Below, piece after piece: positions 1 through 41,687 of a stretch of 41,687 bases of DNA. The notes under the pieces are model-generated. The model made no database searches. It was not told the origin of the DNA and saw nothing but the letters and a program-made list of their open reading frames with translations. Source of the DNA: Candidatus Omnitrophota bacterium (lineage in GTDB: Bacteria; Omnitrophota; Gorgyraeia; Gygaellales; Profunditerraquicolaceae). The DNA is taken from NCBI GenBank assembly GCA_018895075.1, contig JAHIOW010000039.1, positions 1-41,687 of the forward strand, in the 5' to 3' direction. Made by a program: the position numbers and the translations under genes. The stretch's first letter is position 1; the number at the start of each line of letters is the position of its first letter.

Positions 1-9
1 AAGGAGAAG

Positions 10-1194
10 ATGTCTTTGAAGAAGGTTTCTTTTCTCGCAGCTTCTATCTTAATATTCCTGGTAATTTGCATTCCTGCATATGCCCAAGAGGATACCTCGC
101 GGCTCGGCAAATTACTGTTCTTTCATTCTCCGACCTGTCAAAAATGCATAGAAGTAAAAAATGAATTAATCCCGGATATAGAGAAAGAATTTCAAGGTAA
201 AATTTTAATAGAATATCGCGATATTACCGATATCCAAAATTATAAGTTGTTATTGAGCCTCAAGGAAAAATATAATGCCCAGGATATAAAGAATACTTTA
301 CCTGTATTTTTTCTGGAAGGTCGTTTTTTGAATGGAGAGGGTGAAATCAAAGAGGCCCTTAAGATGCTCATTGCTCAGTCATTAACCAGGCCGCGTGAGC
401 AGGAACGGGGTTTACCAGAGGTAGATTTGGTTGCCCGTTTTAGGGCCTTTCACCCCCTGGCGATTATAAGTGCCGGCCTGATTGATGGCATAAATCCCTG
501 CGCCTTCACTGTTATGTTATTTTTTATCTCCTTTTTGACAGTACAGGGATATAGAAAAAAAGAACTGCTTATCATCGGGCTGTCTTTTATATTTTCTGTA
601 TTCTTAACCTATATCTTGGTGGGGATAGGAATATTCGGGTTTCTTTATCATCTCCAACATTTCTGGCTGATGGCCAGGATATTTAATTTTTCCATCGGGA
701 TATTCAGCATTATATTAGGAGTCTTAGCCCTTTATGATTTCTTTAGATTTAAGAAGACCGGCTCTACTGAAGGACTAATCCTGCAATTGCCCACAGGTGT
801 AAAAAATCAGATACATTCTGTAATCGGCCTGCATTATAGGAAATCTAAAAGTTCTCCAGGGCAACAAAGGGTATTTATTTTTAGGCTGGTTTCAAGCGCC
901 TTAATTACCGGTTTCTTGGTATCGATATTAGAGGCGGTTTGCACCGGGCAGGTATATCTTCCCACTATTGCCTTGGTCTTGGAGACCACCCATCTTAAGT
1001 TAGAGGCTTTAGGGTACCTCTTGCTTTATAACCTGATGTTTATTCTACCATTACTAGCGATATTTCTTTTATGCCTCTTTGGCTTGGCCTCTGAGCAATT
1101 TGCTCAGATTTTTAAGAGGCATCTTTTGGGCGTAAAGATACTGATGGCAATCATCTTTTTCGTTTTAGGGATATTTTTAATCTACAGGGCCTGA
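10..1194 (+). CDS. Thioredoxin-like domain fused to CcdA/DsbD-type membrane domain
   Basis: Predicted membrane thiol:disulfide protein that would pass reducing equivalents across the inner membrane. Residues 1-25 form a signal peptide ending near AYA. Residues about 33-125 are a thioredoxin/glutaredoxin-like domain with a CQKC active site (C43, C46). From about residue 148 there are roughly six hydrophobic segments of the CcdA/DsbD beta type, with the two expected membrane cysteines in DGINPCAF (C164) and LEAVCTGQ (C311). AAGGAG at 1-6 sits 3 bases before the ATG, so the start is plausible though the spacing is tight. The next gene, a DUF1573 lipoprotein, follows after 4 bases, so both probably share a transcript. 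The order is the reverse of DsbD, where thioredoxin is C-terminal. The exact substrate is unknown. Confidence 0.8.
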   Translation: MSLKKVSFLAASILIFLVICIPAYAQEDTSRLGKLLFFHSPTCQKCIEVKNELIPDIEKEFQGKILIEYRDITDIQNYKLLLSLKEKYNAQDIKNTLPVFFLEGRFLNGEGEIKEALKMLIAQSLTRPREQERGLPEVDLVARFRAFHPLAIISAGLIDGINPCAFTVMLFFISFLTVQGYRKKELLIIGLSFIFSVFLTYILVGIGIFGFLYHLQHFWLMARIFNFSIGIFSIILGVLALYDFFRFKKTGSTEGLILQLPTGVKNQIHSVIGLHYRKSKSSPGQQRVFIFRLVSSALITGFLVSILEAVCTGQVYLPTIALVLETTHLKLEALGYLLLYNLMFILPLLAIFLLCLFGLASEQFAQIFKRHLLGVKILMAIIFFVLGIFLIYRA

Positions 1195-1198
1195 GAAT

Positions 1199-1594
1199 AT
1201 GCCGGTTATACTTATTATACTTCTAGGTTTCTTGTCTTTTTCCTTGCCGGGTTGTTATCCGCAAAGACAACAGGGGACAACCGCTCAATCAGAGGTTAGT
1301 GACCCTTATTCCTGGGACTTTGCTCAGGTGAAACAAGGCGAAATCTTGAGGCATAATTTCATATTCAAGAATGAATCTAAAGAAACTTTAAAGATAAAGG
1401 ATGTGAATACCTCTTGTGGCTGTACAGTTTCTAAAGTGCAAGAGAAAGTCCTTTCTCCAGGTGAAAGTACTTTTATAGAAGTTGAGTTTAACACCAAAGG
1501 TTATTCCGGGCCAACGCAACAGTATATATATGTGCATACCGATAATCTTGATAATCCTCTGGTAAGATTTATAATCAAGACCCAGGTCCAATAA
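1199..1594 (+). CDS. DUF1573 domain lipoprotein
   Basis: Small exported protein of unknown function. A short signal peptide ends in the lipobox LPGC (C19), so a lipid anchor is predicted. The mature part has the DUF1573 layout: a DPYSWDFAQVKQGE strand, then NTSCGCT with C73 and C75, then a GESTFIEVEFNTKGYSG segment, resembling an immunoglobulin-like beta sandwich. It begins 4 bases after the thioredoxin-CcdA gene, which suggests a shared role in envelope thiol chemistry; that is inference from adjacency. No clear terminator follows in 1595-1672. Confidence 0.75.
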   Translation: MPVILIILLGFLSFSLPGCYPQRQQGTTAQSEVSDPYSWDFAQVKQGEILRHNFIFKNESKETLKIKDVNTSCGCTVSKVQEKVLSPGESTFIEVEFNTKGYSGPTQQYIYVHTDNLDNPLVRFIIKTQVQ

Positions 1595-1672
1595 GGCCCT
1601 CCCGTATCTTAAAAACCATAAAATAGAAACCCAGCGGAGTCTTTTTTGGCTATCTATCCCGGTTTTCTTTAA

Positions 1673-1701
1673 TTGACATAACCTCAATTATAGTATATAA
1701 T
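1673..1701 (+). promoter_or_regulatory. Sigma-70 type promoter of lysS, leaderless geometry
   Basis: Perfect TTGACA (1673-1678) and perfect TATAAT (1696-1701) are separated by 17 bases. The lysS ATG is at 1711, only 9 bases after the -10 box. Those 9 bases are nearly all pyrimidine, so the A of the ATG is the first good purine for initiation. There is no Shine-Dalgarno sequence. The transcript should therefore have no leader or one of 1-3 bases. Confidence 0.8.
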
Positions 1702-1710
1702 TGCTTTCTT

Positions 1711-3153
1711 ATGGAATTAAATGAGATTATCCAACAGCGGAAGCAGAAAGTTAACTCTTTAGAGAAAAAAGGGATAGCTGTATATGATAGGATTTTTCCC
1801 GGGCGAATGGATATTGCTAGTGTCCTTGATGCCCTACAGGAGGGTAGAAAGGTAAGTCTATCTGGTCGGATTATGGCCAAACGCGCGCACGGTAAAGCAA
1901 TATTTTTGGATTTAAGAGACTCCACGGGTAAAATTCAGCTTTATCTTAAAGAAGACATTTTGGGTGAGGATAGATTCGCTCTCATTAATGAATTTGTGGA
2001 TATTGCAGATATTATAGGCGTTGTGGGTGAGCTTTTTAAGACCCGCACCGGTGAACCTACGGTTAAATTAGAGGAATTTGCGATTTTGTCCAAGGCCACA
2101 AGGCCCCTGCCTGAGAAATGGCACGGCTTAAAAGATATTGAGTTACGTTACCGGCAGCGTTATCTAGACCTGATTGCCAATGAAGAGGTAAAAAAGGTAT
2201 TTTTGATGCGCTCGCGGATTATTAAGGCCATAAGAGATTTCTTAAATAACACGGGTTTCTTAGAGGTAGAGACGCCGATGATGCATTCTCTCCCCGGAGG
2301 CGCGGCAGGGCGGCCTTTTAAAACACACCATAATGAGTATGACTTAGAGCTATATTTAAGGATTGCCCCGGAATTGTATCTAAAACGTCTTCTAGTCGGC
2401 GGTCTGGATAAGGTATATGAAATAAACCGCAGTTTCCGCAATGAGGGCGTCTCTACCAGGCATAATCCCGAGTTTACGATGCTGGAAGTCTACCGCGCCT
2501 ATGCAAATTACGAGGATATGATGCAGTTAACTCAAGAGCTGATTGCCTATGTCGCCAGAGAAGTCTGTGGTAAGACAGAGATTACTTACCAGGGTAAAAG
2601 TATAGACCTGAATCCTCCTTGGCAGAGACGGGCATTTTCTGAAATGGTAAGAGAAAAGTTCGGCATTGAACCTGATGACCAGGCTGCGGTTATGTTAAAG
2701 AAATTGCAAGCCAAGGGTTTTGCCAAAAACAAGAAGCGCCTGAGCCGCTCCCAGGTTGCCAAGGTAATAGAGGATGTATTGGAGCAGGATATGAATGTCA
2801 GGCCTACGTTTGTTACCGATTATTTTACCAGCCTTTGTCCTTTGGCTAAGACTAGAAGCGATAATCCTTTAATCTCCGAAAGGTTTGAGTTATATATCGC
2901 TGGCTTAGAGATAGGCAATGCCTATTCAGAGTTAAATGACCCTGTTGAGCAAAAAAGACGTTTTCAAGCAGAGATTAAAGAACTAACTGATGATGAAAAG
3001 AAAAGAGTTGATGAGGATTATATCCTGGCTTTGGAATACGGCATGCCTCCTGCAGGCGGCTTAGGCATAGGCATAGATAGATTGGTAATGTTATTTACGG
3101 ATCAGCCTGCGATCAGGGACGTGATTCTGTTCCCATTATTAAGACCTATTTGA
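1711..3153 (+). CDS. lysS: Lysyl-tRNA synthetase, class II
   Basis: Charges tRNA-Lys with lysine in the cytoplasm. It is 480 aa, slightly shorter than the E. coli enzyme (about 505). The N-terminal OB-fold anticodon-binding domain spans about residues 48-135 (SLSGRIMAKRAHGKAIFLDL). Class II motif 2 is seen in FRNEGVSTRHNPEFTMLEVY and motif 3 in GLGIGIDRLVMLF (about 450-462). The N-terminus matches other LysS proteins, so the ATG at 1711 is well supported although it has no ribosome-binding site. A strong promoter lies directly in front. The gene is probably monocistronic or ends at the heptamer repeat before the next gene. Confidence 0.96.
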   Translation: MELNEIIQQRKQKVNSLEKKGIAVYDRIFPGRMDIASVLDALQEGRKVSLSGRIMAKRAHGKAIFLDLRDSTGKIQLYLKEDILGEDRFALINEFVDIADIIGVVGELFKTRTGEPTVKLEEFAILSKATRPLPEKWHGLKDIELRYRQRYLDLIANEEVKKVFLMRSRIIKAIRDFLNNTGFLEVETPMMHSLPGGAAGRPFKTHHNEYDLELYLRIAPELYLKRLLVGGLDKVYEINRSFRNEGVSTRHNPEFTMLEVYRAYANYEDMMQLTQELIAYVAREVCGKTEITYQGKSIDLNPPWQRRAFSEMVREKFGIEPDDQAAVMLKKLQAKGFAKNKKRLSRSQVAKVIEDVLEQDMNVRPTFVTDYFTSLCPLAKTRSDNPLISERFELYIAGLEIGNAYSELNDPVEQKRRFQAEIKELTDDEKKRVDEDYILALEYGMPPAGGLGIGIDRLVMLFTDQPAIRDVILFPLLRPI

Positions 3154-3156
3154 ACT

Positions 3157-3219
3157 GTTTAATGTTTAAAGTTTAATGTAAAAACATTAAACATAGTACA
3201 TTAAACATAAAACAAAACT
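3157..3219 (+). repeat. Nine heptamers forming a nested inverted repeat before lolC/E
   Basis: Nine consecutive 7-base units fill the gap: three GTTTAAW units (3157-3177), GTAAAAA, then CATTAAA, CATAGTA, CATTAAA, CATAAAA and CAAAACT, ending 2 bases before the lolC/E ATG. The two arms are complementary: GTTTAATGT (3171-3179) pairs with ACATTAAAC (3184-3192) around an AAAA loop, and the copy at 3157-3165 pairs with 3198-3206. There is no Shine-Dalgarno sequence. It may be a short-tandem-repeat element or a weak AT-rich hairpin ending the lysS transcript. Confidence 0.8.
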
Positions 3220-3221
3220 AT

Positions 3222-4412
3222 ATGAAAACTGAGCTGTTTATAAGCTGGCGTTATCTGGCGACAAAGAGGAAAGAGAAGCTTATATCTTTGATTAGCATTA
3301 TTTCTGTTTTGGGGGTAGCCATTGGCGTAGCGGCGCTGATTGTGGTGACTGCGGTCATGGCCGGATTTGATAATGACCTGCGCGATAAGATTGTAGGTAA
3401 TTATTCCCATATTACTATCACAGATTATAAAGGCATTGAGAGTAACGAATACGAGAATATCATGCGCAAGATATCAGGCAATCCACACCTCAAAGGAGCA
3501 AGCCCTTATGTCCAGGGACAGGTGTTAGTGCAGGAAGGAAACAGATTCTTTGCCGTAGGCCTGAAAGGAATACAGCCGCAACTGGAAACCCAAGTTACGA
3601 ATATAGAAAGATATTTAATTAATGGTGATATTGGCAATTTAGAGCAGGATTGTGTGATTATCGGTAAAGAGTTGGCCTCGTATCTGGGGGTAAATAGGGA
3701 CTCGGATTTATCCGTCTATTCACCTTTATCTAAAACCCGTAAGTTAAAAGTAGTAGGCATTTTTAATTCCGGAATGTATGATTATGACGCCAACCTTATC
3801 TTTACTAATTTAAAGACGGCGCAGGAGATTTTGGGATTGAATAATCAAATTAGCGCCGTAGCCGTAAAACTGGATAATCTCTATTTAGCCAATCAGGTCA
3901 AAGAGGAATTCGCCAGGGACCTCGGCTTCAATTATAATTTGAAGACCTGGATAGAGATGAATCCAAATTTCTTTGCTGCCCTAAAATTAGAAAAACTGAC
4001 TATGTTTATTATCTTGACATTAATCATACTGGTTGCTTCTTTTAATATTATCAGCACCCTGATAGTGATGGTCGTAGAAAAAACCAAAGATATCGGTATA
4101 TTAAAAGCCATCGGCATGAGTTCTAAAAAGATAAGGAGGATCTTTACTTACCAGGGCCTGATGATCGGAGCCATGGGCACTCTTTTTGGGACATTGACGG
4201 GGATACTGTTGTGCAATCTGCTGAAAAAATATCAATTTATAAAGTTACCTGCGGATATATATTATATTGACAGGCTGCCTGTATCCATAGAATTTTGGCC
4301 GGACATTGCCTTGATTATAATAGTGGCGATGGCTATTACTCTCATTTCTACTATTTATCCTGTAAGTAAGGCCGCTAAATTAAAGCCGGTAGAAGCGTTG
4401 AGGTATGAATAA
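3222..4412 (+). CDS. LolC/LolE-family lipoprotein-releasing ABC permease
   Basis: Inner-membrane permease that extracts mature lipoproteins from the inner membrane for transfer to the outer membrane. It is 396 aa with the family topology: one transmembrane helix after the N-terminal motif FISWRYLATKRKEKLISLIS, a large periplasmic domain of about 200 residues, then three C-terminal helices (about 255-285, 310-335, 355-380). The C-terminal half carries VEKTKDIGILKAIGMSSKKI, the conserved FtsX/MacB-type coupling segment. The ATPase gene follows after 2 bases. Only one permease is present, so a homodimer (LolF-like) is possible unless a second copy lies elsewhere. Confidence 0.88.
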   Translation: MKTELFISWRYLATKRKEKLISLISIISVLGVAIGVAALIVVTAVMAGFDNDLRDKIVGNYSHITITDYKGIESNEYENIMRKISGNPHLKGASPYVQGQVLVQEGNRFFAVGLKGIQPQLETQVTNIERYLINGDIGNLEQDCVIIGKELASYLGVNRDSDLSVYSPLSKTRKLKVVGIFNSGMYDYDANLIFTNLKTAQEILGLNNQISAVAVKLDNLYLANQVKEEFARDLGFNYNLKTWIEMNPNFFAALKLEKLTMFIILTLIILVASFNIISTLIVMVVEKTKDIGILKAIGMSSKKIRRIFTYQGLMIGAMGTLFGTLTGILLCNLLKKYQFIKLPADIYYIDRLPVSIEFWPDIALIIIVAMAITLISTIYPVSKAAKLKPVEALRYE

Positions 4413-4414
4413 CT

Positions 4415-5140
4415 ATGTTAGAAGCACAAAATGTGTATAAGGTTTATAACCATAGTAGTAAGGCAGTTTACGTATTGAAAGGAGTGGATTTAAATATAGA
4501 GAAAGGAAGGTTTGCGGCTATTGTTGGGCCTTCTGGCGCGGGAAAGTCAACGCTCTTGCATATATTAGGCGGTATAGATACTCCCACGCAAGGCAAGATC
4601 CTTCTTGATGAACAAGATATTTACAGCCTTTCTGACCTTGCACTTTGCCGGGTAAGGAATGAGAGGATCGGATTCGTATTTCAATTCTATCATCTGTTAT
4701 CAGAATTTACAGTTTTGGAGAATGTGCTTATGCCAGGGCTTATAAAAGCAGAAACCCCCGCCAGAGGCGGGTCCGCCTTCGGCGGAAAGAACCCTGCCTG
4801 TTCGGCAGGCAGGCAACAACCAACAATACAAGAAGAATCAAGGGGGCTTTTAAGTCAGGTGGGTTTGGGCGATAGGATGAGGCATTTTCCCACTCAACTT
4901 TCCGGCGGAGAACAACAAAGAGTAGCGATTGTGCGCGCGCTCATAAATAAGCCGGATCTGCTTCTCTGTGATGAGCCAACAGGAAACCTTGACTCTAAGA
5001 CAGGAGAAGGTATAATCTCTCTTATTAAGAAGATAAATATAGAGCGTCAGATGACCGTGGTTCTGGTGACACATAACTTAGAATTGGCAAAGGTAGCAGA
5101 CCAGGTATATTATTTAAAGGACGGGGTATTGGTAAATTAG
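4415..5140 (+). CDS. lolD: LolD-type ABC ATPase with palindrome-derived insertion
   Basis: ATPase that should power the LolC/E permease just upstream. Walker A is GPSGAGKST (38-46), the Q-loop is in FQFYHLL (about 89-95), the signature is LSGGEQ (162-167) and Walker B plus D-loop is LLLCDEPTGNLD (182-193). At 241 aa it is slightly longer than usual because residues about 113-135 (ETPARGGSAFGGKNPACSAG and following) are an extra segment between the Q-loop and the signature motif. That segment is encoded by GC-rich palindromes (see repeat at 4757-4813). All catalytic motifs are intact and the frame is kept, so the protein is probably functional. Confidence 0.9.
   Translation: MLEAQNVYKVYNHSSKAVYVLKGVDLNIEKGRFAAIVGPSGAGKSTLLHILGGIDTPTQGKILLDEQDIYSLSDLALCRVRNERIGFVFQFYHLLSEFTVLENVLMPGLIKAETPARGGSAFGGKNPACSAGRQQPTIQEESRGLLSQVGLGDRMRHFPTQLSGGEQQRVAIVRALINKPDLLLCDEPTGNLDSKTGEGIISLIKKINIERQMTVVLVTHNLELAKVADQVYYLKDGVLVN
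4757..4813 (+). repeat. In-gene GC-rich palindrome cluster (lolD)
   Basis: Three hairpins in a row lie inside the lolD reading frame: CCCGCC-aga-GGCGGG (4757-4771), CCGCC-ttc-GGCGG (4773-4785) and CCTGCC-tgttc-GGCAGG (4793-4809, with an extra CAGG after it). The encoded residues have no counterpart in ordinary LolD proteins. The third hairpin shares its core with the palindromes in radA, ispD and the cysS-tmk gap. Confidence 0.8.
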
Positions 5141-5153
5141 GGAGGTCCGTAAA

Positions 5154-6023
5154 ATGAAAGTTTATATCAATGGTAAATTTTATGATAAGAAAGACGCCAA
5201 GATCTCTGTATTTGACCACGGCCTTTTATACGGCGATGGGGTCTTTGAAGGAATACGCGCCTATAATCGTTTAGTCTTTAAATTAAAAGAGCATATCGAG
5301 CGGCTCTTTGAGTCAGCCCAGAGCATAATGCTAAAAATTCCTCTGAACAAGAATCAGATGACTAAGGCGGTTATCTCTACTATAAAGGAGAATAAGCTTA
5401 AAGACGCCTATATACGCATTCTGGTTACGCGGGGAGAAGGAGATCTGGGCCTTGATCCTCGTAAATGCGAAGGCGCAGCCGCGGTTATAATTATTGCTGA
5501 CACAATAGCCCTGTATCCAGAAAAATTCTATAAGCAGGGCCTGGAGATTATTACTGTGCCTACAGTAAGGAATCTTCCGGAGGCAGTTAACCCGCAGATC
5601 AAGTCTTTAAATTATCTCAATAATATCTTGGCTAAGATTGAGGCAATAAATGCCGGATTTGATGAGGCGATCATGCTGGATACCTTAGGTTATATAGCAG
5701 AATGTACTGGCGACAATATCTTTATCGCCAAACACAATGAACTTTATACGCCGCCGCAATGTATGGGTACCTTAAGAGGCATTACTCGCGATACGGTTTT
5801 AGAGATTGCCAGAAAGAATAGAATCCCGGTCCACGAACATGTGCTTACTCGGCATGAATTGTATATTTCTGACGAATGTTTCTTGACCGGTACCGCGGCG
5901 GAGATTATACCGGTGGTAAAGGTTGATGGCCGGGTTATCGGAGATGGTAAACCCGGGGAACTTACCTTGCGCTTGACGAAGAAATTTAAGGAGTCGACTA
6001 AAAAAGAAGGGACCAGGTATTAA
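5154..6023 (+). CDS. ilvE: Class IV PLP aminotransferase, branched-chain type
   Basis: Transfers amino groups between branched-chain amino acids and 2-oxoglutarate in the cytoplasm. It is 289 aa, normal for short IlvE/D-amino-acid transaminase family members. The N-terminus has the family signature DHGLLYGDGVFEGIRAYN (21-38). The PLP lysine is probably K150 in QIKSLNYLNN, and AECTGDNIF (182-190) is the cofactor-contact segment. GGGAGG at 5140-5145 lies 8 bases before the ATG. Branched-chain specificity is the most likely reading, but D-alanine transaminase or aminodeoxychorismate lyase share this fold and cannot be excluded by eye. It occupies the place ctsR holds upstream of mcsA in Bacillus. 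Confidence 0.8.
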   Translation: MKVYINGKFYDKKDAKISVFDHGLLYGDGVFEGIRAYNRLVFKLKEHIERLFESAQSIMLKIPLNKNQMTKAVISTIKENKLKDAYIRILVTRGEGDLGLDPRKCEGAAAVIIIADTIALYPEKFYKQGLEIITVPTVRNLPEAVNPQIKSLNYLNNILAKIEAINAGFDEAIMLDTLGYIAECTGDNIFIAKHNELYTPPQCMGTLRGITRDTVLEIARKNRIPVHEHVLTRHELYISDECFLTGTAAEIIPVVKVDGRVIGDGKPGELTLRLTKKFKESTKKEGTRY

Positions 6024-6024
6024 A

Positions 6025-6549
6025 ATGCTTTGTGATATCTGCGGTAAAAATCCGGCTACTGTGCATCTGACAGAGATCATCGATGACCAGATGAATGAAC
6101 TTCATTTGTGTGAAGGGTGCGCGCGTCAAAAAAGTATTCAGATGGAGCAGCAGTTTGGATTAAGCGACCTTTTGGCAGGCCTGACAGAGTTTGAGAAGCC
6201 TCCTCTAAAACAAGAAGCGGTATCCCTTAAATGCCCAAACTGCGGCCTTAATTATGCAGACTTTAAAAAGATAGGCCGCCTGGGATGCAGCGTCTGTTAT
6301 AGCACATTCAGAAAATATCTGGGGCCGCTTTTAAAGAGAATCCATGGTTCAAACCTGCATCAGGGCAAGTCTCCGCTGAAGGTTACCAGGACCCTGAGGA
6401 AAAAGACAGATTTATTATCTGACTTACGTTATCAACTCCAGAAGGCAATCCAGATAGAGGCCTTTGAAGAGGCAGCCGGCATTCGCGACCAGATCAGGGC
6501 ATTGGAGAAAAAACAAGCGCAAGGTACTAAAGAAGGCATAAAGGAATAA
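6025..6549 (+). CDS. mcsA: McsA-like zinc-binding, UVR-motif protein
   Basis: Activator and adaptor of the arginine kinase McsB. It is 174 aa with four CxxC pairs (C3/C6, C29/C32, C70/C73, C88/C91), the arrangement expected for two zinc sites, followed by a UVR motif at about 129-165 (DLRYQLQKAIQIEAFEEAAG). It starts one base after ilvE ends and is followed 8 bases later by mcsB, then clpC, so these form an operon. In Bacillus McsA also acts with the repressor CtsR. No CtsR gene is seen here, so its role is probably limited to McsB and ClpC, which is inference. Confidence 0.9.
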   Translation: MLCDICGKNPATVHLTEIIDDQMNELHLCEGCARQKSIQMEQQFGLSDLLAGLTEFEKPPLKQEAVSLKCPNCGLNYADFKKIGRLGCSVCYSTFRKYLGPLLKRIHGSNLHQGKSPLKVTRTLRKKTDLLSDLRYQLQKAIQIEAFEEAAGIRDQIRALEKKQAQGTKEGIKE

Positions 6550-6557
6550 AAGAGGAT

Positions 6558-7607
6558 ATGATTATCAATGACATGTTGAAACATACCAGCGAGTGGTTAA
6601 AGGGGACAGGCCCTAATTCAGATATTGTTATTTCCAGCCGCATCCGCCTGGCCAGAAACTTAGATAAAGTTTCCTTTCCGCATTGGGCGAATAAAGGCCA
6701 GAGCCAGGAGACCTTAGAGAAGATTGAGGCAGCGGTAGGCAAAGTTGATTATCTAAAAAAGAGCAGTATCTTTAGATTAGCAGATTTAGATAATATAGAT
6801 AAACAGTTTTTGATTGAAAGGCACCTGATGTCTTATGAGCATGCCCAAAAGGCAAACAGTAAGGCGGTAATAATTGATGAAGAAGAGATAGTCTCAATTA
6901 TGATTAATGAGGAAGACCATATAAGACTACAGGTAATGCAGTCAGGTCTTTGTGTTTTCCAAGCCTGGGATATTGTCAATAAAATAGACGATTGTTTAGC
7001 CAAGGAGTTATCCTTTGCATTTTTGACGGATTGGGGTTATCTGACTGCCTGTCCTACTAATACAGGCACGGGTATGCGGGGTTCGGTAATGTTGCATCTG
7101 CCGGCATTAGTAATGACGCGCCAGGTCAATCGCGTTTTAGCGGCGATTGCCAAATTAAGTTTTACTACCCGCGGTCTCTACGGCGAAGGCACACAGGCTA
7201 CCGGTAATTTCTTTCAGGTTTCCAATCAGGTTTCTTTGGGGCACAGCGAAGAGGGCATTATTGAAAGTATAAATGGCCTGATTAAACAGATTATTGAGCA
7301 AGAAAACCAGGCCAGGGAGGCATTATCTTCTAAAAATAAGGCGATGTTAGAAGATAGATTTAGCCGCAGTTTTGCCCTGCTTAAGAGCGCGCACATTATA
7401 TCCAGCCAGGAGACTATAGAACTATTATCTATGGTAAGACTAGGTTGTGATTTAGGTATGATTAAGAATATTGACCGCAGTTCGATCAATGAATTATTTA
7501 TTATTACTCAGCCAGCGCATCTGCAGAAAATAGAAAATAAGAAACTTTCCGCCGAGGAAAGAGATGTAAAGAGGGCTGAGTTAATTAGAAATAAGCTGAT
7601 AAAATAG
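6558..7607 (+). CDS. mcsB: Protein arginine kinase McsB
   Basis: Phosphorylates arginine residues on proteins, marking them for ClpC-ClpP degradation. It is 349 aa (B. subtilis about 363). The phosphagen-kinase-like catalytic domain shows SDIVISSRIRLARNL (21-35), ERHLMSYEHA and TNTGTGMRGSVMLHLP. Close to the C-terminus is RDVKRA, which matches the RDxxRA phosphoarginine-binding motif described for bacterial McsB and separates it from creatine kinases. The start at 6558 lines up with Bacillus McsB; AGAGG at 6551-6555 is unusually near, so M6 (6573) is an alternative. It lies between mcsA and clpC. Confidence 0.93.
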   Translation: MIINDMLKHTSEWLKGTGPNSDIVISSRIRLARNLDKVSFPHWANKGQSQETLEKIEAAVGKVDYLKKSSIFRLADLDNIDKQFLIERHLMSYEHAQKANSKAVIIDEEEIVSIMINEEDHIRLQVMQSGLCVFQAWDIVNKIDDCLAKELSFAFLTDWGYLTACPTNTGTGMRGSVMLHLPALVMTRQVNRVLAAIAKLSFTTRGLYGEGTQATGNFFQVSNQVSLGHSEEGIIESINGLIKQIIEQENQAREALSSKNKAMLEDRFSRSFALLKSAHIISSQETIELLSMVRLGCDLGMIKNIDRSSINELFIITQPAHLQKIENKKLSAEERDVKRAELIRNKLIK

Positions 7608-7635
7608 AAAGCCGATTGGTTTTAAGGAGGGAGCA

Positions 7636-10053
7636 ATGTTTAGTCGTTTTACTGAACGGGCCAGAAAAGTAATTATTTTAGCTAAAGAAGAAGCAAGGCG
7701 TTTTAATCATGATTACATCGGCACAGAGCATATACTTTTGGGTTTAGTCCGTGAGGGCGAGGGCGTGGCGGCATCAGTCTTGGAGAAATTAGGTATTTCT
7801 TTAGAGAGTATACGCCTGGAAATTGAGAAATTAGTACAGCCCGGGCCGGCCACCCAGATTATCGGAGATATACCATTTACCCCCCGCGCAAAAAAGGTAT
7901 TAGAATTGGCGGCAGAGGAAGCGCGTTCTTTAAACCACAACTATATTGGCACTGAACATCTTTTATTGGGGCTCATCCGTGAAGGAGAAGGCATTGCCTC
8001 GCAGGTATTATTAAATCTAGGCCTGGATTTAAACCGGGTAAGAAATGAAGTATTGGAACTTTTGGGTTCGGCCTTACCCGGCTTTAGCCAAGGACAGGCT
8101 TCAGCAAAGACCAAGACGCCGGCATTAGATGCCTTTGGCAGGGACCTGAACACATTAGCCAAAGAGAATAAACTTGACCCGGTAATCGGCAGGCATCAAG
8201 AGATTGAACGGGTCATTCAGATATTAAGCAGGCGCACGAAGAATAATCCGGTTTTATTAGGCGAGGCAGGCGTAGGAAAGACAGCTATAGTTGAAGGCCT
8301 GGCTCAGGAAATTGTGGCCGGCAACGTCTCGGAGGGATTAAGGAATAAGCGTATCATTGTTTTGGATTTGGCCCTGATGGTTGCCGGAACAAAATACCGC
8401 GGGCAGTTTGAAGAAAGAATCAAGGCAGTGATGGAGGAGATAAAACGTTCTCAAAATGTGATCATATTCATAGACGAATTACATACACTGGTGGGCGCAG
8501 GGGCAGCCGAAGGCGCGATTGATGCCTCAAATATCTTAAAACCCGCGCTTTCCAGGGGTGAGATGCAGTGCATTGGCGCGACGACCTTAGACGAATATAG
8601 AAAGCACATAGAAAAGGATGCAGCCTTAGAGCGCAGGTTTCAAACCATAATGGTTGAACCCCCTTCGGCTACACAGACAATAGAGATACTCAAAGGACTG
8701 CGAGATAGATATGAGGCGCACCATCGCGTTACATTTAAAGATGAAGCATTAGAGGCAGCGGTAAGGTTATCCGACCGTTATATTTCCGGCAGATACCTTC
8801 CGGATAAGGCCATTGATTTAATTGATGAGACAGGTTCCCGGGCCAGATTGAATGTCCTGGTTGTTCCTCCGGAGGTCAAAAAACTGGAAGAGAAGGTGGA
8901 GGCCTTAAGAAAAGAAAAAGAGGTTTATATCAAATCTCAGGATTTTGAAAAGGCAGCTTCATTAAGGGATCAGGAAAGGCAGGCGCGTCAGGAATTAGAG
9001 GAGTTGAATCGCCAATGGACAGCTGCCAGAGATAAAACGCGCCCTGAGGTTGGCGAAGAGGAGATTGCCAAGATTGTCTCGCAGTGGACAGGCATACCCT
9101 TATACAGATTGGAAGAAAAGGAGAGTGAGAAATTATTAAAGATAGTAGATGAATTGCATAAACGCGTGGTGGGCCAGGATGAAGCTATAGCTGCCATTGG
9201 CAGCGCGGTTAGACGGTCGCGCGCAGGCATCAAAGACCCTAAAAGACCGATTGGTTCATTTATATTTTTAGGCCCTACCGGGGTAGGTAAGACCCTCCTG
9301 GCGCGCGCCTTGGCTGAATTCATGTTTAGTGATGAGGAAGCGCTCTTACAGTTAGACATGTCAGAATATATGGAGAAATTTAATGTCTCCCGCCTTATCG
9401 GCGCCCCGCCAGGATATGTAGGTTATGAGGAAGGCGGACAACTCACCGAGAGGGTAAGGCGCAGGCCCTATTCTGTTATACTATTAGATGAAATTGAAAA
9501 AGCCCACCCGGATGTATTCAACCTGCTTTTGCAGGTATTTGAAGACGGCAGGCTTACCGATAGCTTCGGCAGAAAAGTAGATTTTAGAAACACGATTATC
9601 ATTATGACCTCTAATGTGGGCGCAGAGATAATCCGCAAGTCAAGTTCCTTGGGATTCAAGAACCAGAAAGAAGAAGTTACCTATCAGGATATGAAAGAGA
9701 AATTGCTGGAGGAGGTAAAACGCACATTCAAACCAGAATTTTTAAACCGTATAGATGATATTATTGTCTTCAGGCCCCTGTCTCGTGAGGATTTAGCGCA
9801 CATCGTTGATATAGAGATAGGGTTTGTGATAGAAAGATTAAAAGAACATAATATAATATTGGAGGTTACGCAAGAGGCAAAGGATTTTCTCATTGAGAAG
9901 GGTTTTGACCCTGTATTCGGAGCAAGGCCTTTAAAGAGGACTATCCAGAGGTTTTTGGAAGACCCCTTGGCCTCTGATATAATCTCAAAGAGATTTAAAG
10001 AGGATTCAAAAGTTAAGGTCTTGCGTAAGAATGAGGAGTTGGTTTTCGCATAA
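7636..10053 (+). CDS. clpC: AAA+ unfoldase ClpC
   Basis: Hexameric ATPase that unfolds substrates and feeds them to ClpP. The 805 aa contain two Clp_N repeats (about 5-60 and 80-145; the second repeats the NHxYIGTEHxLLGL(V/I)REGEG motif), an AAA-1 domain with Walker A GEAGVGKT (209-216), a UVR-bearing middle domain ([13 protein letters not shown]), and an AAA-2 domain with Walker A GPTGVGKT (546-553). The middle domain is the ClpC type rather than the long ClpB coiled coil. SSSLGFKNQ matches the (V/L)GF loop that docks onto ClpP. AAGGAGGG lies upstream at 7623-7630. No clpP gene is in the window. The stop codon overlaps the mlaE start by one base (TAATG). Confidence 0.96.
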
Positions 10054-10835
10054 TGGTAAAATTATTTATAAATATAGGCAATAAGGTATTATCATTTCTA
10101 TATCTTATGGGTGGTTTAAGTAACTTGGCCTTTCAGTCTTTTTATTGGACCTTTGCCGGGCCCCATAAAAAACAACGCATCCTTGAGCAAGCCCAAAAAG
10201 CCGGTGTAGAGAGCCTGCCTATAATTTCGCTTGTAGCCTTATTTATCGGCGTGATTATGGCCTTACAGACTGCCTATCAGATGCAGCGTTTGGGCTCAGA
10301 GATGTATATTGCCAGCATCGTTGCCCTTTCTTTAGTAAGAGAATTGGGTCCGGTTATAGCTTCCTTAGTAGTAGCAGGCAGGGTTGGGGCAGCAATTACT
10401 GCTGAGATAGGCTCAATGCAGGTAACCGAACAGATAGACGCCCTCCAGACACTAGCCACAAATCCCATTAGGTATCTGGTGGTTCCGCGCCTGCTGGCCT
10501 TAAGTATTATGTTGCCTATATTAACCTTATACGCAGATGTAATTGGTATATTTGGCGGTTATCTTATCTGTGTACATAAACTGGGTATCTCTTCCAGTAT
10601 GTATCTCAATATTACCTTTGATTCTTTACTTTTTAAAGACCTATTCAGCGGTCTAATCAAGACGATATTCTTTGGTATGATTATTGCCTTTGTCAGCTGC
10701 TATCACGGTTTTAATGTTGAAGGCGGGGCAGAAGGCGTAGGCAGGGCAACTACCCGTTCAGTGGTTACATCGTTTATCTTTATTATCTCCGCAGACTGCT
10801 TTTTTACTGCCCTGTTTTATTTTATCTTCCCCTAA
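10053..10835 (+). CDS. mlaE: MlaE-family phospholipid ABC permease
   Basis: Integral membrane subunit of an MCE/Mla lipid transporter. It is 260 aa with about five to six hydrophobic segments and the family-typical regions SLVALFIGVIMALQTAYQM, LVRELGPVIASLVVAGRVGAA and EIGSMQVTEQIDAL. It overlaps the clpC stop codon by one base, so translation is probably coupled to the clpC operon. The matching ATPase (mlaF) and MCE protein (mlaD) follow. No MlaB or MlaC homologue is seen nearby. Confidence 0.92.
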   Translation: MVKLFINIGNKVLSFLYLMGGLSNLAFQSFYWTFAGPHKKQRILEQAQKAGVESLPIISLVALFIGVIMALQTAYQMQRLGSEMYIASIVALSLVRELGPVIASLVVAGRVGAAITAEIGSMQVTEQIDALQTLATNPIRYLVVPRLLALSIMLPILTLYADVIGIFGGYLICVHKLGISSSMYLNITFDSLLFKDLFSGLIKTIFFGMIIAFVSCYHGFNVEGGAEGVGRATTRSVVTSFIFIISADCFFTALFYFIFP

Positions 10836-10974
10836 ATGAGCAGATAATTTACGGAGAGAAGCAACGTAAATTATAGGCCGAAGGCAGTCTGCGAATTTAA
10901 CCCCGACGTATCGTCGGGGTAAGTTCGTGCAAACAATTTATGTTCACTTCGTTCCATAAATTGTGCACTCAATT
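10836..10974 (+). repeat. Multi-hairpin intergenic element between mlaE and mlaF
   Basis: This gap inside the mla cluster holds three strong hairpins. Hairpin 1 is ATAATTTACG (10844-10853) with CGTAAATTAT (10865-10874). The middle hairpin is CCCCGACG (10901-10908) with CGTCGGGG (10912-10919). Hairpin 2 is ACAATTTATG (10933-10942) with CATAAATTGT (10955-10964), extended by GTGC/GCAC (10927-10930 and 10965-10968) across an AA bulge. The mlaF ATG follows after the weak AATT arm. There is no Shine-Dalgarno sequence. Its layout parallels the element at 14768-14874. Confidence 0.75.
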
Positions 10975-11736
10975 ATGATAGAAATACAAGGATTAACAAA
11001 GTCATTTAACGGACATAAGGTTTTAGATAATCTCAACCTTACGATAGATAAAGGCCAGACCTGCGTGATTATTGGCCGTTCGGGTTGCGGAAAGAGCGTT
11101 TTATTAAAACATATTGTAGGTATACTCAAGCCCGATAGCGGCCGGATCCTTATTGACGGTAAGGATATTACCGTATTAAGAGACAAAGAATTAGACGAAC
11201 TGAGGATGAAGATGGGGATGGTTTTTCAGGGTGGGGCGCTTTTTGACTCTTTGACTGTAGGCGAGAATGTGGGTTTTGAGTTTATAGAACACCGGAAGCT
11301 GGATCCCAGAGAATTGCTGGAAATAATTGAAGAAGCGCTCTGTATGGTGGGTCTATGCGGTATTGAAAACTTAATGCCTTCTGAATTGAGCGGCGGTATG
11401 AAGAAACGGGTTGCCTTAGCCAGGGCAATATGTATGAAACCCGAGATTATATTCTATGATGAGCCTACTACCGGGGTTGATCCCATTACCGCAGATAGCA
11501 TAAATGAACTTATAAGAAGCCTTCATGATAAAATAAAAGTTACTTCCATTGCAGTAACCCATGATATGAAGAGCGCCTATAGGATAGCCGATAAGATCGC
11601 CATGCTTTATCAGGGCAGAATTATTGCCGAAGGTTCTTCAGATGAAATCCAGAATACTCAACATCCCGTAGTGTACCAGTTTATAAACGGATTAGCCCAA
11701 GGTCCGATCACCGAGACCCTGGAGCAGTTTAGATAA
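10975..11736 (+). CDS. mlaF: MlaF-family lipid transporter ATPase
   Basis: ATPase subunit partnering MlaE. Walker A is GRSGCGKS, the signature LSGGMKKRVALARA carries the GGMKKR variant typical of Mla/MCE ATPases, and Walker B is IIFYDEPTTGVDP. The reading frame could open at a GTG at 10963, but that codon lies inside a hairpin stem; the ATG at 10975 begins with MIEIQGLTKSF, as in other family members, and I prefer it. The protein is then 253 aa. No ribosome-binding site precedes either start. mlaD follows after 8 bases. Confidence 0.92.
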   Translation: MIEIQGLTKSFNGHKVLDNLNLTIDKGQTCVIIGRSGCGKSVLLKHIVGILKPDSGRILIDGKDITVLRDKELDELRMKMGMVFQGGALFDSLTVGENVGFEFIEHRKLDPRELLEIIEEALCMVGLCGIENLMPSELSGGMKKRVALARAICMKPEIIFYDEPTTGVDPITADSINELIRSLHDKIKVTSIAVTHDMKSAYRIADKIAMLYQGRIIAEGSSDEIQNTQHPVVYQFINGLAQGPITETLEQFR

Positions 11737-11744
11737 TAGGGAGG

Positions 11745-12374
11745 ATGAAAATGATATTTGGTAAAACCCGGTTGGAATTAAAGGTGGGAATTTTTGTCTT
11801 TATTGGCCTGGTGATCTTGGTGACATTTGTTTTGCTCATCGGAGATTTTAAAACCTGGACTTCCGGGTACAGTATCAATTTTATGTTTAACTTTGTCAAT
11901 GGCGTAAAGATAGGGGCGCCGGTAAGATTTGCCGGTGTAGATATAGGCGAGGTTAAAGATATAGAATTTGTTTTCCTGCCCCAGGAAAAGAAAGTCAAGG
12001 TTAAGATGATAGGCTGGGTTAAGGAAGAAGTAAAAATCCCCATTGATTCCACAGTCTGGGTCAACACATTGGGGTTATTAGGTGAGAAGTATGTTGAGAT
12101 TATGCCGGGAGAAGACCATAACAATTATCTAAGCCCGGATCAAACCCTCGTAGGCGCGGACCCTATTGCCATGCATGAGATGGCTGAATTAGCCAGGCGT
12201 ATAGCCGGTAATATAGATGAGAGTATTGTTAAGATAAAAAATAAAGAGGGTACCGTTGGAAGGCTTCTTTATGATGATACAGTATATAAAGAATTAGAGG
12301 CATTGATTACTGATATAAGAAAACACCCCTGGAAGCTTCTTAGTCAGCCCAAAGAAAAACCCAAGAAAAGATAG
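11745..12374 (+). CDS. mlaD: MCE-domain lipid-binding protein, MlaD type
   Basis: Periplasmic, membrane-anchored lipid shuttle subunit. Of 209 aa, residues about 10-30 form one transmembrane helix (FVFIGLVILVTFVLLIG), followed by a single MCE domain (about 38-125) with the typical VNGVKIGAPVRFAGVDIGEV segment. The C-terminal part (130-200) is helical and contains the NKEGTVGRLLYDD stretch common to these proteins. GGGAGG at 11738-11743 overlaps the end of the spacer and is close to the ATG; M3 (11751) is an alternative start. Confidence 0.9.
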   Translation: MKMIFGKTRLELKVGIFVFIGLVILVTFVLLIGDFKTWTSGYSINFMFNFVNGVKIGAPVRFAGVDIGEVKDIEFVFLPQEKKVKVKMIGWVKEEVKIPIDSTVWVNTLGLLGEKYVEIMPGEDHNNYLSPDQTLVGADPIAMHEMAELARRIAGNIDESIVKIKNKEGTVGRLLYDDTVYKELEALITDIRKHPWKLLSQPKEKPKKR

Positions 12375-12389
12375 GTTAAGATTGTGGTT

Positions 12390-13790
12390 ATGAAAACTAA
12401 GACCGTATTTAGTTGTCAGAATTGCGGTTACCAGTCGCCTAAATGGTTAGGCAGGTGTCCTGATTGTAGCAGTTGGAATTCTTTTGTGGAAGAGGATTAT
12501 ACCGCCCCGTCAACAAAAACCAAAGAAAGAACATCCCTGTATAAAGATGGGCCGGTGTTATTAAAAGATGTAGAGGTTAAGCAAGGCCATCGGGTTAAGA
12601 CAGATATCTTGGAACTGGATAGGGTATTGGGTGGAGGAATAGTAGCAGGTTCGGTGGTATTGATAGGCGGAGATCCGGGTATCGGTAAATCTACGATAGC
12701 ATTGCAGATTTCTAACCAGTTGACTAAGCAGGGGGTTGGAGTTCTTTATGTAAGCGGTGAAGAATCAGTTGCCCAGACAAAATTAAGGGCCCAGCGCCTG
12801 AAGGCGCAAAAAGGAAAGGAGGCAGACCTATATATAGTTAATCAGACGGATTTGTCCTTGATTATTGAATATATAAAAAAAATAAAACCTAGCGTGGTAA
12901 TTATTGATTCTATACAGGTAATGTTTGAGCCTACAATTAGTTCTTCGCCTGGCAGTGTCAGTCAGGTAAGAGAATGCGCTGGTATACTTACACAGTTAGC
13001 CAAGACTACCGGCACGGCTATTTTTATTATTGGGCATGTGACCAAAGAGGGGGCTATTGCCGGCCCCAGAGTCCTTGAACATATTGTGGATACCGTACTT
13101 TATTTTGAAGGGGATAAGTTTTCATTATATAGGATTTTGCGGGCAGTAAAAAATAGGTTTGGTTCAACCAACGAGATTGGAGTCTTTGAAATGGGCGCCT
13201 CAGGCCTGAGCGAAGTTAAAAATCCTTCAGAGATTTTCTTATCAGAGAGGCCCAAGGATGTTTCGGGCTCGGTGGTTGCCTCTATCCTAGAAGGAAGCCG
13301 GCCGTTGTTAGTAGAAGTCCAGGCATTAGTGAGTAAATCAAGTTTTGGTTACGCTTGTCGTCGAACGCAGGGGTTTGATTATAACCGGTCAGTCTTATTG
13401 GTAGCGGTGTTGGAGAAAAGAATGGGTTTGTGCTTAGAGGCAGAGGATATATTTATTAATGTTGCCGGTGGCATAAAAATAGAAGACCCGGCAGCGGATT
13501 TAGCGGTGGCAGTGGCAATAACCTCAGCCTTTCGCGAACAATTAGTCCTTGCTGATACTTTGGTTTTGGGCGAGGTGGGGCTGGCAGGGGAAATCAGGAG
13601 TATCTCGCAGGTGGTTTTGCGCATAAATGAAGCGGCAAAGCTTGGATTTAAGCGTTGTGTATTACCGAGAAATAATTATAAGAATCTGGATTATAAAAAT
13701 GAGGCAATAGAATTAGTGCCGGTTTCAAATTTAAAAGAGGCATTAGAGATTGTGTTAAGCCTGCCTGCCGGCAGGCAGGGAGGTAATTAA
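12390..13790 (+). CDS. radA: DNA repair protein RadA
   Basis: RecA-like ATPase and helicase that promotes branch migration in recombination. Its N-terminal zinc finger is [18 protein letters not shown], Walker A is [10 protein letters not shown], the RadA-specific KNRFG motif is present, and a Lon-protease-like domain forms the C-terminal third. A GTG at 12384 also opens the frame, but the ATG at 12390 gives the usual MKTKTVFSC start (466 aa). The last residues (LPAGRQGGN) come from a CCTGCC palindrome and are not family sequence. The stop overlaps the next start (TAATG). Confidence 0.95.
13760..13779 (+). repeat. Perfect 20-bp palindrome at the radA 3' end
   Basis: CCTGCCTGCC is followed immediately by its exact reverse complement. 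It encodes the last residues of RadA, and its right edge GG runs into GGGAGG (13778-13783), which is the ribosome-binding site of the next gene, whose ATG is at 13790. The same core occurs at 18296-18317 and in degraded form in lolD and ispD. Confidence 0.9.
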
Positions 13791-14767
13791 TGAATTTATT
13801 ATTGGTGCGTATTCTTTTTATTTTAGGTAGCGTTAGCGTTGGTTATCAGACGCTAGCCCACCAAGGAAACGGTGTCCTGGGAGCCTTGATTGGCCTTGCG
13901 GTAGCTTGTGTACTTATACTTACCGAGATGGGTTTGCGCCAGGTCTCCATGCGGGGGCTTTCCAGCGCGGTATTTGGCCTGATATTAGGCCTGATTATGG
14001 CAAAACTCGTTAGCGATGCCTTAAGCCTGGCCTCTATTCCTTTAGCAACCCTGTCTTTTGTCAGGGTTGCCCTCACCTTGGTTTTTTGTTATTTAGGTAT
14101 GGTAATTGGCCTGCGCGGTAAAGATGAATTTAACATCATTATTCCTTATGTGAGGCTGCGCAGGCAAAACCAGATAGAGGAAGTAACGCTATTGGACACA
14201 AGCGTGATTATTGACGGCCGGATTGTGGATATCTGTAAGACCAAATTTCTAGAAGGTAAGATTATTATCCCCCGGTTTGTCTTAAAGGAATTGCAGCAGA
14301 TTGCGGATTCCACTGATCCCATGAAGCGTCAAAGGGGCCGCCGGGGATTAGAAATATTACACGCCATACAAAAAGAAGTAAGCCAGGGTATAGTTTTGAA
14401 TGAAGAAGAACTGCCTGAAGTGCCCGAGGTGGATGCTAAATTAGTAAAGTTGGCCAAGTTGTTAGAGGCAAAGATATTGACAGTAGATTTTAATCTGAAC
14501 CGTATAGCCAGCCTGCAGGGTATAAAAGTGCTCAATATAAATGAACTGGCGAATGCCTTAAGGCCGGTTATCCTTCCTGGAGAGCAGATGGAAATTAAAT
14601 TGATAAAGGAAGGTAAAGAACATAACCAGGCAGTAGGGTATCTTGAGGATGGCACAATGGTCATAGTAGAAGATGCGCGCAGGTTTATCGGCCAGATTAT
14701 AAAAGTGGCGGTTACCTCAGTCCTGCAGACCCAGGCAGGTAAACTGATTTTTGCTAAAATAAAATAA
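13790..14767 (+). CDS. Membrane-anchored PIN-TRAM domain protein, YacL-like
   Basis: Probable membrane-bound ribonuclease of the YacL family; the biological target is unknown. It is 325 aa with four predicted transmembrane helices in residues 1-108, a PIN domain at about 132-250 with acidic metal ligands (D136 in [11 protein letters not shown], then D215 and D233 in TVDFN), and a C-terminal TRAM domain at about 258-325 ([14 protein letters not shown]). It sits between radA and ispD as in Bacillus, but disA, which lies between radA and yacL there, is missing. Its ribosome-binding site is partly supplied by the palindrome at the radA end. Confidence 0.88.
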
Positions 14768-14874
14768 GTGAAGCCCAAACTTATGGAGCGATAGCGAAAA
14801 TAAGTTTGCTGGCTTAAATTCGCACAATAACTTACTCACACCTTTAGTGTTCGTAAGTTATGTGCTCATTTAAG
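14768..14874 (+). repeat. Two-hairpin intergenic element before ispD
   Basis: Hairpin 1 is AAACTTAT (14777-14784) with ATAAGTTT (14800-14807), with AAGCC/GGCTT (14771-14775 and 14811-14815) outside. Hairpin 2 is ATAACTTAC (14827-14835) with GTAAGTTAT (14853-14861), extended by GCAC/GTGC (14822-14825 and 14862-14865) and CTTAAAT/ATTTAAG (14813-14819 and 14868-14874). The last base of hairpin 2 abuts the ispD ATG. The two hairpins share bases 14813-14815, so their outer stems exclude each other. There is no Shine-Dalgarno sequence. Confidence 0.8.
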
Positions 14875-15624
14875 ATGCATGTTACAGCAATAGTTCTTGC
14901 TGCCGGAGGCGGCTTAAGATTCAAATCAAAAATTTCTAAGCCGCTGATTAAAATCAATTCCCAGCCCGCCATAATTTATTCGCTGAATATACTTAGTAAA
15001 CATCCATACATTAGAGATATTATTGTGGTGGTTAACACAGGGAACCTGCAAGATATAATGAGTAAGATAGAGCAATACCGGATTAAAAAGATAAAAGATG
15101 TGGTTTTGGGGGGTAGGCAGCGCCAGGGCTCGGTAGTCAACGGTTTGAAAGCGATAGATGAGCGCACAGATTTGGTTTTGATTCATGATGCAGTAAGGCC
15201 ATTTATTGACCGAGAAACTGTATCTAAGGTCATAAAGGAAGCAGGCAGATGCTCTGCAGCTATCGTAGGCGTACCGGTTAAGGCAACCATTAAAAGTGTC
15301 AAAGTGTCCCTGCCTGCCGCCCGCCTGCCGGCGAGGCAGGGACAGGCAGGAAAGTGTCAAGGCGTCAAAGAAAAATTTATAGTAGATAAGACACTGGATA
15401 GAGATAGGCTTTGGGAGATTCAGACTCCCCAGGTGTTTAAGAAAGAGTTGATATTTGCGGCTTATAAAAGATGCGGCGATATAGAAGTTACTGATGACGC
15501 CTCTTTAGTGGAAAGGTTGGGAGTAAAAATAAGAGTAGTAGCGGGTTCTTATTTTAATATTAAGATAACCACACCTGAAGATTTGATATTCGCCACGGCA
15601 ATTGCAAAAAAGGTTAAGGCTTAA
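14875..15624 (+). CDS. ispD: 2-C-methyl-D-erythritol 4-phosphate cytidylyltransferase
   Basis: Third step of the MEP isoprenoid pathway: joins CTP and MEP. The N-terminal nucleotide-binding loop is VLAAGGGLRFKSKISKPL, followed by LIHDAVRPFID and IQTPQVF, all IspD hallmarks. The frame opens at a GTG at 14860, but that codon is part of a hairpin; the ATG at 14875 gives the normal MHVTAIVLAAGG start (249 aa). Residues about 141-164 (SVKVSLPAARLPARQGQAGK and following) are an insertion in a surface loop before the TPQ motif, produced by a palindrome flanked by AAAGTGTC repeats. The stop overlaps ispF (TAATG). Confidence 0.93.
   Translation: MHVTAIVLAAGGGLRFKSKISKPLIKINSQPAIIYSLNILSKHPYIRDIIVVVNTGNLQDIMSKIEQYRIKKIKDVVLGGRQRQGSVVNGLKAIDERTDLVLIHDAVRPFIDRETVSKVIKEAGRCSAAIVGVPVKATIKSVKVSLPAARLPARQGQAGKCQGVKEKFIVDKTLDRDRLWEIQTPQVFKKELIFAAYKRCGDIEVTDDASLVERLGVKIRVVAGSYFNIKITTPEDLIFATAIAKKVKA
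15293..15360 (+). repeat. Palindrome insertion in ispD with flanking AAAGTGTC copies
   Basis: A GC-rich core (15308-15350) built of CCTGCC, CCGCC, GCCTGCCGGC and GGCAGG units is flanked by the octamer AAAGTGTC: two copies on the left (15293-15300 and 15301-15308) and one on the right (15351-15358, followed by AAGGCGTC). The flanks resemble a target-site duplication or a pre-existing short tandem repeat into which the palindrome inserted. The ispD frame is preserved. Confidence 0.8.
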
Positions 15625-16115
15625 TGTCGCACAGGATAGGTATCGGTTACGATATCCACCGTCTAGTTGATGAACGCAGTTTGTTTATCGGAGGCGTCCA
15701 GATACCCTATGTCAAAGGTTTATTGGGGCACTCTGACGGAGACGTGCTTTTGCATGCCATTTCCGATGCATTGTTAGGGGCAATAGGAGAAGGGGATATT
15801 GGCCAACACTTCCCGGATACAGACCCTGAATATCAGAATATCTCAAGCGGCAAATTATTAAAAATAGTAAATGATTTAGTAGATAAGAAAAATTTTGTAA
15901 TTGGTAATATAGATACAGTGATAATCGCGCAGGAACCAAAACTCCTGCCTTTTAAGAAACAGATACAGCAGGAGATATCCCGGATTTTAAAGATTGAAAC
16001 CGGCAAGGTGAATATAAAGGCTAAGACCAATGAAGGCGTAGGTGAAATTGGCCAAAAAGAGGCGATTGCCTGTTTTGCTATAGTTACTATAATTGCCAAG
16101 GAGGATAATCGATGA
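15624..16115 (+). CDS. ispF: 2-C-methyl-D-erythritol 2,4-cyclodiphosphate synthase
   Basis: Fifth step of the MEP pathway, forming the cyclic diphosphate; a zinc enzyme working as a trimer. It is 163 aa, normal length. Metal-binding motifs are GYDIHRL (D9, H11 region) and [21 protein letters not shown], and the C-terminal substrate loop is [14 protein letters not shown]. It is translationally coupled to ispD on the left (1-base overlap) and to cysE on the right (ATGA). Confidence 0.97.
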
Positions 16116-16792
16116 TACTTTGCTTAAAGATATTAGGCGTTCTTTTGGTTTTATTCGCCCTAAAGGTTATTCTTATTGCCATATTCTTTTATAAAGAGAT
16201 TAAGGCAGCGCAGCAAAAAGACCCTGCGTCCAGGAGCTTTTTAGAGGTGCTCGTACTTTACCAGGGCTTACATGCCGTTATCAGCCATCGTATTGCGCAT
16301 TTTCTATATAAGAGGCGTGTATTTTTTCTGGCGCGTTACTTAAGCCAGGTATCAAGGATTATGACCGGGATTGAAATACATCCGGGCGCTAAGATCGGCA
16401 AAGGGTTTTTTATAGACCATGGTATGGGCGTGGTAATCGGGGAGACCGCAATTATCCAAGATAATGTCCTTATCTATCAGGGTGTCACCCTGGGCGGAAC
16501 TGGTTTACAAAAAGGCAAACGCCACCCCACCATCGGCCATAATGTGGTTATTGGCGCCGGGGCAAAGATACTGGGAAATATAACGGTGGGAGATAATTCA
16601 TACATCGGAGCAAATGCAGTGGTAATTAAGGATGTGCCGGCTAATTCCACTATTGTAGGCGTACCGGGCAGGCTTACCAAGCAGGATGGCAAAAAGATAG
16701 ATGTTAGCCTGGACCATATCCATATCCTTGACCCCATAAAGCAGAGTATGGAAGAATTAGAGAAGAGGATTGAGAAACTGGAAAATAAATAG
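16112..16792 (+). CDS. cysE: Serine O-acetyltransferase with N-terminal membrane helix
   Basis: Acetylates serine as the first step of cysteine synthesis. It is 226 aa. The C-terminal left-handed beta-helix shows hexapeptide repeats and the catalytic segment [20 protein letters not shown], followed by [10 protein letters not shown] and [20 protein letters not shown]. Residues 1-27 are strongly hydrophobic ([20 protein letters not shown]), which soluble CysE proteins usually lack, so membrane attachment is possible. It overlaps ispF by 4 bases and precedes cysS, the ispD-ispF-cysE-cysS order known from Firmicutes (where gltX is interposed). Confidence 0.93.
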
Positions 16793-16795
16793 CGC

Positions 16796-18241
16796 ATGCC
16801 TATTTCTATATACAATTCCCTCACCAGAAAAAAAGAACCCTTCCAGCCCTTAAACCCGCCGCAAGTCAATATGTATACCTGCGGAGTAACTGTCTATGAT
16901 GACTGCCATATAGGCCACGCCAGAAGCCTCTATATTTTTGATGTAATCAGAAGATACCTGAAATACAGGGATTACAAAGTCAATTTTGTGCGCAACATTA
17001 CCGATATAGACGACAAGATTATCAAGCGCGCCAATGAACTTGAGATTGAGTGGAGTGAATTGGTGCAAAGATATATAGCAAGCTATAAAAGGGACCTGGG
17101 ATTATTGGGAATTCGGGAAGGCATTCTGGATAAGGACAAGGAAGAGCCGCGCGCTACCGGTAACATTCCGGAGATGGTTGCATATATAAAAGATTTAGTT
17201 GATAAAGGTTATGCCTATGTTACGGATAGCGGGGTATATTTCAGCGTGCGTAAATTTAAAGATTACGGTAAATTATCCGGCCAGGGCATAGACCAGATGC
17301 TTAGCGGGGCGAGGATTGAGCCGAATGAGGATAAGCAAGACCCATTAGACTTTGCGTTATGGAAAAAATCAAAGCCCGGGGAGCCTTCCTGGCCGAGCAT
17401 GTGGGGCGATGGCCGTCCAGGATGGCATATCGAGTGTTCCGTAATGAGCCAGAAATTCTTAAAGACAGATACGCTTGATATACATGCCGGTGGCAGAGAC
17501 TTAATATTTCCCCATCATGAGAATGAGATTGCCCAGAGCGAAGCTTTAACTGGAAAGCCATTTGCTAAGTATTGGATACATCACGGCCTTTTGACTATCA
17601 ACGGCCAGAAAATGGCCAAGTCTTTAGGGAATTTCGTCACGATAAAGGATTTTATTGCGAAGTATAAAATCGCGGACTTTTTGAAAATGTTTTTCTTGAC
17701 CACTCATTATTCTCATCCAATAGATTACACAGAAGATAAAATTGAAGAAGCCAAGCGGGCGCTGGACAGAATTTTTATTTTATTTAAAAATATAGATAAG
17801 CATCTTTCAATGCAGAAATCTTACTCTTCAGATAAAAAGAATTTCGAGATATTAGGCGCCGAAAAGAGATTTATTGAAGCAATGGATGATGATTTTAATA
17901 CACCCAAAGCTTTATCAGTAATATTCGAGCTAGTTAATATGGCAAATAAGAATATTGATGATTTAGACTTTATTTTTAGTGCCAAAAATACAATAAAATT
18001 ATTTTTAGTAGAAATTTTTGGAATTTATCTTCCAAAAATTTTGGAGGCCCTTGATTTAAATCCAGTTATTCATATGTTAGGAAAATATGAAAGTATCCAA
18101 GATATAATAAGAGAAAGAGAGCGATTAAGAAAAAATAATAGATTTATAGAAGCTGATCAAATAAGGAAGGAATTAGAAGATAAAGGTATTATCTTAGAAG
18201 ATACTAAAGATGGTAAGACAACTTGGCGAAAGAAGTTATGA
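16796..18241 (+). CDS. cysS: Cysteinyl-tRNA synthetase
   Basis: Charges tRNA-Cys. It is 481 aa, full length. HIGH motif is CHIGHAR, the zinc ligands include C28 in TCGVTVYD and the HAGGRDLIFPHHENEIAQSE region, and the KMSKS loop reads KMAKSLGN. A DALR-type anticodon domain follows. The last third of the gene (from about 17860) is clearly more AT-rich than the first two thirds, for example about 22 percent GC by hand count in 17941-18000 against about 55 percent in 17401-17460. The C-terminal sequence GKTTWRKKL is normal for the family, so the gene is intact. Confidence 0.96.
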   Translation: MPISIYNSLTRKKEPFQPLNPPQVNMYTCGVTVYDDCHIGHARSLYIFDVIRRYLKYRDYKVNFVRNITDIDDKIIKRANELEIEWSELVQRYIASYKRDLGLLGIREGILDKDKEEPRATGNIPEMVAYIKDLVDKGYAYVTDSGVYFSVRKFKDYGKLSGQGIDQMLSGARIEPNEDKQDPLDFALWKKSKPGEPSWPSMWGDGRPGWHIECSVMSQKFLKTDTLDIHAGGRDLIFPHHENEIAQSEALTGKPFAKYWIHHGLLTINGQKMAKSLGNFVTIKDFIAKYKIADFLKMFFLTTHYSHPIDYTEDKIEEAKRALDRIFILFKNIDKHLSMQKSYSSDKKNFEILGAEKRFIEAMDDDFNTPKALSVIFELVNMANKNIDDLDFIFSAKNTIKLFLVEIFGIYLPKILEALDLNPVIHMLGKYESIQDIIRERERLRKNNRFIEADQIRKELEDKGIILEDTKDGKTTWRKKL

Positions 18242-18467
18242 GTGTACTTTTAACGGGTGGCTTGGGCTGATTTCGAGTGGGGCGTCCGAGGAACCCCCTG
18301 CCTGCCGGCAGGCAGGGAGCGGGCACGGTTGCCCAGCTAAATACGAAGTCAGGCAGAGAGCGAGGGTCCGCAGGCGAGCGAAATTTTGCCACGCTGGGGC
18401 AAAATGAGCGTCCCCATGAGAAACAGACCAAGACAGGACCCGTTAAAATTATGTATGTATAAACAAT
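18242..18467 (+). ncRNA. Candidate structured RNA or palindromic element between cysS and tmk
   Basis: This is the longest gene-free gap. An outer inverted repeat, TTTTAACGGGT (18248-18258) with ACCCGTTAAAA (18438-18448), encloses about 180 bases. Further pairings continue inward in register: CTTGG (18261-18265) with CCAAG (18428-18432), CTG/CAG, TTTC/GAAA, and TGGGG with CCCCA. Inside are a perfect 22-bp palindrome (18296-18317), GGGCA-cggt-TGCCC (18321-18334), and ATTTTGCC (18383-18390) with GGCAAAAT (18398-18405). The core is about 65 percent GC over 18301-18360. It does not resemble 6S, SRP, tmRNA or RNase P RNA as far as I can judge, and no promoter is evident, so strand and function are open. 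Confidence 0.45.
18296..18317 (+). repeat. Perfect 22-bp CCTGCC palindrome
   Basis: CCCTGCCTGCC is followed directly by its exact reverse complement. This is the longest intact copy of the palindrome also seen at the radA 3' end (13760-13779) and in degraded form within lolD and ispD. Here it lies in the apical part of the structured cysS-tmk gap. Confidence 0.9.
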
Positions 18468-19100
18468 ATGATTAAGAAAGGCATATTTATTACTTTTGAA
18501 GGTTCTGAAGGTTGCGGCAAAAGCACGCAATCAAGACTCCTCTATGGATATTTAAAAAGAAAGGGTCATAGCGTAATTTATCTGCGTGAGCCTGGCGGTA
18601 CAAAAATAAGCGAGAAGATAAGGAAGGTTTTATTAGACCCGGATAATAAGTCTATGTCGGCAATCGCAGAGACATTTCTTTATATGGCCGCAAGGGCCCA
18701 GGTGGTTAGCGAGGTAATTAGGCCTGCCTTAGAGAAAGGCAGGATTGTTATCTGCGATAGATTCTTAGATTCTACGCTTGCTTATCAGGGATATGGCCTG
18801 GGAATAGATATCCGGAGCATTAAATTGATGGGAGATTTCGTTACCGGAAATATAAAGCCGGACCTGACTATATTTTTAGACCTGCCTGTTAAAAAAGGAC
18901 TTAAGGTTTGCGGGCGGGTAAAAGACCGTATTGAAAAGAGGCCTTTGGATTATCATATGCGGGTAAGAAGAGGTTATCTTAGGCTTGCAGCTTTCCAACC
19001 CCGGCGGATAAAGGTGATAAAATTGGATAAAAATAAATCTGTAACCCAAGATAAAATAAGGAAGCTAATATCAGGTTGGATTCAAAAATTTAAGCATTAA
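18468..19100 (+). CDS. tmk: Thymidylate kinase
   Basis: Phosphorylates dTMP to dTDP. It is 210 aa. The P-loop is FEGSEGCGKSTQ, the DR(Y/F) motif is CDRFLDSTLAYQGYG, and LREPGGTKISEKIR is the expected dTMP-binding region. The lid region (CGRVKDRIEKRPLDYHMRVR) is typical. No Shine-Dalgarno sequence precedes the ATG. holB follows after 5 bases, as in Bacillus where tmk and holB are also neighbours. Confidence 0.95.
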   Translation: MIKKGIFITFEGSEGCGKSTQSRLLYGYLKRKGHSVIYLREPGGTKISEKIRKVLLDPDNKSMSAIAETFLYMAARAQVVSEVIRPALEKGRIVICDRFLDSTLAYQGYGLGIDIRSIKLMGDFVTGNIKPDLTIFLDLPVKKGLKVCGRVKDRIEKRPLDYHMRVRRGYLRLAAFQPRRIKVIKLDKNKSVTQDKIRKLISGWIQKFKH

Positions 19101-19105
19101 GACCT

Positions 19106-20074
19106 ATGTCTTTTAAGGATATCAAAGGACAGGACAGGCCTATTCAGATACTTAAGGGCTATTTGAAATCTCAAGCCTTAAGAGGCGCGTATCTATTTAT
19201 AGGCCAGGAGGGGGTGGGTAAACATCTGGTGGCAGTGAATTTTGCTAAGGCAATAAACTGCTTAGAGGCTAAAGTTGATGCTTGCGATAGATGTCCGTCG
19301 TGTTTAAAAATCGACAAAAATCAGCACCCGGATGTGCATCTTATCGGGCTCTTTGATTCAGATAATATAAAGATAGAAGCCATCCGCGAGCTTAAAAGGA
19401 ATATAAATTTCAAGGCCTATGAGGCAAGAAAGAAAGTTTTTATTATAAATGACGCGCATAACTTAAGCGAGGAGGCACAAGGCGCTATTTTAAAGATACT
19501 TGAAGAACCTCCAGGAGATAGTCTGATTATCTTGATTAGCGCAAAACCCGCATTATTATTTAAGACTACAATTTCTCGTTGTAAGATTATAAAGTTTTGT
19601 TCTCTTAAGAGGTCAGAACTCAAAGAGGTTTTTACAAAAGATTATCACCTCCAGGATAATCCGGCTCACTTTTTAGCTTATTTTGCTGAAGGCAGGATAG
19701 GTAAGGCCTTGAGATTGAAGGATACAGGTATATTAGAAGAAAAGAATAGGATTATTGATGAGTTCGCTATTCAGAGTGAGCCGAGTTTGGGGGGGAACCT
19801 GTCAAGGCAAGATAGGGACAATGTGCGCAGTTGGCTAAATATATTAGCCGCCTGGTTTAGGGATATATATTTAATCAAGGCAGGCATGAACTCGTCTTCG
19901 GAGTTGATTAACCTTGACCGAAAAGAGGAATTATTAGAGTCCGGGGGCCGTTATACTTTATTTGAGCTGGATGCTATATTAAAATCTATATCCGATTCAT
20001 TATTGTACTTAGAGCAGAATGTAAATATTAAACTACTCTTGTCTAACTTAAGGGCAGAGTTGCACAGAAAATGA
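19106..20074 (+). CDS. holB: DNA polymerase III delta' subunit
   Basis: Clamp-loader subunit of the replicative polymerase. It is 322 aa with a RecA-like N-terminal domain: a P-loop-like GQEGVGKH, a zinc-binding cysteine cluster (CLEAKVDACDRCPSCLKI), and the segments AHNLSEEAQGAILKILEEPP and TTISRCKII typical of the DnaX/HolB clamp-loader family. It is shorter and more divergent at the C-terminus than DnaX, supporting HolB. It is coupled to tmk upstream and overlaps ricT by 4 bases (ATGA). Confidence 0.9.
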   Translation: MSFKDIKGQDRPIQILKGYLKSQALRGAYLFIGQEGVGKHLVAVNFAKAINCLEAKVDACDRCPSCLKIDKNQHPDVHLIGLFDSDNIKIEAIRELKRNINFKAYEARKKVFIINDAHNLSEEAQGAILKILEEPPGDSLIILISAKPALLFKTTISRCKIIKFCSLKRSELKEVFTKDYHLQDNPAHFLAYFAEGRIGKALRLKDTGILEEKNRIIDEFAIQSEPSLGGNLSRQDRDNVRSWLNILAAWFRDIYLIKAGMNSSSELINLDRKEELLESGGRYTLFELDAILKSISDSLLYLEQNVNIKLLLSNLRAELHRK

Positions 20075-20850
20075 TCCTAGTAAGGTTAAGAGATTCAGGC
20101 CAGACTTATTTTTATAATGCCCAGGACTCATTGGGTCTGAAAGAAGGCGATTATGTTATTATTGAGCATGACCGAGGCCTGGATTACGGACAGATTATTT
20201 CTCCTAAAGGCGCGGTGTCCTCACAGGCCAAGGCAAAAGAGCCGCTAAAAAAGATAGTCCGCTTAGCTACGGCTAGTGAATTGAAACAGATTGAGGAAAA
20301 CCGCCTCAAGGTAAAAGGAGCATTTAACACGTGCCTGAAAAAAATAGAAGAGCATAAGTTGGATATGAAACTTGTGCATGCAGAGTATTCTTTTGACCGC
20401 AGTAAAATTATATTTTATTTTACTGCACAAGGCCGGGTAGATTTTAGAAGTTTAGTAAAAGATATAGCCAAGATTTTTAAGGTAAGGATTGAATTAAGGC
20501 AGATTGGCGTAAGAGATGAGGCTAGGCTTTTTGGCGGGTTTGGGCCTTGCGGAAGAGAGCTCTGTTGTGCAAAATTCTTAAAAGATTTCGAGCCGGTTAC
20601 TATAAAGATGGCAAAAGAAGAAGGCCTGCCTTTAAATCCTCCTAAGATATCGGGCATTTGCGGAAGATTGATGTGCTGTCTTTCTTTTGAATACGAAACA
20701 TACAAGACTCTATCCAAAGGCCTTCCTCGCGAGGGCGAGCGTGTGCATACCCCTGAAGGCAAAGGTAAGGTTATAAGCGTAAACGTGTTTAAGCGCACAG
20801 TTTGTGTTCAACTAGAGGACGATAAACAAATAGAGGTTAAATATAAATAG
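20071..20850 (+). CDS. ricT: PSP1-domain protein, RicT (YaaT) family
   Basis: In Bacillus, RicT is part of the RicA-RicF-RicT iron-sulfur complex that works with RNase Y in mRNA maturation. This 259 aa homologue has the PSP1 C-terminal domain and the conserved cysteine-rich stretches GFGPCGRELCCAKFL and ISGICGRLMCCLSFEYETY. Its position between holB and metG matches Bacillus yaaT. RicA and RicF homologues are not in the window, so the partners here are unknown. A KOW-like C-terminal tail (GERVHTPEGKGKVISVN) is visible. Confidence 0.92.
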   Translation: MILVRLRDSGQTYFYNAQDSLGLKEGDYVIIEHDRGLDYGQIISPKGAVSSQAKAKEPLKKIVRLATASELKQIEENRLKVKGAFNTCLKKIEEHKLDMKLVHAEYSFDRSKIIFYFTAQGRVDFRSLVKDIAKIFKVRIELRQIGVRDEARLFGGFGPCGRELCCAKFLKDFEPVTIKMAKEEGLPLNPPKISGICGRLMCCLSFEYETYKTLSKGLPREGERVHTPEGKGKVISVNVFKRTVCVQLEDDKQIEVKYK

Positions 20851-20852
20851 TT

Positions 20853-22316
20853 ATGTCAAAATTTTATATTACAACAGCCATAGATTATCCTTCAGCCCCC
20901 CCGCATATTGGCCATGTTTATGAGAAGGTGTGTGCCGATGTTATTGCCAGATGGCACCGTAATGCCGGCGATGATGTATTTTTTTCTACAGGCACGGATG
21001 AGCATGGCCTGAAAATCCAGCGGTACGCCTCTAAATTAAAGCAAGAGCCGCAGGAATTTGTGGACAAGATGTCCGGAGAATTTATCGGCCTCTGGGAGAA
21101 ATTAAACATATCTTATGATAGTTTTATAAGGACTACGCAGGACGGGCATATGGAGATAGTGCGCGATATATTTAAGAAAATCTATGACAAGGGCGATATT
21201 TATAAAGACTGGTATGAAGGGCTGTATTGCGTTGATTGCGAAGCCTTCTATGCAGAGAAGGATTTAAAAGACAGCCTTTGCCCGGTGCATAACAAGAAAT
21301 TGGAAGAAATAAAAGAAGAAAGCTACTTCTTTAATATGAGTAAATACCAGGAAAAAATCCTGGAACATATCCTCGATAACAAAGACTTTGTCCGGCCAGA
21401 AACTAGAAGGAATGAAATTATCAATAGGATAAAAGAAGGCGTCAGGAATTTAAGCGTTTCGCGTTCCAGTTTCAACTGGGGTATTCGGCTTCCTATGGAC
21501 GAGAAGCATATAATCTTTGTCTGGTTTGACGCTTTGATAAATTACATTTCTGTCTTAGGCTATCCGCAAGAAAGATTTAAGAGATACTGGCCCGCGGATA
21601 TCCATTTGATCGGTAAGGATATCTTGTGGTTTCATGCTATGGTCTGGCCGGCAATCCTGTTGGCAGCCGATATAGAATTGCCCAAAAGTATTTTTGTGCA
21701 CGGATTTATCAATATCAAAGGAGAAAAGATAAGTAAGAGCAAGGGGGTTACAGTAGACCCTCTGGAGTTGATAAATAAATACGGCGCGGATGCATTAAGA
21801 TACTTTTTGCTCAGGGAAATTCGCTTCGGCGAAGACGGGGATTTTTCCGAAGGCGCTTTTATCAAACGCCTCAACAGCGACCTCGCCAATGACTTAGGAA
21901 ACTTCGTTTACAGGACGCTGACAATGATAGAGAAATATTTTAACGGGCATATTCCCGCCGCTGTTATCGCCGACGGCAGGTGGAAGCAGAAATTGGATAA
22001 ATTCTCGGATGAAGTTAATCTGCATATGTCCAATTTAGATTTTAACCTGGCACTGGATAAAATCTGGGAATTAATTAATATGGCCAATAAATACATAGAG
22101 GATACCAAGCCTTGGAATTTAGTTAAAAAAGAAAATATTGACGCGCTGCAACAATTTATATGTATTTTAGTTGATGCGATCAGGAAAATTTCGCATGCTA
22201 TTTCTCCGTTTATGCCCCAGACAGCCAAGTCTATCTTAGAGCAGATTGGCAAAGATGTAATCAGAAAAGGCAAACCGTTATTTCCCCGCATAGATATTCT
22301 CAAATCTGAAAACTGA
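20853..22316 (+). CDS. metG: Methionyl-tRNA synthetase
   Basis: Charges tRNA-Met. It is 487 aa. The HIGH motif lies in YPSAPPHIGHVYEKVCADVI and the KMSKS loop reads EKISKSKGVTVDP. The zinc knuckle has a reduced form (YCVDCEAFYAEKDLKDSLCP). The anticodon-binding domain is complete, but the C-terminal EMAP/Trbp111 tRNA-binding domain found in longer MetG proteins is absent. Its last codons and stop (22314-22316) are part of a heptamer repeat that runs into tatD. Confidence 0.96.
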   Translation: MSKFYITTAIDYPSAPPHIGHVYEKVCADVIARWHRNAGDDVFFSTGTDEHGLKIQRYASKLKQEPQEFVDKMSGEFIGLWEKLNISYDSFIRTTQDGHMEIVRDIFKKIYDKGDIYKDWYEGLYCVDCEAFYAEKDLKDSLCPVHNKKLEEIKEESYFFNMSKYQEKILEHILDNKDFVRPETRRNEIINRIKEGVRNLSVSRSSFNWGIRLPMDEKHIIFVWFDALINYISVLGYPQERFKRYWPADIHLIGKDILWFHAMVWPAILLAADIELPKSIFVHGFINIKGEKISKSKGVTVDPLELINKYGADALRYFLLREIRFGEDGDFSEGAFIKRLNSDLANDLGNFVYRTLTMIEKYFNGHIPAAVIADGRWKQKLDKFSDEVNLHMSNLDFNLALDKIWELINMANKYIEDTKPWNLVKKENIDALQQFICILVDAIRKISHAISPFMPQTAKSILEQIGKDVIRKGKPLFPRIDILKSEN

Positions 22317-22338
22317 CAACCGACAACCGATAACTATG
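22311..22338 (+). repeat. Heptamer tandem repeat spanning metG stop and tatD start
   Basis: Four 7-base units in direct order: AACTGAC, AACCGAC, AACCGAT, AACTATG. The first contains the metG TGA stop and the fourth contains the tatD ATG (22336). No Shine-Dalgarno sequence is present. It is comparable to the heptamer arrays before lolC/E (3157-3219) and at the tsaB-alr junction (27413-27433). Confidence 0.7.
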
Positions 22339-23097
22339 CTAATAGATACACATTGCCACCTGGACTTTCCGGAATTTGACGTAGATAGAGAAGAGGTTAT
22401 TCAGCGCGCCCGTGATAACGGCATCAGCTACATTATAAATATCGGCTCAAGCCTCCAAGGTTCCCGCAGGTCTTTGGAGTTATCCGCTAAATATGATTTT
22501 ATTTATGCTGCTTGCGGCATACATCCCCACGAGGCAGACAGGGTTAGTAATAAGATCCATTCAGAGCTTGCGGAATTGGCAAAAAAGAATAAAGTCGTGG
22601 CTATAGGCGAAACAGGGCTTGATTATTATAAAAACTATTCCAAAGCAGAAAATCAAAAAGAATTATTTATCTCGCTGGTTAAGTTAGCTAAAGAGCTGGA
22701 TTTGCCTTTGGTCATACATAACCGCCAGGCCAATGAGGATACTTTAAGCATCTTAAAAAAGGAACAGCCGGTAAGGGCAGTGGTCCATTGTTTTTCCGGA
22801 GACGGACAATTTCTCAAGGAATGTCTTGAGTTGGGTTTTTTTATCTCTTATACATGCAATATTACCTATAAAAAAGCGCAAGGCCTAAGAGGCCTGGTTA
22901 AGATTACGCCTTTAGACAGGCTTTTATTGGAGACCGATGCACCCTTTCTGCCGCCGGAGGAATTCCGGGGCAGAAGAAATGAGCCGTTATATGTAAGGCA
23001 TCTCGCCCAGGCTATAGCCGGGATTAAAGAGATTAGCATGGAAGAGGTTGCTGTGGCTACTAATGAGAATGCAAAAAGTTTTTTTAATCTGAGATGA
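22336..23097 (+). CDS. tatD: TatD-family metal-dependent deoxyribonuclease
   Basis: Cytoplasmic hydrolase of the TatD family (3'-5' DNA exonuclease or D-aminoacyl-tRNA deacylase activities have been described in the family). It is 253 aa, TIM-barrel metal ligands are visible in order: DTHCHLDF, GETGLDYYK, HNRQANED, VHCFSGDG and LLETDAPFLPP. It follows metG as in Bacillus (yabD). The 3' end overlaps the next start by 4 bases (ATGA). Confidence 0.95.
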   Translation: MLIDTHCHLDFPEFDVDREEVIQRARDNGISYIINIGSSLQGSRRSLELSAKYDFIYAACGIHPHEADRVSNKIHSELAELAKKNKVVAIGETGLDYYKNYSKAENQKELFISLVKLAKELDLPLVIHNRQANEDTLSILKKEQPVRAVVHCFSGDGQFLKECLELGFFISYTCNITYKKAQGLRGLVKITPLDRLLLETDAPFLPPEEFRGRRNEPLYVRHLAQAIAGIKEISMEEVAVATNENAKSFFNLR

Positions 23098-24236
23098 ATT
23101 CCAAGGTTTCCATAATAAGGTGTAAAAATTACGATTCCCCTCTGGTCTTAGAGGCAGTAAAAAAAGCTATAGATTTAGTTGGTGGAATAACTAATTTTAT
23201 TAGACCAGGGAGTAAGGTATTACTTAAGCCCAATCTCCTGATGTCTAAAGGGCCCGAGTCCGGCATAGATACCCATCCTGAGGTTGTGCGGGCGGCCGTA
23301 AAAATATTAAAAGAAATTAATTGCCGTATTTATCTGGGAGACGGCCCTTCTGTATGGGGCAGCTGCGCTGAGAATGTGGATGAAGTATATGAGAAATCCG
23401 GGATGAGAAAAATAGCCGATGAAGAGGGCATTGAGCTGGTAAAATTTGATAAGAAGGGCTGGCGGGGAAAATTCCCTTTGACCAGCTGGCTGGATAACTG
23501 CGATTATCTGGTATCCCTGCCTAAGTTCAAGACGCACGATTTTATGACCATGACCGGCGCGATAAAAAATCTCTTTGGGTTAATCCCCGGCACTTATAAG
23601 ACAGAATTACATAAAAGACATTTTGAGCCGGAGGATTTTTCCGGTATTTTGGTGGATATTTATGAAAAGGCCCGGCCTTGCCTGACTATTATCGACGCTA
23701 TTGTAGCCATGGAAGGAGACGGCCCGGGCTCAAGCGGGGAGTTACGCAATACAGGTTTAGTTTTAGCGGGTGCTGATTGTACGGCTTTGGACAGTATCCT
23801 GGCTTTAATTATGGGCCTTCAGCCGCGCGATATATTAACCACTAAGGAGGCAGCCAAGAGAGGCTTGGGCGTAGCGGATATTGATAATATTTTAATCGTA
23901 GGCGAGAAACTGGAGAATGTCATTGAAAAACCCTTTAAATTACCGGCGACTTCCCTGCCGGGGAGAATCCCCAGGCCGGTTATTGAGCTGGTAAAGAAAT
24001 TTATCTATTTTCGCCCCAGGGTTGAACATGGTAATTGCATTCTTTGTGGCGCCTGTATTCAGGCCTGCCCTAATAAGATAATCAGTATAAAAAATAAGCG
24101 TATTGTTTTTGATTATGCAAAGTGTATTTCTTGTTTCTGCTGCCAGGAGGCCTGCCCTAATTCGGCGATTAAGGTAAAGAAGAGTATAGTTGCCAAGATG
24201 ATAAACAGGATTATAGATTTTAAACAAGGTTTATAG
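23094..24236 (+). CDS. DUF362 domain protein with C-terminal 2x[4Fe-4S] ferredoxin
   Basis: Predicted iron-sulfur protein of unknown function. Residues about 35-240 are a DUF362 domain (GSKVLLKPNLLMSKGPESG, THPEVVRAAVKIL, VSLPKFKTHDFMTMTGAIKN). The C-terminus (about 313-362) has two ferredoxin motifs, CILCGACIQACPNK and CISCFCCQEACPNS, each with CxxCxxCxxxCP spacing. It overlaps tatD by 4 bases and precedes mtnA by 8. Electron-transfer or redox function is likely from the clusters; the substrate is unknown. This architecture is common in anaerobes. Confidence 0.85.
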   Translation: MNSKVSIIRCKNYDSPLVLEAVKKAIDLVGGITNFIRPGSKVLLKPNLLMSKGPESGIDTHPEVVRAAVKILKEINCRIYLGDGPSVWGSCAENVDEVYEKSGMRKIADEEGIELVKFDKKGWRGKFPLTSWLDNCDYLVSLPKFKTHDFMTMTGAIKNLFGLIPGTYKTELHKRHFEPEDFSGILVDIYEKARPCLTIIDAIVAMEGDGPGSSGELRNTGLVLAGADCTALDSILALIMGLQPRDILTTKEAAKRGLGVADIDNILIVGEKLENVIEKPFKLPATSLPGRIPRPVIELVKKFIYFRPRVEHGNCILCGACIQACPNKIISIKNKRIVFDYAKCISCFCCQEACPNSAIKVKKSIVAKMINRIIDFKQGL

Positions 24237-24244
24237 GAGTAGAG

Positions 24245-25288
24245 ATGGATTTAAAGACTATTGAATGGAAGGCCAATGCAATAAAGATTATTGACCAGAC
24301 AAAACTCCCCCGGAAATTAGAATATATCTATATCAGGGATTTAAAATCCCTTTGGCAGGCAATAAAAGAGTTAAAGGTAAGAGGGGCGCCGGCATTGGGT
24401 GTGGCCGCGGGGCTGGGCGTATACCTGGGCATTAAGGATTTGCGGGTGAAAGATTTTGCGCGCTTCCTACAGCAGTTAGAGAGGATAATCAAATACCTGG
24501 CTTCCTGCCGGCCCACGGCAAGAAATTTATTCTGGGGTTTAGAGAAGATGAGGCAGGCCGCCCTGAAGAATAAAAATAAACCCGTATCTTCCATTAAGAG
24601 AATTATATTTACTGAGGCGCAAAAGATTATTGAGGAAGACAGAAGCGCCTGCCGTCATATCGGTTATTACGGAGCAAAGTTAATTAAAGGCAAAGATGCG
24701 ATATTGACTATATGTAATGCGGGGGCTCTGGCGACTATTGATTACGGGACAGCGCTGGGAGTTATTTACCGAGCGAGAGAAGAGGGCAAAAATATAAAGG
24801 TGTTTGCCTGCGAGACCAGGCCGCTGTTACAAGGCGCGCGCCTGACTACCTGGGAGCTGAAAAGAAAAGGCGTTGATGTCACGCTTATCTGCGATAGCAT
24901 GGCGGCGGCTTTGATGCAGCAAGGTAAGATAAGCAAGGTAATCGCAGGCGCCGACAGGATTGCCTTAAACGGCGATACAGCCAATAAAATCGGGACTTAT
25001 AATTTAGCGGTCTTAAGTAAATATCATCAGATACCCTTCTATATAGCCGCGCCGCTATCGACTTTTGATTTCTCAATTGAATCCGGAAAAGATATACCTA
25101 TTGAAGAGCGCGATAAGAAAGAAGTTACGGGGTTGTTTTTTAAGCGCCCCATTGCGCCTGCAGGCATTAAAGTATTTAATCCCGCTTTTGATGTAACTCC
25201 ACATCGGCTGATCAGCGCGATTATTACCGATAAAGGCATTATCAGGCCTCATTACAAACTAAATATTAAAAAGATATTAGATATATAA
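24245..25288 (+). CDS. mtnA: Methylthioribose-1-phosphate isomerase
   Basis: Converts 5-methylthioribose-1-phosphate to the ribulose form in methionine salvage. It is 347 aa, normal length. Motifs include KVRGAPALGVAAGLGVYLG, the catalytic cysteine in LTICNAGALATIDYGTALG and the catalytic aspartate in AGADRIALNGDTANKIGTYN. These distinguish it from eIF2B-type paralogues. GGAG precedes the ATG by 6 bases. No other methionine-salvage gene lies in the window, so it could serve a partial or alternative purine-methylthio salvage route. Confidence 0.93.
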   Translation: MDLKTIEWKANAIKIIDQTKLPRKLEYIYIRDLKSLWQAIKELKVRGAPALGVAAGLGVYLGIKDLRVKDFARFLQQLERIIKYLASCRPTARNLFWGLEKMRQAALKNKNKPVSSIKRIIFTEAQKIIEEDRSACRHIGYYGAKLIKGKDAILTICNAGALATIDYGTALGVIYRAREEGKNIKVFACETRPLLQGARLTTWELKRKGVDVTLICDSMAAALMQQGKISKVIAGADRIALNGDTANKIGTYNLAVLSKYHQIPFYIAAPLSTFDFSIESGKDIPIEERDKKEVTGLFFKRPIAPAGIKVFNPAFDVTPHRLISAIITDKGIIRPHYKLNIKKILDI

Positions 25289-25291
25289 TCT

Positions 25292-26188
25292 ATGCGGGTG
25301 GACAGAATAGGTGAGTTTGGTTTAATCGAAAGGCTTAAAAAATCCATAAAGACTGATTCCTCGGTTATTAAAGGCAGCGGGGATGATTGCGCGGTAATAA
25401 AATTTAATCAAGACCAGTATTTACTATTTACCTGCGATACGATAGTTGAAGGAGTAGATTTTAGGAGGCAAGATATGCCTTACCTGGTGGGCAGGAAGGC
25501 CTTGGCAGCATCTATCAGTGATATCGCCGCCTGTGGAGGAATTCCCCGTTATGCCCTCTTGTCGCTGGCTATACCTAAAAACATATCGGTTCATACAATA
25601 GATAAAATTTCTCAAGGGATATTCAACCTGGCTAAGAGATATAACATAAACATTGTCGGCGGAGATATAAGCAGGGCTAAGCAGCTAATGATCGATATAA
25701 GCATGCTGGGGGCTGTAGAGAAGAAATATCTGGCTTTAAGAAGCGGGGCGAAAAAAGGCGATATCATATTTGTAACAGGGAAATTAGGAGGTTCTATTTT
25801 GCGTAAGCATCTGGAGTTTACGCCTCGGCTGAAAGAGGCAAGATTCCTGGTTAAAAATTTTAGGGTGCATTCTATGATTGATATTTCAGATAGCCTAACC
25901 CAGGATTTAGGTCAGATTTTGAAAGCAAGTAAAGTAGGAGCGATAATCTATGAAGGGTTAATTCCCCTGAGTAAGGATGCCTTAAGTTTAGCCGATGCGC
26001 TTTATACGGGTGAAGATTTTGAATTGCTTTTTACCTTAGGGCACAATGAAGCAAAGAGGCTGTATGCGAAAAGACCAAAGGCTTTTAGGCCTATCGGAGA
26101 AATCATGGACCGAAGATACAATTTAATATTAGTGGATAAAAAAGGTAAAGGAAAGATTATCAAGCCAAGGGGCTTTCAGCATTTTTAA
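25292..26188 (+). CDS. thiL: Thiamine-monophosphate kinase
   Basis: Makes thiamine diphosphate from thiamine monophosphate. It is 298 aa of the AIR-synthase/PurM fold. Conserved segments are GEFGLIERL, KGSGDDCAVI, TCDTIVEGVDFRR and VGRKALAASISDIAACGG, followed by NIVGGDISRA and DISDSLTQDL. It begins 3 bases after mtnA. The stop codon adjoins a REP-like palindrome. Confidence 0.94.
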   Translation: MRVDRIGEFGLIERLKKSIKTDSSVIKGSGDDCAVIKFNQDQYLLFTCDTIVEGVDFRRQDMPYLVGRKALAASISDIAACGGIPRYALLSLAIPKNISVHTIDKISQGIFNLAKRYNINIVGGDISRAKQLMIDISMLGAVEKKYLALRSGAKKGDIIFVTGKLGGSILRKHLEFTPRLKEARFLVKNFRVHSMIDISDSLTQDLGQILKASKVGAIIYEGLIPLSKDALSLADALYTGEDFELLFTLGHNEAKRLYAKRPKAFRPIGEIMDRRYNLILVDKKGKGKIIKPRGFQHF

Positions 26189-26279
26189 TTAGGGACACCC
26201 TTTTTGCCAATCGGTGGTGTGTCCCCTAACTAACTGTCGAGGGGACATCCTTAGCTTTGGCTGGAAGGGTGTCCCTAAT
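26188..26279 (+). repeat. REP-like GGGACAC nested palindrome
   Basis: The thiL-tsaE gap is one long imperfect hairpin. The outer arms are ATTAGGGACACCCTT (26188-26202) and its exact complement AAGGGTGTCCCTAAT (26265-26279). The inner arms are TGTCCCCT (26220-26227) and AGGGGACA (26240-26247). Four copies of a GGGACA core in alternating orientation resemble REP sequences mobilised by REP-associated tyrosine (Y1) transposases. No transposase gene is in the window. Confidence 0.8.
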
Positions 26280-26289
26280 ATCGTATTGA

Positions 26290-26763
26290 ATGATAAAGAT
26301 AATATCTAATTCAGTAAAGCAAACCTTAAAGATAGGCAGGAGAATAGCAAGAGACTTGCGAGGATCTGATATTATCTGTCTATTTGGCCAGTTGGGTTCG
26401 GGTAAGACAGTTTTAACTAAGGGGATTGCCGGGGGCTTGAGGATGGATAAGAGAAGAATTATCAGCCCTTCGTTTGTCCTGATACGGCAATACAACCAGG
26501 GGAAGTTGCCGCTTTATCACTTTGACCTTTATAGGCTAAAAGCAGCCAGAGATATTCTGGCCTTAGGGTACGAAGAATATCTTTATGGTAACGGTGTCAC
26601 TGTAATTGAGTGGGCAGACAGACTGGAATATCTCCTGCCCCCAGAATTTCTAAAGATACAATTATTTATTAAGGGCGATAAACAGAGGTTGCTTAGATTC
26701 ACCGCATTCGGTGAGCGCTATAAAGAATTATTAGATAAAATCCATGAGAATATTAGGCATTGA
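26290..26763 (+). CDS. tsaE: tRNA threonylcarbamoyladenosine biosynthesis ATPase TsaE
   Basis: ATPase of the TsaB-TsaD-TsaE complex that installs t6A at position 37 of ANN-decoding tRNAs. It is 157 aa. Walker A is GQLGSGKTVLTKGIA, followed by SPSFVLIRQY, HFDLYRL and VIEWADRLE, the standard TsaE series. It overlaps tsaB by 20 bases, so the two are translated as a unit. The ATG has no Shine-Dalgarno sequence and follows the REP-like palindrome by 10 bases. Confidence 0.95.
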   Translation: MIKIISNSVKQTLKIGRRIARDLRGSDIICLFGQLGSGKTVLTKGIAGGLRMDKRRIISPSFVLIRQYNQGKLPLYHFDLYRLKAARDILALGYEEYLYGNGVTVIEWADRLEYLLPPEFLKIQLFIKGDKQRLLRFTAFGERYKELLDKIHENIRH

Positions 26764-27436
26764 CACCACCACCAGATTTTTGGTCCTGGGCATATATGAT
26801 AACCTTAATGTATATGAGTATAGCCTTGAAGTAGGAACAAGGCTTTCCTCATTGTTGGCTGAGACTATAAAAAGGGTTTTGGATGTATTGGGTTGGCAGG
26901 CAGGGAGTATTGATTATTTTGCCTGCGGTTTGGGACCAGGTTCTTTTACTGGTATGCGGGTGGGAATAGCTGCCATAAAGGGTTTGGCCTGGTCTTTAAA
27001 TAAGCCGGTCGTGGGGGTACCTACTCTGGACATATTAGCCAGGAATATAAATCTCACCGATAGATATGTTATCCCGGCGCTAGACGCCAAAAGAGGCCTT
27101 ATCTATTGCAGCGTTTATAAAAGCAAGGGGCAGGCTTTAAAGAGGATAACGCCTTATATGCTTTTAAGCCAAGGAGAATTTTTTAAAAAAGCAAAGAATA
27201 ATAGTATAATATTTGGAGATGCGGTTACTCTATATCAGGAAAAGATTTTAAATAATATAAAAGGAGTGAGCATCCTGGATAAGGATTACTGGTATCCGAA
27301 GCCTTCCAATATTATTGCCCTGGCCTTGGAAAGGATTAAGGATAAAAAAGCCAATACTCCTTTTGAGATAAAGCCGATTTATCTTTATCCCAAGGAATGC
27401 CAGATCAGAAATATCCAAAAATTAAAATCCAAATGA
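26744..27436 (+). CDS. tsaB: tRNA threonylcarbamoyladenosine biosynthesis protein TsaB
   Basis: Scaffold partner of TsaD in t6A synthesis. It is 230 aa with the ASKHA-type N-terminal lobe: LGIDTTTRFLVLGIY, then the signature FACGLGPGSFTGMRVGIAAI and NKPVVGVPTLD. The second lobe is reduced and lacks TsaD metal ligands. The final residues (RNIQKLKSK) are encoded by a heptamer repeat and are probably not functional. It overlaps alr by 4 bases at the preferred alr start (ATGA). Confidence 0.94.
   Translation: MRILGIDTTTRFLVLGIYDNLNVYEYSLEVGTRLSSLLAETIKRVLDVLGWQAGSIDYFACGLGPGSFTGMRVGIAAIKGLAWSLNKPVVGVPTLDILARNINLTDRYVIPALDAKRGLIYCSVYKSKGQALKRITPYMLLSQGEFFKKAKNNSIIFGDAVTLYQEKILNNIKGVSILDKDYWYPKPSNIIALALERIKDKKANTPFEIKPIYLYPKECQIRNIQKLKSK
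27413..27433 (+). repeat. Heptamer repeat at tsaB-alr junction
   Basis: Three 7-base units, ATCCAAA, AATTAAA and ATCCAAA, end on the A of the alr ATG (27433), which overlaps the tsaB stop. They encode the tail of TsaB. This is the third start-codon-adjacent heptamer array in the window. With only three AT-rich units, chance is a real alternative. Confidence 0.5.
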
Positions 27437-28557
27437 GTAAAACTAAATATATAGGATACAGACCCACCTGGGTCGAGGTTAATTTAGGTAATCTTAGATA
27501 TAATCTTAACCAGATAAAAAGATTATTGGCGCCTAAGACCAAGGTCCTGGTGAGCGTTAAAGCCGATGCCTATGGCCATGGATTAATCCCTGTGGCTAAA
27601 AGACTCGTTTCTCAAGGAGTAGATTATCTGGGCGTTGCCTCTATTGATGAAGGCATAAGATTAAGGCAGGAGAAGATAAATTTACCAATCCTGGTTTTGG
27701 GGATGGTCCTTAAGAAAGATCTCGGCGCCCTATTTAAGTACAATCTTACCCCGACTATCTGTACAGAGGATATTGCCTTGGCCTTAAATAAAATTGCTGG
27801 CTCAAGAGGCAAGAGTATAAATATACATATCAAGATTGATACAGGTATGGGCAGGTTAGGCGTTTTATGTGAGGAGGCCCCGGGGTTTATAAAAAAACTT
27901 CATTGCTTAAGATTCATAAATATCCAGGGCGTATTTACGCACCTTGCCTGCGCAGATATAAATAAAAAATTTACTCTTTATCAGTTAAGAATGTTTAGGA
28001 ATTTGATATCGAGATTAAGCAGCGAAGGCATACATATACCTTTGGTGCATACAGCAAATAGTCTGGGTGTTGTTAATTATCGGATGAGTCATTTTAATAT
28101 GATTAGGCCGGGCCTGGTAATCTATGGTCTTTATCCCCAAGAGAATTTAGGCATAAGGCTTAAACCGGTTTTGAGTTTAAAGACTAAAATCGTATATTTT
28201 AAGAGAGTACCTTCTGGATTCGGTATCAGCTATGGACATACCTATGTTACTAGAAGCAAGGCTACCATTGTAACTTTACCTATTGGCTATGGTGACGGAT
28301 ACCCGCGTAATCTCTCTAATAAAGCAGAGGTTTTAATTAGAGGTAGGCGTTTTAGGATAAGCGGAAGGGTATGCATGGATCAGATTATGGTAGATGTGAA
28401 AGATTTAGCGGTTAAGATAGGCGATGAAGTTGTGCTTATCGGTTCTCAAGGCAAAGATAAGATTACTGTGGAGGAATTAGCCAATCTTTCTGGAACTATC
28501 CCCTATGAGATTGTCTGTGGGTTAGGCAATCGCCTGCCGCGCATTTATAATCACTAA
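27433..28557 (+). CDS. alr: Alanine racemase
   Basis: PLP enzyme making D-alanine for peptidoglycan. The PLP lysine is K43 in VLVSVKADAYGHG. Other family marks are HIKIDTGMGRLG, TANSLGV, MIRPGLVIYG, SYGHTYVT and LPIGYGDGYPR. The frame opens at 27397, but the ATG at 27433 gives the usual PTWVEVNLGNL start after nine residues and the common ATGA overlap with tsaB, so I prefer it (374 aa). It ends 9 bases before the convergent lptG. Confidence 0.95.
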   Translation: MSKTKYIGYRPTWVEVNLGNLRYNLNQIKRLLAPKTKVLVSVKADAYGHGLIPVAKRLVSQGVDYLGVASIDEGIRLRQEKINLPILVLGMVLKKDLGALFKYNLTPTICTEDIALALNKIAGSRGKSINIHIKIDTGMGRLGVLCEEAPGFIKKLHCLRFINIQGVFTHLACADINKKFTLYQLRMFRNLISRLSSEGIHIPLVHTANSLGVVNYRMSHFNMIRPGLVIYGLYPQENLGIRLKPVLSLKTKIVYFKRVPSGFGISYGHTYVTRSKATIVTLPIGYGDGYPRNLSNKAEVLIRGRRFRISGRVCMDQIMVDVKDLAVKIGDEVVLIGSQGKDKITVEELANLSGTIPYEIVCGLGNRLPRIYNH

Positions 28558-28566
28558 TCCTTTTTA

Positions 28567-29667
28567 TTAAGGGACTTTTTGTATAAGATATAGGCTTGAA
28601 ATCAGGGCCAGGGTATGACTCAGAGAGGCCGATAAAAAAGGGGTGAGGATTCCTGCTTTTCCCAGGGCGATACCTATGGCATTGAATACATAGTATAAGA
28701 ATCCAAGCATAATCGATAGGCCTATTGAAGAAAGGCCGGTGGCGCGTTTTTTTATCATCAGGGAAAATGGCACCCCCAGGAGGGTAATAATTATACTGGT
28801 TAAGGGAAAGGTAAATCGCTGATAAAGTTCTACCTTGAAATTTCTTATTACTGTGGTTGCGCCGCTTTTAGATAATTTCCATATATAGTCATCAAGTTGG
28901 GCTATGGTCATAAAATCCGGCTGTTGCCTTTGGCTTAAAAATTCTTGCGGGGTTTCGGGTATAGTCATTATCTCTTCCTCGAAATATTGAGGTTCTCCTT
29001 TTATCTGGCTGTTTTCATCAAATTCATAACTGATAGTCCGGTAAAATCGCCACAGGCCATCCCTGTAAATCCCCTGATCTGCCACTATCTTTTTAGTCAA
29101 GTTTTGATGTTCATCGTGTTCCAGAATAACTATACCCTCCATCGTGTTTTTAGCCACCAAGAACCTATTCACGAAGAAAAGCCTGTTTTTCAAGCCATAT
29201 ATAGAAAGATTATCAATGACCTCTTGTTTTTTTTCTTGCGTTTTCGTCCTGCCGCTTTCCATTTCTGTTTTGACCTTCCCGATTAAAGATAATGACTGCG
29301 GCACAAATTTGTCATTGACCCAGAATACAAATATGCTAACCAACATAGCGAATATAATTACTGTTATGGATATCTGAAATATACTTAAGCCCGATGAACG
29401 CATAGCCACAATTTCATTATTGCGGTTCAGATTGCCGAATGTATACAATGTGCTCAAGAGGCAGGCAATGGGCGCTATCTGCACGAATATAAAAGGTAGG
29501 TATGCTAGGTAGTATTGCCATAAGACGCCTAAGCTGACCTGATGCCTTAATATTTCTTCCAAATGCGAGAATACATCAATGATGATGTATAAGAAGAAAA
29601 AGACAAGAAGGCAGAAGAAGAAAATATGCACTACCGATTTTAATATATAACGGTCTAGTATGCGCAT
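28567..29667 (-). CDS. lptG: LPS export ABC permease LptG (YjgQ family)
   Basis: One of two permeases of the LptB2FG complex that pulls lipopolysaccharide from the inner membrane. It is 366 aa with the YjgP/YjgQ layout: three N-terminal helices (starting MRILDRYILKSVVHIFFFCL), a periplasmic beta-jellyroll of about 150 residues, and three C-terminal helices. The segment RNNEIVAMRSSGLSIFQI is the cytoplasmic coupling region that meets LptB. It overlaps lptF by 13 bases. The F versus G label is based on order and N-terminal form and could be swapped. Confidence 0.88.
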   Translation of the reverse strand: MRILDRYILKSVVHIFFFCLLVFFFLYIIIDVFSHLEEILRHQVSLGVLWQYYLAYLPFIFVQIAPIACLLSTLYTFGNLNRNNEIVAMRSSGLSIFQISITVIIFAMLVSIFVFWVNDKFVPQSLSLIGKVKTEMESGRTKTQEKKQEVIDNLSIYGLKNRLFFVNRFLVAKNTMEGIVILEHDEHQNLTKKIVADQGIYRDGLWRFYRTISYEFDENSQIKGEPQYFEEEIMTIPETPQEFLSQRQQPDFMTIAQLDDYIWKLSKSGATTVIRNFKVELYQRFTFPLTSIIITLLGVPFSLMIKKRATGLSSIGLSIMLGFLYYVFNAIGIALGKAGILTPFLSASLSHTLALISSLYLIQKVP

Positions 29668-30752
29668 AATCTATAAGTTAGAAACGTCCCAATTGTTCCG
29701 AAAATAAAATTTGGAATCCAGAGCGCAATTTTAGGGTCAACATAACCCTGGAGGCTTAAGCTTTGGGAAGCCATAAGTAGAAGGTAGTATATGCCAATAA
29801 TGAGGAAGGCGATGCCGAAATTAATGGATTTTTCTCGGCGCCGGGTGATTATGGCCAGGGGGCAGCCTAAAAGTATAAATACCAGGCAAGAAAAAGCCAG
29901 GGATATCTTGCTATTTATCTCGGTGAACAGAGGCGTAACATCAATCCCCTCTTTCTCGAGTTTCTTAATCTCATCTTGTAGTTCTTTTATGGTCATGTCT
30001 TTAGGTTTTTTCTCGATTTGGTCTTTATCTTGCGCCTGGCCTAAATTAAGGGTCATAAAATAAGTCTTAAAATTTAATTTGTAGAAGTCAGTGGGGTTTT
30101 TAGGGTCAGGTTCATCGGATGTCCCATCCATAAGTTTTAATTTTATCGTTTTGCTTTCAGGCATAGCGATAAACTCTCCATGTTTGGCTACGATAGTGCG
30201 CGTGGGTTTTCCTTCGCCCTGGGGTTCGTATATGCGCACATTGCCAAGTTCGTTTCCTTCTATACGGTATATAAATAAAATATATTTTTGGAAGGATTTG
30301 ATGAATACCCCTGGTTCCAGATAAGCAGTAGGATTTTTTATTCCTACTTCTACCAGCGTCTTTCTAGTGGCATAATGCGCATAGGGTATAATCCGATCAT
30401 TGAATATAACTAAGACCAGGCTCAAGATTATCCCCACAACAAGTAGCGGTACGATCAAGCTGAAGAGATTTATTCCGCTCGCCTTTATGGCCACAATCTC
30501 ATTGTCGCCAGATAGTCTTCCTAAAGATAAAAGTATTGCAATCAGCACTGCGATAGGCAGGGTATATGTAAGTAGCGCCGGCATCATAAAGATGAATAGC
30601 TTGGATACGCTATAGATGTCCACGCCTTTATTGATCACCAGTTCTGCTATTTTGACCAAATTTCCCAGAACCATCACAAAGGTAAGCACAGTTAAGGACA
30701 GAAATAAAGGGCCAATGAGTTCTTTTAGGAAATAGTTTCTTAAGATTTTCAT
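29655..30752 (-). CDS. lptF: LPS export ABC permease LptF (YjgP family)
   Basis: Second permease of the Lpt exporter. It is 365 aa with N-terminal helices (MKILRNYFLKELIGPLFLSL), a periplasmic domain, and C-terminal helices including FSCLVFILLGCPLAIITRRR. The coupling segment is GDNEIVAIKASGINLFSL, parallel to that in lptG. It begins 4 bases after comF on the same strand and overlaps lptG, so comF-lptF-lptG is one operon. lptB, lptA and lptC are not in the window. Confidence 0.88.
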   Translation of the reverse strand: MKILRNYFLKELIGPLFLSLTVLTFVMVLGNLVKIAELVINKGVDIYSVSKLFIFMMPALLTYTLPIAVLIAILLSLGRLSGDNEIVAIKASGINLFSLIVPLLVVGIILSLVLVIFNDRIIPYAHYATRKTLVEVGIKNPTAYLEPGVFIKSFQKYILFIYRIEGNELGNVRIYEPQGEGKPTRTIVAKHGEFIAMPESKTIKLKLMDGTSDEPDPKNPTDFYKLNFKTYFMTLNLGQAQDKDQIEKKPKDMTIKELQDEIKKLEKEGIDVTPLFTEINSKISLAFSCLVFILLGCPLAIITRRREKSINFGIAFLIIGIYYLLLMASQSLSLQGYVDPKIALWIPNFIFGTIGTFLTYRLCAY

Positions 30753-30756
30753 AGGA

Positions 30757-31485
30757 TTAATTGGCTAAGGTTAAGACAAATACGATAGTTGCCCCGGCAT
30801 CTTTTAATGCATAAGCCGCCTCAGAGGAGGTAGCCCCGGTGGTTAATACATCATCGACTAATAATATGTTTTTGCCTTTTATCATTTCTTTTCTGCTGAC
30901 AGAGAAGCCGCCTTTAACATTCAAGAACCTCTGTGTTTCTTCCAATTCAGTTTGGGTCTTTGTGTAACGCAGGCGTCTTAAGCTGTCATGCAATATTTCT
31001 TTATTAAATTCTTTGGCAATATAATCGCTTAGGATTTGCGCCTGATTGAATTCTCTTTCGCGCAATCTAGTCTTATGCAAGGGGATGGGAATTATAAAAT
31101 CTATTAATTCCAGCGGTAAGTTATATTCCCTTATAAATTCAATCATCAATCTGCTTAAACTAAGGCCCAGATAGTCCTTGCTTCTATACTTGAAATGGTG
31201 GATTAGTTCTTTAATCGTCCCTTCGTATACACAAGGGCTAAAGGCGCGGTCAAAATGCAAGAGTTTTTTAATGCATAGAGGGCAGATATTCTTTAGAGAT
31301 TTACCCATCTTAAGATGCCTGCCGCAGCTATGGCAGAAGGGAGGCATATTTCTTTTAATCTTCTCCCAGCATTCAATACAGACGAGATTATCTATGGATG
31401 CCTTGCCCTTAAGCCTCGCCTTGCAGGTCAGGCAGGTCGCCGGGTAAACAATATCTGCAAGGGCGCGCAAAAAATGCCGCAACAT
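30757..31485 (-). CDS. comF: ComF-family phosphoribosyltransferase-like protein
   Basis: Family linked to DNA uptake or recombination after transformation. An N-terminal zinc-finger-like part has CxxC pairs (CLTCK, CIECW, CHSCGR, CPLC), and the C-terminal PRTase domain has LVDDVLTTGATSSEAAYALK. Two in-frame ATGs are available. The one at 31491 abuts a perfect -10 box and would be upstream of the likely transcription start, so I prefer the one at 31485 (242 aa), which would be leaderless. Both encode nearly the same protein (start MLRHFLRALADIV). Confidence 0.85.
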   Translation of the reverse strand: MLRHFLRALADIVYPATCLTCKARLKGKASIDNLVCIECWEKIKRNMPPFCHSCGRHLKMGKSLKNICPLCIKKLLHFDRAFSPCVYEGTIKELIHHFKYRSKDYLGLSLSRLMIEFIREYNLPLELIDFIIPIPLHKTRLREREFNQAQILSDYIAKEFNKEILHDSLRRLRYTKTQTELEETQRFLNVKGGFSVSRKEMIKGKNILLVDDVLTTGATSSEAAYALKDAGATIVFVLTLAN

Positions 31486-31491
31486 ATTCAT

Positions 31492-31520
31492 ATCATAACA
31501 ATTAAATCAATTTTTGTCAA
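31492..31520 (-). promoter_or_regulatory. Sigma-70 type promoter of comF-lptF-lptG
   Basis: On the minus strand, TTGACA (31520-31515) and TATGAT (31497-31492) are 17 bases apart. Six bases separate the -10 box from the ATG at 31485, which is the usual distance to a transcription start. The mRNA should therefore begin at or next to that ATG. The region to 31610 also carries the divergent pyrE promoter. Confidence 0.75.
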
Positions 31521-31572
31521 AACAATTGACGCCGCCGCCGTGCTTGATTGGCAATTTAGGTTTACGAATGTG

Positions 31573-31601
31573 TTGACAGGGGTAATTTCCAATAGTAAAA
31601 T
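31573..31601 (+). promoter_or_regulatory. Sigma-70 type promoter of pyrE, leaderless geometry
   Basis: Perfect TTGACA (31573-31578) and TAAAAT (31596-31601) are 17 bases apart. The pyrE ATG at 31611 is 9 bases after the -10 box, exactly the geometry seen at lysS. No Shine-Dalgarno sequence is present in the remaining 9 bases. Confidence 0.78.
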
Positions 31602-31610
31602 AAACTTGAA

Positions 31611-32171
31611 ATGAGCAGGCAAAATATAAAAGAATTAAAGATAAGATTATTAAAGTTACTCAAGAGTGAGGCCTTAAAGAGGGGCAGGTTTGTTTTATCT
31701 TCAGGCAGGATAAGTAATTATTATCTGGATGGCCGGCTGATTACATTAAACCCTGAAGGCGCCTACCTTGTGGCAAGGAACATCTTGGAGATGATAAAGG
31801 ATAAGAAGATAGATGCTATCGGAGGCCCTACCTTAGGCGCAGACCCTATTGTGGGAGCGATTACCTGCTTAAGTTACATCGATAAGGCACCGATCAAGAC
31901 ATTTATTGTCCGCAGGCTAGCTAAAGGACACGGCCTAAAGCGGCAGATTGAAGGGGCGAGGCTCAAGAAAAATAGCAGGGTAATTTTAGTCGATGATGTA
32001 GCTACTACCGGAAAGTCGTTGGTTGAGGCAAAACAGGCGTTAGATAAAATAGGCGTGCGTGTAGATAAGGCAATAGTCATTGTAGATAGAGATGAAGGAG
32101 CGAAAGAAAACTTGGCGCAGGCCGGCCTTAAATTGGAATCAATATTTACAATAGAAGATTTGGGTGTTTAA
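31611..32171 (+). CDS. pyrE: Orotate phosphoribosyltransferase
   Basis: Joins orotate and PRPP in pyrimidine synthesis. It is 186 aa. The PRPP loop is ILVDDVATTGKSLVEA, the N-terminal orotate segment is GRFVLSSGRISNYYLDGR, and IGGPTLGADPIVGA and VRRLAKGHG follow. These favour OPRT over other phosphoribosyltransferases. It is transcribed divergently from comF and followed after 6 bases by a flavoprotein gene. Confidence 0.93.
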   Translation: MSRQNIKELKIRLLKLLKSEALKRGRFVLSSGRISNYYLDGRLITLNPEGAYLVARNILEMIKDKKIDAIGGPTLGADPIVGAITCLSYIDKAPIKTFIVRRLAKGHGLKRQIEGARLKKNSRVILVDDVATTGKSLVEAKQALDKIGVRVDKAIVIVDRDEGAKENLAQAGLKLESIFTIEDLGV

Positions 32172-32177
32172 CTTTAG

Positions 32178-33422
32178 GTGAATGAAAAAAAGATAGTTGT
32201 GGTTGGCGCAGGCCCAGCCGGGATGATGGCAGCAATTCGGGCCAGCCAGCTTCAACCAGGTATAGTTCTCATAGAAAAAAATCCCCAACCCGGCAAGAAA
32301 CTTCTCTTAAGCGGTAAGGGCCGCTGCAACCTTACCAATGCCTGTAATTTAGATCCCTTTATAAATAAATTCTCAGACCACGGCGAATTCTTAAGGGATG
32401 CCTTTAAAAAATTTTTTAATCTAGGCCTCATGCAATTTTTTGAAACCAGAAACCTGAAATTAAAGGTAGAAAGACAATTACGCGTTTTTCCCGTCAATAA
32501 TAGGGCAGGCAGTATTCTAGGGGTCTTAAAGAAAGAATTATATAAAAATAAGGTAAAGGCCCTCTATGGGGCTTGCCTGAAAGACATCTTTATCCAGGGC
32601 AATAAAGTAAAAGGATTACTGCTTAGGGATGGAAAGGTTATCCCGGCACAGAGGCTTATCTTAGCTACGGGTGGCCTGTCTTTTAGTTTTACTGGTTCTA
32701 CAGGAGAGGGGATAGATATGGCGCGTAAATTAGGCCACCGTATCAGTCCGTCCCGGGCCGGCCTGGTTCCTTTAGAGACTAGTCAGCAGTATCCCCGATT
32801 ATTGAAAGGCCTGGCCTTAAAAAATATTCGCCTGAAGTTCAGCGATGGGAAAAAAGAGATAATTTCGCCGATAGGCGAATTGTTATTTACTGATTTTGGT
32901 ATCTCCGGCCCTTTGGTTTTATCTTTAAGCGGAAAAATAGTAGATTGGTTAAAGGAAAATAAAGAGGTATATGTAGAAATAGATCTAAAGCCGGCCTTAT
33001 CCAGGGAACAATTAGATGCCAGGCTTGCCCGAGAATTTAAGTTAAATACCAAGAAGAGTATTAGAAATACGCTCAGGAGTTTATTGCCCGGGAGCCTGGT
33101 AGATGTATTCATAGATATGGCAGAAATTATCCCGGATAAAAAAGTCAGTCAGATTACCCGCACAGAACGCCAGAGAGTAATTTCGCTGCTTAAGAATTTA
33201 CGTTTGAATATCACTCGCTCAAGGCCTATAGAGGAGGCAATGATTACCCGGGGAGGACTGGATTTAAGAGATATCAATCCCCGCACCATGGAATCGCGCC
33301 TGATTAAAGGCTTATATTTTGCCGGCGAGATGATAGATGTCGATGCCGATACCGGAGGATTTAATTTGCAGGCGGCATTCTCTACGGGTTATCTTGCCGG
33401 AGAAAGCGCCGCCTTAAACTAA
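32178..33422 (+). CDS. BaiN/YhiN (HI0933)-family flavoprotein
   Basis: Predicted FAD-dependent oxidoreductase; members have been linked to bile-acid reduction or remain uncharacterised, and I cannot name a substrate here. It is 414 aa. The FAD Rossmann motif is VVVGAGPAGMMAAIRA, followed by the family motif GKKLLLSGKGRCNLTN, then ATGGLSFSFTGSTGEG and the C-terminal MIDVDADTGGFNLQAAFSTG. The start is a GTG; an ATG at 32182 is out of frame. It is in an apparent operon with pyrE and the Maf-M48 gene (1-base gap). Confidence 0.88.
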   Translation: MNEKKIVVVGAGPAGMMAAIRASQLQPGIVLIEKNPQPGKKLLLSGKGRCNLTNACNLDPFINKFSDHGEFLRDAFKKFFNLGLMQFFETRNLKLKVERQLRVFPVNNRAGSILGVLKKELYKNKVKALYGACLKDIFIQGNKVKGLLLRDGKVIPAQRLILATGGLSFSFTGSTGEGIDMARKLGHRISPSRAGLVPLETSQQYPRLLKGLALKNIRLKFSDGKKEIISPIGELLFTDFGISGPLVLSLSGKIVDWLKENKEVYVEIDLKPALSREQLDARLAREFKLNTKKSIRNTLRSLLPGSLVDVFIDMAEIIPDKKVSQITRTERQRVISLLKNLRLNITRSRPIEEAMITRGGLDLRDINPRTMESRLIKGLYFAGEMIDVDADTGGFNLQAAFSTGYLAGESAALN

Positions 33423-33423
33423 G

Positions 33424-34785
33424 ATGCGAAAAATATATTTAGCCTCTGATTCCCGGGCACGCAGGAAACTATTGGATATATTCGGTTTAAAATTTAAGGT
33501 AATATCCGCCAGGGTAAGGGAAGAAAGAAAGAGAGGCGGCTCCTCTTATGCGGCGTTGGTAAAAAAGAATGCCCTGTTAAAAGTCCAGAGTGCGGCAGGA
33601 AGGGTTAAAAGCGGGGTTATCATCGCAGCGGATACAATAACGGTCCAGGACAAAAAGATATTCGGCAAGCCAAAAAATTTACAGGAAGCTCAGCAGATGC
33701 TAAAAAGGCTCTCGCAAAAGCCGCAGTGGCTTTATACCGGTTTAGCCGTGATGGACAAGGATAAAGGCGTAACCAGGCTTAGCTTTGAAAAGACCAAGGT
33801 TTATATGGATAAATTGAACGATAAACAGATAAAGAATTATTTTGCGGTTGTTTCTCCACTGGATAAGGCCGGTAGTTTTGATATCCAGGGCAGGGGGGCT
33901 TTTTTTATCCGGCGTATTGAAGGCTGTTTCTATAATGTCGTGGGCCTGCCGCTAAGAAAATTATACCGTATGTTTCAGGAGATGGGAATAAAGGTATTTA
34001 CATTTTTGTTGTGTGCCTTTGGCCTTGCCTCCTGTTTGATTATTACCTCTGGCTGTTCAACTGAATATAATATCGTCACCGGCAAAGAAGAACTTTTTTA
34101 TTACAGCACTGAGAAAGAAGTGCAGATGGGTAAGTCTATCAGGCAGGAAGTAGAAAAGGAATACAAGCCCGTAGATGACCCGTTAATACAAAAGCGGGTA
34201 GAGGATATTGGTTTTAAGATTGCAAGTGTCTGCGATAGAAAAGACATAGATTATCACTTTAAGGTATTAGCAGAGGATGAGGAGGTCAATGCCTTTGCCT
34301 TGCCCGGGGGTTTTGTCTATGTAAACAAGGCCTTGATAGATAAGGTAACCAATGATGACGAATTGGCTTGTATCTTAGGCCATGAGGTAGGCCATATCGT
34401 AGCCCGGCACAGCATAAAGAAACTTCAGGGCGTTATGGGCTACTCTATATTAAGGGTATTGATTGCCGCTGTTCCCCAGACTGCCGAGGCAGGCAATGCT
34501 GCGGATATCGCCTTTACGGAGATAATGCTGGGGTATTCAAGGGAAGATGAGTTTTTAGCTGACCGGTTAGGCGCCCGTTATGCAAAATTAGCCGGTTACA
34601 ATCCTTATGGCATGATTACGTTCCTGGAGAAATTACAGGAGATAAACAAGAGAAAACCGCTAAGGCCCAAGACATATTTTAAGACCCATCCCTATGTCCC
34701 CGATAGAATCCGGGTAGTAAAACAGGAATTAGGAGAAAAGATCGACTTTGTGGATTTTATCAATATCGAAGAGGCCCAACAGTAG
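33424..34785 (+). CDS. Maf nucleotide pyrophosphatase fused to M48 metalloprotease lipoprotein
   Basis: One uninterrupted 453-codon frame holds two normally separate proteins. Residues 1-185 are a complete Maf/YhdE protein (YLASDSRARRKLLD, IIAADTITVQDKKIFGKP, DKAGSFDIQGRGAFFI). Residues about 189-211 form a hydrophobic segment ending in the lipobox TSGC (C211). Residues 212-453 are an M48 peptidase with HEVGH (320-324) and a later ED/E ligand region (SREDEFLADRLG), similar to LoiP/BepA-type envelope proteases. Internal ATGs at 33970 (M183) and 33982 (M187) could start a separate lipoprotein; CAGGAG at 33976-33981 precedes the second directly. So this may be a true fusion or overlapping translation. 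Confidence 0.82.
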   Translation: MRKIYLASDSRARRKLLDIFGLKFKVISARVREERKRGGSSYAALVKKNALLKVQSAAGRVKSGVIIAADTITVQDKKIFGKPKNLQEAQQMLKRLSQKPQWLYTGLAVMDKDKGVTRLSFEKTKVYMDKLNDKQIKNYFAVVSPLDKAGSFDIQGRGAFFIRRIEGCFYNVVGLPLRKLYRMFQEMGIKVFTFLLCAFGLASCLIITSGCSTEYNIVTGKEELFYYSTEKEVQMGKSIRQEVEKEYKPVDDPLIQKRVEDIGFKIASVCDRKDIDYHFKVLAEDEEVNAFALPGGFVYVNKALIDKVTNDDELACILGHEVGHIVARHSIKKLQGVMGYSILRVLIAAVPQTAEAGNAADIAFTEIMLGYSREDEFLADRLGARYAKLAGYNPYGMITFLEKLQEINKRKPLRPKTYFKTHPYVPDRIRVVKQELGEKIDFVDFINIEEAQQ

Positions 34786-34814
34786 CATTCCCGCCCTTTA
34801 ATTTGAGAAAGACG

Positions 34815-34843
34815 TTGCCTTTCTTGAGATACTGCGTTATAAT
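34815..34843 (+). promoter_or_regulatory. Putative promoter upstream of yggT
   Basis: TTGCCT (34815-34820) and a perfect TATAAT (34838-34843) are 17 bases apart. The likely start is near 34850, leaving a leader of about 80 bases before the ATG at 34931. The -35 box matches only four of six consensus positions. Confidence 0.6.
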
Positions 34844-34849
34844 AAAAGT

Positions 34850-34930
34850 TCATCGTGCATTAATCTAGCACTACGCCAGCTGAAATTAAAGACGGGGCTT
34901 TCGGTTTTTTGATCTAGGGGGCAAAATAAG
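34850..34930 (+). promoter_or_regulatory. Leader region of yggT, weakly structured
   Basis: It contains a small hairpin, GTGC (34855-34858) with GCAC (34868-34871), then a GGGGCTTTCGG run followed by six T residues, and CTAG twice. I tried to match it to common riboswitches (c-di-GMP, fluoride, preQ1, SAM) and could not. AGGGGG upstream of the ATG may act as a poor ribosome-binding site. Confidence 0.3.
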
Positions 34931-35233
34931 ATGTTTGTTTTATCTAACCTTTTGGTTACCTTAGCGCGTATTCTGGATATTGCCCTGGCTATATTATATT
35001 GGCTTATCCTTATTCGCGCAATCATCAGCTGGGTAAATCCGGATCCCTACAATCCCATAGTGCAGTTTTTATATAAGGCCACTGAACCCATACTCTATCC
35101 GATAAGAAAACTCTTGCCTTCAGGGCTTAAGATGGGAATAGATATTTCGCCAATAATCGCCTTTCTGGCCATAATATTTTTGAAATCCTTTTTGGTTAAG
35201 ACCCTCGTGGATTGGGCAATAAGGTTACATTAA
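34931..35233 (+). CDS. yggT: YggT-family membrane protein
   Basis: Small inner-membrane protein of the YggT/Ycf19 family, linked in different bacteria to osmotic tolerance or cell-division and envelope organisation. It is 100 aa with two transmembrane segments (about 5-30 and 72-97) and the conserved ISWVNPDPYNPIVQFLYKATEPILYPIRKLLP stretch split around residues 33-65. It is the first gene of a likely long operon running into the trehalose genes. Confidence 0.88.
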   Translation: MFVLSNLLVTLARILDIALAILYWLILIRAIISWVNPDPYNPIVQFLYKATEPILYPIRKLLPSGLKMGIDISPIIAFLAIIFLKSFLVKTLVDWAIRLH

Positions 35234-35256
35234 AAATACATTGAAGGAGGCCTAGT

Positions 35257-36231
35257 GTGTGGCAGTTAAAAATAAGGATGTATCTTTTATTGGTAGTTTT
35301 ATTCGGGATTATCTATATGGTTATGACTATCATCGGCGTACGCATGGGCATAGCCAATTTTTACTTTTATCTTTTGCTTTCTTTAGGGCTGATGTTTTTA
35401 CAATATATGATTGGCCCCAAACTGGTAGAGTGGTTGATGCGGGTTAAATATGTCAAACCAGAGCAATATCCACAACTGTATGCAATGGTCCAGGAGTTAT
35501 CCCAAAAAGCCGGGATCCCCAGGCCGCGGGTGGGGATAGCCCAGATATCTATACCCAATGCCTTTGCCTTTGGCAGGAGCTTGTCTGATGGCAGGGTTTG
35601 CGTTACCGAAGGGTTAATGCGCCTGTTAGATGAAAATGAGTTAAGGGCAGTACTGGGCCATGAACTGAGCCATCTGAAGAATCGCGATGTTTTAACTATA
35701 ACCATACTGTCGGTTATCCCTATGATTCTCTATCGTATTGCCTGGCACTTTTTTTGGTTTGGAGGAGGCAGGAGGAGGGGGCAAGGAAATGTTGCCTTGA
35801 TTGGCGTGGCCGCCTTCATATTTTATTTTATTACTAACCTCCTGGTCTTATATGCCTCGCGTATCCGGGAATATTTTGCTGATAGAGGTTCTCTGCTTTT
35901 AGGCAATAAGCCGGAGTGGTTGGCTTCGGCTTTGTATAAATTAGTCTATGGTTCAGCCAGGATGAACAAAGAATCTTTTAAGGAAGTTGAGGGCTTGAAG
36001 GCCTTTTTTGTGAATGACCCCTCGCAGGCAATCAATGAGATAAAGGAATTAAGGCAGCTGGATCTAAATAAAAGCGGCACCATTGATAGCAATGAACTAG
36101 AGGCCTTGCAAGATAAGAGAGTGCATTTGAATTTCGGGGATAAATTATTAGAGGCCTTAAGTACCCACCCGAATATGCTTAAAAGGATAAAACAATTATC
36201 AGAATATGAAACTAAAGAAGTGAAAGCTTGA
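35257..36231 (+). CDS. htpX: HtpX-like M48 membrane protease with EF-hand
   Basis: Predicted inner-membrane zinc protease for membrane protein quality control. It is 324 aa. Two N-terminal helices (about 8-30 and 34-56) precede HELSH (135-139), with a third zinc ligand at E205 in REYFADR, and two more helices at about 147-165 and 178-200. Unusually, residues 269-280 form a canonical EF-hand calcium loop with D, N, S, T, D, E at positions 1, 3, 5, 7, 9, 12, just before the C-terminal STHPNMLKRI segment of the family. The start is a GTG preceded by GAAGGAGG (35243-35250); the second codon is TGG. Confidence 0.85.
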   Translation: MWQLKIRMYLLLVVLFGIIYMVMTIIGVRMGIANFYFYLLLSLGLMFLQYMIGPKLVEWLMRVKYVKPEQYPQLYAMVQELSQKAGIPRPRVGIAQISIPNAFAFGRSLSDGRVCVTEGLMRLLDENELRAVLGHELSHLKNRDVLTITILSVIPMILYRIAWHFFWFGGGRRRGQGNVALIGVAAFIFYFITNLLVLYASRIREYFADRGSLLLGNKPEWLASALYKLVYGSARMNKESFKEVEGLKAFFVNDPSQAINEIKELRQLDLNKSGTIDSNELEALQDKRVHLNFGDKLLEALSTHPNMLKRIKQLSEYETKEVKA

Positions 36232-36262
36232 TCCGCTAAACGCCCATAAAGGAGGTGAAATT

Positions 36263-37741
36263 ATGTGGACAAAAAAGGACTTACAACAGTTAATTAAAGA
36301 TAAGATGGGGGAGTATCTGTTTATTGTAGTATCTAACCGGCAGCCATATGTGCACGTATTGAAGAAAGGAAAGATTGAATGTCAGCGCGGGGCCGGAGGA
36401 GTAATTACTGCCCTGGATCCAGTGATGCAGGCCTGTAATGGAACATGGGTGGCCTGTGGCGATGGAGAGGCAGACCGTAAGGTTACCGATAAACAGGATA
36501 AGGTAAAAGTCCCCCCAGAAAATTCTGCCTATACCTTAAAGCGGGTCTGGCTAAGCAAAGAAGAGGAGAACGGGTTTTATTACGGCTATTCCAATGAGGC
36601 ATTATGGCCCCTATGCCATATGGCTTTTGAGCGGCCTGTGTTTAGAAAGGAAGATTGGGATTACTATGTTCAAGTTAATAAAAAATTTGCCCAGGCCGTA
36701 ATAGAGGAGGTGGGTAATAACAAGGCCTTTATCTGGATACAGGATTACCACCTTTGCCTTCTCCCTAAATTCCTGAAAGAGATGGCCCCAAATCAACTGA
36801 TCATCTCCCATTTCTGGCATATCCCCTGGCCTAATTATGAGGCCTTCAGGATTTGTCCCCAGAGAAAGGAAATTTTAGATGGTTTATTGGCAAACGACCT
36901 TTTAGGATTTCATATCCGTTATCATTGCGATAATTTTTTTGATGCCATAGACCGCGAGATAGAAAGTAAAATTAATAGAGAGTCTTTTTCTATTGTCCGC
37001 AGAGGCCATGAGACTTTTGTCCGGCCTTATCCTATTAGCGTAGATTTTGCGGGTATAAGCGAGATTTCAGATTCAGACGATGTTTTAAAGGCAAAAGGTG
37101 CCCTGATTGAGGAGCTCGGCCTTTGCGGTCTTAAGGTCTTGCTTGGCCTTGACCGCATTGATTATACCAAAGGTATACCGGAGAGATTATTAGCCATTGA
37201 CCGGTTGTTGGAGAAGCATCCGGAATTAAAAGAGAAGATGGTTTTTTTGCAGATGGGCGAGATCAGCCGCATACATATACCTAAATATAAGGCTTTAAAC
37301 GATGAGATTAACGCCTTGGTTGAACAAATAAACTGGAAACATTCTACAGATAGCTGGAAACCGATTCTCCTGATGCGCAGGCATCTTTCGTTTCATGAGC
37401 TCTTGGCCTTTTATCGCTTAGGAGACATTTGTATTGTCAGTTCCTTACACGACGGGATGAATCTGGTGGCTAAAGAATTCATCTCCAGCCGTACAGATGA
37501 AGGAGGGATATTAGTTTTGAGTCAATTCACCGGCGCAGCCAGGGAATTGACCGACGCAGTATTAGCCAATCCCTACGACCGCGAGCAATTTAGCGAGGCT
37601 ATCTTCACTGCCCTGAATTTGCCTGAAGATGAAAGGCGTAAACAGATGGTTAAGATGAGAGAGGTTGTAGGGCACAGCAATATATTCCGTTGGGCCGGGA
37701 AAATTTTATCTGAGCTTTTGAAGTTTGAATTCAAGGAGTGA
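36263..37741 (+). CDS. otsA: Trehalose-6-phosphate synthase (GT20)
   Basis: Makes trehalose-6-phosphate from a nucleotide-glucose and glucose-6-phosphate. It is 492 aa. The N-terminal segment is IVVSNRQPYVHV (family usually SNRLP), then GAGGVITALDPVM, WIQDYHLCLLPKFL, LGLDRIDYTKGIPERLLAI and the C-terminal donor site VSSLHDGMNLVAKEF, all typical of GT20. A strong ribosome-binding site (AAAGGAGGTG) precedes it. The phosphatase otsB lies two genes downstream, confirming pathway context. The donor nucleotide cannot be told from sequence by eye. Confidence 0.93.
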   Translation: MWTKKDLQQLIKDKMGEYLFIVVSNRQPYVHVLKKGKIECQRGAGGVITALDPVMQACNGTWVACGDGEADRKVTDKQDKVKVPPENSAYTLKRVWLSKEEENGFYYGYSNEALWPLCHMAFERPVFRKEDWDYYVQVNKKFAQAVIEEVGNNKAFIWIQDYHLCLLPKFLKEMAPNQLIISHFWHIPWPNYEAFRICPQRKEILDGLLANDLLGFHIRYHCDNFFDAIDREIESKINRESFSIVRRGHETFVRPYPISVDFAGISEISDSDDVLKAKGALIEELGLCGLKVLLGLDRIDYTKGIPERLLAIDRLLEKHPELKEKMVFLQMGEISRIHIPKYKALNDEINALVEQINWKHSTDSWKPILLMRRHLSFHELLAFYRLGDICIVSSLHDGMNLVAKEFISSRTDEGGILVLSQFTGAARELTDAVLANPYDREQFSEAIFTALNLPEDERRKQMVKMREVVGHSNIFRWAGKILSELLKFEFKE

Positions 37742-37745
37742 GGCT

Positions 37746-38216
37746 ATGCAGATAAAAGAGATAATGTTAAAAGAAGTAATTAGTGTCAAGCGCTCCACAA
37801 ACTTAAGGCAGTTATTAAAAATATTTGCTAAGTTTCATATATTTCCGTTAGTGCCGGTGGTAGAAGAAGATAATCGTCTGGTAGGTATTGTTTCTTTCCG
37901 TAATCTCACTAATGTCTTTCAGCCCCCGCGGCCCGAGATATTAAAAACAGTCCCTTTTCTGGATGAAGAGGAAGAAGATATATTTAAGGCAGATTTCACT
38001 GAAGAGATAGGGGATTTAGTGGTGGTTGAGGATATTATGGAGACAAAATTCATCTCTATCCAGGAGGATGCCTCTTTAGAGGAGGCCTTTAAGTCGATGA
38101 AGTTGCATCTTAAAGAAGAAGTCCCGGTAGTAGATAAAGCAGGTAGATTGGTAGGGATAGTTGGTATATTTGATATAATCAGGCAGGTCTTTCGCCAAAA
38201 AGGCGTTATTAAATGA
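37746..38216 (+). CDS. Two-CBS-domain regulatory protein
   Basis: Stand-alone nucleotide-sensing protein of 156 aa made of two CBS domains (about 1-58 and 93-156): MLKEVISVKRSTNLRQLL and MEDTKFIS-type repeats ending in PVVEEDNRLVGIVSFRNL and PVVDKAGRLVGIVGIFDI. Such Bateman pairs bind adenine nucleotides and often tune transporters or enzymes. It is preceded by AAGGAG inside the end of otsA and overlaps the antiporter gene by 4 bases (ATGA), so it probably regulates that antiporter; this is inference. A longer frame starts at 37725, but the ATG at 37746 is preferred. Confidence 0.85.
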   Translation: MQIKEIMLKEVISVKRSTNLRQLLKIFAKFHIFPLVPVVEEDNRLVGIVSFRNLTNVFQPPRPEILKTVPFLDEEEEDIFKADFTEEIGDLVVVEDIMETKFISIQEDASLEEAFKSMKLHLKEEVPVVDKAGRLVGIVGIFDIIRQVFRQKGVIK

Positions 38217-39403
38217 ACACCATATTAGGTCTGGGTTTTATCTTGCTTGCCGGCTTATTGTCGGCAAGGCTGATCAGCAAAATTAAGTTTCCCGCAGTAA
38301 CCGCCTATCTTGCCTTAGGCATTATTATTGGCCCAGCCTTATTTAAACTTGTCCCTAAGGATATCTTAGATGCCTCAGGTTTAATCTCTAATATCGTCTT
38401 AGGCCTTATTGCCTTTAGTATTGGCCAGAATTTTTCCCGGGATAATTTTCGTAAGATCGGTAAATCAGTAATATGGATTTCGGTTTTAGAGGCCTGCGGC
38501 GCATGGATTCTGGTTACCCTGACTTTTTTAATTATTTTAAAGCAGCCTTTTTATATCTCGCTTCTTTTTGGAGCAATTGCCTCAGCCACTGCCCCTGCGG
38601 CTACGGTCATGGTAATCAGAGAGTATCGCGCTAAAGGTAATTTTACAGATACCCTTTTAGGGGTGGTAGCCATTGACGATGCCTGGTGTCTGATTATATT
38701 TGCTATCTCACTGGCAATATCACAGGCTATACATAGCCAAATATTAGCCACCTCTTTCTTGATAAAAGTATTCTTTAATTCTATTTTCAGTATATTTGGC
38801 GCTTTTGTCTTAGGAGGGGTGGTGGCAATTTCTCTGTCCTATCTTTCTAAAGTTCTGCGCACACAAACAGAACTTTTAATCTTTACCTTAGGGTTTGTTC
38901 TTTTAAACATCGGAATAGCTATATGGCTGCATCTGTCTGTTCTCTTGGCAACACTATTTTTAGGGGCGATATTAGTTAACATTGATAAATCTCCCTTTAA
39001 GTTCTTTGACAGTTTAAAGACCATTGATTCACCGCTATTTTTACTTTTCTTTGTCTTGGCAGGGGCAAACTTAGAGATAGGTATTTTACCTAAGTTGGGA
39101 TTAATCGGCCTGACATACCTTGTATTTCGGATAATCGGTAAAGTTATTGGCGCAAGCCTGGGCGCGCGTATCTCTAAAGCCCCCGAGAGTATAAAAAGGT
39201 ATTTAGGGTTGGCTCTTATCCCTCAGGCAGGTGTTGCCTTGGGTTGCGCCCTGATTGCCAAAAGCGATTTTCCTAATGTCGGGGGTATGATCTTTACCAC
39301 CATTATTGCCACTACGGTTATTTATGAATTATTCGGGCCCTTATGTACAAGATATGCCCTGCAGAAAGCAGGTGATATAACTGTCGAGCCCCATCCATCA
39401 TGA
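38213..39403 (+). CDS. CPA2-type monovalent cation:proton antiporter
   Basis: Integral membrane transporter of 396 aa with about 11-12 hydrophobic helices. The features of the KefB/NapA (CPA2) family are KFPAVTAYLALGIIIGPAL near the N-terminus, GLIAFSIGQNF, SATAPAATVMVIREYRAKG and the paired aspartates in VVAIDDAWCLIIFA. No C-terminal TrkA-N domain is present. Na+ or K+ specificity is undecided. Overlapping ATGA junctions link it to the CBS gene before and to otsB after it, placing ion transport inside the trehalose operon. Confidence 0.87.
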   Translation: MNTILGLGFILLAGLLSARLISKIKFPAVTAYLALGIIIGPALFKLVPKDILDASGLISNIVLGLIAFSIGQNFSRDNFRKIGKSVIWISVLEACGAWILVTLTFLIILKQPFYISLLFGAIASATAPAATVMVIREYRAKGNFTDTLLGVVAIDDAWCLIIFAISLAISQAIHSQILATSFLIKVFFNSIFSIFGAFVLGGVVAISLSYLSKVLRTQTELLIFTLGFVLLNIGIAIWLHLSVLLATLFLGAILVNIDKSPFKFFDSLKTIDSPLFLLFFVLAGANLEIGILPKLGLIGLTYLVFRIIGKVIGASLGARISKAPESIKRYLGLALIPQAGVALGCALIAKSDFPNVGGMIFTTIIATTVIYELFGPLCTRYALQKAGDITVEPHPS

Positions 39404-40197
39404 AATATCTATTTGCGCATTGGGATAGTTTTAAAAAAAAACTAGATAATAAATATATCATACTGTTCTTAGACTACGATGGTACCCTAACCCCGATTGT
39501 AAACAGTCCGGCTCAGGCAGTTATTCCTGTTAAAATTAAAGAATTACTATCTAGATTATCCCAAAACCCCGGATGTAAATTAGCCATTATCAGCGGCAGG
39601 GCCTTGGGGGATATTAAAAAGATGGTGGGTTTGGAAAATATTATTTATGCCGGTAATCATGGCCTGGAATTAGAAGGGCCAAAGATTAGATTCCAGAGCC
39701 CCATCCGCCCGAGATTTAAAGCGGTGCTTAAACAAATCAAGAATGACCTCACCAAAAAACTTTCCTCAATCAAGGGCGCTCTTATTGAAGATAAAGGCCT
39801 TTCATTAAGTATACATTATCGCTTAGTGAATAAAAAAAAGATTGCGTTACTAAAGAATATTTTACATAAGACTATTATTTCTTATCTAGCGAGAAAGAGA
39901 ATAAAGACTAAGGCCGGAAAGATGGTGCTGGAGATAACACCGCCGGTAAAATGGGATAAAGGCAAGGTTGTTTTGTGGTTATTAGCCAGGCAAAGAATTT
40001 TTACTGCCGGCAAACCCTTTATGCCTGTTTATGTCGGGGACGATAAGACTGATGAGGATGCCTTTAAGGTATTAAAGGACAAAGGCCTGGCTATATTTGT
40101 GGGTAGGCCCAGAAAGTCTCATGCAGGGTATTACTTGAAAAATACGCAAGAGACAGCCCGATTCTTAAAAAAAATCTTAGAGCTAAATGAAAAATAA
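39400..40197 (+). CDS. otsB: Trehalose-6-phosphate phosphatase
   Basis: Dephosphorylates trehalose-6-phosphate to trehalose. It is 265 aa of the HAD superfamily: nucleophile motif LDYDGTLTPI (D25, D27), motif II IISGRAL, the OtsB-specific YAGNHGLELE, and motif IV VGDDKTDEDAF. It overlaps the antiporter gene by 4 bases and the DUF5752 gene by 11. Together with otsA it forms a full OtsAB route. Confidence 0.95.
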   Translation: MKYLFAHWDSFKKKLDNKYIILFLDYDGTLTPIVNSPAQAVIPVKIKELLSRLSQNPGCKLAIISGRALGDIKKMVGLENIIYAGNHGLELEGPKIRFQSPIRPRFKAVLKQIKNDLTKKLSSIKGALIEDKGLSLSIHYRLVNKKKIALLKNILHKTIISYLARKRIKTKAGKMVLEITPPVKWDKGKVVLWLLARQRIFTAGKPFMPVYVGDDKTDEDAFKVLKDKGLAIFVGRPRKSHAGYYLKNTQETARFLKKILELNEK

Positions 40198-40873
40198 GGA
40201 TATGCCAAGGGTGGTAAAAGCCAAACAGCCATTTAGGTTCTATACCCGATTGCATTTATCAGAGCTGACCGGCTTAAGGGCCGCCACTTTAAGTCAGTTA
40301 TTGAGTATTATAAGACAGGTTTCCGGCTCCTGTATCTACCATCACACCCACAGGTTTTTACAACAGCATCAATATCTTTCTCCCGAGCCGCCAAATGATT
40401 TTGCTTATTGGGTAACTGAAGTCTTGAATGAAGACGCGCTGGGAGAAAAATTAGCCAGTATCGACACGATTCAGTTTTCCACTATCCGCACCCTGCGGGA
40501 AAAGATTATCAAAACCATCGAAGATTATCTAAAGGATAATCCTTTAGCCAAGATGAAATTTGCCCAGGAGGGCGAGGAGTTCCATTTTATAAAATCACTA
40601 AGTTTTGTCCTGCCTACAAATTATACTGTCCATAATTTGAAAGAATTTGTAGAGGTCTTAGGCAAGATAACCATTGATTCTATATATTTCCATGTCTTTG
40701 AGGCCCGCCTGAGGCTGGAAAAGGGCACCAATGATTTTTCCTACTGGATAGATACGTCTGTCGGCGATAAAGGATTGGCGCTTGAGATTGCCAAACTTGA
40801 CCCTTATACCTATACCATAGGAGATTTAAGAAAAACGGTGATTAAAATCATAAACAAGAGAATATCCGGTTAA
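40187..40873 (+). CDS. DUF5752-like family protein next to treT
   Basis: Uncharacterised 228 aa protein, probably soluble, with no catalytic motif that I recognise. It has two related halves: FRFYTRLHLSELTGLRAATL then ANDFAYWVTEVLNEDALGEK-like text in the first, and SFVLPTNYTVHNLKEFVEVL then NDFSYWIDTSVGDKGLALEI in the second. Each half carries an IYxH plus NDF(A/S)YW(V/I) block, suggesting an internal duplication. From memory this matches DUF5752, found beside trehalose synthase-type glycosyltransferases. It starts within the end of otsB and ends one base before treT, so it may assist TreT; that is inference. Confidence 0.7.
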   Translation: MKNKDMPRVVKAKQPFRFYTRLHLSELTGLRAATLSQLLSIIRQVSGSCIYHHTHRFLQQHQYLSPEPPNDFAYWVTEVLNEDALGEKLASIDTIQFSTIRTLREKIIKTIEDYLKDNPLAKMKFAQEGEEFHFIKSLSFVLPTNYTVHNLKEFVEVLGKITIDSIYFHVFEARLRLEKGTNDFSYWIDTSVGDKGLALEIAKLDPYTYTIGDLRKTVIKIINKRISG

Positions 40874-40874
40874 G

Positions 40875-41687
40875 ATGATAAAGATAGAGGAATATATTCC
40901 CATTGTCGGTGCGTCTATTATAGACGACCTTCGCCTGCTGGCGGAAAAATTAAAAGGCAAGGTTATCCAGCATATAAATTCAACTTCTGTAGGCGGGGGC
41001 GTGGCTGAGATTTTACATAGAATGGTGCCGCTTTTTAGGGAATTAGGCATAGATGCGCGCTGGGATTTAATAAAAGGAGGAGAGCAGTTTTTTGAAGTAA
41101 CTAAAAAATTTCATAATGCCCTGCACCATAAACCTGAGGAGATAAGCCAGGGCGATTTTGACATATTTCTGGAAACCTCAAAGAAGAATATAGAAGACGT
41201 AGATACCTATGGTAATATTATTTTTATCCATGACCCTCAACCGATAGCGTTAATAAAAAAGAAAACCCACAATAAATGGGTCTGGCGCTGCCATATTGAT
41301 ATATCCAATCCCAATCAGCGCGTCTGGAAATTTTTAAGAGATTTTGTGGTTAAATATGATGGAGCTGTGTTTTCCGCGCCGGCCTTTGCCCAGAAATTAC
41401 CCATAAGGCAATTTTTGATTTCTCCTTCTATTGACCCGCTAAGCGATAAAAATAAAGAACTGCCGCAGGAGACTATTGACGCGGTATTAAAAAAATACGG
41501 GATTTCCAAAGATAAACCCATAGTCACCCAGGTCTCGCGTTTTGGCCGTTTAAAAGACCCGCTGGGAGTTATTGAGGCCTATAAGCGGGTAAAAAGATAT
41601 AATGATTGCCAGCTTATTTTAGCCGGAGGCACTGCTGTAGATGATCCGGAGAGCATAAAGGTCTTAGAAGAAGTGAAAGAGGCGGCA
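40875..41687 (+). CDS. treT: Trehalose synthase TreT-type glycosyltransferase (5' part)
   Basis: Reading from the ATG at 40875 gives 271 open codons to the window edge, so the gene is cut there. The visible N-terminal part has HINSTSVGGGVAEILHRMVP, GIDARWDLIKGGEQFFEVTK, FHNALHH, FIHDPQP and WRCHIDISNPNQRVW, and the start of the GT4 C-terminal domain (VTQVSRFGRLKDPLGVIEAY). These match TreT, which makes trehalose in one reversible step from NDP-glucose and glucose. It follows the DUF5752 gene by one base. The missing C-terminal half prevents checking the donor site. Confidence 0.85.
   Translation, partial: MIKIEEYIPIVGASIIDDLRLLAEKLKGKVIQHINSTSVGGGVAEILHRMVPLFRELGIDARWDLIKGGEQFFEVTKKFHNALHHKPEEISQGDFDIFLETSKKNIEDVDTYGNIIFIHDPQPIALIKKKTHNKWVWRCHIDISNPNQRVWKFLRDFVVKYDGAVFSAPAFAQKLPIRQFLISPSIDPLSDKNKELPQETIDAVLKKYGISKDKPIVTQVSRFGRLKDPLGVIEAYKRVKRYNDCQLILAGGTAVDDPESIKVLEEVKEAA

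Follow-up and report, generated by a model that had tools for sequence, protein, structure and literature searches.

The described systems closest to the element reported here are short palindromic repeats of three kinds. MITEs, among them Correia/NEMIS, ERIC, QMITE, and RUP, are non-coding sequences of 100–200 bp that carry terminal inverted repeats, lie between genes, and are dispersed (PMC10969869, PMC2229807); QMITE2 has direct repeats of 7–9 bp (PMC10969869; PMC2229807). Rickettsia palindromic elements (RPEs) are palindromic sequences of about 150 bp that occur as several families per lineage and have no known mobilizer (PMC10969869, PMC2229807). REPINs are inverted doublets that show compensatory changes in their hairpins and form populations within genomes (PMC3116915). 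The element we describe, a member of what we call family A, occupies the gap between cysS and tmk in a 41,687-nucleotide stretch of a Candidatus Omnitrophota genome (the window hereafter). We think it probable that it is a solo copy of an Omnitrophota family of mobile elements, about 175 nt long, non-coding, non-autonomous, and MITE/REPIN-like, whose folded strand would be the recognized substrate.

Family A resembles MITEs in being small, non-coding, multi-copy, and dispersed, and in having terminal inverted repeats (14 nt at 93% in the window copy). It departs from them in being GC-rich where MITEs are AT-rich, in having a multi-branched internal structure that covaries across the phylum, and in having a 3′ end that is always outer, with modular partners on the 5′ side; moreover, no parent insertion sequence was found for it. 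Inverted doublets, reminiscent of REPINs, account for 15 of 136 copies, the majority being solo or linked to other families. Unlike REPINs, however, family A has a unit of about 175 nt rather than a palindrome of 20–40 bp, shows an excess of apparent target duplications, and takes partners from different families. Since a link to RAYT, in the form of an association with Y1_Tnp genes, was looked for and not seen, we place family A outside the REPIN family. Its likeness to RPEs, compared by description only, lies in small size, palindromic character, coexistence with other families, and the lack of a known mobilizer. RPEs are noted for inserting in frame within genes, whereas the copies of family A that we examined lie in gaps between genes, and in a different phylum. 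We file the family as a new variant among mobile palindromic repeats, MITE-like in its general properties and REPIN-like in its doublets.

An earlier note, made from the letters of the window alone, had proposed a GC-rich, long-range-paired element at 18242–18467. That element is real: the fold of the cysS–tmk gap is a closed rod with branches (−92.8 kcal/mol, z = −4.3), none of 200 shuffled sequences was as stable, and the opposite strand gives z = −4.3 too. The interval proposed proved to be that of the whole gap, and the element proper, as delimited by a covariance model, is the closed, multi-branched fold at 18248–18448, 201 nt long including a later insertion of 20 nt (Table 1). The outer 11-bp inverted repeat reported by the note was found at the two ends, where it sits inside a pair of 14-nt arms that are 93% complementary. 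This terminal inverted repeat, P1, has a longer arm in other copies (19 bp and perfect in L133). It seals a long rod, P2, from which at least two inner arms, P4 and P5, branch off; P3, a third one, is recognized by eye in the alignment only and stands outside the formal helix set. The window copy is itself one of the sequences from which the covariance model was built, and plain BLAST also aligns it with copies in other genomes at 76–78% identity.

Table 1. Features of the family A copy in the cysS–tmk gap and of its flanking genes
Feature	Position	Strand	Basis or remark
cysS (cysteinyl-tRNA synthetase), upstream flank	16796..18241	+	Pfam PF01406, E = 3e-125
Family A structured element, putatively mobile, solo copy	18248..18448	+	R1 match, 169 bits against a model that this copy helped to build, model 1-177 (full model)
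Left arm of outer stem P1 / terminal inverted repeat, TTTTAACGGGT	18248..18258	+	
P2 rod, 5′ strand, CTTGGGCTG	18261..18269	+	Fold; pairs with 18424-18432
20-bp REP-like palindrome, CCTGCCTGCCGGCAGGCAGG	18297..18316	.	Insertion between GGAACCC and GAGCGGG
P4 hairpin (TGCC...GGCA)	18330..18355	+	Double changes at 4/4 pairs
P5 hairpin, TTTTGCC-ACGCTGG-GGCAAAA	18384..18404	+	Loop nearly invariant, stem freely covarying
P2 rod, 3′ strand, CAGACCAAG	18424..18432	+	Fold, covariation
Right arm of P1, ACCCGTTAAAA, most likely the outer (3′) terminus of the element	18438..18448	+	
The two ends of the element, GCGGGTGGCTTGG and CCAAGACAGGACCCGC			
tmk (thymidylate kinase), downstream flank	18468..19100	+	Pfam PF02223, E = 1.3e-47

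The search for further copies that had been suggested at the outset found them both in the same genome and in related ones. The genome to which the window belongs (1.05 Mb in 73 contigs) holds three copies, including that of the window: a relative at C53:23542–23679 (74% by BLAST), which is full-length by the covariance model (C53:23552–23728), and a shortened relative at C63:42504–42574 (90% by BLAST). BLAST against 58 relatives gave matches in 29 genomes. Of 108 genomes of the same family, 85 were matched by a covariance model built from 24 diverse copies, as were 112 of 285 in a sample drawn from the whole phylum, with up to 25 matches per genome; genomes were sampled one per species, and the copy counts are lower bounds. 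When 84,980 species genomes were scanned for an exact pattern, all 23 contigs returned came from Candidatus Omnitrophota. Viral contigs held no exact match to the pattern, and a blastn comparison with 50,697 records of phages and 72,556 of plasmids found nothing, which led us to reject a phage or plasmid origin. The earlier note could match the element to no known RNA family, and a scan with the 4227 covariance models of Rfam bears this out: the window gave only chance matches (E of 0.72 or worse), and six other loci with copies gave none at E up to 1. Among the open-licence papers searched on Omnitrophota repeats or structured RNAs, none was found to describe the element. The family is apparently undescribed so far, specific to Omnitrophota, and present in many genomes of the phylum.

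There is strong evidence that the pairing is preserved while the sequence changes, so that the fold rather than the sequence persists. Within the 24 copies, 22 of the 29 predicted pairs show at least one compensated double change. When 111 copies are aligned, the conserved P2 helix has double changes at 5 of 7 pairs, 97.9% of pair cells are paired (versus 77.2% after shuffling, and 34–50% with the partners slid by 1–3 columns) and 564 cells carry double changes, where shuffling predicts 143; the alignment was made with the covariance model, and these counts are biased towards it. A count of P5 pairs anchored on the P5 loop only, and hence strand-neutral, found 914 of 938 cells to be Watson-Crick, 3 to be G-U, and 2 to be A-C, with all four pair types in use. 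The picture is the same as that from the model-based counts. The alignment of copies, which the earlier note had named as a check, thus reveals strong covariation among homologues.

Several features distinguish the two strands of the element. Tandem G.A internal loops (GAGC/GCGA) are conserved in the alignment on one strand. In 97% of copies the + strand is the more stable of the two, and once G-U pairing is disallowed this holds for every copy, an advantage that fits the conserved G.A motifs. G-U pairs outnumber A-C mismatches by 49 to 15, a ratio obtained with a model built on the + strand and from copies that are related to one another; we take it as a mild hint of a folded + strand, and it leaves room for an RNA role on that strand. 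The share of G-U in the whole structure (1.6%) does not differ significantly from that in tRNA stems of the same genome (2.7%, P = 0.16), and in P5 alone G-U is rarer than in those stems. An argument that the near absence of G-U speaks against RNA is weakened by this control, since only P5 falls significantly below the tRNA stems.

The family is dispersed, has amplified within genomes, occurs in both orientations, and fills a junction between genes that overlap in relatives where it is unoccupied. For 62 of 114 copies the nearest relative lies in the same genome, where 2.4 would be expected. Among 49 copies placed relative to their neighboring genes, 18 are in ++ and 21 in −− contexts, a random orientation that led us to reject a leader or cis-regulatory element. 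The cysS–tmk junction was compared in about 60 genomes. The genes overlap (gap of −6 or −3) in 14 of them; other junctions contain family A in either orientation (antisense in, e.g., L225 and L258), the quite different palindromic families B and C, or short remnants (29 nt in L256, 58 nt in L202, 106 nt in L260). Copies in the junction are mostly nearest to copies elsewhere and are shared only between pairs of closely related genomes. Filled and unoccupied junctions were compared across species rather than strains, and the unoccupied ones could in part reflect lost copies. We also considered co-mobilized fragments of tmk and rejected them; the fragments are contig ends.

Direct repeats flank the copies more often than chance predicts. 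A repeat score of 9 or more is reached by 4.1% of copies and by 0.63% of shuffled flank pairs, and a score of 7 or more by 19.3% and 7.7%, respectively. The best repeats are TATAATATTACTT (L282) and ATGAGTTTTAA (L090), the latter duplicating the start of the downstream gene, start codon included; in L177 the repeat GTAGGAARTTAT is found at the cysS end and at the tmk start. This excess of 9–13-bp repeats points to a target-site duplication. Clear duplications are seen in few copies, that of the window copy is weak and unconvincing, and the lack of a convincing one in most copies counts against a mobile element; it is, nevertheless, what would be expected if duplications decay.

The association of family A with other modules is one-sided. 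Of 136 copies, 50 have another module no more than 300 nt from the 5′ end, and none has one that close to the 3′ end (P = 7e-18); the 5′ partners are inverted A (15), B (15), C (18), and D (2), families B, C, and D being recognized by similarity to single examples. All ten close A–A pairs are head to head, with their 5′ ends together. Genome G010 has a C+A segment common to three loci and a B+A segment common to two, at different sites, each ending at the 3′ end of A. Since modules adjoin the 5′ side only and these segments end where A ends, the mobile unit most likely has its outer terminus at the 3′ end of A. The same rule could arise if new elements landed preferentially beside the 5′ end of A. 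Two copies in G010 (L086 and L091) that are otherwise 97% identical differ in the P4 hairpin as a block, which suggests exchange between copies.

The partner families were also seen on their own account. Family C (GCTGGAGGCGCATTAGAAAATTTTTGGCACAG..., about 180 nt) occupies the cysS–tmk gaps of L246, L233, L175, and L181 and the 5′ flank of L086, and is often joined to the 5′ end of A. Family B (AATGAATCTGTCG...CGACAGATTCATT, about 230 nt) lies in the cysS–tmk gaps of L224 and L248 and in the 5′ flanks of L084 and L092; it is modular, with internal palindromes of its own that vary between copies. Two further gaps of the window, 10836–10962 and 14768–14859, contain imperfect inverted repeats around AATTTACG/CGTAAATT and AACTTAC/GTAAGTT motifs and are possibly additional palindromic families.

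The perfect 22-bp palindrome that the earlier note had seen is present at 18296–18317 and consists of CCTGCCTGCCGGCAGGCAGG extended by a single base at either end. It is a passenger, because most other copies lack it and have GGAACCC directly abutting GAGCGGG (e.g., L079, L081). It is a separate, unrelated REP-like repeat that was inserted later into the window copy. The 20-bp sequence has ten exact copies in the genome, two of them in the window, and the short copy on C63, which is missing the inner arms, has this palindrome in the identical position. The proposal of a composite mobile palindrome was correct in kind, but the mobile unit would be the 175-nt element itself and not the palindrome. 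The palindrome had further been said to be shared with lolD, radA, and ispD; a scan of the window allowing up to three mismatches found it only in the element and at 13760–13783, the radA-like site, so that sharing with lolD and ispD was not confirmed. At 13760–13779 the 20-bp sequence lies inside the 3′ end of a radA-like open reading frame (12384–13790) and probably contributes codons to the C-terminus of the protein. Other copies of family A have palindromic inserts in or beside their hairpins (L116, 1639–1815 and beyond, e.g., TTCTCCTTCGCCAAGGCTTCGGAGAA; L100, 1613–1836), and it seems that small palindromes repeatedly target the hairpins of A.

We suggest that insertion of the unit duplicates 9–13 bp of the target and that the unit may travel by itself or joined at its 5′ side to a second palindromic module; both steps are partly shown by the repeats and composites described above. 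On an extruded strand or a single strand of DNA, a trans-acting recombinase or transposase would recognize the 3′ terminus together with the fold and mobilize the unit, and because that enzyme would act on the fold, selection for mobilization would keep the pairing. The window copy was later hit by the separate REP-like palindrome of 20 bp. The scheme requires no function of the element for the host gene pair. It is possible, though we are doubtful, that family A stands for a class of mobile elements in which a folded single strand (RNA or ssDNA), branched, conserved in shape, and flexible in sequence, is the recognition signal of an undescribed mobilizing enzyme, and which build their composites by linking interchangeable palindromic modules at the inner (5′) end alone.

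Among the enzymes that might mobilize the family, DDE_Tnp_1 is encoded in 23 and rve in 26 of the 108 family genomes, and both are missing from G010, G011, G034, and G122. RVT_1 occurs in 17 of the 108, with one such protein in the genome of the window (G000), and Y1_Tnp in 90, with two in G000. The MAGs are incomplete, so that absences of this kind are weak negatives; nonetheless, none of the four families tracks the element across genomes, and we reject them as its mobilizers. That the search of these families turned up neither a mobilizing enzyme nor an autonomous relative counts against the mobile reading. A REPIN-type element built of long modules and mobilized by RAYT, a Y1 HUH transposase, would account for inverted doublets and compensatory changes, both described for REPINs (PMC3116915), and for the frequency of Y1_Tnp, and yet we consider it quite unlikely: no copy of A lies near the 18 Y1_Tnp loci sampled, the two RAYT-like genes of G000 adjoin different palindromes (GGGGACAGTTCTA and GGGACACCCTTCC), and the element-rich genomes G007, G011, G029, and G073 show no Y1_Tnp. 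Y1 transposition of the IS200/IS605 type is not known to make target duplications, whereas family A has an excess of apparent ones. A SINE-like retroelement, whose folded transcript would be copied in trans by a reverse transcriptase, could explain direct repeats that vary in length (about 9–13 bp), a structured, strand-biased fold with conserved loops, and the RVT_1 protein of G000. We nevertheless regard it as very unlikely, given that RVT_1 is so sparsely distributed and is missing from the element-rich G010, G011, G034, G119, and G122, and that P5 is almost without G-U, with fewer such pairs than tRNA stems. Terminal inverted repeats, which family A has, are not known as a feature of SINE-like retroelements. 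The window contains a different inverted repeat at 26188–26279 (ATTAGGGACACCCTTTTTGCC...GGCTGGAAGGGTGTCCCTAAT, 23-nt arms, 87%); in the same genome, a RAYT-like Y1_Tnp gene (L359, G000:C48) has a repeat of the same kind downstream, and the window repeat looks like a RAYT-linked REPIN.

The remaining alternatives dispense with mobilization of the fold. The earlier note had offered a structured non-coding RNA as one of two readings, and an RNA acting in trans or in cis, selected for a cellular function of its own (e.g., intercistronic processing or attenuation) and multi-copy by chance, agrees with the strong covariation, the greater stability of the + strand, the excess of G-U over A-C, and the site between co-directional genes. 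The structural half of that reading stands. A single conserved RNA gene does not, because the element occurs in many copies and in both orientations relative to genes and has inserted at independent sites; dispersed, near-identical copies had been named as what would refute an RNA gene, and the copies are dispersed but, within this genome, diverged rather than near-identical. We think a cellular RNA unlikely, since copies are antisense to their flanking genes about as often as sense, the same gap in relatives is vacant or contains a different family or a copy in inverted orientation, copy number runs from 0 to 25 among related genomes, copies group by genome and not by position, no terminator was found inside the element, and its promoter signals do not rise above weak consensus matches. 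A passive inverted repeat, in which covariation came from arm-templated correction (quasipalindrome template switching) instead of selection on the fold, would explain why the P5 stem is nearly perfectly Watson-Crick despite its use of all four pair types and why P4 differs as a block between near-identical copies. Correction should, however, erase the unpaired G.A loops and near-invariant hairpin loops that persist within the stems across the phylum, and the G-U share of the whole structure is not significantly below that of tRNA stems; this explanation, too, has little probability in our estimation.

If family A is, as we think probable, a mobile element, then structural covariation, the usual mark of a functional RNA, here accompanies mobility, and covariation-based discovery of RNAs in metagenomes calls for corresponding caution. 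Mobilization is directly testable thanks to the unoccupied cysS–tmk junctions, the one-sided rule for composites, and the short list of candidate enzymes. Family A accounts for some of the sequence between genes in Omnitrophota MAGs, and it represents a repeat family widespread in a poorly studied phylum, in which the fold, and not the sequence, persists.
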